Of a stretch of DNA of 42,391 nt, positions 1 through 42,391 are shown one piece after another. Made by a program: the position numbers and the translations under genes. Source of the DNA: an uncultured archaeon (GTDB lineage Archaea > Halobacteriota > Methanosarcinia > Methanosarcinales > Methanoperedenaceae). A model generated the notes under the pieces. That model was given only the letters and a program-made list of their open reading frames with translations. It ran no database searches and was not told the origin of the DNA. Positions within the stretch are counted from its first letter, which is position 1, and every line of letters starts with the position of its first letter. The stretch covers positions 1-42,391 of the forward strand of contig CABMCA010000102.1 of NCBI GenBank assembly GCA_902384525.1, written 5' to 3'.

Positions 1-1
1 C

Positions 2-334
2 CATCATTCTGATAGCCAGCAGGCCAGAGAATTAGCTATTGAAGAAGCCTGCAACTGCCCTTCGGGAAGATTAGTTGAGTACGACAAGAATACCGAGAAA
101 GCGATAGAAAAAAAGTTTGAAAAGTCAATAAGCCTTATCGAGGACCCCCAGAACAGGGTGAGCGGTCCGATATGGCTAAAGGGCGAGGTACCTGTAGAAT
201 CGTCTGATGGCAAGACTTATGAAGTTCGCAATCGCGTCACATTGTGCCGATGCGGCAAATCCGAAAACAAGCCCTTTTGCGACGGTTCCCACATAGAGGA
301 AGGCTTTGATGACGGCGATGAATCATTAAAATGA
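2..334 (+). CDS. CDGSH iron-sulfur protein (3' part; Fer4_19-like plus CDGSH), truncated by window edge
   Basis: The reading frame is open from base 2 to a TGA at 332-334, so the 5' end of the gene lies outside the window. The visible 110 residues begin in what looks like the end of a divergent mono-cluster ferredoxin domain (ACNCPSGRLVEYD) and end with a clear CDGSH motif, CRCGKSENKPFCDGSH. That motif has the three cysteines and one histidine that hold a [2Fe-2S] cluster in this family. Proteins joining these two domains are common in bacteria and archaea and are thought to act in electron transfer or cluster handling; their exact role is not settled. The stop overlaps the next start (ATGA at 331-334), so it is probably co-translated with the thioredoxin-like protein. 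Confidence 0.85.
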   Translation, partial: HHSDSQQARELAIEEACNCPSGRLVEYDKNTEKAIEKKFEKSISLIEDPQNRVSGPIWLKGEVPVESSDGKTYEVRNRVTLCRCGKSENKPFCDGSHIEEGFDDGDESLK

Positions 335-642
335 GAAATACCAAAAAAAACCTCAATGACAAAATAAAACACAAGGACAAAACTATCGTTCTCTTCTATG
401 CATCCTGGTGCTCATTTTCCCAGCGATTCTTGCCGATCTTTGAAGAATACGCAAAAAGCCATCCATCAGAGTGCATAAGCATTATTGTTGATGACCGGCC
501 TGATCTTTGCGAAGAATATTCAATTGAATATTATCCGACAGTGATTTTGTTCAGGAAAGGAAAAGTGCATAAACGGCTTGATGCGGAGCCAGGGATTGGT
601 CTGAACAAAGAACAACTCAAGGAACTTACTGAAAATCCATAG
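331..642 (+). CDS. thioredoxin-like protein with WCxxS instead of WCxxC
   Basis: This 103-residue protein has a thioredoxin fold signature: a strand followed by FYASWCSFSQRF, then EYYPT, where the proline fits the conserved cis-proline, then a C-terminal helix. Ordinary thioredoxins have WCGPC; here the second cysteine is serine (W-C-S-F-S), so a standard two-cysteine disulfide exchange at this site is not possible. Monothiol versions can form mixed disulfides or bind partners, but the function here is unknown. It overlaps the CDGSH protein stop by ATGA. This supports a joint redox or iron-sulfur role, which is inference from context only. No signal peptide or membrane segment is seen, so it is probably cytoplasmic. 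Confidence 0.8.
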   Translation: MRNTKKNLNDKIKHKDKTIVLFYASWCSFSQRFLPIFEEYAKSHPSECISIIVDDRPDLCEEYSIEYYPTVILFRKGKVHKRLDAEPGIGLNKEQLKELTENP

Positions 643-704
643 AACAACAACGCAATACTTTTAAACAGAGGGGTATATTAGAATAAATCGTATCTGCAAA
701 CACA

Positions 705-1316
705 ATGAAAACCATTATCATCGACTATGGACTCGGTAACCTTCGAAGTATCGAAAAAGCCCTTCAATACGTTGGCGCAGAGGTTGAAATATCAAAAGAA
801 GCACATGTAATAGATAAAGCCGATGCGCTTATACTTCCCGGTGTGGGGGCATTTCGTGATGCTATGATGCATTTTTCAACGCTTGAACGCGTGGTAAAAG
901 ATGCAGTTGATGAGGGAAAACCGCTTCTTGGGATTTGCCTGGGAATGCAGATGCTGGCATCGGAAAGTGAGGAGGGTGGCTTGCATAAAGGCATTGATAT
1001 AATCCCCGGGCGCGTAACTCGCTTTCCCGCTTCTGAATTAAAAGTCCCGCACATTGGGTGGAATTCTCTTATTAAAAAGAAGGACATACCATTGTTGAAA
1101 GGGATTGATAATGGTTCATTTGTTTATTTTGTGCATTCCTTCCATGTGAATACTGATGAAAAGTATGAAGTTGCCATGTGCGACTATGGGCTTTCTTTTC
1201 CGGCTATTACTGCCAGCGAAGCGGGAAATGTGATCGGAACCCAGTTCCACCCGGAAAAAAGCGGTGTAACAGGACTTCGGATGCTTCGTAATTTTGTGGA
1301 GAATTATGGACATTGA
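705..1316 (+). CDS. hisH: imidazole glycerol phosphate synthase, glutaminase subunit HisH
   Basis: This is the class I glutamine amidotransferase subunit that supplies ammonia to HisF for making imidazole glycerol phosphate and AICAR in histidine biosynthesis. The 203-residue length is normal for HisH. It starts with the family's usual IIIDYGLGNL, has the nucleophile cysteine in GICLGMQ, and the His-Glu pair in QFHPEKSG near the C terminus. A TATA-like stretch (gtatatta) lies roughly 27 nt before the ATG, so the transcript may be leaderless. No hisF or other his gene is in the window; the next gene overlaps it by 11 nt and is not a known histidine gene. Confidence 0.95.
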   Translation: MKTIIIDYGLGNLRSIEKALQYVGAEVEISKEAHVIDKADALILPGVGAFRDAMMHFSTLERVVKDAVDEGKPLLGICLGMQMLASESEEGGLHKGIDIIPGRVTRFPASELKVPHIGWNSLIKKKDIPLLKGIDNGSFVYFVHSFHVNTDEKYEVAMCDYGLSFPAITASEAGNVIGTQFHPEKSGVTGLRMLRNFVENYGH

Positions 1317-2640
1317 GGGATATGCAAAACGCGCTCTTGTGCGTGGAGATAAGTCGTTAAAAGAGAAGCTTGCACAAAGGATCCTTGAAATAAAAAATAT
1401 CTCACAACAGCATGCCGAGAAAATCGCAAGTGCAGTGATCATTGAGGCCAGAGCTACCCTTGACCCCAAATCTGAAATCCTGAAACCAATATGTTCTGGC
1501 GTAACAATGGGAGATTTTGGCGTGGGCTCACGCGGCATGGGGGATTTCTATACCCATGAGAAGATAGCCGAAGTGATCGGAAAGACCTCAGCTGTTGTTG
1601 ATTCATCGCATCTTGATGATTCCGGGGTTGTGCGGGCCGGGGGGCAGTATCTTGTAGTTACGATCGACGGGATGCATTCGCGCCTTTCGGATTTCCCTTT
1701 CCTTGCAGGATTTCATGTCGCCCGTGCGGCGCTTCGTGATGTATATGTGATGGGCGCGCGTCCTGTGGCTATGCTTTCAGACATACATGTGGCAGATGAT
1801 GGGGACGTGGCAAAAATCTTTGACCATATCGCCGGGATCACTACTGTTTCAGACCTGACAGGCATTCCACTTATTACAGGCAGCACGCTAAGGATAGGAG
1901 GGGACATGGTGATCGGAGAACGGATGACCGGAGGCGTTGGCGCGGTCGGTACGGCAGAGAACCTCACTGCACGTATCCAGGCAAAGCCCACAGATGTCAT
2001 AATCATGACCGAAGGAGCCGGAGGGGGTACCATTTCTACGACTGCTCTTTATTACGGGATGCACGGGCTTGTGGATGAAACTATAAATCTCAAGTTCATA
2101 GATGCCTGCGAAGCGCTCTTTGATGCAGGATTGGTTGAAAAAATACATGCAATGACTGATGTGACAAACGGCGGAGTGCGCGGGGATGCAAAAGAAATAG
2201 CAAGAACGGCGCAAGTAAAACTCGTTTTTGAAGAAGAGAAATTGCGTGCACTTGTGAATAAAAAGATACTTTCGATGCTTGAAAAGCTTGAGATAGATTA
2301 CCTTGGCGTTTCGCTTGATGCGCTTTTAATAATAGCGCCGCCTGAGTATGCTGATGATATCCTGGAATGTGTACGGCGAAAAGGTGTTGCTATTGATATT
2401 GTCGGAAAAGTGGTAGATGGGGAAGGTGCAGAATTGATAGTAAATGGTAAAATCCAGGATTTTACACCTCGCTTCCGGGAGTCTGCCTATACGCCAATAA
2501 AGAAGCTGGTTGGTGAGAAAACACCAAAGAATTTTGATATGATGAAGACAGCAGTGGATGCGGCTGCGATGCAGGCCATTGCGAAGAAGAAACGTATAGT
2601 AGAAATGCTGGGCAGTAAAAATACTGAAGTAAATTATTAA
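1306..2640 (+). CDS. AIR synthase-related protein (PurM/HypE/SelD superfamily)
   Basis: This protein of about 444 residues belongs to the AIR-synthase-like ATP-binding superfamily. It has the glycine-rich N-terminal segment GDFGVGSRGMGDF, the acidic and glycine segments VVTIDGMHSRLSDFPF and DVYVMGARPVAM, and a C-terminal domain with TDVTNGGVRGDAKE, which resembles the HypE/SelD signature. Members activate substrates by ATP-dependent phosphorylation of an oxygen or selenium atom. The substrate of this archaeal branch is not known to me; relatives include HypE and the methanogenesis-marker proteins of this superfamily. I chose ATG 1306, with GGAG just before it, over TTG 1294; the gene overlaps hisH by 11 nt. 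An N-terminal extension of about 60 residues precedes the domain. Confidence 0.75.
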   Translation: MDIEGYAKRALVRGDKSLKEKLAQRILEIKNISQQHAEKIASAVIIEARATLDPKSEILKPICSGVTMGDFGVGSRGMGDFYTHEKIAEVIGKTSAVVDSSHLDDSGVVRAGGQYLVVTIDGMHSRLSDFPFLAGFHVARAALRDVYVMGARPVAMLSDIHVADDGDVAKIFDHIAGITTVSDLTGIPLITGSTLRIGGDMVIGERMTGGVGAVGTAENLTARIQAKPTDVIIMTEGAGGGTISTTALYYGMHGLVDETINLKFIDACEALFDAGLVEKIHAMTDVTNGGVRGDAKEIARTAQVKLVFEEEKLRALVNKKILSMLEKLEIDYLGVSLDALLIIAPPEYADDILECVRRKGVAIDIVGKVVDGEGAELIVNGKIQDFTPRFRESAYTPIKKLVGEKTPKNFDMMKTAVDAAAMQAIAKKKRIVEMLGSKNTEVNY

Positions 2641-2672
2641 AATTATTAATATAATTAAATATATTTTTTTAG

Positions 2673-4643
2673 TTAAAGCACGAATAATGTGAACAGCAGA
2701 TAACCAATAGTCATCATGATGACCGAATGTTTCAGTCCTGACAGGGCATTTCCTTCACCCATGACACCTGCAATCAAACCTGATGAAAGACCCTGGATAA
2801 GAGCGCCATGGAAGAAAATACGATTATACATATTCAGCTTCTCACGGTTAAGGCTAAGAGGAACAGCCCCGCTGCTGCTTCCGACTGCCATCTTTTCTCC
2901 TGCTTTTACCATCTCGGTAAGGAAAGTTGTAGAAATAATATAAATGATACCTACGAAAACCATGAACGATATATAAATAATTACAACATAAATGAACATA
3001 TTGGTTTTACGTTCAGTCTTCAACTCCTGTTCGGCTGCAACGTCTCTTGCAGCCACATTCAATACTTCACCAATATCTCCGCTTGATTCATTTGCTTTTG
3101 TCAATAAATTGACAGACCGGGATATGAAATGAGTCCTGAACCGGTTGGCGAACCGGATGAGCGATTCATTAACAGGAAGCCCCCATTCGATATCATTATT
3201 GATCTTCTTTATCTCTTTACTCATTCCAATATCAGAACGCGTCATCAATCTTATTGAATCTCGAAGAGTCATACCCGTCTCATTCGTACTTGCCAGTTTT
3301 TTTAAGAAATCAGGAATTTGTTCCTGTATCTTATCTTCCTTTCTTTTCTTATACTCATGGAATAACATCAAGGGGATAATAAGAATATAAATTGCGAAAA
3401 CGACTTTATCATCAATATAATCTATAAAGTTGGGTGATCTCATCCCATAATATATGTTAATAATTAAATATAATAATGTAATTGGAAAACTCACGGCCAA
3501 AGCCAATATCGGTTTTTCCCTCAGTGGTTTCAGCGGATCGCGGATCATTTCATTAAATTTCAGGGAATTTCTTGACTTGATAAATCCAAGAAATGTCGGC
3601 TTTTCTTCAGTTTCAGGAACAATTATTTCACCAACATGGCTCTGGGTAGGAAGAAGAGGCGCCTCACCAGTATTTCCTGGTGTAATAATATTTACCATTA
3701 CCACAAATATCATCGAACCTACGGGTATTACTGCGTATATTATCGCATAGATCATCATATCGGTACCGGAACCCATAACAGACATCATGACACCTAGAAT
3801 AATCATAAATAAAGGTCCTGCAACAAAAGCTGTTACATAGGATTCAGCTACCAATCCCAGGGTTTCAAGGAATCCCTTCTGGTCTACCTTTGCCCTAACC
3901 AGGTACTGTTCCGATTTATCCCTGAAATAAGTAGGAATATCTCCGCCGCTGTCAATAACTGTCAGAAGATTATGCATCAGGTCCCTGAAATTTGACGATG
4001 GTGTGGAATCACAAATGTTTTGGAGAGCAGTTCGCAGGTCATTTCCAAAATAATCCATATCCCTGACTATAACATCTATTTCCTTTGATACCTCGCCATA
4101 TGTGCTTGAGCATCTGCTCAGGGAACGAAATATTTCTATTAAATTCATCCCTCCCCTGCTTAATGCATACAAATAAGTAACAGCATAAGGCAGGTTTTTG
4201 TCAATATCCCCCTTTCGTTCTCCGGCCCTGAAACCCGGATACACAAGAAAGAGCAGATAGGTGACCATCCCAAACAACCCGCCCATGAATAGAACGATAA
4301 AAATTGATATCGATATTGTTTTATATTGCAGCAGCCATGCTGTTTCCTGAGTGAATGTCAGATGCGTGATCCTGTCGGGGAGACCCACAATGGCTACAAT
4401 GACATATGCAATTATCAAACCCAGAATAGCTCCAAAAAGACCCGTTACTACCGAATAAAATACTGCGTTTGATAAATACATTTCATATGACATCGGAATG
4501 CGCGCCTGCCTTAATGCCATTCGCATATCACGGAACTGTTCTTTTTTCGCTTTTATCTTGTCGCCAAACAAGACAAATGGCAGTTTCTTTATTTTTAAGA
4601 ACATCAATTCTGCGGATCTGTTTATATTTTCCATTTCCCTCAT
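2673..4643 (-). CDS. TadC/GspF-type membrane platform protein of a type II/IV secretion or pilus system
   Basis: This 656-residue membrane protein is the platform partner of the secretion ATPase encoded just upstream. It holds two copies of the T2SSF-type unit. Each has a cytoplasmic helical part with an acidic-glycine motif (ALSRGGMNLIEIF and STNETGMTLRDSI) followed by hydrophobic segments; about nine membrane helices are seen in all. Such proteins sit at the centre of archaeal pili, archaella and Tad systems and transmit ATPase movement to pilin assembly. The start overlaps the ATPase stop as ATGA (4640-4643), a sign of translational coupling. It is longer than archaellum FlaJ, and no archaellum genes are nearby, so a Tad-like pilus or secretion role is more likely. 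Confidence 0.85.
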   Translation of the reverse strand: MREMENINRSAELMFLKIKKLPFVLFGDKIKAKKEQFRDMRMALRQARIPMSYEMYLSNAVFYSVVTGLFGAILGLIIAYVIVAIVGLPDRITHLTFTQETAWLLQYKTISISIFIVLFMGGLFGMVTYLLFLVYPGFRAGERKGDIDKNLPYAVTYLYALSRGGMNLIEIFRSLSRCSSTYGEVSKEIDVIVRDMDYFGNDLRTALQNICDSTPSSNFRDLMHNLLTVIDSGGDIPTYFRDKSEQYLVRAKVDQKGFLETLGLVAESYVTAFVAGPLFMIILGVMMSVMGSGTDMMIYAIIYAVIPVGSMIFVVMVNIITPGNTGEAPLLPTQSHVGEIIVPETEEKPTFLGFIKSRNSLKFNEMIRDPLKPLREKPILALAVSFPITLLYLIINIYYGMRSPNFIDYIDDKVVFAIYILIIPLMLFHEYKKRKEDKIQEQIPDFLKKLASTNETGMTLRDSIRLMTRSDIGMSKEIKKINNDIEWGLPVNESLIRFANRFRTHFISRSVNLLTKANESSGDIGEVLNVAARDVAAEQELKTERKTNMFIYVVIIYISFMVFVGIIYIISTTFLTEMVKAGEKMAVGSSSGAVPLSLNREKLNMYNRIFFHGALIQGLSSGLIAGVMGEGNALSGLKHSVIMMTIGYLLFTLFVL

Positions 4644-7138
4644 CCGGATATCAATAATTTCTTGAGTACTTTGTCTGGAGTGACCTGATAATCATGAATA
4701 ATAGTAGCTATCGCATTAAAATCAGATATTTTGTTATTGACCATGAACTCGAGGATTTTTTGCCGGTTCATTAATTCTTTTTTCAAATCTGCAATATTCC
4801 AGCCCCTTCGTACCATTATTTCGTTGAGCGCTTTTGAGTCTCCCACACGGTTGAATTTATCAGTCAATGCATCCCATGCAAAAATATCATTGGTCCTGAT
4901 GTTCCTTGTTGTCGGGTCAATATCAGTGATCTCAACAAGTTTCATATTGCGCCGTGCCCTTTTTCCTTTTACGAATGTTTGCGACTGAATGCTAATTATA
5001 TTAAGTGCCTGTATCATGGTCCTGGGAACACTGATAGGCGGATTCTCAAGCCGATGGATTGCGCTTGAAACCGAATCGGCGTGCATAGTTGAAAATGTTG
5101 TATGACCTGTACTCATTGCCTGGAAAAGTGTCAGTGCTTCCTTACCCCTGACTTCACCTACCAGAAGGAATTCCGGCCTCTGCCTGAGTGCAGCTTTTAG
5201 CAGGTCGTACATATCGATAGTTCCTTTTCCATCAGCAGTAAAGGAATCTCTTGTTACACCGGGTATCCAGTTCGGATGCGGCAATTTTAATTCCCTTGTA
5301 TCTTCAAGCGTGATGATCTTGGCCTGCCAGGGAATAAACAATGAAACCGCATTAAGAGAAGAAGTCTTTCCTGAAGCTGTGCCGCCAGCATAAATAAGAC
5401 TCTTATTGTTTTCGATGCAAAGCCACAGATAGGCCATTTCCTCGGCTGAGAACGTATTCCAGTTTATCAGGTCGACTGGTGTTATCGGGACTTCACTGAA
5501 CTTTCGGATAGTAAAAGTAGCTCCATGAGTTGTTATATTTTTCCCGAGTGTCATCTGTATGCGTGACCCGTCAGGCATAGTTGCGTCGATCATCGGTTCT
5601 GCGACTGAAATATGCTTTCCACATCGCTGGGCAAGCCGTATAACATAAGAATCCAATTCGTCTTCCCTGTAAACTATATTTGTCGCCAGATTGGTGTATT
5701 TCTTATGATATAAATAAATAGGAACACCAAATCCATTCGCTGAAACATCTTCAATTCGGTCATCATGCATGAGAGGATCGATTTTACCGAATTTTATAAA
5801 ATCCCTGCGCGTATAATATAATATTTTTTCAGTTGTTAAAGGGCTTACATCTATTGAATATTCTTTAACCAGCTTTTTAACTTTATCTGTAAGGGTTTTA
5901 TTCTTATCTTCATCATTTTTAATATCTTCAAAAAGAAGGACATCTTTTAACCTGTCTTTTATTTCCTTGAGGAATAGCTCCTCAAAATCAGAAAGTTTCG
6001 GTTCAACTACGTAATACAGGTTTGAATTCTTTTCAGGATTAAACAAAATTACCACTAAAGCATATGGCTCATTAACCCAGTAGCGTTCCAGTTCATTATA
6101 CCCGCTAATACCATCATACATTACAAGCGGCCCGTGAACCGAAGGATCATATAATTCCTTATCACTTTCTTCCTTTGTGAGTACCAGTTTAATTTTTCCC
6201 ATAAGGGATTTAGGTTTTTCCACATTATCCAGGGATTGCATTTCCGCTAGTTTCTTTACCCGGGTTTCAATATCTGAAACTAATTTATCTTCCAAAATCT
6301 CATAAACAGCCTGCTTTTCAGGGGTCATCTTTTCTTTTATGAGATCTTTTGTTGTATCAACACCAAGGCGCTCCATAATGGCGCCCATTTCTTCAGAAGG
6401 CCGTTTTTCTTCACGTACCGGTTTACCCTCTTTTTTCCCTCTTTCAGGCTTTTTATTTCCTGTTTTATTTTCGGAAAGTTTTTCAGTTTTTCTTTCTTCT
6501 CTAACCTTTACATCATTTGATGAAGAATTTTTTTCTTGTCCTGATACTTTATCTGGTTCAGATATCTTTTTTATTTTTGTCTTATGTTCATCCACACCCG
6601 GCAATTCTTTCGGATTATTTGAACTTCCCACGGGAGGTTTTGTTTCCTTTTTAGTAGTTGTTTCATCCGATCTTTTTATAGATTCTTCTTTAAGCTCTTC
6701 TTTGGGTTCTTTAGCTACTTCTTTAGGTTCTTCTTTAAGCTCTTCTTTGGATTCTTTAGCTACTTCTTTAGGTTCTTCTTTAAGCTCTTCTTTGGGTTCT
6801 TTATCTACTTGATTAAGCTCTTCTTTGGGTTCTTCTTTAGCTACTTCTTTAGGTTCTTCTTTAAGCTCTTGTTTGGGTTCTTTGTCTGATTTCAGATCTT
6901 GATGTTTTTCCCCGGAAGATTCTTTTTCGGCAACATTTATTTTGTTTTTATTCTCATCATATTCCGGCTTTTCAATCGGTTTATCAGGTTTTAAAACAGT
7001 TTCCGGAGTTTGATTTTTATCGGATAATACCTTATCTTTTCTAATTCCCTTTCGTTTTCTTCCCTTTCTGGATACAGATAGCTCTGAGCTTAACTTCACA
7101 TTTTCTTCTGATTCCGACTTATTTTCCATTTGAACCAT
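4640..7138 (-). CDS. TadA/GspE-type secretion ATPase with long charged N-terminal repeat region
   Basis: This 832-residue protein has two parts. Roughly residues 1-260 are low-complexity and rich in Lys, Glu, Pro and Asp, with repeated units such as PKEELKEEPKEVAKE (DNA about 6680-6890). Residues about 280-832 form a type II/IV secretion ATPase: DVSANGFGVPIYLYHKKY in the N-terminal domain, Walker A GGTASGKTSS, Asp box ITLEDTRELKLPHP, Walker B LLVGEVRGKEA and His box TGHTTFSTMHADS. It hydrolyses ATP to drive pilin or substrate assembly with the downstream platform protein. The charged extension is not part of the usual ATPase fold and may be an unstructured spacer or binding arm. The C-terminal region after the core also exceeds the minimal ATPase. 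Confidence 0.9.
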   Translation of the reverse strand: MVQMENKSESEENVKLSSELSVSRKGRKRKGIRKDKVLSDKNQTPETVLKPDKPIEKPEYDENKNKINVAEKESSGEKHQDLKSDKEPKQELKEEPKEVAKEEPKEELNQVDKEPKEELKEEPKEVAKESKEELKEEPKEVAKEPKEELKEESIKRSDETTTKKETKPPVGSSNNPKELPGVDEHKTKIKKISEPDKVSGQEKNSSSNDVKVREERKTEKLSENKTGNKKPERGKKEGKPVREEKRPSEEMGAIMERLGVDTTKDLIKEKMTPEKQAVYEILEDKLVSDIETRVKKLAEMQSLDNVEKPKSLMGKIKLVLTKEESDKELYDPSVHGPLVMYDGISGYNELERYWVNEPYALVVILFNPEKNSNLYYVVEPKLSDFEELFLKEIKDRLKDVLLFEDIKNDEDKNKTLTDKVKKLVKEYSIDVSPLTTEKILYYTRRDFIKFGKIDPLMHDDRIEDVSANGFGVPIYLYHKKYTNLATNIVYREDELDSYVIRLAQRCGKHISVAEPMIDATMPDGSRIQMTLGKNITTHGATFTIRKFSEVPITPVDLINWNTFSAEEMAYLWLCIENNKSLIYAGGTASGKTSSLNAVSLFIPWQAKIITLEDTRELKLPHPNWIPGVTRDSFTADGKGTIDMYDLLKAALRQRPEFLLVGEVRGKEALTLFQAMSTGHTTFSTMHADSVSSAIHRLENPPISVPRTMIQALNIISIQSQTFVKGKRARRNMKLVEITDIDPTTRNIRTNDIFAWDALTDKFNRVGDSKALNEIMVRRGWNIADLKKELMNRQKILEFMVNNKISDFNAIATIIHDYQVTPDKVLKKLLISG
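6680..6890 (-). repeat. in-frame imperfect tandem repeats encoding KEEPKEVAKE-type units
   Basis: The DNA repeats units close to ttctttagctacttctttaggttcttctttaagctc with small changes. In protein they give about five alternating PKEELKEEPKEVAKE-like copies within the secretion ATPase. Repeat number may vary between strains by slippage; that is inference. Confidence 0.8.
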
Positions 7139-7201
7139 TTTTACATTGCCTTTTCAGATTTTTTTTCAACTTTATGAGTTTATTTAATAATTTATGTGTT
7201 A

Positions 7202-7390
7202 TTATATATTTATCTTCTTGAAGTCCTCTATATCTTTTGATAAGCGTGTAAGCTCTTCATCCGTAATGGAAATCCTGCTCTTCACTTCACGAAGTTCATT
7301 TTCCAATTGCCTCATCCTGACAGACATCAAATAAATGAAAATAAATGCAAAAAAAAGTATAACAATTAAAATTATGGTTAGAATTTCCAT
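7202..7390 (-). CDS. small membrane-anchored coiled-coil protein
   Basis: The protein has 62 residues from the ATG at 7390. A GGAGG Shine-Dalgarno at 7399-7403, lying in the end of minD, supports this start over an in-frame TTG at 7405. Residues about 3-26 form one hydrophobic helix (ILTIILIVILFFAFIFIYLM). The rest is a charged heptad-like helix (QLENELREVKSRISITDEEL), so the protein is likely an inner-membrane tether with a cytoplasmic coiled coil. I recognise no family. Its place between the MinD-like ATPase and the secretion ATPase suggests it links these two machines at the membrane; that is a guess from position. Confidence 0.7.
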   Translation of the reverse strand: MEILTIILIVILFFAFIFIYLMSVRMRQLENELREVKSRISITDEELTRLSKDIEDFKKINI

Positions 7391-7391
7391 T

Positions 7392-8180
7392 CTATTTTCC
7401 TCCAAAAACAGACTTTACAAGACGATCAACGAAACCTTCTTTATCTTTTTCCAGTTTTGGTTCTATGTATTTCTCTCCTGCAAGTTGGGCAGCAAGCCTC
7501 TTGTAGGCTATGGATGCATGAGAATTCGGGTACTTCACGACTATTGGCGTCTTGAACGCTGCTGAGAGCCTCACATTTGGATCCTCTGGTATCATTTCAA
7601 GTATCTTTACACCCAGAAGTTCGGATACTTTATTGCGGTTTATTTCCGTTTTCTCAAGAGTTGCACGATTCAAAATAGCACCTTCCACAGTTCTCCCCAG
7701 CATTTCAGTCAGTGCTTTGGTTTTCAATGCATCTGCCATTGATGCAAGTTCGGGATTCACAACCAGGATAACCTGGTCGGCAACAGCAAGTGGAATAACT
7801 CCATCCCTGCTAATGCCAGCAGGAGCATCTATCAATAGAAAATCCATTCCATCAACAAGAGTGGACATAACATCTTTCAATATATCAGGATTTGATTTCT
7901 GGAATCCTTTCAATGATAAGCCGCTGGGTACTACTTTAAGGCCGCCAGGACCATCGTAAATAGCCTCTTTTATATTAGCGCTGCCGCTCATTACTTCATG
8001 CAGAGTTATTTTGCTTCTTTCAAGGCCGATCAAGAGACCCAGGTTTGCCATGCCGATATCTGCATCGAGAACTACTGTCTTCTTTCCCAAAAGAGCCAGA
8101 GCTGTTCCAAGATTGAGCGTGGTAGTGGTTTTGCCTGTACCACCTTTTCCTGAAGCTATCGTATATACGTGTGCTGTCAT
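7392..8180 (-). CDS. minD: MinD/ParA-family ATPase
   Basis: This 262-residue protein is a deviant-Walker P-loop ATPase. It has KGGTGKTT at residues about 11-18, switch motifs around VVLDADIGMANLG and LLIDAPAGIS, and a basic amphipathic C-terminal tail (DRLVKSVFGGK) like the membrane-targeting sequence of MinD. The family positions proteins or complexes at the membrane or on the nucleoid. Archaea usually have several MinD-like proteins with unclear roles. In Tad pilus systems a MinD-like protein (TadZ/CpaE) localises the machine. This one is the first gene of a four-gene minus-strand run with a membrane coiled-coil protein, TadA-like ATPase and TadC-like platform, so a TadZ-like role is the best inference. 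Confidence 0.85.
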   Translation of the reverse strand: MTAHVYTIASGKGGTGKTTTTLNLGTALALLGKKTVVLDADIGMANLGLLIGLERSKITLHEVMSGSANIKEAIYDGPGGLKVVPSGLSLKGFQKSNPDILKDVMSTLVDGMDFLLIDAPAGISRDGVIPLAVADQVILVVNPELASMADALKTKALTEMLGRTVEGAILNRATLEKTEINRNKVSELLGVKILEMIPEDPNVRLSAAFKTPIVVKYPNSHASIAYKRLAAQLAGEKYIEPKLEKDKEGFVDRLVKSVFGGK

Positions 8181-8287
8181 GATGATTCCTTCTATATTAA
8201 TAATATGATCATTTATATGATATAGATTATAATGCTCATAAGGGGTTAATAAACCTAACCTAGATTTATTAAAAAATACATGATTAT

Positions 8288-9241
8288 TTAGATTAACTCA
8301 TTCATGATCGTCATAATTGAATCAATATCATGGGTTTTGTTTATTTCCATACGAACCTGTTTCACGTTTTCCATGCCTTTTGTAAACCACTGGGCATTGC
8401 GCTTCAGATCATTGAATGTAAGCATACCATAATTGCGGCATAGTTTTATGTAATCGAAAAAATCAGCCAATATTTCTTCCGTATTCCGGGAAGGCAGTAT
8501 TTCCCCGGTTCTTAGAAAATAAGAGATCTTCTTAAAAATAAACGGATTGCCAATCGCGGCACGCCCTATCATAAGCCCATCGCACCGGGTATATTCAAGC
8601 ACGTTTTGTGAAGTTATTTCATCAAAGATATCCCCGTTCGCCATAACCGGGATCGTAAGCTCACTTTTAATACCTTTGATAAAATCAAGATTGGATTTCC
8701 CTGAATAGCCCTGTTTTTGCGTTCTTCCGTGGACTGTGATTGCATCAGCACCTGATTTTTCAATAATTTCCGCTATTTTTAATGTTTCATCAAAGCTATC
8801 TGATATTCTTATTTTAGCTGTGAGCGGTATATCAAGGGAATCCGAAAGCATTGTTATGATCTCCCCTATCAGTCCGGGTTTTTTTAAAAGTTCTGATCCG
8901 CATCCGTTTTTTATAACACCCTGTGCAGGACAGCCAAAATTTATATCAATGAGTTCAGGCCTGTATTTTTCCTGCAAAAATATTGCAGACGCAGCAAGAT
9001 TATTTGGAATCGAACCCATTAATTGTATTCCCATCGGTCTTTCGTCTTTGCAGGTAAAACCCCTTTCTATGCTTTTCAGGCTTTGCCGCACTACTGCTTC
9101 AGAAGATGTCATCTCGGAATACACAAGAGATGCGCCATACTTCCTGCAAAGGAGCCTTGATGGGAGGTTTGTAACACCAGACATCGGTGCAAGGACAAGA
9201 TTTCCATCAAGTTTCAATTTTCCAATGGTCAAAGAGTTCAT
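8288..9241 (-). CDS. dus: tRNA-dihydrouridine synthase (Dus family)
   Basis: This 317-residue FMN-dependent enzyme reduces uridine to dihydrouridine in tRNA. Family motifs in order: LVLAPMSGVTNLPSR at the N terminus, the catalytic cysteine in DINFGCPAQGV, the flavin-binding segment LTAKIRISDS, the AITVHGRTQKQGYSG motif, IPVMANGDIF and GLMIGRAAIGNPFIF. A short C-terminal helical part (residues about 245-317) matches the usual tRNA-binding domain. The length is typical. It is transcribed alone, divergent from the trp operon with 125 nt between the starts. The exact position modified cannot be told from sequence. Confidence 0.92.
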   Translation of the reverse strand: MNSLTIGKLKLDGNLVLAPMSGVTNLPSRLLCRKYGASLVYSEMTSSEAVVRQSLKSIERGFTCKDERPMGIQLMGSIPNNLAASAIFLQEKYRPELIDINFGCPAQGVIKNGCGSELLKKPGLIGEIITMLSDSLDIPLTAKIRISDSFDETLKIAEIIEKSGADAITVHGRTQKQGYSGKSNLDFIKGIKSELTIPVMANGDIFDEITSQNVLEYTRCDGLMIGRAAIGNPFIFKKISYFLRTGEILPSRNTEEILADFFDYIKLCRNYGMLTFNDLKRNAQWFTKGMENVKQVRMEINKTHDIDSIMTIMNELI

Positions 9242-9304
9242 GCGTTTTTCAATCCATCATACAGGAATTTCCACATAAATACATAACCACCATAATTCAA
9301 AATC

Positions 9305-9314
9305 TTTAAATATA
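9305..9314 (+). promoter_or_regulatory. TATA box of the trp operon
   Basis: TTTAAATATA fits the archaeal TATA-box consensus. Counting about 26 nt downstream puts transcription start near 9336, leaving a leader of about 30 nt before the trpC ATG at 9367. Confidence 0.65.
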
Positions 9315-9325
9315 ATGAACATAAT

Positions 9326-9351
9326 TGTACATCAATGTACTAAAATGTACA
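9326..9351 (+). promoter_or_regulatory. triple TGTAC(A/T) operator of the trp operon (TRP-box-like)
   Basis: Three copies lie exactly 10 bp apart: TGTACA at 9326, TGTACT at 9336 and TGTACA at 9346. They sit on one face of the helix over the predicted transcription start. The repressor TrpY of Methanothermobacter binds TGTACA TRP boxes, so a TrpY-like repressor sensing tryptophan is the likely reader here. The regulator gene is not in the window. Confidence 0.7.
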
Positions 9352-9366
9352 ATTAGACTGATACTT

Positions 9367-10137
9367 ATGCACCAGATAATCGATGAAATAATTGCAGCAA
9401 CAAAAAACAGGATCCCTCTTGCTTCAAATACGAAAAAAAAGAGAGTAACCTCAAGAGATTTCAAGAAGAACATCAAGGATAAAAAACAAAAAGATCTCAT
9501 TCCAGTGATCAGCGAAGTAAAACCCTCCTCACCAACTCGCTTTATCAGGAATGTTACACCCCTTGAAGCAGTCGGGATTGCAGGTCAAATGGAATCCGCG
9601 GGTGCAGCAGCGATATCTGTACTTACGGAGCCGGATTTCTTTAAAGGCAGTATCGAGAACCTGATATCGGTCAGGGAGAATGTTAAAATACCTGTATTAA
9701 GAAAAGATTTTATTATTAGTAAAAACCAGATCCATGAAGTGGAAAGCGATTTGATCCTTTTGATAGCAGGAATCCTGGGCGATGAACTTGATGATTTCGT
9801 AAATGAAGCAATATCCTCAGGCAGGGAGCCTCTTGTTGAAGTGCATAACAGTGATGAACTTGAAAATGCGCTTGCGACACGGACAAATATAATCGGGATC
9901 AATAACAGGAACCTTACTACGATGAAAGTTGACATAACAACCACCGAGAAACTGGCGCCTCTTATCAGCAACAGGATAATTATAAGTGAAAGCGGGATAT
10001 CATCCCCTGATGATGCAGTCAGAATGATAGATGCAGGCGCTGATGCAATACTTGTAGGAACATCCATCATGCTGGGAAATGTTTACGAAAAGACTTACGA
10101 ATTAGTACATGCATTGAACACTAAAAATGATCATTGA
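9367..10137 (+). CDS. trpC: indole-3-glycerol phosphate synthase TrpC
   Basis: TrpC closes the ring of CdRP to give indole-3-glycerol phosphate, the step before tryptophan synthase. The (beta/alpha)8 barrel shows the family motifs: VISEVKPSSPTRF with the catalytic Glu and Lys, ISVLTEPDFFKGS, PVLRKDFIIS with the catalytic lysine, IGINNRNLTTMKVD, ISESGIS and ADAILVGTSIM. From ATG 9367 the protein has 256 residues, normal for the family; an earlier in-frame start at 9325 would lie inside the operator and was rejected. It is the first gene of trpCBA. The genes for earlier steps (trpE, G, D, F) are not in this window. Confidence 0.95.
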   Translation: MHQIIDEIIAATKNRIPLASNTKKKRVTSRDFKKNIKDKKQKDLIPVISEVKPSSPTRFIRNVTPLEAVGIAGQMESAGAAAISVLTEPDFFKGSIENLISVRENVKIPVLRKDFIISKNQIHEVESDLILLIAGILGDELDDFVNEAISSGREPLVEVHNSDELENALATRTNIIGINNRNLTTMKVDITTTEKLAPLISNRIIISESGISSPDDAVRMIDAGADAILVGTSIMLGNVYEKTYELVHALNTKNDH

Positions 10138-10182
10138 TATAAGAATAATTAAGAAGATTAATTGAGAAGGATAAATAAGAAT

Positions 10183-11367
10183 ATGACACTTAAGCTTGAA
10201 CCCAAATTTGGTAAATATGGCGGCCAGTTCGTACCTGAAGTATTGATGCCTGCACTTGTTGAGTTGACTGAATACTATGAAAAATATAAAGATGATGCTG
10301 TTTTTAATGATGAACTGGATCATTATCTCCGGGATTTTGCAGGCCGTCCCTCCCCTTTATATTATGCAAAAAGATTGAGCAGGGAGTACGGTGTAAAGAT
10401 CTACTTAAAACGGGAAGACCTCGTACATGGCGGCGCCCATAAATTGAATAATACGCTTGGCCAGGGGTTACTTGCAAAATACATGGGAAAAAAAAGGATT
10501 ATCGCAGAGACCGGTGCAGGCCAGCACGGCACAGCATGTGCGATGGCGGGCGCAGCGTTTGATATAAAAACAGAGGTTTACATGGGCGCCAGGGATACTG
10601 TGCGCCAGCGCATGAATGTTTACAGGATGGAATTGATGGGAACAAAGGTCATCCCTGTAAAAAGCGGTTCAGAGACTCTAAAGGATGCAATTAATGAAGC
10701 AATGCGCGACTGGGTGGCAAATGTAGAGACAACTCATTACATGATCGGCTCAGTAGTCGGGCCGCATCCATTCCCGACCGTGGTGCGGGATTTCCAGAGC
10801 GTCATAGGAAAAGAGGTGCGGACCCAGATACTGGAAAAGGAAGGCCGGTTCCCTGATTCCATAGTGGCGTGCACAGGCGGGGGTAGCAATGCCATGGGTA
10901 TATTTCATCCCTTCATTGAAGAAGATGTTGACCTTTTCGCAGTAGAAGCAGGAGGAAGCGGCATGAAAACAACAGAAAAAGAAGCTCTTCATTCAGCAAC
11001 TCTATCTACTGGTGAAGATGGCATCCTGCATGGCATGCGCACAAAAGTGCTCCAGAATAAGTATGGGCAGATACTTGAATCAAGCTCGATCGCAGCGGGT
11101 CTTGATTATGCAGGCGTTGGTCCTGAACTTGCGTACCTGGCTGATATCGGCCGCCTTAGAACATGTAATTCAATGGATAACGAGGCGCTTCTTGCATTCC
11201 ATGACCTGTGCAGGTTTGAAGGGATCATCCCGGCGCTTGAATCATCTCATGCTGTGGCGTATGTCAAGAAAGCGGCGGCATCAGGAGAGCTTGGGGATAT
11301 TGTTGTTATCAATATTTCAGGACGAGGCGATAAAGATCTTGAGACCGTTATGGGGATGAGAAAATGA
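10183..11367 (+). CDS. trpB: tryptophan synthase beta subunit TrpB
   Basis: TrpB is the PLP enzyme that condenses indole with serine to make tryptophan. The 394-residue sequence opens with [13 protein letters not shown], the hallmark of the standard TrpB1 form. The PLP lysine lies in [14 protein letters not shown], and the phosphate-binding loop is [10 protein letters not shown]. It also has the COMM-domain segment [11 protein letters not shown] and the C-terminal [11 protein letters not shown] 10183 is preferred over a TTG at 10162, which lacks family support. Its end overlaps trpA by ATGA (11364-11367), as expected for two subunits that channel indole in a complex. Confidence 0.96.
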
Positions 11368-12146
11368 GAATAGATGAGAAATTCAAACAGCTTAAAGCGA
11401 AAAAAGAGGGTGCCCTGATCGCATATATCTGCGCTGGCGACCCCGCCCCGCAAGCCACGAAAGAGTATGTGACCGCGCTTGTCCGGGGCGGCGCTGATAT
11501 CATTGAACTTGGTCTTCCATTCTCAGATCCGATAGCTGATGGCCCCACGATCCAGGCCGGTATCCAGAGAGCGCTTGACAGCGGCATGACGCCTGATATT
11601 TATTTCAGGACGATCTCTTCGCTAAAACTACATATTCCGCTTGTCGTAATGACCTATTATAATCTCATATTCAAACGCGGCCTCGAAAAATTCGCAAAAG
11701 ACTGCGCTGCATCCGGGATATCCGGGATAATAGTTCCTGATCTTCCGCCTGAAGAATCAGATGAACTCCGGCGGGTATGCAAAGAGAATGAAATAGACCT
11801 CATTTATCTTGTCGCTCCAACGACGACTGAAGAAAGAATGAACCGTATCCTGGCAGAAGGTACTGGCTTTATTTATCTTGTGGCACGGCTTGGTGTCACA
11901 GGCGCCCGGTCAGATGTCGCTGGTTCGACACGTGAGCTTATAAAAAGGGTAAAGACCACAACACCCAAAGCCGTAGGATTCGGTATATCGAATGGCAAGC
12001 AAGCGGCAGAGATAATCCGCGCCGGGGCTGATGGTGTGATCGTCGGGTCGGCATTTGTGGATATTATCGCAAAAGGTGAAGATGTGGCTGCGAAACTTGA
12101 GGCGCTGGCTCGGGAGTTGAAGGACGGAGTCAAAGGTCGGCAGTAA
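11364..12146 (+). CDS. trpA: tryptophan synthase alpha subunit TrpA
   Basis: TrpA cleaves indole-3-glycerol phosphate to indole and glyceraldehyde 3-phosphate and passes indole to TrpB. At 260 residues it is a standard TIM barrel. The catalytic Glu and Asp are in [19 protein letters not shown]. Further motifs are [34 protein letters not shown] and the phosphate site GVIVGSAFV. It overlaps trpB by 4 nt and is the last trp gene; about 100 nt follow before a toxin-antitoxin pair, so the operon probably ends here. Confidence 0.96.
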
Positions 12147-12250
12147 ATGAGCAAAAATTTTGAAATAAATTTTAATCGAGTCGTTGTTAGGAAATATTTT
12201 ATATCACAATTGTATATAAGATTAATACATCACTGAAATCAATACCAAGG

Positions 12251-12496
12251 ATGAAAAATAAAATGGAAACTGTTCATGCAATCTACGAAGGAAAAACATT
12301 TCGACTTAAACACCCATTAGATTTAAAACCTGGCCAGGAAGTAGAATTGATAATTCGGGAGATACCGCCTATCGAAACTGATCCATCTTTCGATTTAGCA
12401 TCCTTGGCGGTAGATACTGGAGTTAGTGACCTTGCAGTTGAACATGACCATTATTTATATGGCATTTCAAAGCGAGGGCCAAAGAATGTCAAATAA
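12251..12496 (+). CDS. antitoxin, DUF104/AF2212-like
   Basis: This 81-residue protein resembles the DUF104 antitoxin family. The N-terminal half (VHAIYEGKTFRLKHPLDLKP then GQEVELIIRE) is a small beta domain. The C-terminal tail with FDLASLAVDTGVSDLAVEHD is the toxin-binding arm typical of such partners of PIN toxins. An alternative ATG at 12266 would remove five residues. It overlaps the PIN gene by 11 nt, the usual arrangement of a VapBC-type module. A TATA-like stretch (attttatatc) lies about 50-60 nt upstream, so the pair seems to have its own promoter after the trp operon. Confidence 0.75.
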   Translation: MKNKMETVHAIYEGKTFRLKHPLDLKPGQEVELIIREIPPIETDPSFDLASLAVDTGVSDLAVEHDHYLYGISKRGPKNVK

Positions 12497-12904
12497 GTCA
12501 TGTTTCGTAGATACTGTTTGCTGGATTGCGCTCTTAAATAAAAGTGAATTGATACATAACCAAGTGGACGCTAAATATAGAGATTTACTTACGGCAGGCT
12601 ATGATCTTGTAACAACCACTTCAGTTCTGAATGAAACAGCAAATTCATTGAGTTCTAAACCGTTTCGTGTAGCTGTTTCAAATTTTATCATAGAATAAAC
12701 TCATCTTTGCATGTTGAAATTGTTTTTACGGATAAGCGTCTATGGAACACTGCATGGCAGCTTTATGAAATGCACAAAGATAAAGAATGGAGTTTAATCG
12801 ATTGCATTTCCATGGTTCTTATGAAAGAATGGCAAATTTCAGAAGTAATGACAACAGATCATCATTTTGAACAAGCTGGATTTGTCAAACTCCTACATCA
12901 TTGA
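12486..12904 (+). pseudogene. PIN-domain (VapC-like) toxin, frameshifted
   Basis: The gene begins at ATG 12486 with SCFVDTVCWIALLNKSELIH, a PIN N terminus with the first active-site Asp and ending in the usual LLNK-type helix. TTTSVLNETANSL carries the conserved Glu. This frame stops at TAA 12696-12698. The rest of the domain continues in another frame from about 12700 to 12904: VEIVFTDKRLWNTAWQLYE, then WSLIDCISMVLM with the third acidic residue and TTDHHFEQAGFVKLL. Together the two parts make one PIN domain of normal length (about 138 residues), so a 1-2 base indel near 12670-12700 split it. PIN toxins are Mg-dependent RNases. This copy is probably inactive unless the shift is a sequencing error or is bypassed. 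Confidence 0.8.
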
Positions 12905-12942
12905 AAGCAATCTTAATCATATCCCGCAACAATAAAAAAGCA

Positions 12943-13512
12943 ATGTTCGAAGAAATCAAGGAATCGGTCAGGGATATTTTAAGACCCCTGGCAAAAAAGA
13001 TCACTGAAATAAATCCGAACACATTGACCCTTTTCGGACTTCTGCTAAGTCTGGTATCAGCATATTTTTTCGCAAGGCAGGAACTTTTCTGGGCCGGGAC
13101 TTTCCTGCTTGCAGGCGGTTTTTTTGATTCCCTCGATGGTCTTGTTGCGCGTGAAAATAACAGGATGACAGAGTTCGGGGGTTTCCTGGACTCTGTATGC
13201 GACAGGTTTGCAGACGCTGCAATTATAATCGGAGCGATGTACGGTGGCTTGACCCGGTTGGATTTCATTCAGGGCTGGTTGATAGGGACTATTGCGATTT
13301 TCGGCTCTCTGATGGTCAGTTATACCCGTGCCCGCGCCGAAGCAGCCGGAGCGAGCGCATCCGTTGGGTTTGGAGACCGTCCTGTAAGATTAATTATAAT
13401 TATCCTGGGGGCTTTCTTCAAAATGGTAAACTGGGCTATTCTCTTAGTAGCAGTTATATCTTTCATAACTGTTTTCCAGAGGATAATATTCGTAAGAAAA
13501 GTCCTTAAATAA
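12943..13512 (+). CDS. CDP-alcohol phosphatidyltransferase, likely archaetidylinositol phosphate synthase
   Basis: This 189-residue integral membrane enzyme has the family signature D-x2-D-G-x2-A-R-x8-G-x3-D-x3-D, seen as DSLDGLVARENNR followed by GGFLDSVCDRFAD; all four catalytic aspartates are present. Such enzymes replace CMP on CDP-archaeol with an alcohol phosphate. The next gene makes inositol 3-phosphate, and archaeal enzymes of this type use it to form archaetidylinositol phosphate, so this assignment follows from both motif and neighbour. About five or six membrane helices are seen. ATG 12943 gives the family's usual N terminus; an upstream TTG at 12901 would overlap the toxin remnant. 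Confidence 0.85.
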   Translation: MFEEIKESVRDILRPLAKKITEINPNTLTLFGLLLSLVSAYFFARQELFWAGTFLLAGGFFDSLDGLVARENNRMTEFGGFLDSVCDRFADAAIIIGAMYGGLTRLDFIQGWLIGTIAIFGSLMVSYTRARAEAAGASASVGFGDRPVRLIIIILGAFFKMVNWAILLVAVISFITVFQRIIFVRKVLK

Positions 13513-13564
13513 CAAATTTTAAGTTGTATAAGGATATCAATAAGCGGGTATAAGAGGAAATTTA

Positions 13565-14629
13565 ATGGCAGGCATACGTATCGCGATAGCTGGTGTAGGT
13601 AATTGCGCTTCATCCTTGATTCAGGGACTTGAATATTATAAAAACATAAAAAATTCCGATGAACTTGTTCCCGGATTGATGCATAATTCGCTGGGTGGTT
13701 ACCTGATATCAGATATAAAACCTGTAGCAGCTTTTGACATCGATATGCGTAAAGTTGGAACTGACCTGTCCGAAGCCATATTTTCCGAGCCGAATTGCAC
13801 GAAAAAGTTTTCTGATGTGCCTGGATTTAATGTTGAGGTCATGAAAGGACAGGTGCTTGACGGTGTTGCTCCTCACATGAAGGATTATTTCAGGGTGGAC
13901 GAAAAACAAAAACCGGTAGATGTGGCATCTGTGTTGAAACAATCAAAAGCAGACATATTGATAAATTATTTACCTGTAGGTTCGGAAGAAGCAGTTAAAT
14001 GGTATGCATCCCAGGCACTTGAAGCAGGCTGCGGTTTCATTAACTGCATCCCGGTCTTTATAGCTTCGAATAAACAATGGGCTGACAAATTCAAAAAAGC
14101 AAAGCTTCCGATCATCGGGGATGATATTAAAAGCCTTGTGGGTGCAACGATAGTTCACCGGGCACTTACCCGGATGATAGTGGAAAGGGGTGCAAGGATC
14201 AACAGCACCTACCAGTTAAATATCGGCGGGAACACGGATTTCCGGAATATGACCGACCAGGCAAGGCTTAAATCCAAGAAGATCTCAAAAACAGAATCCG
14301 TGGCTTCCCAGATCCCTTATGATGCTTATGTTTACGCAGGCCCCAACGGCTGCATAGATTGTCTGAACGATAATAAGATATGCCACCTCAAAATTGATTT
14401 CAAACTCTTCGGGGATGTTCCCGCTTACATTGACCTTAAACTCTCTGTGGAGGACAGCCCGAACAGCGCAGGTGTGGTCGTGGATGCCATCCGTGTGGCA
14501 AAAATCGCACTTGACAGGAAGATCGGCGGACCAATACTGCCAGCATCTGCATATTTTATGAAGCATCCCCCGGAACAGATGCGGGATGTTGATGCACGGG
14601 AGAAGCTTGAAGAATTTATAAAAGGCTAA
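13565..14629 (+). CDS. ino1: inositol-3-phosphate synthase
   Basis: Ino1 converts glucose 6-phosphate to 1L-myo-inositol 3-phosphate in an NAD-dependent reaction. The 354-residue length is that of the short archaeal/actinobacterial type. It has the NAD-binding AIAGVGNCASSLIQGLEYY, DILINYLPVGSEEA, IIGDDIKSLVGATIVHR, LNIGGNTDFRNM and DSPNSAGVVVDAIR, all typical of the family. The product feeds archaetidylinositol lipid synthesis, fitting the CDP-alcohol transferase 52 nt upstream. The 3' end overlaps the convergent TldE-like gene by 4 nt. Confidence 0.93.
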   Translation: MAGIRIAIAGVGNCASSLIQGLEYYKNIKNSDELVPGLMHNSLGGYLISDIKPVAAFDIDMRKVGTDLSEAIFSEPNCTKKFSDVPGFNVEVMKGQVLDGVAPHMKDYFRVDEKQKPVDVASVLKQSKADILINYLPVGSEEAVKWYASQALEAGCGFINCIPVFIASNKQWADKFKKAKLPIIGDDIKSLVGATIVHRALTRMIVERGARINSTYQLNIGGNTDFRNMTDQARLKSKKISKTESVASQIPYDAYVYAGPNGCIDCLNDNKICHLKIDFKLFGDVPAYIDLKLSVEDSPNSAGVVVDAIRVAKIALDRKIGGPILPASAYFMKHPPEQMRDVDAREKLEEFIKG

Positions 14630-15948
14630 TTCCCTACGACTCTCATTTTCCCAACCCTGACCGTGGGAGTTATGACATTTCCTACTTTCCTTATATCTTT
14701 CCCGATCCCGTCGATATTCTTCAAAAGATCAAAGATATTCCCGGAGATCATCAATGATTTGATGGGTGATGCGATCTGGCCATTCTTTATTTCAAAGGAA
14801 TTCCTGGCCTCAACCGAAAAATCCCCGGAAATGGGATTTGCAGTATGGGCGCCGATAACGGTATTGACAATAACGCCATCTTTTGTCTCTGCAATGATAT
14901 CTGATGACGGATGTTCAATTATTAAGTTACGAATACCAATTGAAGGCGTGGACGTGTAAGATCCCCTGACGGCATTGCCTGTGCTTTCCCGCTTCTCTTT
15001 CCCTGCAGCATAGCAGTCATAAATGAACGACGATAAGATACCGCTCTTAATAATAGGAGTTATCTGGGACGGTGTTCCTTCTTCATCGCATGATGATGTG
15101 CCAAGACCACCGGAAAAAATCCCGTCATCGATAATGGATAGTTGATCCGAAGCTATCGGAGTATCCATTTTCCCTATCAGGGATGATCTACCTTTCTGGA
15201 TATTATCCGCATTTACCGAAGTCACGATCGTATTTTCGAGAAGATCTGCAATAGCCATGGGTTCCAGAAGTACGGTGCAATCCCGCGTTTGCGTGCTTAT
15301 GCCGTTTTGTGATCGCAAGGCAAGGGATGAGGCCATTTCCCCGATTTTGTAGAAATCCATATCCAGTTTTCTCGACATATCGAATTCGGAAGCTGTAGAA
15401 AGAGGTAAATCCCTGGTAATTGAATCTATCGAAGCCTGTACGATCGTATCCTCTTCCTGTGTCTCAACGCCGTTTGAGTTCAAAATGAGCTTGGTTGAAT
15501 TCCCGCATGCAAAATGTCCTGAAGTAGGCACAATATTCCGGATAGACTTTGCGCCATTTATCAGTTCAGTAGTGAAATCAATGCAGGACTCGATCTGGAT
15601 ATCTGCAATTTTCTTATCAAAAATGCCCTTAACTTTTGGAAGTTTCTTTTTTCCGGGAAGTCCTGACCATTCAGGATCACTGCCTCTTACACGTGCTGAT
15701 TTTACAGAAAGTTCGGAAGCTTCTTTAATTCGCAAAACATCGTTAGTACTTGAAAAACCCACAGCCCCTTTCACGATCGCCCTTATCCCGATGCCTGAAA
15801 TAAGACTTTCTTTTGCAAGATCAATTACGTCCCTGTGAATATCTATCGAAATAGACCTGCCTTTTAAGCAATAGACCTCAACTTCATCCGCTCCTTCTTT
15901 TTGTGCAAACTCAAGAGCTTTGTATGCATTATCAAAAATATCATTCAT
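14626..15948 (-). CDS. TldE/PmbA-type protein of the TldD/TldE protease family
   Basis: This 440-residue protein matches the TldD/PmbA family. It has an N-terminal domain with EVEVYCLKGRSISID, a middle segment, and a C-terminal part with GLGTSSCDEEGTPSQ, GNAVRGSYTS and VIGAHTANPISGDFSVEARN. The HExxxH zinc motif of the catalytic TldD subunit is absent, so this is the TldE/PmbA-like partner. In bacteria the TldD-TldE heterodimer cleaves unfolded peptides and matures some peptide toxins and cofactors; archaea carry pairs of unknown substrate. No tldD is in the window, which is unusual because the two are often adjacent. It diverges from the phosphoribosyltransferase gene. Confidence 0.85.
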   Translation of the reverse strand: MNDIFDNAYKALEFAQKEGADEVEVYCLKGRSISIDIHRDVIDLAKESLISGIGIRAIVKGAVGFSSTNDVLRIKEASELSVKSARVRGSDPEWSGLPGKKKLPKVKGIFDKKIADIQIESCIDFTTELINGAKSIRNIVPTSGHFACGNSTKLILNSNGVETQEEDTIVQASIDSITRDLPLSTASEFDMSRKLDMDFYKIGEMASSLALRSQNGISTQTRDCTVLLEPMAIADLLENTIVTSVNADNIQKGRSSLIGKMDTPIASDQLSIIDDGIFSGGLGTSSCDEEGTPSQITPIIKSGILSSFIYDCYAAGKEKRESTGNAVRGSYTSTPSIGIRNLIIEHPSSDIIAETKDGVIVNTVIGAHTANPISGDFSVEARNSFEIKNGQIASPIKSLMISGNIFDLLKNIDGIGKDIRKVGNVITPTVRVGKMRVVGN

Positions 15949-16011
15949 GGGATCATTAATTTAAACTTTAAGTAAGTTAAAGCTTTGCAAAGAACAATAG
16001 GAGTCTTCCAA

Positions 16012-16053
16012 AAAATATATAGCCCTGTAATACATTTCCGTTAAGGTGGTGAC
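16012..16053 (+). promoter_or_regulatory. TATA box and Shine-Dalgarno of the phosphoribosyltransferase gene
   Basis: A TATA box (aaatatata, about 16013-16021) lies about 40 nt before the ATG at 16057, and a strong AAGGTGGTGA Shine-Dalgarno sits at 16044-16053. This supports both the start and a dedicated promoter. Confidence 0.6.
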
Positions 16054-16056
16054 CCA

Positions 16057-16761
16057 ATGGTACTTCCTGACAAATTCAAATGTGTAATCACGAACTGGGA
16101 CTATATTTACGACCTGTGCAGGCATGTAGCAAATGATGTGAAAAGATCAGGATATAAACCCGATACGATAATTGCACTGGCCCGGGGGGGATGGTTTGCC
16201 GGAAGAGTGCTTTGTGATTTCCTGGGGCTCAATGACCTTACAAGCCTTAAGATCGAGCATTATGTAGGTACTGCAAACGCCGGAGCCGATCCTCGTATTA
16301 AGTATCCGCTTGCAGATAATGCAGTTGCCGGGAAAAGAGTCCTGATCGTAGACGATATTACCGACACGGGCAAAAGTATCGCACACTCAAAAGAATATGT
16401 GAGCAAACATAATCCAAAAGAGGTCAGGACCGCAGTACTCCAGTACCTGTACACATCGGAGATAAAACCCGATTATTGCGGCGAAGTCGTCCAGGAATGG
16501 GGCTGGATCGTATATCCCTGGAATTTTATCGAAGACATGATAGATATCATCTCTCGCCTCATGGCCAAGGAAAAACAAAACGAATGGAATGTTGAACAAA
16601 TAAGGGTAGGACTTTTGAAATATCACAATATCGATCCCATAAGCTTTGAGATAGCGCAGCCCGGCAGGATGGAAGAGATACTTGATGAAATGGTAAGAAG
16701 AGGGGTAATAAAAACGAAAAACGTTCCTGGAAAAAAATCATGGACCTATGAAGGAGCGTGA
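16057..16761 (+). CDS. purine-type phosphoribosyltransferase with C-terminal extension
   Basis: This 234-residue protein is a type I phosphoribosyltransferase. The PRPP loop is RVLIVDDITDTGKSI, and an earlier strand-loop IIALARGGWFAGR is the pyrophosphate-binding loop. It probably converts a free purine base such as hypoxanthine, guanine or xanthine to its nucleotide. About 80 residues after the core (from about 155) form a mixed helical part, absent from minimal enzymes, that may carry specificity or an oligomer contact. It stands 5 nt before the methylthio-nucleoside phosphorylase, which releases a purine base. The pair thus makes a sensible salvage operon: base release, then re-phosphoribosylation. 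Confidence 0.85.
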   Translation: MVLPDKFKCVITNWDYIYDLCRHVANDVKRSGYKPDTIIALARGGWFAGRVLCDFLGLNDLTSLKIEHYVGTANAGADPRIKYPLADNAVAGKRVLIVDDITDTGKSIAHSKEYVSKHNPKEVRTAVLQYLYTSEIKPDYCGEVVQEWGWIVYPWNFIEDMIDIISRLMAKEKQNEWNVEQIRVGLLKYHNIDPISFEIAQPGRMEEILDEMVRRGVIKTKNVPGKKSWTYEGA

Positions 16762-16766
16762 AATAA

Positions 16767-17618
16767 ATGCTGGCAGATATTGCAGTAATCGGAGGAACCG
16801 GCGTTTACGATACGGCAATGCTGGATAATGTGCGGGAAGTTGAAATCGATACTCCTTTCGGGAAACCATCTGATGCTATTACAATCGGGTCATTTGGTGA
16901 AATTAATGTGGCATTTCTCCCGAGACATGGAAAAGGGCACAGGATCTCACCCAGTAAATTGAATTCCAGGGCAAATATCCTCGCACTTAAGAAACTTGGC
17001 GTACAGATGATAATCTCAGCATCAGCAGTGGGAAGCCTGAAGCTTGAACATAAGCCGCTTGATATCGTGATACCTGACCAGATATTTGACAGGACACGTT
17101 TGAGAGATAGTACTTTCTTTGAAGATGGGGTAGTTGCGCATATCGGTTTTGCTGATCCTTTTTGTCCCGAGATGTCTTCTATGATCGCCGACATCACACG
17201 GGATCTTGGATATTCAATACATGAAAAAGGAACGTATGTCTGCATGGAAGGGCCACAATTTTCAACACGCGCTGAATCAAAAGTTTATCAAAGCCTGGGA
17301 TTTGACATTATCGGGATGACTGCACTTCCTGAAGCAAAACTTGCACGGGAAGCAGAGATCTGTTACAGCATGATCGCAACTGTTACTGATTATGATGTGT
17401 GGCATGAAACTGATGTCAGTATTGAAACGGTAATTTCCAATGCAATAAAGAATGAGGAAGCAGTCAGGAAAATTATTAAAGAAGCTATTCCAAGAATCTC
17501 TCTTGAGAGAAATTGCGTATGCTCAAATGCATTAGCAGGAGCAATTGTCACTTCCCCGGACAAGATACCTGTTGAAACAAAACGCAAATTAAATGATCTG
17601 ATTGGTAAATATTCATAA
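16767..17618 (+). CDS. mtnP: methylthioadenosine/methylthioinosine phosphorylase family
   Basis: This 283-residue enzyme belongs to the PNP/MTAP family, which splits a purine nucleoside with phosphate. Signatures are IGGTGVYDTAMLD with the phosphate loop, FLPRHGKGHRISPS, ISASAVGSLK, YVCMEGPQFSTRAESK and IGMTALPEAKLAREAEICY, followed by TVTDYDVWH. The cleaved substrate may be S-methyl-5'-thioadenosine or, as in several methanogens, methylthioinosine after deamination; sequence alone does not settle this. It lies 5 nt after the phosphoribosyltransferase, so both are probably one transcript recycling the purine of polyamine- or SAM-derived methylthio-nucleosides. Confidence 0.88.
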   Translation: MLADIAVIGGTGVYDTAMLDNVREVEIDTPFGKPSDAITIGSFGEINVAFLPRHGKGHRISPSKLNSRANILALKKLGVQMIISASAVGSLKLEHKPLDIVIPDQIFDRTRLRDSTFFEDGVVAHIGFADPFCPEMSSMIADITRDLGYSIHEKGTYVCMEGPQFSTRAESKVYQSLGFDIIGMTALPEAKLAREAEICYSMIATVTDYDVWHETDVSIETVISNAIKNEEAVRKIIKEAIPRISLERNCVCSNALAGAIVTSPDKIPVETKRKLNDLIGKYS

Positions 17619-17672
17619 TTGTTTATACCTATAATATTTATAACATTTTTAAAATTTTGTTAGGATATATAA

Positions 17673-18188
17673 ATGAGTTCAAAAAAGGAGGCAATGGATA
17701 AGTCAATATTTTTTAAAGATGGGCAGGAAGTAAATATCGTTGAACTCGGACGCGATGACATTACTATTTCCCTTACAATAGGCAAGATCATGTTATGGTT
17801 TGGCAGACAAGCGGGTGAGTCCTTAATACGTGATGTTATATTTGGAATATCCAATATTGATTCATCCGTTGCTCTTGAACAGGAAATAATATGTGATTTC
17901 AAGAATATTGGTAAATATGAGAATATGGGATATGTTTTGACATCATACGCAAAAACGAATGGAGGTTATAAGGTCATTTTTAATATACCTTTTTCCAAAA
18001 AGATAGCTTTAGCCCATTTCGTCAGGTCGGTCGTTGACCAGCTCTGTGAAAAGGACATAAGGAAAACACTTCACTGGGATGGAAGTCCTGAGAAGATCAT
18101 CTTTATCTATAATAAGTTGAAAAACCTTGATGGATGGAAGGTAAAAAGAATCGAATATAAAGACAAAGAGGAATCAGTGTTAAAATGA
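17673..18188 (+). CDS. uncharacterised protein upstream of hexuloisomerase
   Basis: I do not recognise this 171-residue protein. It is soluble and charged, without signal peptide, membrane segment or cysteine-rich motif. The sequence alternates strands and helices (for example VNIVELGRDDITISLTIGK near residue 25 and KKIALAHFVRSVVDQLCEKD near 110), so it is likely a compact alpha/beta domain. It overlaps the hexuloisomerase gene by 4 nt (ATGA at 18185), which suggests co-translation and a shared role in the formaldehyde/ribulose-phosphate branch or its control. A TATA-like stretch and the motif ggatatataa lie just before its ATG. Confidence 0.65.
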   Translation: MSSKKEAMDKSIFFKDGQEVNIVELGRDDITISLTIGKIMLWFGRQAGESLIRDVIFGISNIDSSVALEQEIICDFKNIGKYENMGYVLTSYAKTNGGYKVIFNIPFSKKIALAHFVRSVVDQLCEKDIRKTLHWDGSPEKIIFIYNKLKNLDGWKVKRIEYKDKEESVLK

Positions 18189-18793
18189 AGTCAGAAAAGA
18201 AAGAATGTGAGGCAACTATTGTATCGATGAACCTTATTGCCGATCATATAAAAAAGGTTGCATCAAAACTTGATACGGGCTCTGTGACATCACTTGTAAA
18301 TGGAATAATGGATTCTAAACGAATATTCCTGATGGGAGCCGGAAGATCCGGGCTTGCAGCAAGAGCTTTTGCGATGAGGCTTATGCATCTTGGATTTATT
18401 GTTTACTTTGTGGGTGAAACAACAACCCCGGCCGTGCAGCCGGATGATCTTGTTATTGCAGTTTCAGGTTCAGGCGAGACCCCTTCTATCGCAAATCTGG
18501 GAGGAATAGCTAAAAAAATTGGATCAACACTTGCTGTTATTACATCAAACAAGGATTCCACCCTGGGCGGCATTTCAGATATTGTTGTCATTATTCCTGG
18601 ACGACCCAAGGAAGATGTTGTTTATGAGGATTATCACGAGCGAAGGATGATAGGCTATCCCCAGTTAGCGCCCCTTGGTACGATTTTTGAGATATCTGCG
18701 CTTGTTTTCCTTGATGCTGTGATCTCAGAGCTTATGGTCAGGACAGGAGCAAGTGAGGCAGAGTTGAAGAAGAGACATACGGTTTTTGAGTGA
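18185..18793 (+). CDS. hxlB: 6-phospho-3-hexuloisomerase (SIS domain)
   Basis: This 202-residue SIS-domain isomerase matches HxlB/PHI, which interconverts hexulose 6-phosphate and fructose 6-phosphate. Motifs are FLMGAGRSGLAARAFAMRL, VIAVSGSGETPS, VITSNKDSTLGG and the C-terminal VFLDAVISELM. In archaea lacking the oxidative pentose pathway this step, run with HPS, supplies ribulose 5-phosphate and formaldehyde for methanopterin chemistry. HPS itself is not in the window. It overlaps the unknown gene upstream and is followed one nt later by an aminotransferase, so the three look like one operon. Confidence 0.9.
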   Translation: MKSEKKECEATIVSMNLIADHIKKVASKLDTGSVTSLVNGIMDSKRIFLMGAGRSGLAARAFAMRLMHLGFIVYFVGETTTPAVQPDDLVIAVSGSGETPSIANLGGIAKKIGSTLAVITSNKDSTLGGISDIVVIIPGRPKEDVVYEDYHERRMIGYPQLAPLGTIFEISALVFLDAVISELMVRTGASEAELKKRHTVFE

Positions 18794-18794
18794 A

Positions 18795-19895
18795 ATGATG
18801 TTCTCACAGCGCGTAAAAAGCATTGATATTTCGGGAATCCGCAAGATGTTTGAAGGCGCAGGGCCGAATTCGGTCAACCTGGGGCTTGGCCAGCCGGATT
18901 TTGATACACCCCAGCACATCAAGGATGCCGCTATCGAAGCCATTAATAAAGGCCTGACTGGCTATACAATGAATCTTGGCTTTCCTGAATTGCGGTCAGC
19001 CCTGTGCCATAAGTTTGAATCGGAGAATCATTTTACGGTATCACCGGATGAAGTCATAGTTACATCAGGGGCTTCTGAGGCGCTGCATCTTGCATTGCAG
19101 GCATTGGTGGATAAAGGGGATGAAGTTCTGATTCCGGATCCGGGATTTTTGTCATATTTTGCCCTGACAAAGATGGCAGGAGGAAAAGTCGTAGGTGTTC
19201 CTCTTGGTGAAAAATTGACCATGACACCGGAAGCGGTAAATGAATTAATTACACCAAAGACTCGCGTGCTTATTATTAATTCACCTTCAAATCCAACAGG
19301 CACCGTGCAGACCAGAAAAGAGATCAAGGGCCTCGCAGAGATTGCGCAGGATAATAATATTATGATAATCTCGGATGAAGTGTATGAGCATTTCATTTAT
19401 GAAGGCGAGCACATCAGCCCCGCGCAATTCACTGATAATGTGATAACAATAAATGCAGTCTCAAAGACATATGCCATGACCGGCTGGCGCATTGGTTATG
19501 CAGCCGCCAGAAAGGAATATGTGGAGCAGATGTTAAAAGTCCACCAGTACATCCAGGCATGCGCGAATTCGATAGCCCAGAAAGCGGCGCAGGCTGCCAT
19601 CGAAGGGCCTCAGGATTGCGTAGCTGTAATGCGTGAAAGCTTCATGAAGCGAAGAGATATTATTATGGAAGGATTGGGATCCATGGGTATTAAATGCGTT
19701 AAGCCGGAAGGTGCGTTCTATGCATTCCCTGAAGTTGAAGATGAAGATGCGCCCCAGAAATTGCTGAAAAATGGTGTCATTGTTGTTCCGGGTTCGGCTT
19801 TCGGGGAGAACGGGAAGGGTCATATCAGGATTTCGTATGCGACCTCGGAGGAGAATTTGAAAAGAGCAATCGGAATAATGGAGCGAGTATTATAG
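18795..19895 (+). CDS. class I/II PLP-dependent aminotransferase (aspartate/aromatic type)
   Basis: This 366-residue fold-type I aminotransferase has LGLGQPDFDTPQHI near the N terminus, VTSGASEALHLAL, INSPSNPTGTV with the conserved Asn, ISDEVYEHFIYEG with the Asp and Tyr, the PLP lysine in SKTYAMTGWRIGYA and the substrate-carboxylate Arg in GHIRISYATS. Such enzymes swap amino groups between aspartate, aromatic amino acids or alanine and 2-oxoacids; the true substrate is not determined. I chose ATG 18795, just after the hxlB stop, over the overlapping TTG at 18786. Confidence 0.88.
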   Translation: MMFSQRVKSIDISGIRKMFEGAGPNSVNLGLGQPDFDTPQHIKDAAIEAINKGLTGYTMNLGFPELRSALCHKFESENHFTVSPDEVIVTSGASEALHLALQALVDKGDEVLIPDPGFLSYFALTKMAGGKVVGVPLGEKLTMTPEAVNELITPKTRVLIINSPSNPTGTVQTRKEIKGLAEIAQDNNIMIISDEVYEHFIYEGEHISPAQFTDNVITINAVSKTYAMTGWRIGYAAARKEYVEQMLKVHQYIQACANSIAQKAAQAAIEGPQDCVAVMRESFMKRRDIIMEGLGSMGIKCVKPEGAFYAFPEVEDEDAPQKLLKNGVIVVPGSAFGENGKGHIRISYATSEENLKRAIGIMERVL

Positions 19896-19940
19896 GCCAG
19901 TTCAAGTCGGGTGTTTTCAGTTTAACAAGGAGGCTACGGC

Positions 19941-20000
19941 ATGAAAATAATAGCGATTATGGGGAGCCTGCTATTACGATACAAGTATAAATCCGATTAA
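19941..20000 (+). pseudogene. possible truncated 5' end of a flavodoxin-fold reductase
   Basis: A good AAGGAGG Shine-Dalgarno precedes an ATG that begins MKIIAIMGSLLLRYKYKSD and then stops at 20000. The first nine residues resemble the start of NADPH-dependent FMN reductases (MKIIgI-GSPrkGN), but the similarity is short. It may be the remnant of a disrupted gene; chance is not excluded. Confidence 0.3.
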
Positions 20001-20233
20001 AGCCGCTTCGGCAAAGGTAATTGCGGGAATCTTGATGAATAGATTCTGGAGCATCTCCGACAGAGCAACCAATCGATGTTATCTTGTGTTTCCTTAAAGA
20101 TCTTTCTTATTAGTTTGGAGGTAAAGCCACCAATCTCACTCAGCACCGTAATAAACAATGTTATTCTATAATATATATCTATATATGCCGATAAATTACG
20201 ATTATGATTATAATCAAAATGGAGTAACACTAC

Positions 20234-20362
20234 ATGTCAAGGAACGGCATTTTTGAGAAGGTGGGGAGGATTTTGACAGGTTGCATAAAAGCGACAGAAA
20301 ATGCATACAGTTATGCACCCCTCCTTGGAAAGAGAAAGAAGAACAACATGTATATATACTAA
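20234..20362 (+). CDS. possible small protein of 42 residues
   Basis: ATG 20234 follows GGAG at 20221-20224 by 9 nt, and AT-rich TATA-like sequence lies at about 20160-20190. The product is basic, with a helical start (SRNGIFEKVGRILTGCIKAT) and a KRKKNN-rich end. I know no family. The stop lies in the left arm of an inverted repeat. It may be real or a chance frame in a decayed region. Confidence 0.3.
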   Translation: MSRNGIFEKVGRILTGCIKATENAYSYAPLLGKRKKNNMYIY

Positions 20363-20400
20363 TTAGCTTAATGATTAAATAACACGATTAATTAGTATAT
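20354..20400. repeat. 12-bp perfect inverted repeat with 23-nt spacer
   Basis: The left arm ATATACTAATTA (20354-20365) is matched exactly by TAATTAGTATAT (20389-20400). It lies about 80 nt before the first histidine kinase and could be a regulator site for the cassette or a terminator of the small frame upstream; the arms are AT-only apart from one GC pair, so a stable RNA hairpin is less likely. Confidence 0.6.
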
Positions 20401-20439
20401 TTTACTGTTTGAGAGCGGGCAATACGATACAATGAGAAA

Positions 20440-20458
20440 TTCAATTTAGGAAATTGAA
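20440..20458. promoter_or_regulatory. perfect 8-bp stem, 3-nt loop palindrome before the histidine kinase start
   Basis: TTCAATTT-AGG-AAATTGAA is a perfect dyad ending 20 nt before ATG 20479 and about 10 nt before an AAGGA Shine-Dalgarno. It could be an operator or a leader hairpin that tunes translation. Confidence 0.5.
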
Positions 20459-20478
20459 CGCAGTCGAAGGAAATAAAA

Positions 20479-23475
20479 ATGACTGACGAAGATAAGACAA
20501 GAGAACAACTTATAACTGAATTGGTGGAACTGCGCAAAATAATTGCTGAACTGGAGACATCAAGAGTTCAGCGTAATCAGATGGAAGAAGCACTTCGCGA
20601 ATCGCATAATCGCTTTTTTACAGGAGATAGTTACATCCGCGCTGCACTGGTATGCAGCGCGATCACATTGATCCTCGGTACCCTGGCGATGACAGGATGG
20701 GTGACAGGCATGTATTATCTTGCCAGCTTGGGCTTGAGTTTCATCCCTATGGCTCCCGGCACATCACTGGCATTTATCCTTCTGGGGGGCTCATGGTTCT
20801 TCTATCTCCGCGCACCCTCACGTAGATTGACCAGGGTTAGCGTTCTGACTTCGGCACTTTTTGTTTTTCTTTTAGCACTTCTGAATCTCATCCAGTTTCT
20901 TGCAGGCGTTAATACGGGTATTGAAGAGTTTTTGGTTCGCAGAGTTCTGGTCATCGGGCCTGATATATACGGCGCTGGTCCCATGTCTCCCCTTACTGCT
21001 TTCAACTTTGTTCTCGCTTGCTCTGCAATGCTTTTATTACTTACTGCCGCACGACGCATGGGCGGGTTATCAGGCGGCTTTGTCTCTGTTATAACCTCAG
21101 TGAATCTGGTAGTTCTGTTGGGGTATTTGTATGGTACGCCTATACTTTTTGGCGGGGAGACAAGACCAGTGGCGCTCCATACGGGGGTAACGTTTTTGTT
21201 TCTGAGCATTGGGCTTATCGCCACCATAGGTCCAGATTACTTTCCCCTGAGATTGCTGGTGGGGCCATCGTTGCGTTCGCTTTTACTTCGCTCTTTTCTT
21301 ATGGTGATATCTTTCTTCGCTCTGACTCATGCTCTTATTGAAAAACTATTCTCTCGGCTAATTGTGAACGCGGCACTTGAAACAGCGCTGGCTCTATTAA
21401 TCTCTACAGTAGTTACCGTCGCCATTGTTTTGCGATTATCGCGAACCATTGGCGGCACGATAGAGCGCGAAGAGACAGGACGCAAGAGATCTGATGAGGC
21501 GCTAAGCAAGGCATATGATGAGTTAGAGATTCGTATTCAGGAACGGACGGCAGAGTTGGCAAAGACTAACGAGACCTTGCAGGCTGAAATCACAAAGCGT
21601 AGGCGGTCTGATGAAGAAATAAAAAAAGAGAGGGATAAAGCACAAAAATATCTTGACATTGCAGGGGTTATGATTGTAGCAATTGATGTTGACCAAAAAA
21701 TTACCCTTGTAAATAAAAAGTGCTCTGAGGTATTAGGCTGCGGTGAGCAGGAGATTATCGGCAAGAACTGGTTTGATACTTTCATTCCCGAAAGAGTAAG
21801 GGATGAAGTAAAAGCTGTTTTTGAAAAGTTGATGGCTGGAAAGATCGAGTCTGTTGAATCTGTTGAAAATCCTGTTCTGACAAGGAGAGGCGAGGAGAGA
21901 TTGATTGCCTGGCATAATACTATACTGAGAGATGAGGCAGGTGATATCGCAGGTACTCTGAGTTCAGGAGAAGATATAACAGAGCACAGGGGGGCTGAAA
22001 AGAGACTCTCTCTCCTGGCATCCATTGTAGATTCCTCAGACGATGCAATCATCGGCAAGACTCTGGATGGCATCATTGTGAGCTGGAACCGGGGTGCTCA
22101 GAAAATATACGGCTACTCAGCCGATGAAGTCAAGGGTCAGTCAATTTCTATTCTGGCCCCGCCAGATCATCCAGACGAGGTTTCCCAACTTCTCGAAAGA
22201 ATACGGCAGGGGCAGCGCATCGAGCACCATGAAACCAGACGTATGAGAAAAGATGGTAAAAATATCTGCGCCTCCTTAACCATTTCTCCAATAAAGGATG
22301 CCACTGGCAAGATTATAGGCGCCTCAACGATTGCATGGGATATAACAGAACAAAAGCGAATTGAGAGAGCCCTGCGTGAGTCAGAAGCAAGATTCCGTTC
22401 AATTACGCAGTCAGCGACAGATGCAATTATTTCTGCAGATAGTGATGATAATATAATTTCATGGAATAAAAGTGCACAAACCATCTTTGGCTATACGGAA
22501 GAAGAAGCTCTTGGTAAATCACTTACGATAATAATCCCTGAAAGATACAGGGATGCCCACAAAAAGGGATTGGAGCGAGTTAATTCTACAGGTGAAACAC
22601 GGATTATTGGAAAAACGGCTGAAATGGTTGGAATGAGAAAAGACGGCAGTGAATTTCCTCTGGAGCTTTCCCTATCTACCTGGAAAACAGGAATAAGAAG
22701 ACTTTATAGTGCCGTCATCAGAGATATTACCGAAAGCAAACAAGCAAATGAGAAATTGAAACAAACATTAACGGAGTTGGAGCGCTCCAATAAGGATCTG
22801 GAGCAGTTTGCCTATGCTGCATCTCATGACCTTCAGGAACCGCTGCGCACTGTGTCAAATTTCAGCCAGCTCCTGGCAAAGCGCTATAAAGGCGAATTAG
22901 ATGCGAAAGCTGACCAGTTCATCGGCTTCATTGTAGATGGAACCACAAGGATGCAGGAAATGATCGATAACTTGCTTACATACTCACGAGTTAGTACACG
23001 CGCTAAACCATTCGAACCGACCGATTTTAAAACCGTATTTGATCAGGCATTGGCTAATGTGAAGATGGCTATTGAGGAAAGTGGCGCTCTTGTGACACAC
23101 GATCCTCTGCCCACCGTAATGGCTGACGCTTCACAGATGGTTCAGCTATTTCAAAACCTTTTCAGTAACGCAATTAAATTCAGAAAAGAAAAACCCCGTA
23201 TTACAGTATCGGCTTCTCAGAGAGGAAATGAATGGCTTTTCTCAGTGCAAGACAACGGAATAGGCATCGCTCCGGAATTCATGGAACATATCTTCAAAAT
23301 GTTCCAGCGCGAACACGCAAGTTCCGAATATCCGGGCACGGGCGTTGGTCTTGCAATTTGCAGGAAGATCGTGGAACGTCATGGCGGCAGGATATGGGTT
23401 GAGTCACAGGCAGGCAAAGGTTCGACTTTTTACTTCACAATACCTGTCAGGAAAGGTGAAAGAGAACGAACATGA
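20479..23475 (+). CDS. membrane sensor histidine kinase with three PAS domains
   Basis: This 998-residue protein has, in order: a short coiled coil (residues about 5-45), a membrane domain of about eight helices (55-320) resembling integral-membrane sensor (MASE-like) domains, a coiled coil (325-385), PAS 1 (about 387-505), PAS 2 (508-630), PAS 3 (634-755), a HisKA domain with the phospho-acceptor His783 in AYAASHDLQEPLRT, and a HATPase domain (about 875-994) with the N box NLFSNAIKF, G1 box VQDNGIGIAPEF and G2 box YPGTGVGLAICRKIVERHGG. It should autophosphorylate in response to a membrane or small-molecule signal sensed by the membrane or PAS domains; the ligand is unknown. Its stop overlaps the next kinase start by ATGA. 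Confidence 0.93.
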   Translation: MTDEDKTREQLITELVELRKIIAELETSRVQRNQMEEALRESHNRFFTGDSYIRAALVCSAITLILGTLAMTGWVTGMYYLASLGLSFIPMAPGTSLAFILLGGSWFFYLRAPSRRLTRVSVLTSALFVFLLALLNLIQFLAGVNTGIEEFLVRRVLVIGPDIYGAGPMSPLTAFNFVLACSAMLLLLTAARRMGGLSGGFVSVITSVNLVVLLGYLYGTPILFGGETRPVALHTGVTFLFLSIGLIATIGPDYFPLRLLVGPSLRSLLLRSFLMVISFFALTHALIEKLFSRLIVNAALETALALLISTVVTVAIVLRLSRTIGGTIEREETGRKRSDEALSKAYDELEIRIQERTAELAKTNETLQAEITKRRRSDEEIKKERDKAQKYLDIAGVMIVAIDVDQKITLVNKKCSEVLGCGEQEIIGKNWFDTFIPERVRDEVKAVFEKLMAGKIESVESVENPVLTRRGEERLIAWHNTILRDEAGDIAGTLSSGEDITEHRGAEKRLSLLASIVDSSDDAIIGKTLDGIIVSWNRGAQKIYGYSADEVKGQSISILAPPDHPDEVSQLLERIRQGQRIEHHETRRMRKDGKNICASLTISPIKDATGKIIGASTIAWDITEQKRIERALRESEARFRSITQSATDAIISADSDDNIISWNKSAQTIFGYTEEEALGKSLTIIIPERYRDAHKKGLERVNSTGETRIIGKTAEMVGMRKDGSEFPLELSLSTWKTGIRRLYSAVIRDITESKQANEKLKQTLTELERSNKDLEQFAYAASHDLQEPLRTVSNFSQLLAKRYKGELDAKADQFIGFIVDGTTRMQEMIDNLLTYSRVSTRAKPFEPTDFKTVFDQALANVKMAIEESGALVTHDPLPTVMADASQMVQLFQNLFSNAIKFRKEKPRITVSASQRGNEWLFSVQDNGIGIAPEFMEHIFKMFQREHASSEYPGTGVGLAICRKIVERHGGRIWVESQAGKGSTFYFTIPVRKGERERT

Positions 23476-25535
23476 AGGAATCCAGTAAAGCTGCAGGGCC
23501 TGAGATATTTCGCCAGCGCGGCGACCCCGATATATTACATGAAAAACCGCATAATCACTTTATTAATGGGGATATTTACAGCCGCACTGCACTGGTATGC
23601 AGCGCGATCACATTGATCCTCGGTACCCTGGCGATGATAGGCTGGTTGATGGGTATTCGCAGTCTTACCAGCTTCGTCCCGGGTTACATCCCGATAGCGC
23701 CAGGCGCTGCACTGGCATTTATCCTGCTGGGTGGTGCGTGGTATCTTTATGCCCGTGCGCCCTCGCGACGGTTCACCAAGATATACGTGCTGGTTTCGGT
23801 GTTCTCCACCTCACTCATTGCACTACTCAACCTCATCCAGTTTCTCACAGGCGCTAATGCAGGCATTGAAGAGTATTTCACTCGGGCTGTTCTTACCATC
23901 GATCCCGGAACTTACGGTGCAGGGCCCATGTCTCCTATTACCGCTGTCAGCTTTCTTCTTATTTGCGTTGCTACAGTTCTGCTATTATTCGTACCTCGAT
24001 ATCGTGCAGGTTTATCATCCGGCATGGCGTCTGTTGTTGTCTCGGTGGGCCTGGTAGTTCTTATGGGGTATTTGTACGGGACACCGCAGCTCTATGGCGG
24101 TGGATACAGATATGTGGCTCTTCCTGCGGGGGTTATGTTCGTGTTCCTGGGCACAGGGATTATAGCTGCTGCTGGTCCAGAGCATTTTCCCCTGCGGCTG
24201 CTGGTCGGTCCCTCGATACGCGCACTCTTAATGCGCTCTTTTCTCCTGGTGATATTCGTCGTTATCCTGATTGATGGTACATTCCATTCCCTGTTATTAC
24301 GATTAGGGCTAACTGAGGCTCTCAGAGCAGCGATGTCGGCATTAATTGCCCTGGCGATCACCAGCGTTGTTATTTCACAGATATCACGCGTCGTGGGCGG
24401 TGCTATGGATCGAACAGAAGCAGAGCGCAAGCGGACAGAGCAGGCGCTGCTGAAAAGCGAGCAGCTCTACCGTTCGCTATTTGGAAATATGTTGGATGCG
24501 TTTGCGTACTGCAAGATGCATTTTGATGATCAAGGCCGTCCGGTAGATTTTGTTTATCTTGAAGTCAACAGTGCATTTGAAAAGTTGACTGGCCTGGAAA
24601 ATGTGATAGGCAAAAAAGTCACCCAGGTGATTCCGGGGATCAAAGAGTCATATCCAGACTTGTTTGAGATTTATGGCCGGGCAGCGTTGACGGGCAAGCC
24701 GGAGAAATTCGAAATCGATTTCAAGCCTCTGAGGGCATGGTTCTCCATTTCAGTTTATAGTATTGAAAAGGAATACTTTGTAACTGTTTTTGACAACATC
24801 ACGGAGCGTAAGCGAGCTGAGGAAGAACTGAAGAAGAGAACTGAGGAATTAGCCCGCTCGAATGCAGAGCTTGAACAGTTCGTCTACATAGCCTCTCATT
24901 ACCTTCAGGAACCGCTGCGTACTGTGTCAAATTTCAGCCAGCTTCTGGCAAAGCGCTATAAAGGCGAATTGGATGCGAAAGCTGACCAGTATTTCAGCTT
25001 CATAGTAGATGGAACTTCAAGGATGCAGCAAATGATCGATGACTTGCTTGCGTACTCACAAGTAATTGCACGCACTAAACCATTCGAACCAACCAATTGC
25101 GAAACAGCATTTGATCAGGCATTGACTAATGTGAAGATGGCTATTGAGGAAAGTGGCGCCCTTGTGACGCACGATCCTCTGCCCACCGTAATGGCTGACG
25201 CTTCACAGATGGTTCAGTTATTTCAAAACCTTTTCAGTAATGCAATTAAATTCAGAAAAGAAAAACCCCGTATTACAGTATCGGCTGTCCAGAGAGGAAA
25301 TGAATGGCTTTTCTCAGTGCAAGATAATGGGATAGGTATAGCTCCGGAATTCATGGAATATATCTTCAAAATGTTCGAGCGCGAACATGCAAGTTCCGAA
25401 TATCCAGGCACAGGCGTTGGTCTTGCGATTTGTAAGAAGATTGTGGAACATCATGGTGGCCGGATCTGGGTTGAATCTGAGCAAGGTAAGGGAACAACAT
25501 TCTATTTCACAATACCAGCGAAAAGAGTTGAATAA
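23472..25535 (+). CDS. paralogous membrane histidine kinase with one PAS domain
   Basis: This 687-residue kinase is a shorter sister of the preceding one. It has the same eight-helix membrane domain (residues about 38-315), a single PAS-like domain (about 330-445), a HisKA domain with His476 and a HATPase domain ending at the C terminus with the N, G1 and G2 boxes intact. In the H box the usual Asp after His is Tyr (IASHYLQEPLRT versus AASHDLQEPLRT in the sister), which may affect phosphotransfer or phosphatase activity. The membrane domain and kinase core share long near-identical DNA with the upstream gene while the middle differs, so one arose from the other by duplication with loss or gain of PAS domains. 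The two probably sense related signals. Confidence 0.92.
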   Translation: MKESSKAAGPEIFRQRGDPDILHEKPHNHFINGDIYSRTALVCSAITLILGTLAMIGWLMGIRSLTSFVPGYIPIAPGAALAFILLGGAWYLYARAPSRRFTKIYVLVSVFSTSLIALLNLIQFLTGANAGIEEYFTRAVLTIDPGTYGAGPMSPITAVSFLLICVATVLLLFVPRYRAGLSSGMASVVVSVGLVVLMGYLYGTPQLYGGGYRYVALPAGVMFVFLGTGIIAAAGPEHFPLRLLVGPSIRALLMRSFLLVIFVVILIDGTFHSLLLRLGLTEALRAAMSALIALAITSVVISQISRVVGGAMDRTEAERKRTEQALLKSEQLYRSLFGNMLDAFAYCKMHFDDQGRPVDFVYLEVNSAFEKLTGLENVIGKKVTQVIPGIKESYPDLFEIYGRAALTGKPEKFEIDFKPLRAWFSISVYSIEKEYFVTVFDNITERKRAEEELKKRTEELARSNAELEQFVYIASHYLQEPLRTVSNFSQLLAKRYKGELDAKADQYFSFIVDGTSRMQQMIDDLLAYSQVIARTKPFEPTNCETAFDQALTNVKMAIEESGALVTHDPLPTVMADASQMVQLFQNLFSNAIKFRKEKPRITVSAVQRGNEWLFSVQDNGIGIAPEFMEYIFKMFEREHASSEYPGTGVGLAICKKIVEHHGGRIWVESEQGKGTTFYFTIPAKRVE

Positions 25536-25537
25536 GT

Positions 25538-25969
25538 ATGAAAGCCTTTGAGATTTTATTAGTTGAGGACAACCAGAGCTATGTGAGCCTGATGATGGAA
25601 GCACTTGAGGAAAGTCAGGTGCTTACTAATATGAACGCGGTGATGGATGGGGCGGAAGCAATGGCTTTTCTGCGCCGGGAAGGTGAGCATGCCCATGCGC
25701 CTCGACCCGATCTTATTGTATTAGACCTGAACTTGCCGAAGATAAAAGGCCAAAAGGTATTGGAAGAAGTTAAGAATGATTCTGACCTGAAACGCATCCC
25801 GGTTGTAATCTTTACGGTTTCAAGTGCAGAACAGGATATTCTCAAGAGTTATAATTCTCATGCTAACTGTTATATCATTAAGCCAAAGACACTCGATCGG
25901 TTTATAGAGGTAGTTAAGTCGACCATAAATTTTTGGTTCAGTGTTGTGCAACTTCCTCCAGGTGAATAA
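25538..25969 (+). CDS. single-domain response regulator (Rcp1-like)
   Basis: This 143-residue receiver has no output domain. The acidic pocket is VEDN (residues 9-12), the phospho-acceptor is Asp63 in LIVLDLNLPKIKG, the Ser/Thr position is IFTVSSAEQD, and the lysine is in YIIKPKTL. The spacing and the insert after the second helix resemble Rcp1-type receivers that work with phytochrome-like kinases. It lies 2 nt after the second kinase. It probably receives phosphate from one or both kinases and acts by protein contact or passes the phosphate on. Confidence 0.93.
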   Translation: MKAFEILLVEDNQSYVSLMMEALEESQVLTNMNAVMDGAEAMAFLRREGEHAHAPRPDLIVLDLNLPKIKGQKVLEEVKNDSDLKRIPVVIFTVSSAEQDILKSYNSHANCYIIKPKTLDRFIEVVKSTINFWFSVVQLPPGE

Positions 25970-25970
25970 A

Positions 25971-27029
25971 ATGGAACGTATCAAAGTCCTGCTGATTGAA
26001 GATAACCCGCCAGATGCTGTATTTATAGAGGAAATGCTGGCTGAGGCAAAAGAATTTTCGTTCGATGTGGAGTGGAAAGAAAAGCTTTCGATTGGACTGG
26101 AACGCCTTGCTAAGAAAGGGGTTGACGTAGTTCTACTGGATCTCAATCTACCTGACAGCAAGGGCTTTAGTACTTTTACAAAAACGCTTGCTCAGGCACC
26201 TGAAATACCAATCATAATATTAACCGGTCTTGATGATGAAACGCTTGCAATCAGAGCTGTTAGAACAGGCGCACAAGATTATCTGATCAAGAAACATGTA
26301 GATAGAGGCCTGCTGGTACGTACCATTCGCTACGCCATTGCGCGCAGGATGGGAGGAGAGAGGCGCTTCACAATAGAGGAATTGAAAGAATATGATGGAA
26401 AAGAAGGAAAGCCAGCGTATGCAGTCCTCAAAGGAAAAGTCTATGACGTTTCAAGCAGTCCTCTCTGGAAAAATGGAATTCATGCAGGTAAACACTCCGC
26501 AGGTGTTGATTTAACAGAGAGCATGTTAAGTGCGCCTCATAGTGAAGAAATATTATTAAAATTCCGCATCATCGGAGAATTGGGCAAGGAAAAGTCTTTA
26601 GGACAGAAACTGTTGCTGAAATTAGAGACGTTGCATCCTCATCCAATACTGGTTCATTTTCCCATAGCTTATTCTATCGGTGTTTCACTATTATCGCTTC
26701 TATACGTTTTCACAGGCAAAATTCCTTTTGAAATAGGATCATATTACATGCTTTTTCTGGGATTTTTATCAACTCCTTTTGCTGGACTCTCTGGCTTTTT
26801 TTCCTGGAAAGTCACTTACGAAGGGAAGATGACTAAAATTTTCGCAAGAAAAATAATATTTACTGTTGCGTTGATTGCTGTTATCACTACATGTTTTGTA
26901 TGGCGAACTCTGAATCCAGATGTACTTGTACCAACAGGCTTAAACTACGTTTACTTAACGCTGGTATTGAGTTTAGTACCTATAGTCACGATTCTTGGAT
27001 ATGATGGAGGAGAAATAGTTTATACTTAA
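25971..27029 (+). CDS. receiver domain fused to cytochrome b5-like domain and DUF2231-type membrane domain
   Basis: This 352-residue protein starts at ATG 25971, one nt after the previous stop. Residues 4-125 are a receiver: IEDNPPD, Asp57 in DVVLLDLNLPDSKG, ILTGLDDE and DYLIKKHVD. Residues 133-203 resemble a short cytochrome b5-like heme-binding domain: FTIEELKEYDGKEGKPAY, VYDVSSSPLWKNG, and histidines 171, 175 and 190 (candidate heme ligands, the last in SAPHSEE). Residues 217-350 resemble DUF2231: LHPHPILVHFPIAYSIG followed by four membrane helices, with histidines 222, 224 and 229. The frame is open throughout with no sign of a sequencing join. Phosphorylation at Asp57 may alter the heme or membrane part. 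The fusion is the end point of the kinase cassette; its redox partner is unknown. Confidence 0.85.
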   Translation: MERIKVLLIEDNPPDAVFIEEMLAEAKEFSFDVEWKEKLSIGLERLAKKGVDVVLLDLNLPDSKGFSTFTKTLAQAPEIPIIILTGLDDETLAIRAVRTGAQDYLIKKHVDRGLLVRTIRYAIARRMGGERRFTIEELKEYDGKEGKPAYAVLKGKVYDVSSSPLWKNGIHAGKHSAGVDLTESMLSAPHSEEILLKFRIIGELGKEKSLGQKLLLKLETLHPHPILVHFPIAYSIGVSLLSLLYVFTGKIPFEIGSYYMLFLGFLSTPFAGLSGFFSWKVTYEGKMTKIFARKIIFTVALIAVITTCFVWRTLNPDVLVPTGLNYVYLTLVLSLVPIVTILGYDGGEIVYT

Positions 27030-27182
27030 TTTGTTGCGGTGCATAACCGCTATTGCTGTCGATTCTTTTATTTGCAAACTTTACGCCGACTCGCAGCAGT
27101 CTTGATTTCTTCTAACACCCGCAGACTTAACAGAACCGCAGTGTTTCCTGCGTGTCAATCTAAACGATATGTATGAAGCAGT

Positions 27183-27419
27183 TCATTCCATCTCTCGAAT
27201 ACTGACAACACCATGCTTAAAGACCACTATTTTCTTCGGCTTTTTCGATTTTATATCCTTCGTTTCTATCAGAATAAGTTCGTACTTGCTATATTCAATC
27301 AATACACCAGTTATTGTTTTTCCGCTAAATGTTTCGCAAACAACTATTTTATTGATTAAATCAGATAAATATTCTGATTGCTGTAACTTTTCATTCCTGA
27401 TTATTTCCTTTTCAGCCAT
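27183..27419 (-). CDS. Hfq/LSm-like RNA-binding protein
   Basis: This 78-residue protein has the two Sm motifs. A helix (SEYLSDLINK) is followed by strands IVVCETFSGKTITGVLIEYS, a YELILIE strand, and the closing IVVFKHGVVSIRE. The VFKHGVVSI end is close to the YKHAI signature of Hfq, as in the Hfq-like protein known from Methanocaldococcus. LSm rings bind U-rich RNA and in bacteria help small RNAs pair with targets. A TATA-like GGTTAAATAC (minus strand, 27450-27441) lies about 27 nt before the ATG, suggesting a leaderless single-gene transcript. The 9-residue lysine-rich linker between the motifs is longer than in bacterial Hfq. The assignment is from motif similarity only. Confidence 0.65.
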   Translation of the reverse strand: MAEKEIIRNEKLQQSEYLSDLINKIVVCETFSGKTITGVLIEYSKYELILIETKDIKSKKPKKIVVFKHGVVSIREME

Positions 27420-27608
27420 ATTTGTATCATCCCTTATTCAGTATTTAACCATATCAATCCAATCCATAAAGTTAGCCGCCAGTCTCCATAACATATCATA
27501 TCTCAAAGCTGACTGGAGATACGATAAAGTTATCCAGGAACATTACAATTACCGTCCGCCCACAAACGTTGAAATGCACCAATCTGTCCTTTCCTGTGCT
27601 TTAGAAAA

Positions 27609-27636
27609 ACTTAAAAAAAAAAATAATAATTTAAGT
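27609..27636 (-). terminator. oligo-T tract ending the amtB-GNAT-glnK operon
   Basis: On the minus strand, about 45 nt after the glnK stop, there is a run of eleven T (complement of 27613-27623) flanked by AAATTATTA and AAG. Archaeal transcription often stops at such oligo-T runs. Confidence 0.55.
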
Positions 27637-27679
27637 ATGTCAATGCCGATTAATCAATTCCATCCGGCTCCCAGCTTTT

Positions 27680-28425
<746 letters not shown>

Positions 28426-28439
28426 CTTAAATCAACTCC

Positions 28440-30742
<2,303 letters not shown>

Positions 30743-30746
30743 GAAT

Positions 30747-31064
30747 ATGAAGATGATACGTGCAATAATAAGGCCAAACAAGGAAGAAAAAGTTGTTGAG
30801 CACCTGGAAAAAGAAGGGTTTGTGTCCCTCACCAAGATGAACGTGTTCGGGCGCGGCAAGCAAAAAGGGATCAGGGTAGGGACGGTATGTTACGACGAGC
30901 TGCCCAAAGTGATGCTGATGCTTGTTGTGAAGGATGAAGAAGTAACAAAAGCTGTCAACGTCATCCAGAATAGCGCACGAACCGGGAATATCGGCGACGG
31001 TAAGATATTCGTGACCGATGTTTCGGAAGCGTATACTGTGAGGACAGGCGCATCGGGATTATAG
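30747..31064 (+). CDS. nifI1: nitrogenase regulatory PII-like protein NifI1
   Basis: This 105-residue PII-family protein follows nifH by 4 nt, the standard position of NifI1. It has MKMIRAIIRPNKEEKVVEHL, a T-loop region GRGKQKGIRVGTVCYDELPK shorter and different from GlnK, and the TGNIGDGKIFVTDV B-loop. In methanogens NifI1 and NifI2 form a complex that binds nitrogenase component 1 and switches it off when ammonium appears, with 2-oxoglutarate relieving this. A Shine-Dalgarno (GGAGAGGTGA) overlaps the nifH end. Confidence 0.95.
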   Translation: MKMIRAIIRPNKEEKVVEHLEKEGFVSLTKMNVFGRGKQKGIRVGTVCYDELPKVMLMLVVKDEEVTKAVNVIQNSARTGNIGDGKIFVTDVSEAYTVRTGASGL

Positions 31065-31072
31065 GTGAAAAT

Positions 31073-31450
31073 ATGAAGGAAGTTATCGCTATAATCCGAA
31101 GGCACAATTTGCAGGAGACCAAGGCAGGTCTTCTTGGAATAGGTATTCCAGCGATCACAATGGTGAGCGTGGAAGGACGAGGCAAACAGAAAGGACTGCC
31201 TGGCTGGAATTATGAGCTTGATCCCGCATTAATGGAACTGGAGGAGAAAAATACTGGTGTCAGCATGCGCTTTATCCCAAAAAGGATGATTTCAACAGTG
31301 GTCGAGGATGAGGATGTACAAAAAGTGGTTGAGACCATAATTAGAACGAATCAGACAGGGCATATTGGAGATGGCAAGATCTTCGTGTGTCCTGTGGAAG
31401 GTGCAATGAGAGTAAGAACAGGAGAGAACGGAGAACAGGCGATCAAATAA
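31073..31450 (+). CDS. nifI2: nitrogenase regulatory PII-like protein NifI2
   Basis: NifI2 (125 residues) pairs with NifI1 to switch nitrogenase off after an ammonium shift. It starts MKEVIAIIRRHNLQETKAGL, has VEGRGKQKGLPGWNYEL and an enlarged T-loop insert (about residues 45-75, ending FIPKRMISTVVEDED), and the B-loop TGHIGDGKIFVCPV. The longer loop is typical of NifI2 and distinguishes it from NifI1. It starts 8 nt after nifI1. Confidence 0.95.
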   Translation: MKEVIAIIRRHNLQETKAGLLGIGIPAITMVSVEGRGKQKGLPGWNYELDPALMELEEKNTGVSMRFIPKRMISTVVEDEDVQKVVETIIRTNQTGHIGDGKIFVCPVEGAMRVRTGENGEQAIK

Positions 31451-31455
31451 TTAAG

Positions 31456-31482
31456 AACCACAGAGCGCACAGAGGAAAAGGA
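31456..31482 (+). repeat. CCACAGAG-type repeat unit before nifD
   Basis: AACCACAGAGCGCACAGAGG, followed by AAAAGGAG, lies between nifI2 and nifD. It matches the arms of the inverted repeat at 34573-34640 and supplies the nifD Shine-Dalgarno (GGAG). It appears to be a unit of a dispersed element. Confidence 0.65.
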
Positions 31483-31490
31483 GTAAAAAA

Positions 31491-32861
31491 ATGACAACAA
31501 TATTACCTGAATGCGACATACCCATACCGCAGCGTAAGCCACACATTATTTGTCATGATCCGGAGAATATCGTATTGCCCATGTGCAATATCCAGACAGT
31601 CCCGGGCGACATGACCGAGCGCGGCTGCACGTTCGCAGGATGCAGGGGCGTAGTTGGCGGGCCTGTAAAGGACGCAATACAACTGGTGCACGGACCGATT
31701 GGATGCGCCTACTATACATGGGGCACGCGCAGGAACCTCTCAGACACGAAGCTGCACAGAAAGTACTGCTTCAGTACTGACCTGACAGAAGAAAGTGTGA
31801 TATACGGCGGTGCAAAAAAGCTGCTAAATTCTATTATAGAGTCGCATGAACTCTTTCCGGAAGGAAAAGCGGTATTCGTGTATTCCACATGCGTGGTCGG
31901 GCTGATCGGTGATGATACCGAAGCCATATGCAAGCAGGCCCAAGAAAAGATCGGGATACCCGTGATACCTTTCCATTGCGAAGGTTTCAGGGGCGTGAGC
32001 CAGTCCCTGGGGCATCACATCGCCAACCGGACCCTATTTGAGAAAGTTGTTGGAACAGAAGAACCGCAAGAGACCACACCATACGACATGTGCATAGTCG
32101 GTGAATTCAACATCGACGGCGATGCGTGGATCATCAAGCCGTTGTTTGAACGAATGGGCGTGAGGGTTCTCTCGGTATTTACAGGCAATGCTTCATATAG
32201 TGATATTCCACCCATGCACAGGGCAAAGCTGAATATCGTGCAGTGCCAGAGGTCATCCACCTACATCGCAAAGATGATCCAGGACAAGTACGGAGTCCCA
32301 TATATCAACGTATCCCTGTTTGGCATGACTCAAACTGCACAAGCTCTTCGAGATGTGGGAAAATTCTTCCGTCTTGAAGAAAATGCAGAAAAAGTAATAG
32401 CAGAAGAGCTTGCATTGTACCAATCCAGGATCGATCACTATAGGAAGAAACTTGAAGGTAAGAAGTGCTTCATATACCAGGGAGCTCCGCGCGCCTGGCA
32501 CTGGATTGGACCAATGCTGGAACTGGGCATCGAAACTATCCTCACTGCTACCACGTTCGGTCATAAGGACGACTATGAAAAAATAATGGAAAGGGCAAAG
32601 CCAGGACATATCTGCATAGATAATCCAAATGCTCTTGAAATAGAGGAATATCTGGTAAAGCTCAAGCCTGATTTTTTTATCGGAGGATTGAAGGAGAAAT
32701 ACCTGACCTACAAGCTTGGCATTCCCTTTATCAACGGCCATTCCTACGAAGAAGGACCTTATGCAGGTTTTGAGGGATTCGTGAATTTCGCAAAGGACAT
32801 TGATGTTGCAGTGAACAGCCCTGTGTGGAAGTTCATAAACGAGCCACTGGAGGTGAAGTAA
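31491..32861 (+). CDS. nifD: nitrogenase component 1 alpha subunit NifD
   Basis: At 456 residues this NifD lacks the insert of clostridial forms. P-cluster ligands are Cys46 (ERGCTFAGC), Cys72 (HGPIGC) and Cys134 (YSTCVVGLIGDD). Cofactor ligands are Cys252 (NIVQCQRSSTYI) and His417 (FINGHSYEEGPY). Residues around the cofactor follow the Mo enzyme: Arg80-Arg81 (WGTRRN), Gln171 and His175 (FRGVSQSLGHHIAN). But other parts resemble V/Fe-only enzymes: AYYTWGTRR, the loop Q-G-A-P-R (330-334) with Pro where MoFe has Leu, AWHW, and FGHKDDYEK. No anfG/vnfG delta subunit is present. It is a true N2-reductase subunit by its ligands; metal type is uncertain, with Mo more likely. Confidence 0.93.
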   Translation: MTTILPECDIPIPQRKPHIICHDPENIVLPMCNIQTVPGDMTERGCTFAGCRGVVGGPVKDAIQLVHGPIGCAYYTWGTRRNLSDTKLHRKYCFSTDLTEESVIYGGAKKLLNSIIESHELFPEGKAVFVYSTCVVGLIGDDTEAICKQAQEKIGIPVIPFHCEGFRGVSQSLGHHIANRTLFEKVVGTEEPQETTPYDMCIVGEFNIDGDAWIIKPLFERMGVRVLSVFTGNASYSDIPPMHRAKLNIVQCQRSSTYIAKMIQDKYGVPYINVSLFGMTQTAQALRDVGKFFRLEENAEKVIAEELALYQSRIDHYRKKLEGKKCFIYQGAPRAWHWIGPMLELGIETILTATTFGHKDDYEKIMERAKPGHICIDNPNALEIEEYLVKLKPDFFIGGLKEKYLTYKLGIPFINGHSYEEGPYAGFEGFVNFAKDIDVAVNSPVWKFINEPLEVK

Positions 32862-34220
32862 ATGGCTTTGAACGAGAGTTCTGCACCTATTAAGACGGTT
32901 CGTAAAACTCGAAGCGTCACGATCAATCCGCCCAGGATGTGCCAGCCTATGGGCGCCATACTTGCTTACATGGGAGTTAACGGATGCGTTCCGCTGGTGC
33001 ATGGTTCCCAGGGATGCAGCACCTACCCCCGCTACAATATCGCGCGCCATTTCAGGGAATCAGCAGAAGTTGCAGTTTCCTCTCTGGCTGAGGATGCTGC
33101 CGTATATGGCGGGGCCAGGAACCTGACAGAAGCCATAAAGAACATCAAGTCCAGGCTGAACCCCGCTGCCATTGGCATCTGTACTACGTGCATGAGCGAG
33201 ACCATAGGCGACGATGTGAAACTGATATCAAAGAAGGCGCTGACCGATGATACTATGAAGATATTCCCTGCATCTACGCCAAGTTATGTTGGAACGCATC
33301 TTACAGGATATGATAATGCCCTGAAGACGCTTGTAGAAACAATGGCAGTCAAGGGTGAGCCAAATAATAAAATAAACATTATCACGGGAATAATCAACCC
33401 GGGCGACATCAGGGAGATAAAGAACATGCTGCGATTAATGAATGTGCAAACCATTTTCCTTTCAGACATCTCCGAAACCCTTGATACTCCCATATTGCCT
33501 GGCGGGCACAAACCATTACTGCCTGACGGAGGGACAAGTCTTACCGACATCGCGGATTCTGCAAATTCACTGGGTACAATCGCGATTTGCAGGACAGCAG
33601 GTTCTGCCGCAACGTATCTTCAGAACAAGTTCAAAGTCCCTGCTGTGCTTGCTCCGGCGCCCATAGGGGTTGCAAACACTGACAAGTTCGTGCAAAACAT
33701 CAGCATGTTAAGTGGCGCATCGATCCCTGATGAGATCAAGAAAGATCGCGGGCGCCTGATAGACAGCATGGTGGACGTTCATCACTATATGTACGGGCGA
33801 AAAGTCGGGATTTTCGGCGACCCTGATCTTGTGTCAGCCATCGTAAGATTCTGCGCTGAAGCAGGGATGAACCCCACCGTTGCTATGACTGCAACGAAAC
33901 ATAAGGATTTTGCGCCTGACATAAAGGCAGTAAATGGTGAATATAAGACAGATACGCAGATCCTTGAAGGTACAGACCTGTACGAATTCCACGAGGTTGT
34001 AAAAGCGCAGGGGGCAGAACTGATACTTGGCAACTCAAAGGGCAAGGACGTTGCAGATGATGAGGGTGTTCCGCTCGTGCGCTTTGGATTCCCTGTTTAT
34101 GACCGTGTTGGTGTGTACAGGTATTCCATTATGGGATATAATGGTTCGATATACCTGCTTGACCAGATGACTAACGCCATCCTGGGACACAGGTATGACC
34201 CGGATAAGCTGCACCAGTAA
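32862..34220 (+). CDS. nifK: nitrogenase component 1 beta subunit NifK
   Basis: NifK (452 residues) begins directly after the nifD stop. P-cluster cysteines are Cys27 (PPRMCQPMGAI), Cys52 (VHGSQGCSTYPR) and Cys110 (TTCMSETIGDD), with a serine in STPSYVGTHLTG at the place of the P-cluster serine. RGRLIDSMVDVHHYMYGR, GDPDLVSAIVRF, LILGNSKGKD and LVRFGFPVYDRVGV are typical NifK. It is shorter than Azotobacter NifK (523), lacking the long N-terminal extension, as in many anaerobe and alternative enzymes. With NifD it forms the alpha2beta2 core. Confidence 0.95.
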   Translation: MALNESSAPIKTVRKTRSVTINPPRMCQPMGAILAYMGVNGCVPLVHGSQGCSTYPRYNIARHFRESAEVAVSSLAEDAAVYGGARNLTEAIKNIKSRLNPAAIGICTTCMSETIGDDVKLISKKALTDDTMKIFPASTPSYVGTHLTGYDNALKTLVETMAVKGEPNNKINIITGIINPGDIREIKNMLRLMNVQTIFLSDISETLDTPILPGGHKPLLPDGGTSLTDIADSANSLGTIAICRTAGSAATYLQNKFKVPAVLAPAPIGVANTDKFVQNISMLSGASIPDEIKKDRGRLIDSMVDVHHYMYGRKVGIFGDPDLVSAIVRFCAEAGMNPTVAMTATKHKDFAPDIKAVNGEYKTDTQILEGTDLYEFHEVVKAQGAELILGNSKGKDVADDEGVPLVRFGFPVYDRVGVYRYSIMGYNGSIYLLDQMTNAILGHRYDPDKLHQ

Positions 34221-34241
34221 GTGCATCAGTGAGGTGAAAAC

Positions 34242-34541
34242 ATGGAATACATAACCGGAATAACTGCATCAGGCGGGAGCTGGACTCCTGCCTTTGTTGT
34301 AAGAAGCAATATCAACGACTGCGGATGCTGCGGAAAATGTTTCAAGATATGCGGACGCGGGGTGTTCGAATATATCGACCATCCCAATGCTGATGACCTG
34401 TGCGGCGCAAAAGTCATGACAGTGGCGCATCCGGATAACTGCATCGGCTGCGGCGCCTGCGCGCGCGGGTGCCCGAAGAAGAATATTGTGTGCGAACCGA
34501 AGGTCATGTTTGGGGTAAGAGAAGGATCGGAGGTAACATAG
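34242..34541 (+). CDS. nif-associated ferredoxin (ferredoxin III type)
   Basis: This 99-residue two-cluster ferredoxin resembles the nif-specific ferredoxin III. The N terminus SGGSWTPAFVV matches that group. Cluster motif 1 is DCGCCGKCFKICGRG (Cys27, 30, 33, 37, with an extra Cys29), motif 2 is NCIGCGACARGCPKKN (Cys67, 70, 73, 77), and further cysteines stand at 54 and 84. It probably feeds electrons to NifH or assists cofactor assembly. It follows nifK by 21 nt and is the last gene of the nif run; nifE, nifN and nifB do not follow. Confidence 0.9.
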   Translation: MEYITGITASGGSWTPAFVVRSNINDCGCCGKCFKICGRGVFEYIDHPNADDLCGAKVMTVAHPDNCIGCGACARGCPKKNIVCEPKVMFGVREGSEVT

Positions 34542-34572
34542 AACTCACAACACGAAGCTTGCAAAGAAAATC

Positions 34573-34640
34573 AACCACAGAGGACTCGGAGTCCACAGAG
34601 AAGTGTTTTTTCTCTGTGTTCTCTGTGGACTCTGTGGTTT
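34573..34640. repeat. CCACAGAG-type long inverted repeat after the nif ferredoxin
   Basis: The left side AACCACAGAG, then GACTCG, then GAGTCCACAGAGAA, pairs with the right side TTCTCTGTGGACTCTGTGGTT. A loop with its own TTTTTTCTCTGTG lies between. The arms match except for a 6-nt bulge. It can fold as a strong hairpin and may end nif transcription, but its repeat units also occur before nifD, so it looks like a dispersed mobile-type element. Confidence 0.75.
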
Positions 34641-34705
34641 TTGCAATATTCCAGAAATAATAAAAAGTCGTTCTCGTTTAATATAATTAATAGAAGTTTG
34701 AAAAC

Positions 34706-35092
34706 ATGTCCAAAATAAGCCATATCCTCCTGAAAAACCCGGTGGTTGTTCCCACCGGGACAAAACTCTGGGAGGCTGCAAAGCTCATGAAGATTAAAAA
34801 GGTTGCAAGTGTACTTGTAAGTAAAAACGGCAGGCTTGCTGGCATTATCTCTGTGGAAGATATCATGCACAGCGTGGGTAAGAAAGTGGATTTGAATATT
34901 GCTGTAGATGAAGCGATGCACTCACCACAGATAACAATTGAGTCGGATAAATGGCTCGCTGACGCCATCGCTATGTTCGAGCGCTGCAAGGCTTCCCATA
35001 TAACAGTGGTAGAACATGGGGAGAAAGTAGGAATTATCAGGGTAGATGATATCTTACATACATACAAATTCAATGAGGAAGGTCAAAACTAA
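34706..35092 (+). CDS. two-CBS-domain protein
   Basis: This 128-residue protein is made of two CBS units and nothing else. Unit 1 spans about residues 1-60 (KNPVVVPTGTKLWEAAKLM, NGRLAGIISVEDIM) and unit 2 about 70-125 (MHSPQITIESDKWLADAIAM, KVGIIRVDDIL). CBS pairs bind adenosine nucleotides or SAM and act as sensors. It starts a three-gene set with an amidotransferase and a TauE-type exporter: it overlaps nothing, and the next start is 2 nt after its stop. Whether it belongs to nitrogen metabolism is unknown; the inverted repeat separates it from nif. Confidence 0.88.
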   Translation: MSKISHILLKNPVVVPTGTKLWEAAKLMKIKKVASVLVSKNGRLAGIISVEDIMHSVGKKVDLNIAVDEAMHSPQITIESDKWLADAIAMFERCKASHITVVEHGEKVGIIRVDDILHTYKFNEEGQN

Positions 35093-35093
35093 T

Positions 35094-35798
35094 ATGAGAA
35101 TCCATTCAATTGAGCACGAACCTTTCGAAGGTCTGGCAAACATCGAGGTATGGGCAAAAAGCAAAGGTCATACGATCACAAGAACCCGGATATATAAAAA
35201 CGAAGGATTCCCGGATACCAGTGACTTTGACTGGTTAATAATCATGGGCGGCTCAATGAGCACCTATGAGGAGGAAAAATATCCCTGGCTGATCCTTGAA
35301 AAGAAATTCATTGGTGATGCGATCGCAAAGAAAAAGATAATCTTAGGGATTTGTCTTGGTTCCCAGCTTATTGCAGATGTTCTTGGCGGTAAGGTCAGCC
35401 CGAACACATATAAAGAAATTGGCTGGTTCCCGGTTTTTTTAACTCCGCAAGGTAAGAAGTCATCGATTTTCAAGGATTTTCCCCGGGAATTCATTCCAGT
35501 CCACTGGCATGGAGATACGTTCACTATCCCGGATGGTGCGACATGGATCGCAAAAAGCCGGACCTGTGCGAATCAGGCCTTTGAATATGATGATGGAAGA
35601 GTTATAGGGCTTCAATTCCATCTTGAATATAATGCTAAAAGCATTGATCTGATGTTCAGGAACTGCCTTGAGGATATTACGGAAGGGAAATATATCCAGA
35701 AACCTGATGAAATCCTGAAAAATATTAATAATGTCCAGGAAACGACCAGATTATTAAATCTTCTTCTCGATAATATGGCAGGAAAATTTAGCGAATAA
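35094..35798 (+). CDS. class I glutamine amidotransferase-like protein (GMP synthase glutaminase type)
   Basis: The protein has 234 residues from ATG 35094. The triad is intact: Cys in ILGICLGSQLIADVLGG, His in VIGLQFHLEYN and the Glu two residues later. It also has LIIMGGSMSTYEEEKYPWL and PVHWHGDTFTIPDGA, typical of the stand-alone GATase1 group related to the GMP-synthase glutaminase domain. Such proteins hydrolyse glutamine or act on gamma-glutamyl compounds; no synthetase partner is visible nearby, so the substrate is open. An in-frame start at 35046 inside the CBS gene was not used. Confidence 0.85.
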   Translation: MRIHSIEHEPFEGLANIEVWAKSKGHTITRTRIYKNEGFPDTSDFDWLIIMGGSMSTYEEEKYPWLILEKKFIGDAIAKKKIILGICLGSQLIADVLGGKVSPNTYKEIGWFPVFLTPQGKKSSIFKDFPREFIPVHWHGDTFTIPDGATWIAKSRTCANQAFEYDDGRVIGLQFHLEYNAKSIDLMFRNCLEDITEGKYIQKPDEILKNINNVQETTRLLNLLLDNMAGKFSE

Positions 35799-35800
35799 TC

Positions 35801-36535
35801 ATGGATAATATAATTATTCTTTTTGGCCTTATATTTGCAGCAGGATTGTTGTATTCCTCGGTGGGTCATGCCGGAGCTTCAGGGTACCTGGCAGTAATGG
35901 CACTTTTTGGACTTGCGCCCGATACAATGAAACCCACAGCGCTTGTCCTGAATATACTTGTTGCAACAATAGCAGCAGTGCAATTTCACAGGGCTGGTTA
36001 TTTTTCATGGGATACTTTCTGGCCTTTTGCTATAGGTTCGATCCCGTTTGCGTTCATAGGCGGCTCTATGTTCATTCCCGGTAATATTTACAAACAAATC
36101 GTAGGTCTTGTGTTGTTATTCGCAGCTTATCACTTTTTTAGCAAAAAGCAATCAGCGATCGCAAATTCCTCCAAACAAATTCCTGTCCTGGCAGCAATAC
36201 TGGCCGGCGCCGGAATAGGTCTGCTCTCCGGAATGGTGGGTGTGGGCGGCGGTATTTTCCTCACCCCTCTTATCCTGTTCATGGGCTGGGCAGGAACAAA
36301 GCAGACAGCAGGCGTTTCTGCCATGTTCATTCTTGTGAACTCAATAGCCGGAATAGCGGGACATCTGGCAAGCGTGAAATTCCTGCCTGATACGATTTAT
36401 ACTCTGGGTTTTGCGGCAGTTCTTGGAGGTACAATAGGTTCATACATGGGAAGCCGCAGATTTGCAAATGCAACTATTTATCAACTGCTTGCAGTGGTTC
36501 TTGTCATTGCGGGAGTAAAATTCATGATTGTGTAG
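35801..36535 (+). CDS. TauE/SafE-family membrane exporter
   Basis: This 244-residue membrane protein has about eight helices in two repeated halves. The signature of the family occurs as SSVGHAGASGYLAVMALFG in the first half and GMVGVGGGIFLTPLILFMG in the second. TauE/SafE proteins are thought to move sulfite, sulfonates or other small anions out of the cell. It begins 2 nt after the amidotransferase stop. A small CCGC-GTAAAA-GCGG stem (36565-36578) followed by AT-rich DNA may end this transcript. Confidence 0.85.
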   Translation: MDNIIILFGLIFAAGLLYSSVGHAGASGYLAVMALFGLAPDTMKPTALVLNILVATIAAVQFHRAGYFSWDTFWPFAIGSIPFAFIGGSMFIPGNIYKQIVGLVLLFAAYHFFSKKQSAIANSSKQIPVLAAILAGAGIGLLSGMVGVGGGIFLTPLILFMGWAGTKQTAGVSAMFILVNSIAGIAGHLASVKFLPDTIYTLGFAAVLGGTIGSYMGSRRFANATIYQLLAVVLVIAGVKFMIV

Positions 36536-36619
36536 AGACTGAGGAGAAAGCTTTTATTACATTACCGCGTAAAAGCGGAAAAATAATTATTCTATTATTT
36601 AAGATCAAAGAGGATTATT

Positions 36620-37006
36620 ATGAAGTTTCAGGGAAAATCAGTAAGAAAATATACAGGCGGAAGACTCATACGGCAAAGAGGTAAGAAAAAATACGAGCTT
36701 GGCGGAGAGCAGGCCAATACTCATCTGGGCGAACCCATTCGCAAAACGGTGAAAACACTGGGTGGCAAGTTGAAAGTACGCCTCTTAAGAGCGCAAACCG
36801 CAATAGTGACAGATCCGGCAACGAAGACATCAAAAACAGTAAAAATAGAAACTGTTACCGGAAATCCGGCAAATATACACTATGTAAGGCGAAACATTGT
36901 GACAAAAGGCTCCATAATCAAGACTGAAATCGGAAGCGCCCGCGTCACGAACAGGCCTGGACAGGAAGGCAGCATCAACGCTGTTCTCATACCCAGTACT
37001 GCTTAA
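36620..37006 (+). CDS. rps8e: 30S ribosomal protein S8e
   Basis: This 128-residue protein matches archaeal S8e, a small-subunit protein shared with eukaryotes: FQGKSVRKYTGGRLIRQRGK at the N terminus, KKYELGGEQANTHLGE, and the closing VTNRPGQEGSINAVLI. Its presence fixes the window as archaeal rather than bacterial. AGAGGATTATT precedes the ATG. The end overlaps the convergent reductase gene by 20 nt. Confidence 0.96.
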   Translation: MKFQGKSVRKYTGGRLIRQRGKKKYELGGEQANTHLGEPIRKTVKTLGGKLKVRLLRAQTAIVTDPATKTSKTVKIETVTGNPANIHYVRRNIVTKGSIIKTEIGSARVTNRPGQEGSINAVLIPSTA

Positions 37007-38024
37007 AAGTAACCCATAATTCCGGAAGATGCTCCTGTAATAACTGATTATTACAGCAGGCATCCATTTTTATTCTTTTTTCAAGCGCGCGGCCCAGCGG
37101 CCTGCCAAGCAATTTGCGTATTTTTGTTTCGTATTCGCAAAGTTGCGCAATATCATTATTTTCCAGCGCTTTGATTGTTGTTTTTCCTGCTAATTCACCC
37201 GCAAGTATCGCATTGTTGATCCCGGCCCCGGTTATCGGGTCAGCCATTCCTGCGCTGTCCCCTGCAAGAAGAACATTGCCGAATACAAGTTTTTCCCGAA
37301 GTCCTCCGATTGGCAAAGCACCTGCAATATATCCTGTAATTTTACCTGAAAGCCGGTTCGCGATATTTGATCCGGCTATAAATGCATCAAGGTTCTCCCG
37401 CGGGGATTTTCTGTTTTTGTCCTTTATCATTCCCAGCCCGACTTTAGCTGAATTTTCCCCTGTCGGATAAACCCAGATATATCCGCCCGGGGCATAATCA
37501 AAATCAAAAAATATCTCACATGTTTGCGCAATGGGCTCGATATCCTTAATGTGATACTGGGCGCAGGCCGCAAATCTTTGCGGCTGCAACCCCAGTATTG
37601 ACGCAGTTTTTGAAAAAACACCATCTGCGCCTACGATTATTTTTCCATGCGCATTACCGTTACGGAATTTCACTATACCGGGACTTATATCGATCAGCGG
37701 TGAATTCCACATGACCTGCGCTCCTGATTCTTTTGCTTTTGAGAGTAAACTCATATCAAAAGAAGGTCTATCCACGACATATCCATTCAATGAAAAATCA
37801 TGATACGAATTATCAGGAAAATATGTACGCATTTGTTTTATATCTGACTGGAGAACAGATTCATCCGGCACGTCAAAATTTATGGTTTTACTGATATATC
37901 CGGCGCAGGGTGACCTGCACGTTTCGTTTTTTTCAAGTATCAGGACATCATAACCTGCCAGCGCTACTGTTCTTGCAGTAACAGACCCGGCAGGCCCGGC
38001 TCCGGCAATGATCATATCATACAT
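36987..38024 (-). CDS. geranylgeranyl reductase family flavoprotein
   Basis: This 345-residue FAD protein has the dinucleotide fold IIAGAGPAGSVTARTVALAG, the CxxxC-like segment CRSPCAGYIS, YIWVYPTGENSAKVGLGM and the second FAD motif LAGDSAGMADPITGAGI. In archaea such enzymes saturate the geranylgeranyl chains of membrane lipids or of quinones; the exact substrate is unknown. I used ATG 38024, which overlaps the lipoate ligase stop as TGATG, rather than ATG 38039 (overlap 16 nt). Its place beside lipoate genes is not explained. Confidence 0.85.
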   Translation of the reverse strand: MYDMIIAGAGPAGSVTARTVALAGYDVLILEKNETCRSPCAGYISKTINFDVPDESVLQSDIKQMRTYFPDNSYHDFSLNGYVVDRPSFDMSLLSKAKESGAQVMWNSPLIDISPGIVKFRNGNAHGKIIVGADGVFSKTASILGLQPQRFAACAQYHIKDIEPIAQTCEIFFDFDYAPGGYIWVYPTGENSAKVGLGMIKDKNRKSPRENLDAFIAGSNIANRLSGKITGYIAGALPIGGLREKLVFGNVLLAGDSAGMADPITGAGINNAILAGELAGKTTIKALENNDIAQLCEYETKIRKLLGRPLGRALEKRIKMDACCNNQLLQEHLPELWVTFKQYWV

Positions 38025-38767
38025 CAGCGATAGACCCATTCATCTGAGTAATACTTCGGCAAAAGAATTTCTGTAAGCTTTGTTTCCTTGCCGCTGAGGG
38101 ACCCGGATTTTAAACGTATAGAAAAGCGTTCCTCAAATTTCTTTTTCATAACATTTTTTATCTCTTCCATATCACGCTGTTCCCCGAGTTCCCTGTCAAG
38201 CCAGGTGAGTCCTTCCCTTACGGATGCAATCTTTTTATCCATGAATTTCTCTTTCGGGATATTTGATATGCGAAGCATCTCCTCTATATCAAAATCAAGA
38301 AGTAGAGTTCCATTCTGGAGCAGTTTTCCTTCCCAGCGAGTCTGGGCGTTACCGGATATTTTCTTGTTATCCACAACTACATCGTTTATCGGACGAAAAG
38401 CTGCATTCAGTTTGTAATGTATCAGTGTATCAATAAGCACTCCGCATATCTGTTTATATGATCCTGTAATGTCCATGGGAAACAACGCATTATCAATAGT
38501 TCCCACGACACCGTAATTTACCTGCCTGCAACGGTCGTCTGAAAATGCAATGCCGCCACCGCTTATGCGCCTTGTGATGGTATAGTCTTTACATTGTGAA
38601 AGATCCAATTCGACCTCTGCCTTCTGGAAAAAACCAAGGATTATGGATTTTTTCGGAGTCCAGAAAAAGAAGGTATTTCCTTCATCGGATTTCAGGATAG
38701 CTTCATCCATCGCCATCATGTCGCGAATATCCACAAGTCCGAAATCAATAAAGCGCCATTCCTCCAT
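38024..38767 (-). CDS. lplA: lipoate-protein ligase, catalytic domain (LplA type)
   Basis: This 247-residue protein is the catalytic part of a two-piece lipoate ligase, which activates lipoate with ATP and attaches it to a lysine of E2 or glycine-cleavage H proteins. Motifs are ITRRISGGGIAFSDD and the lysine segment NDVVVDNKKISGNAQTRW. The C-terminal accessory domain of bacterial LplA is missing here and is encoded by the separate gene 1 nt upstream, as in Thermoplasma LplA/LplB. Lipoyl-carrying proteins are not in the window. Confidence 0.88.
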   Translation of the reverse strand: MEEWRFIDFGLVDIRDMMAMDEAILKSDEGNTFFFWTPKKSIILGFFQKAEVELDLSQCKDYTITRRISGGGIAFSDDRCRQVNYGVVGTIDNALFPMDITGSYKQICGVLIDTLIHYKLNAAFRPINDVVVDNKKISGNAQTRWEGKLLQNGTLLLDFDIEEMLRISNIPKEKFMDKKIASVREGLTWLDRELGEQRDMEEIKNVMKKKFEERFSIRLKSGSLSGKETKLTEILLPKYYSDEWVYR

Positions 38768-38768
38768 A

Positions 38769-39056
38769 TTATACCCCCAGAGCTTTCATTATGGATTCGG
38801 TAAAGTCAGCGGGCGATGTTCCAGGTGACTGGATATTTTCCCGTATGTAAATTTCTTCGATCTTATGTTCTATATCTTCACGTTTTGCCTCAATTCCCTT
38901 CAGTTCTCCGGCGATCTTGAAGAAAGCCTCTTCAGGAAACAGGAAGAAATCTCCTGAGATGCTTATTTCTTTTATCCTGCCGTTCTCGGTTGCAACGAAT
39001 GATCTTATTAGCCCGCCTTTTGATTTATGGATTCCCTGTGACGTTTTTATTTCCAT
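38769..39056 (-). CDS. lplB: lipoate ligase accessory domain protein (LplB type)
   Basis: This 95-residue protein corresponds to the small accessory domain of lipoate ligase. It starts KTSQGIHKSKGGLIRSFVAT, has KEISISGDFFLFPEEAFFKI, a helical middle and the end SPADFTESIMKALG. In Thermoplasma the separate LplB is needed together with LplA for lipoate activation. It lies 1 nt before lplA, with the same orientation. Confidence 0.85.
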   Translation of the reverse strand: MEIKTSQGIHKSKGGLIRSFVATENGRIKEISISGDFFLFPEEAFFKIAGELKGIEAKREDIEHKIEEIYIRENIQSPGTSPADFTESIMKALGV

Positions 39057-39134
39057 GGTATTTACTCCGGCTTACTCCAGCTTATTCAGAAACATCATGA
39101 TTCTATAAAAAAATATCATTTTGATGAAAGAACA

Positions 39135-39143
39135 TTTTATATT
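39135..39143 (+). promoter_or_regulatory. TATA box of pdxT, leaderless spacing
   Basis: TTTTATATT is centred about 26 nt before ATG 39165, so transcription should start at or next to the start codon. Confidence 0.5.
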
Positions 39144-39164
39144 CTAAAATAATAAGTTAGATGC

Positions 39165-39758
39165 ATGCGTATTGGAGTTATCGCTATCCAGGGAAATGTA
39201 GAAGAACATGTTATTGCAATAGTAAATGCACTGCGCCATGCTGGTCTTCAGGCTGAGGTAATAAAAATAAAACACAAAGGGATAGTTGATTCATGCGATG
39301 CTTTGATCCTGCCCGGGGGAGAAAGCACAACACTTGGCAGGCTCTTGAAACGGGAAGGCATTGCGGATGAAATAAAGACGGCTGCCAACGCTGGAATACC
39401 AATTATGGGAACATGCGCAGGGCTTGTTCTTCTTGCAAAATATGGGGACGATCAGGTAGAAAAAACAGGGCAGCCATTACTTGGAATCATGGATATCCAT
39501 GTAAACAGGAATGCATTCGGACGCCAGAGAGAATCATTTGAGACCCTGATCGATTTTAATGGATTTGACACACCTTTTAATGCTATATTCATTCGGGCCC
39601 CAGGCATCACAGGATGTGCAAGTGACGTTGAGATACTTTCAAATTATAAAGATTCAATTGTAGCAGCGAGACAGAAAAATATACTTGCCCTTGCATTTCA
39701 TCCTGAATTGACAGATGATTACAGGATACACCATTATTTTTTGAAAATGATAGGATAA
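39165..39758 (+). CDS. pdxT: pyridoxal 5'-phosphate synthase glutaminase subunit PdxT
   Basis: PdxT (197 residues) releases ammonia from glutamine for PdxS, which builds PLP from ribose 5-phosphate and glyceraldehyde 3-phosphate. It has IGVIAIQGNVEEHV, LILPGGESTTLGRLLK, the nucleophile Cys in IMGTCAGLVLLAK, FGRQRESFE, FIRAPGI and the His-Glu of LAFHPELTDD. The length is normal. pdxS is not in the window. An ATG 4 nt upstream is out of frame. The end abuts the convergent membrane-protein gene with no gap. Confidence 0.96.
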   Translation: MRIGVIAIQGNVEEHVIAIVNALRHAGLQAEVIKIKHKGIVDSCDALILPGGESTTLGRLLKREGIADEIKTAANAGIPIMGTCAGLVLLAKYGDDQVEKTGQPLLGIMDIHVNRNAFGRQRESFETLIDFNGFDTPFNAIFIRAPGITGCASDVEILSNYKDSIVAARQKNILALAFHPELTDDYRIHHYFLKMIG

Positions 39759-40928
39759 TCATCCCATCTTTCTCAATCTCTCCTCAATTTCCTTAATGTC
39801 ATCCTGGTACGATTTTTTTTTGTCCTCATAATCTTCATCCAGAAGATCCCCTGATTCATATTTCTTTTCAAGTTCTTTTATCCTTGACAGCAATTGTTTC
39901 TTGCTGTCTAAAAGTTCATTCACTTCTTTTGCGTCATATTTTCCGGATGATACAGCACTCTCGGCTTCTGAAGGCTTTTCAATTTTCTCTGTCTTTTTCT
40001 CTGTCTTGTTTATTTTCGTTGCTTTTATCCTATTTTTTTCTGAGGTTTCTGAAGTTCCTTTTCCTTTTTCTATTCCTTTACCGTCTTCAGATTTTAATTT
40101 TTTCTTTATGTAAGGATATAGAAGAGCAAGAATTATCAATATCCCTATAACAACATATGGAGCATAACTCTGGCTTGCGGATGTAGATAACGGGGATGGT
40201 GATATTTCAACATTTATTTCATTGAATTTTGGAGAGGAAAACCTGAAAATCCCGCCTGTTTCGTTCACGTCAGTCGCAGCGATCTTGTTGCCATTTTCAT
40301 CAGTGAATTGGACTGTATTTCCTGCAGGTTTTGTAATTTTTAATACTAAAGCAGCACCGATGTTCGGATTTTCCACATATTTATAGCTTGTTAATGCAGG
40401 AACAACCAATTTCTTTGAATATATTTCTGAGCTTGATGCTCCAGCCTTCTGTTGAACAGTATATTCTAAAGCATAAAGGAATGGTAAACTGCTGTTTTTT
40501 CCAACATAATCCTTCCAGCTTATTATATTCCCGTTTCGTGAAAAATTGATTGGCACATTCCCGCCGCCTGTCATCATTTCCGACCGGGCCACAATGACAC
40601 CCTCTGAACCATCAGGGAGCCAGGTTTTTAGATCACCAAAGAAATCCTTTGTTCCGATATTCCTGAAAATAAGGGTTTCTTTGATAAGCAATTTGTTTTC
40701 TGTCTTTAATCCAGCATCCACTTCGATCAGATGCTGGACCATAATGATATCCTGATCTGAACTTGTTGTATTGTTAAAGTCTATTTGTGAAATTGTCCCT
40801 GTATCTTGCGGAATATTTGTAGTATTTGTGGCATTTGAAGTTCCGCCCATTCCCGGAAATCCTAAAGCGCCATTTGTCAACAAAATGACCAAAAATGTTG
40901 ATATTATTATTTTTGTTATGTTTTTCAT
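39759..40928 (-). CDS. surface-exposed membrane-anchored protein with cytoplasmic coiled coil
   Basis: This protein of 389 residues from ATG 40928 has a signal peptide (KNITKIIISTFLVILLTNGA), an Asn/Thr-rich stretch likely to be glycosylated (GTSNATNTTN), an outer beta-rich part to about residue 260, one membrane helix (YVVIGILIILALLYPYI), then a lysine/glutamate-rich linker and a C-terminal coiled coil (KQLLSRIKELEKKYESGDLL) with a SHOCT-like look. I do not recognise the family. The shape, an outside domain joined to an inside coiled coil, suits a receptor or a membrane scaffold. An earlier start at 41015 would precede the signal peptide and was rejected. Confidence 0.8.
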   Translation of the reverse strand: MKNITKIIISTFLVILLTNGALGFPGMGGTSNATNTTNIPQDTGTISQIDFNNTTSSDQDIIMVQHLIEVDAGLKTENKLLIKETLIFRNIGTKDFFGDLKTWLPDGSEGVIVARSEMMTGGGNVPINFSRNGNIISWKDYVGKNSSLPFLYALEYTVQQKAGASSSEIYSKKLVVPALTSYKYVENPNIGAALVLKITKPAGNTVQFTDENGNKIAATDVNETGGIFRFSSPKFNEINVEISPSPLSTSASQSYAPYVVIGILIILALLYPYIKKKLKSEDGKGIEKGKGTSETSEKNRIKATKINKTEKKTEKIEKPSEAESAVSSGKYDAKEVNELLDSKKQLLSRIKELEKKYESGDLLDEDYEDKKKSYQDDIKEIEERLRKMG

Positions 40929-41043
40929 TGATTCACTTCCATCCACAATTGTATTTAAGATAATAATTAAGTTATCTATTTTAAATTTGAAAGCTATTTC
41001 GTTTATTCGTCGCAAAACTTATCAAGATAAGAGTTGCAGAGGA

Positions 41044-41050
41044 TATATAA
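41044..41050 (+). promoter_or_regulatory. TATA box of the methyltransferase pair, leaderless spacing
   Basis: TATATAA is centred 26 nt before ATG 41073, so the transcript probably begins at the start codon. Confidence 0.5.
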
Positions 41051-41072
41051 ATACTGAAATATTTTGATCATT

Positions 41073-41720
41073 ATGCCCTACGCAGCAAAAGACAGACAGG
41101 AATTCATCAATCGTTCAAACCTTATTCCCGATTCCAGAATTCTGGATTTTGGGGGAATGCTATCCGAAGAACTCAACTCAGCTGTTTTCGGGATAACCTC
41201 AAAAAGAGTACTTTCAAATGCAGTTCTCATAAAACCGCTACTCCTGCCATTTAAGAATTCTGTCTTCAAATCAGTTGTTTCTTATCATTATTTTGACCTT
41301 GTATCATCCGAAAAACTTGATTTCCTATTTGAAGAAGCAGCAAGAGTCCTTGAAAAGGATGCAAATTTTTCATTCATGATAATGCAGTGGGCTGCAACCA
41401 ATGAAGCGCAAAAGTCAAATCTGCTATTTAATGAAGTCCTGAAAAGTATTGGAGCCCTTTACAAGCATGATTTTGAAGAAATAAGCTTCAAGCTAAATAA
41501 AGCGGGATTCACAGAGATAACAGTTGAAAGCATCAGACATGATATCACGGTACCTGAGAAATTCGTCGATGAGCACCTCTTGATGCTGGGAAATCTTATA
41601 AAAATAGAGAAAACACAGGGTGGAGAAGGTTTAAAGGCGCTTGCAAAACAGTATTTCCACAAAGTAAAAGAACATGGTGAAGCCATGCTGCCAGCCATAC
41701 ATTTTATCGCGAAGAAATGA
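41073..41720 (+). CDS. methyltransferase-like protein with degenerate SAM motif
   Basis: This 215-residue protein has the layout of a class I SAM methyltransferase (strand SRILDFGG, later ARVLEKDANFSFMIMQW, then a C-terminal mixed region). In motif I the usual DxGxGxG is DFGGMLSEEL, so SAM binding may be weakened or lost. Such proteins can be partners of active enzymes. It precedes the METTL5-like gene by 1 nt, so a shared complex or pathway is plausible. ATG 41073 is preferred over TTG 41064 because of the TATA spacing. Confidence 0.65.
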   Translation: MPYAAKDRQEFINRSNLIPDSRILDFGGMLSEELNSAVFGITSKRVLSNAVLIKPLLLPFKNSVFKSVVSYHYFDLVSSEKLDFLFEEAARVLEKDANFSFMIMQWAATNEAQKSNLLFNEVLKSIGALYKHDFEEISFKLNKAGFTEITVESIRHDITVPEKFVDEHLLMLGNLIKIEKTQGGEGLKALAKQYFHKVKEHGEAMLPAIHFIAKK

Positions 41721-41721
41721 T

Positions 41722-42321
41722 ATGAAGAAAAAACATCTTGAGATGATGCTGGAAAAAGTGGAAGGTTTCAAGTCACCTAAAGCCGATAGGGAACAATATG
41801 CGACACCAGCAACTGTCGCCTCGGAGCTATTGCATTTTGCCTTTATGAAAGGAGATATCACAGATACGGTTTATGATCTTGGATGCGGAAGTGGTATTTT
41901 TGCTATTGGCGCTAAACTCCTCGGTGCAGAAAAGGTTATAGGTTTTGATGATGATAAAGAGGTTTTAGAGATTGCACGGGCAAATGCACATAAACTTGAC
42001 GTTGATGTCGAGTTCGTATGCAGTAATATTTCCGATATACGTGGAAAAGCGCATACGGTTGTAATGAATCCGCCTTTTGGCGCGCAGAAGAAAGGAAGCG
42101 ATCGCCCTTTTTTGAGGAAAGCCCTCGAATTAAGCAGCGTGGTTTATTCAATACATAATGCCCAGAGTGCAGAATTTATAAAAAAATTCATAAGCCCATC
42201 GGTCATAACAGAATACAAATTAATAGATTTCCCGATAAAAAGGACATTCGGGTTTCATAAGAAGGAAAGACTGGTCATAAAAGTTGAGATATACAGGATC
42301 GAGAAAAGAACAGAGGGATAA
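41722..42321 (+). CDS. METTL5-like RNA N6-adenine methyltransferase
   Basis: This 199-residue enzyme resembles human METTL5, which methylates one adenine in small-subunit rRNA. It has the SAM motif VYDLGCGSGIFAIGAKLLGA, the acidic VIGFDDDKEVLE, the N6-adenine/amino-methyltransferase motif VVMNPPFGAQKKGSDRPF, and the shared C-terminal segments VVYSIHNAQ and FGFHKKERLVIKVE. Position A-T-P (YATPATVASELLHFA) near the start also fits. METTL5 in eukaryotes works with the small partner TRMT112; no such gene is visible. ATG 41722 follows the previous stop by 1 nt; an earlier start at 41674 was rejected. Confidence 0.9.
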   Translation: MKKKHLEMMLEKVEGFKSPKADREQYATPATVASELLHFAFMKGDITDTVYDLGCGSGIFAIGAKLLGAEKVIGFDDDKEVLEIARANAHKLDVDVEFVCSNISDIRGKAHTVVMNPPFGAQKKGSDRPFLRKALELSSVVYSIHNAQSAEFIKKFISPSVITEYKLIDFPIKRTFGFHKKERLVIKVEIYRIEKRTEG

Positions 42322-42363
42322 TTATTAGAATCAAACGAAAGAAAATAACAAGCAGGAGAAAGC

Positions 42364-42391
42364 TTGGCAAGGGTGACGAAAAAGAACCCAA
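42364..42391 (+). CDS. possible start of another gene, cut by window edge
   Basis: TTG 42364 follows GGAG (42355-42358) by 5 nt and would encode MARVTKKNP before the window ends. Too little is present to name a family, and a chance site is possible. Confidence 0.3.

Follow-up and report, generated by a model that had tools for sequence, protein, structure and literature searches.

The window, by which we mean the whole stretch of 42,391 nucleotides that was analysed, carries an operon of four genes on the forward strand: two membrane histidine kinases, a stand-alone receiver and, in last place, a fusion protein that joins a receiver, a cytochrome b5-like domain and a DUF2231 membrane domain (Table 1). 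The two kinase genes overlap by 4 bases, 2 bases separate the second of them from the stand-alone receiver gene, and a single base lies between that gene and the fusion gene. This confirms that the fusion gene lies directly behind two kinases and a receiver, as a preliminary description of this DNA had stated. That description had also placed the three domains in one frame, and each of them scores above its Pfam cut-off; the positions given for Asp57, the three b5 histidines and the motif LHPHPILVHFP are all correct on the translation. The active site of the fused receiver is complete, and the same residues are seen in the aligned receiver-bearing homologues. With an alternative GTG start, at 25941, the protein would be ten residues longer. 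We prefer the ATG at 25971 because AGGTGA, which resembles a ribosome binding site, sits just upstream of it.

Table 1. Features of the operon and of the fusion protein encoded by its last gene.
Feature	Coordinates	Strand	Basis
Membrane histidine kinase 1, 998 aa, three PAS, acceptor motif SHDLQEPLR	20479..23475	+	Pfam, hydrophobic segments
PAS of kinase 1 closest to FixL heme PAS, residues 628-760	22360..22758	+	phmmer to FixL 1D06, E 7.3e-26
Membrane histidine kinase 2, 687 aa, acceptor motif SHYLQEPLR	23472..25535	+	HisKA + HATPase_c; ~9 hydrophobic segments
Stand-alone receiver, 143 aa	25538..25969	+	PF00072, 69.1 bits
Receiver / cytochrome b5-like / DUF2231 fusion protein, 352 aa	25971..27029	+	three Pfam domains above cut-off
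Receiver domain, residues 6-115, E10/D11/D57/T85/K107	25986..26315	+	PF00072, E 1.8e-17, 63.9 bits vs cut-off 30.2
Asp57, predicted phospho-acceptor	26139..26141	+	translation, alignment
Cytochrome b5-like domain, residues 134-203	26370..26579	+	PF00173, E 6.5e-7, 29.7 bits vs cut-off 23.7
His171 (26481), His175 (26493), His190 (26538), candidate heme ligands	26481..26540	+	invariant in alignment
DUF2231 four-helix membrane domain, residues 224-351	26640..27023	+	PF09990, E 2.4e-14, 54 bits vs cut-off 26.4

Right behind the operon lies an open frame of 181 aa (27169-27714, forward strand) that has no Pfam or NCBIfam match and may not be a gene. Further downstream (28440-34220) are an ammonium transporter on the reverse strand, NifH, two P-II proteins and two nitrogenase component 1 proteins (NifD/NifK-like). 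These genes are 1.4-7 kb downstream of the operon, and blast found no such neighbours at the operon flanks in the other genomes.

In our searches, the order receiver, b5, DUF2231 was found only within the genus Methanoperedens, where 8 of 31 genomes carry the three-domain frame, the source genome included. Among the relatives, those that bear names are Methanosarcinales archaeon METP1 and Candidatus Methanoperedens, which supports an archaeal host. The proteins of the other seven assemblies are 63-93% identical over their full length, with the same frame and the same junction, and dN/dS was 0.08-0.36 in every measurable comparison across the three domains, which indicates purifying selection. 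The preliminary description had allowed for two separate genes, for receiver and heme domain, wrongly joined in assembly, and a b5-DUF2231 protein without a receiver does occur in one further Methanoperedens genome (G005) and in Deferribacterota. Eight independent assemblies with the three domains in one frame rule such a join out, and a receiver-b5 fusion without the membrane domain recurs in three of them; we regard an artefact of assembly or annotation as vanishingly improbable and the frame as one true gene. Viral contigs contained no relative. No plasmid record covers 80% of the fusion protein, all of the matches listed being receiver matches, and the DUF2231 part of a Deferribacterota relative had no match at all among plasmid records. 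The preliminary description knew of no protein with this domain order; our literature search, with most subscription journals outside its scope, likewise found none, and it returned no paper on DUF2231 together with cytochrome b5 and none joining a b5 domain, a response regulator and a receiver domain.

The shorter receiver-b5 proteins of three of the eight genomes (G007, G015 and G024) are soluble forms that retain all three b5 histidines, and by eye no leftover DUF2231 was recognised behind their genes in three-frame translation. These forms and those without a receiver are separate stable architectures. All three soluble proteins end in a basic tail. The gene for one (L037) is preceded by lipid-synthesis genes and a dihydroneopterin aldolase gene; that for another (L039) comes directly after a PAS kinase gene, which it overlaps.

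Outside Methanoperedens, b5 domains of the fusion's type are frequent in Halobacteriota. Among the best-scoring and long-frame cases examined there, none carries a receiver; they are small stand-alone proteins, lipoprotein-like, or fused behind a CXXCH membrane protein. A DUF2231 above cut-off was found in one of 247 sampled Halobacteriota genomes, namely the source genome itself. In Deferribacterota, 41 of 51 genomes match the b5-DUF2231 pair, and in 38 of the 51 it forms a single full-length frame. Thus, the pair assumed by the preliminary description exists on its own account and appears to work in its own right, and its frequency in this phylum makes a bacterial origin plausible.

The preliminary description had made its reading depend on a b5 fold of residues 133-203. 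In a phmmer search against solved structures, residues 131-204 matched the Hadesarchaea b5 protein 6NZX over the whole b5 length (E 1.6e-19), and with Foldseek the b5 part of the predicted model superposed at 0.9 Å on both 6NZX (TM-score 0.94 by target length, 56% identity) and 6VZ6. As judged by homology and predicted structure, the domain has a b5 fold. This part of the earlier reading, the b5 fold, holds, as do the three histidines, but the description had overlooked that the classical ligand is missing: the first axial histidine of classical b5, in the motif HPGG, is absent, and Lys167 occupies the aligned position. A comparison of the family profile with classical b5 shows that HPGG is replaced by GxHxxxHxAG in the fusion's b5 family. 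All 32 aligned rows, archaeal and bacterial, have H171, H175 and H190, and the family profile shows these three as invariant too. H190 occupies the position of the second axial histidine, ~13 residues after the conserved AG, and aligns with the APH of the classical b5 1X3X. H190 together with either H171 or H175 would therefore be the candidate pair of heme ligands. Since the HPGG histidine is not conserved, the case for b-type heme binding rests on these alternative histidines and on the solved archaeal homologues. One of these, 6NZX, was called the smallest b-type cytochrome in a review (PMC7096707), which makes heme binding by b5 domains of this type likely, and the b5 domain of the fusion protein may bind heme as well.

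Other archaeal proteins show where b5 domains of this type can occur. Four of ~300 aa combine a CXXCH heme-c site and several membrane helices with a C-terminal b5 of the fusion's type, an arrangement that fits a role in membrane electron transfer. In three others, a Tat/lipoprotein-like start (RRKFLKSLALAGA...GC) is followed by a long Pro-Thr linker and two tandem b5 domains.

In the DUF2231 part, hydropathy and models place four helices at about 224-248, 251-282, 289-314 and 323-351, and a separate model of this part gave a confident four-helix bundle (pLDDT 87.6, pTM 0.80). The LHPHPILVHFP motif contributes H222, H224 and H229, the latter two lying at the start of TM1. H224, H229, G275, W279, Y283, K294, P337, G346 and G347 are invariant in the b5-linked DUF2231 family. 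The predicted topology is N-in, with a cytoplasmic receiver and with basic residues ahead of TM1 and in the connection from TM2 to TM3. On the models, the invariant residues would be found beneath the b5 domain, at the helix ends that face the cytoplasm or close to them, and this clustering suggests that the cytoplasmic face of DUF2231 is a functional site rather than a plain anchor. The DUF2231 model had no match in the PDB at E <= 0.001, the weak ones being cytochrome b561, cytochrome bd and soluble helical bundles; we therefore make no heme claim for this domain. A literature search returned no function for DUF2231, a family with almost no publications found. In the full-length AlphaFold2 model (mean pLDDT 83, pTM 0.48) each domain is well predicted but their mutual arrangement is not, so that no gating interface is visible.

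The conserved residues bear on another reading, in which DUF2231 does no more than keep the receiver close to the membrane kinases, and the b5 domain, possibly free of heme, acts passively as a spacer or as a module for protein binding. Such a role would suit two kinases that are both membrane proteins and a b5 domain that has lost its HPGG ligand, and Pfam describes the b5 family as heme/steroid binding, so that non-heme members are conceivable. We nevertheless think it quite improbable. The three histidines are kept throughout the alignment and the wider family, dN/dS of the b5 domain is ~0.2-0.3 where computable, and the invariant polar residues H224, H229, Y283 and K294 would be superfluous in a mere anchor. 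The soluble paralogues also weigh against it, because they keep the b5 domain and its histidines without any membrane part. With one of them encoded directly after a PAS kinase, they point to the b5 domain, and not the anchor, as the constant output.

The operon context is largely conserved. Next to the fusion gene, 7 of the 8 genomes have a stand-alone receiver, and in 6 of the 8 the run includes a histidine kinase. The exception is G007, where a kinase gene directly overlaps the fusion gene; in G015 and G024 the receiver adjoins the fusion gene, and no kinase gene was found next to the pair. In the source operon, the best PDB match of the PAS at residues 628-760 of kinase 1 is to FixL-type heme-PAS kinases, and His694 (22558-22560) aligns with the proximal histidine of FixL. 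This histidine is kept in the two closest relatives (G003 and G030); scanning the remaining operons with the same motif did not recover it. Kinase 1 scores far below the NCBIfam FixL equivalog cut-off (216 vs 850 bits), and the position aligned with Arg220 of FixL reads as Ala. A FixL-like PAS with a proximal histidine makes a heme or oxygen input possible, and kinase 1 could thus be a sensor of either. In kinase 2 the acceptor motif (24897-24902, forward strand) reads SHYLQEPLR for SHDLQEPLR, and the G003 counterpart has the same exchange of D for Y. With the acidic residue after its phospho-acceptor histidine lost, kinase 2 may be a weak or non-autonomous kinase. Both kinases start with related membrane regions of 8-9 segments (20479-21450 and 23472-24420, forward strand) that have no Pfam match.

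The same operon layout also exists with a receiver-histidine kinase protein as its last gene, on plasmids of Kovacikia minuta and Haloarcula sinaiiensis and in three Methanoperedens genomes (G007, G015 and G030); further receiver-kinase paralogues of the same subtype occur in G005 and G009. In the receiver tree, the receivers of the fusion and those of the receiver-kinase proteins fall into one clade, apart from the stand-alone receivers, which argues that the receiver was retained and the output part changed. In the b5 tree, the domains from all receiver fusions form one clade as well (support 97/92), and the receiver tree is compatible with a single or several origins of the b5-DUF2231 fusion. 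Given the shared layout, the fusion looks like an effector swap, in which a kinase output was replaced by b5-DUF2231, the direction of the swap being the one that we infer.

The kinase outputs of these homologous third genes can be taken in another way. They are signalling outputs, not enzymes, and the module may accordingly be a phosphorelay network instead of a pathway with a metabolic end. Information would then flow in reverse of what the preliminary description supposed, which took phosphorylation as the input and redox or heme control as the output: b5-DUF2231 would sense redox state, heme or quinone, the redox state of the heme would set how fast the receiver gains or loses phosphate, and the protein would be a gated phosphate sink that reports the redox state of the membrane back to the kinases. 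The FixL-like PAS of kinase 1 makes heme or oxygen sensing within the operon plausible, and a Pfam scan of the operon genes found no DNA-binding regulator among them. Receivers are, however, usually inputs to the domain behind them, and the b5-DUF2231 genes of Deferribacterota share no common neighbours beyond close relatives, which suggests that the pair works without a fixed signalling partner. We consider reverse flow unlikely, though it is the main alternative.

Taken together, we find it most likely that the fusion protein is a phosphorylation-controlled membrane b-type cytochrome. The fuller account, to which we give about an even chance, is that of a membrane-bound response regulator that arose by effector swap and in which phosphorylation gates electron transfer between b5 and the membrane domain. 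It builds directly on three domains joined in a conserved fusion, on an operon that is conserved as well, on the differing outputs of related receivers and on a b5 fold recognised by sequence and prediction. The parent layout would have been a membrane or PAS histidine kinase, a stand-alone receiver and a receiver fused to another histidine kinase, and the kinase part of the last gene would have been exchanged for the b5-like heme domain and the four-helix DUF2231. The upstream kinases, directly or via the 143-aa receiver, would phosphorylate Asp57. Once phosphorylated, the receiver could alter where the cytoplasmic b5 domain sits, what it pairs with or how accessible it is, and this change would gate the passage of electrons between the membrane domain and a soluble partner. 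In this scheme, phosphotransfer from the operon kinases, heme binding through H190 with H171 or H175, an exchange of electrons on the cytoplasmic side of DUF2231, and control running from receiver to b5 are each presumed. A stricter version, in which the response regulator itself is the membrane electron carrier and phosphorylation gates electrons via the b5 heme into or out of the four-helix domain, is tentative and in our view somewhat doubtful. On that version a two-component system would adjust redox flux directly and without transcription in a methane-oxidising archaeon, and, the upstream kinase having a FixL-like heme PAS, heme proteins could stand at either end of the pathway.

In most response regulators the final domain is a DNA-binding, kinase or nucleotide-messenger one, and Methanoperedens are archaea that oxidise methane with external electron acceptors. 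Through a receiver on a membrane heme protein, a kinase could control a membrane redox protein or listen to it. The fusion is of interest because a two-component system would here act directly on a membrane cytochrome: if the proposal is right, two-component signalling would be linked to electron transfer in methane-oxidising archaea by a direct post-translational route. DUF2231, for which our literature search found almost nothing, is now placed beside a b5 heme domain and a phospho-switch, which gives a handle on this family.

Among known systems, the archaeal b5 proteins 6NZX (Hadesarchaea YNP_N21) and 6VZ6 (Methanococcoides burtonii) share the fold and the histidines of the fusion's b5 domain at 47-56% identity but were solved as single b5 domains of ~78 residues. 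The stand-alone b5-DUF2231 proteins of Deferribacterota have the same two domains, the three b5 histidines and the HPHP..IH motif, and differ from the fusion in having no receiver. The receiver-kinase third genes share the gene order of the fusion operon, with short gaps or overlaps, and their receivers belong to the same subfamily, with up to ~70% identity within Methanoperedens; the Kovacikia and Methanoperedens operons also have SHDLQEPLR-type kinases upstream, like the fusion operon. They differ in that their output is a histidine kinase, not a heme and membrane domain. The fusion thus gives a known type of receiver a conserved output, one that our searches met in a single genus.

Follow-up and report, generated by a model that had tools for sequence, protein, structure and literature searches.

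What kind of nitrogenase is encoded by an operon whose catalytic subunit, NifD, joins active-site residues of the molybdenum (Mo) enzyme to a loop, QGAPR, resembling one of the vanadium (V) enzyme? A first-pass annotation raised this question for a 42,391-nucleotide stretch of archaeal DNA (hereafter the window, meaning the whole stretch). It suggested V/Fe-type features in an enzyme of a deep-branching or uncharacterised class.

The operon and its host

The window is contig C102 of a draft genome of 2.9 Mb (130 contigs, 97% complete), which we examined by family searches. Ca. Methanoperedens sp. BLZ2 has a NifD 98% identical to the one encoded here, and nearly all of the next ~20 named matches come from Methanoperedens, indicating that the host is Ca. 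Methanoperedens (ANME-2d). A Borg origin was considered and set aside: the region carries chromosomal-type genes (for example, putative S8e-like and PdxT-like ORFs) and has a G+C content of 37-48%. Among viral contigs, 25 stretches matched a pattern and none of them encodes a relative.

On the plus strand, nifH, nifI1, nifI2, nifD and nifK are followed by a ferredoxin-like gene in a single operon. nifH (29918..30742) encodes an Fe protein of 274 aa, starts at 29918 with an ATG preceded by GGAGG, and scores 449 bits with the TIGR01287 nifH model (cut-off 394). The PII-type nitrogenase regulators nifI1 (30747..31064, 105 aa) and nifI2 (31073..31450, 125 aa) were recognized by PII models and by their position in the HI1I2DK order. 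The frame at 31491..32861 is real and complete; it encodes the catalytic alpha subunit NifD (456 aa), carries every residue named at first pass, and was assigned from the alignment map and a TIGR01862 score of 582 bits (cut-off 486) versus 36 bits with TIGR03282 (CfbD). nifK (32862..34220) encodes the beta subunit of 452 aa, in which the P-cluster cysteines Cys27, Cys52 and Cys110 correspond to beta Cys70, 95 and 153 and are kept in 47/47 rows examined. Directly 3' of nifK, the ferredoxin-like gene (34242..34541, 99 aa) matches TIGR02936 fdxN_nitrog with 63 bits, below the cut-off of 81; a ferredoxin gene adjoins nifK in most Methanoperedens loci. Divergent from nifH, on the minus strand, lie glnK (27680-28018), a GNAT acetyltransferase gene (28015-28425) and amtB (28440-29756).

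The nifH TATA box is surrounded by an inverted repeat, TTGCCATGG/CCATGGCAA, which was considered as an operator and rejected because it is full only in the window, half present in L034 and absent from the other 18 relatives examined. Upstream of nifH, the Methanoperedens loci L035-L053 share a conserved TATA-box stretch, roughly TACTGAAA-TATA-CAGTAGGCTGYCGTTTACC, just 5' of the ribosome-binding site, of which the window has a diverged form. Elsewhere in the window, a single protein (25974-27029) combines a response-regulator receiver domain, a cytochrome b5-like domain and DUF2231.

Cofactor surroundings and the QGAPR loop

Residues are given in Azotobacter (Av) numbering, with the 9nsv sequence as the ruler for alignment. 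Five residues that had been said to follow the Mo enzyme, Arg80, Gln171, His175, Cys252 and His417, align with R96, Q191, H195, C275 and H442, and the motifs FRGVSQSLGHHIAN, AYYTWGTRR, AWHW and FGHKDDYEK are each found in the translation. McGlynn 2012 distinguishes Mo from V/Fe enzymes by positions 65, 69, 96, 275-278, 380 and 428 (PMC3578447). The window NifD has A, G, R, CQRS, T and K there; five of the six are Mo-type, one is neutral and none is V/Fe-type. The uncharged Thr380 is the lineage's own residue, as in McGlynn's 'uncharacterized' group. All P-cluster and FeMo-co ligands are conserved in NifDK. An identity as a Group IV nitrogenase-like protein (CfbD) was rejected, as the best model is not CfbD and the cofactor ligands are not lost. 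In two ANME-2/GoM-Arc1-type NifD sequences (L023, L025), extra residues stand beside the Arg96 position (TWGGGRRQNLSD versus TWGTRRNLSD in the window).

The QGAPR loop (NifD residues 330-334, codons 32478..32492, plus strand) aligns with Av 355-359. We surveyed it in 136 rows, of which 115 were sorted into groups and 20 NifE-like rows and a duplicate of the window were left out; the labels Nif-I, Nif-II, Mb-Mc and F-Mc were assigned in this analysis from loop, gene order and relatives. QGAPR occurs in 23/24 Methanoperedens rows (the other has QGGPR) and in all 14 rows from ANME-2, GoM-Arc1 and other archaeal seep lineages, indicating that the loop is not a chance occurrence. Pro358 is found in all rows of both these sets (24/24 and 14/14) and likewise in bacterial seep-type (2/2), Bathyarchaeota (2/2), Hydrothermarchaeota-like (4/4), Chloroflexi (23/23), F-Mc (35/35, not independent rows because they include truncated second copies, L114-L123 versus L100-L112), Mb-Mc (4/4, from genomes within the order of G040) and Vnf (2/2) rows. 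The sole Anf row and the sole Nif-II row have Ser at this position, and the three Nif-I rows have Leu. Pro358 is thus fixed in every sampled group outside Nif-I/II except Anf, and because it is common to that whole side it characterizes these groups and does not indicate vanadium. Being fixed across seep, Chloroflexi, F-Mc and Mb-Mc rows, it was rejected as a V mark; the Pro358 loop is a lineage trait and no pointer to V or Fe.

The likeness of QGAPR to the TGGPR of V enzymes holds for Pro358, which is common to both, but not for position 355 (Gln versus Thr) or 357 (Ala versus Gly). Ala357 is not V-like: it was seen in the seep group, in 3/23 Chloroflexi rows and in 5/35 F-Mc rows. WHW is also common to the F-Mc and Chloroflexi enzymes, and Mb-Mc has the Pro together with WH. 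Table 2 of McGlynn 2012 prints the loop motif of the uncharacterized group as ixxGxPrxWH (PMC3578447). Four Archaeoglobaceae loci (L107, L109, L110 and L111) encode an F-Mc-type nitrogenase with Ala357 that is 75-77% identical to PDB 9spz, and L109 also carries a second D/K-like pair.

A sharper distinction lies at residue 355, which is Gln in all seep, Hydrothermarchaeota-like and Chloroflexi rows, Glu in the two Bathyarchaeota rows, and V, A, T, P or S elsewhere. Under the thresholds used, Thr63, Gln355 and Tyr432 are the only three positions in the 64-row set that separate the groups lacking NifEN (31 rows) from other nitrogenases (26 rows); Thr63 adjoins the P-cluster ligand Cys62. Gln355 (Glu in Bathyarchaeota) is the true hallmark of the NifEN-less lineage. 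Residue 355 is presumably close to FeMo-co, and the TGGPR loop is, we assume, the holder of carbonate in the VFe enzyme; carbonate takes the place of a belt sulfide (S3A) in FeV-co. It is a speculative, rather doubtful proposal that Gln355 is a functional signature of a NifDK acting as its own cofactor scaffold. If it were correct, Gln355 would assist in taking up NifB-co, or in holding homocitrate or molybdate, while the cofactor matures within the catalytic protein.

The AlphaFold model of NifD (mean pLDDT 80.6; mean 83 for block 331-340, under 50 for residues 70-105) has the nitrogenase fold, with Z up to 42. Among the 50 matches listed, the best were VFe chains (Z 42.0 and 41.2), with 39.7 for the best MoFe chain; 9spz is not one of these 50, to which we attach no meaning. 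These VFe matches, together with the TGGPR-like Pro loop and the WHW in common with Vnf, speak for dependence on V or Fe (or on two metals) in an enzyme that retained Mo-like residues, which we nevertheless consider highly improbable. VFe chains lead in Z by a small margin that reflects the overall fold; Lys96, Cys65, Leu/His69, Lys380 and Gly428 are not found in the window NifD; and whole-chain identity is 42% to Vnf and 39-40% to Anf versus 40-41% to Nif-I and 45% to Nif-II. As the model holds no cofactor, it cannot tell whether carbonate would fit. The absence of a delta subunit, noted at first pass, was borne out genome-wide: PF03139 (VnfG/AnfG) gave 0 matches in the whole genome, with a positive Methanosarcina acetivorans control.

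Phylogeny, gene order and spread

We built a NifD tree from 64 hand-picked rows by a careful method, with NifE as outgroup, and a NifK tree from 48 hand-picked rows by a quick method (L063 having no usable K). In the NifD tree, the NifD of the window groups with Methanoperedens (100/100), and the Schekmanbacteria and SZUA-191 copies join next (100/100). One split separates Nif-I plus Nif-II (100/99), and F-Mc, Mb-Mc, Vnf and Anf form a separate set (97/96); the software flagged possible long-branch attraction (of Mb-Mc to Vnf/Anf, and between NifE rows). The NifK tree contains the same groups. In AU tests, forcing Methanoperedens together with Nif-II cost 100.6 lnL units (p-AU 4e-42) and forcing it together with Vnf and Anf cost 48.0 lnL units (p-AU 0.0004). 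Both arrangements were rejected; the first rejection rules out membership of the usual Mo-type clade of methanogens as far as Nif-II is concerned, and the second counts further against a V- or Fe-dependent enzyme. Joining all NifEN-less groups (seep and Chloroflexi side) in one clade cost 1.0 lnL unit and was not rejected (p-AU 0.453), and the NifD tree does not fix the order of the Methanoperedens, ANME-2 and Chloroflexi-Hydrothermarchaeota sets.

The window NifD and NifK belong to the published 'methane seep/ANME' group. The idea of a deep-branching or uncharacterised class stands in that the NifD of the window falls outside Nif-I/II and outside Vnf/Anf/F-Mc/Mb-Mc in the tree, but the class had already been published, as the 'uncharacterized' group of McGlynn 2012 (PMC3578447) and as the 'methane seep group' of Chadwick 2022, in which ANME carry NifHI1I2DK without nifEN (PMC9012536); it is also treated in Garcia 2020. 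Methanoperedens nitrogenase genes are mentioned in PMC11264602 and PMC8561730, and nifHDK, on Borgs too, in PMC9605863.

Methanoperedens and ANME loci read H-I1-I2-D-K, an order published in PMC9012536; Bathyarchaeota and, with one exception (L085), Chloroflexi read H-B-D-K where the contig reaches, as published in PMC7216921. We found H-I1-I2-B-D-K in Hydrothermarchaeota-like loci (L074, L075, L076 and L080), in bacterium SZUA-191 (L055) and in one Chloroflexaceae locus (L085), no K being seen on the short contigs of L076 and L055. The Schekmanbacteria locus (L054), near a contig end, has I1-I2-B-D-K. As a middle form linking the archaeal and Chloroflexi orders, H-I1-I2-B-D-K fits a common origin, which the tree alone cannot prove. 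The NifD proteins of Ca. Schekmanbacteria (L054, 2074-3426) and SZUA-191 are 70-71% identical to that of the window and sister to Methanoperedens; their loci place B between I2 and D. They likely reflect gene transfer between domains or misbinned contigs. Neither the Gln355 signature nor the H-I1-I2-B-D-K order came up in the portions of the literature searched, including PMC12903952, and the copies in Schekmanbacteria and Bathyarchaeota did not either. Within that scope, what is new here is the Gln355 mark, the H-I1-I2-B-D-K link and the Methanoperedens-like copies on two bacterial contigs; the class itself is known.

Cofactor synthesis and relation to known systems

Three PF00148 genes occur in the genome of the window, D, K and a CfbD-like gene, and neither nifE nor nifN is among them. 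Seep-type DK is present in 19 of 24 Methanoperedens genomes (this one plus 23), and a NifEN pair in 0/19 of these, many of which are 95-99% complete and one of which is in ~10 contigs. In 17 of the 19, D, K and the CfbD-like gene are the sole PF00148 genes; the other two, G008 and G010, have one further nitrogenase-like pair, in G008 ~26% identical to the window NifD and nearest to PDB 9d9u. In G008 (L181, 2461-7205), and similarly in G010, this pair is part of an additional nitrogenase-like H-D-K set that comes with a separate NifB-like gene; the nearest solved structure is 9d9u/9fmg, which we take to be methylthio-alkane reductase. Among the remaining five genomes, G002 has the CfbD-like gene only, G011 one fragment and G023 (74% complete) none. 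G020, also without seep-type DK, has nitrogenase-like genes (L182) and 9 PF00148 matches, most on C57. G004 lacks seep-type DK and carries Nif-II-type NifHDK with NifEN (L178, 1597-8907); here a canonical enzyme has apparently taken the place of the NifEN-less one. An ANME-2a genome is listed with NifE and NifN beside NifK (PMC12622379), and, together with G004, this indicates that the canonical pathway is also open to the lineage of the host.

In a wider set of 18 named genomes, in which G085-G087 are the same as G015, G009 and G018 of the Methanoperedens set (identical coordinates), NifB was found in 18/18. PF00148 genes number two, and no more, in each of the Schekmanbacteria, Bathyarchaeota, Hydrothermarchaeota and BMS3Abin16 genomes; the extra pairs in seven Chloroflexi genomes are, we expect, Bch/Chl. 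There are 11 in a Clostridia genome (G102), where a NifE-like gene follows K. That this is a canonical Mo nitrogenase, its nifEN just missing from a draft in 130 contigs, is hardly credible, despite the draft state of the genome, when set against the 0/19 count, the two-gene genomes with related DK and the published absence of nifEN in ANME (PMC9012536).

The genome's NifB lies on another contig (C112) as an open frame of 304 aa without a NifX part. Of five HMGL-like genes, the short L185 is a fair candidate for homocitrate synthase, although below every curated cut-off. PF13531 has a single match in the genome, a TupA-like oxyanion (tungstate) binding protein (L189, G000:C43:17398-18051; 184 bits versus a cut-off of 400), and no ModA/WtpA-type molybdate protein was found by this family.

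How might such a reduced set yield an active enzyme? For Roseiflexus, from the nearest related group, an active enzyme is obtained from NifB, NifH and apo-NifDK once SAM, homocitrate and molybdate are supplied, NifEN is unneeded, and vanadate or iron gave no rise in activity (PMC11573651). The latter result, with the spread of the loop and WHW over F-Mc and Chloroflexi enzymes (Pro and WH also in Mb-Mc), leaves the likeness to V/Fe enzymes noted at first pass unsupported in a functional sense and further disfavours a V- or Fe-dependent enzyme. Taking the minimal gene set and the Mo-type cofactor surroundings together, and reasoning from Roseiflexus at 55% identity, a self-scaffolding Mo nitrogenase is the most likely reading. 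We thus infer that the window probably encodes a Mo nitrogenase of Ca. Methanoperedens, from the NifEN-less seep/ANME lineage, whose NifDK also matures its own cofactor. NifB would make the Fe8S9C precursor, which, in the absence of a NifEN receiver, would pass directly into apo-NifDK; there, NifH, molybdate and homocitrate from a candidate AksA-like homocitrate synthase would complete the cofactor. The matured NifDK would itself reduce N2, and NifI1/NifI2 would switch it off on the return of ammonium.

Two further readings accord with the lack of NifEN. That a simpler or mixed cofactor (e.g. an unfinished Fe8S9C or Fe-only form) is present, with Mo inserted only partly, is unlikely: the missing dedicated scaffold, the TupA-like protein as the only oxyanion protein found, and the low acetylene reduction kept by Roseiflexus without Mo (14 versus at least 130 nmol/min/mg, PMC11573651) point toward it, but the heterometal surroundings are Mo-type and the same report describes a strong Mo preference. 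That the enzyme no longer fixes N2 and acts on another substrate, as do methylthio-alkane reductase and CfbCD, is very unlikely. Distant nitrogenase-like enzymes of other function do exist, in Methanoperedens too (G008, G010 and G020), but here the catalytic ligands and P-cluster cysteines are all kept, NifI1/I2 and AmtB/GlnK adjoin, NifD resembles true nitrogenases much more closely than it does 9d9u or CfbD, and uptake of 15N2 by ANME-2 with a seep-group nitrogenase is cited in PMC9012536.

The first-pass observation was exact and its sense of an unusual class sound; the class had been described, and the hint at a metal is a shared trait. NifEN-free cofactor synthesis has so far been shown only for thermophilic Roseiflexus, and Methanoperedens, a freshwater methane oxidiser available in laboratory enrichments, would allow it to be tested in a mesophilic archaeon. 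The reduced gene set is widespread, in Schekmanbacteria, Bathyarchaeota, Hydrothermarchaeota, Chloroflexi and ANME, and its spread is relevant to the question whether NifEN is younger than NifDK and to how small a gene set would be worth transferring to crops.

Compared with known systems, the enzyme of the window differs from canonical Mo nitrogenases (Nif-I/II), which have nifEN. VnfD (5n6y) shares GxPR, WHW and the whole fold, but has Lys96, Cys65, Leu69, Lys380, Gly428, Thr355 and a delta subunit, where the window has R, A, G, T, K, Gln355 and none. The F-Mc enzymes (Moorella, Methanothermococcus; 55% identity to PDB 9spz) share Pro358, WHW, Thr380 and Arg96; they differ in Val355 (35/35 rows), in the NifE-like gene kept at many loci, and in being set with Mb-Mc/Vnf/Anf in the NifD tree. 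The Chloroflexi NifHBDK, including that of Roseiflexus, also lacks NifEN, has NifB, and shares Gln355, Pro358, Thr63, Tyr432 and the Mo-type ligands, but is 55% identical, has the order H-B-D-K, mostly lacks NifI, and carries Gly357 in 20/23 rows (the Roseiflexus genus rows reading QGGPR) instead of Ala357. With the ANME 'methane seep group', gene order, absence of nifEN, ligands and loop type are all the same; nothing sets the enzyme of the window apart from this group, to which it adds one more species.
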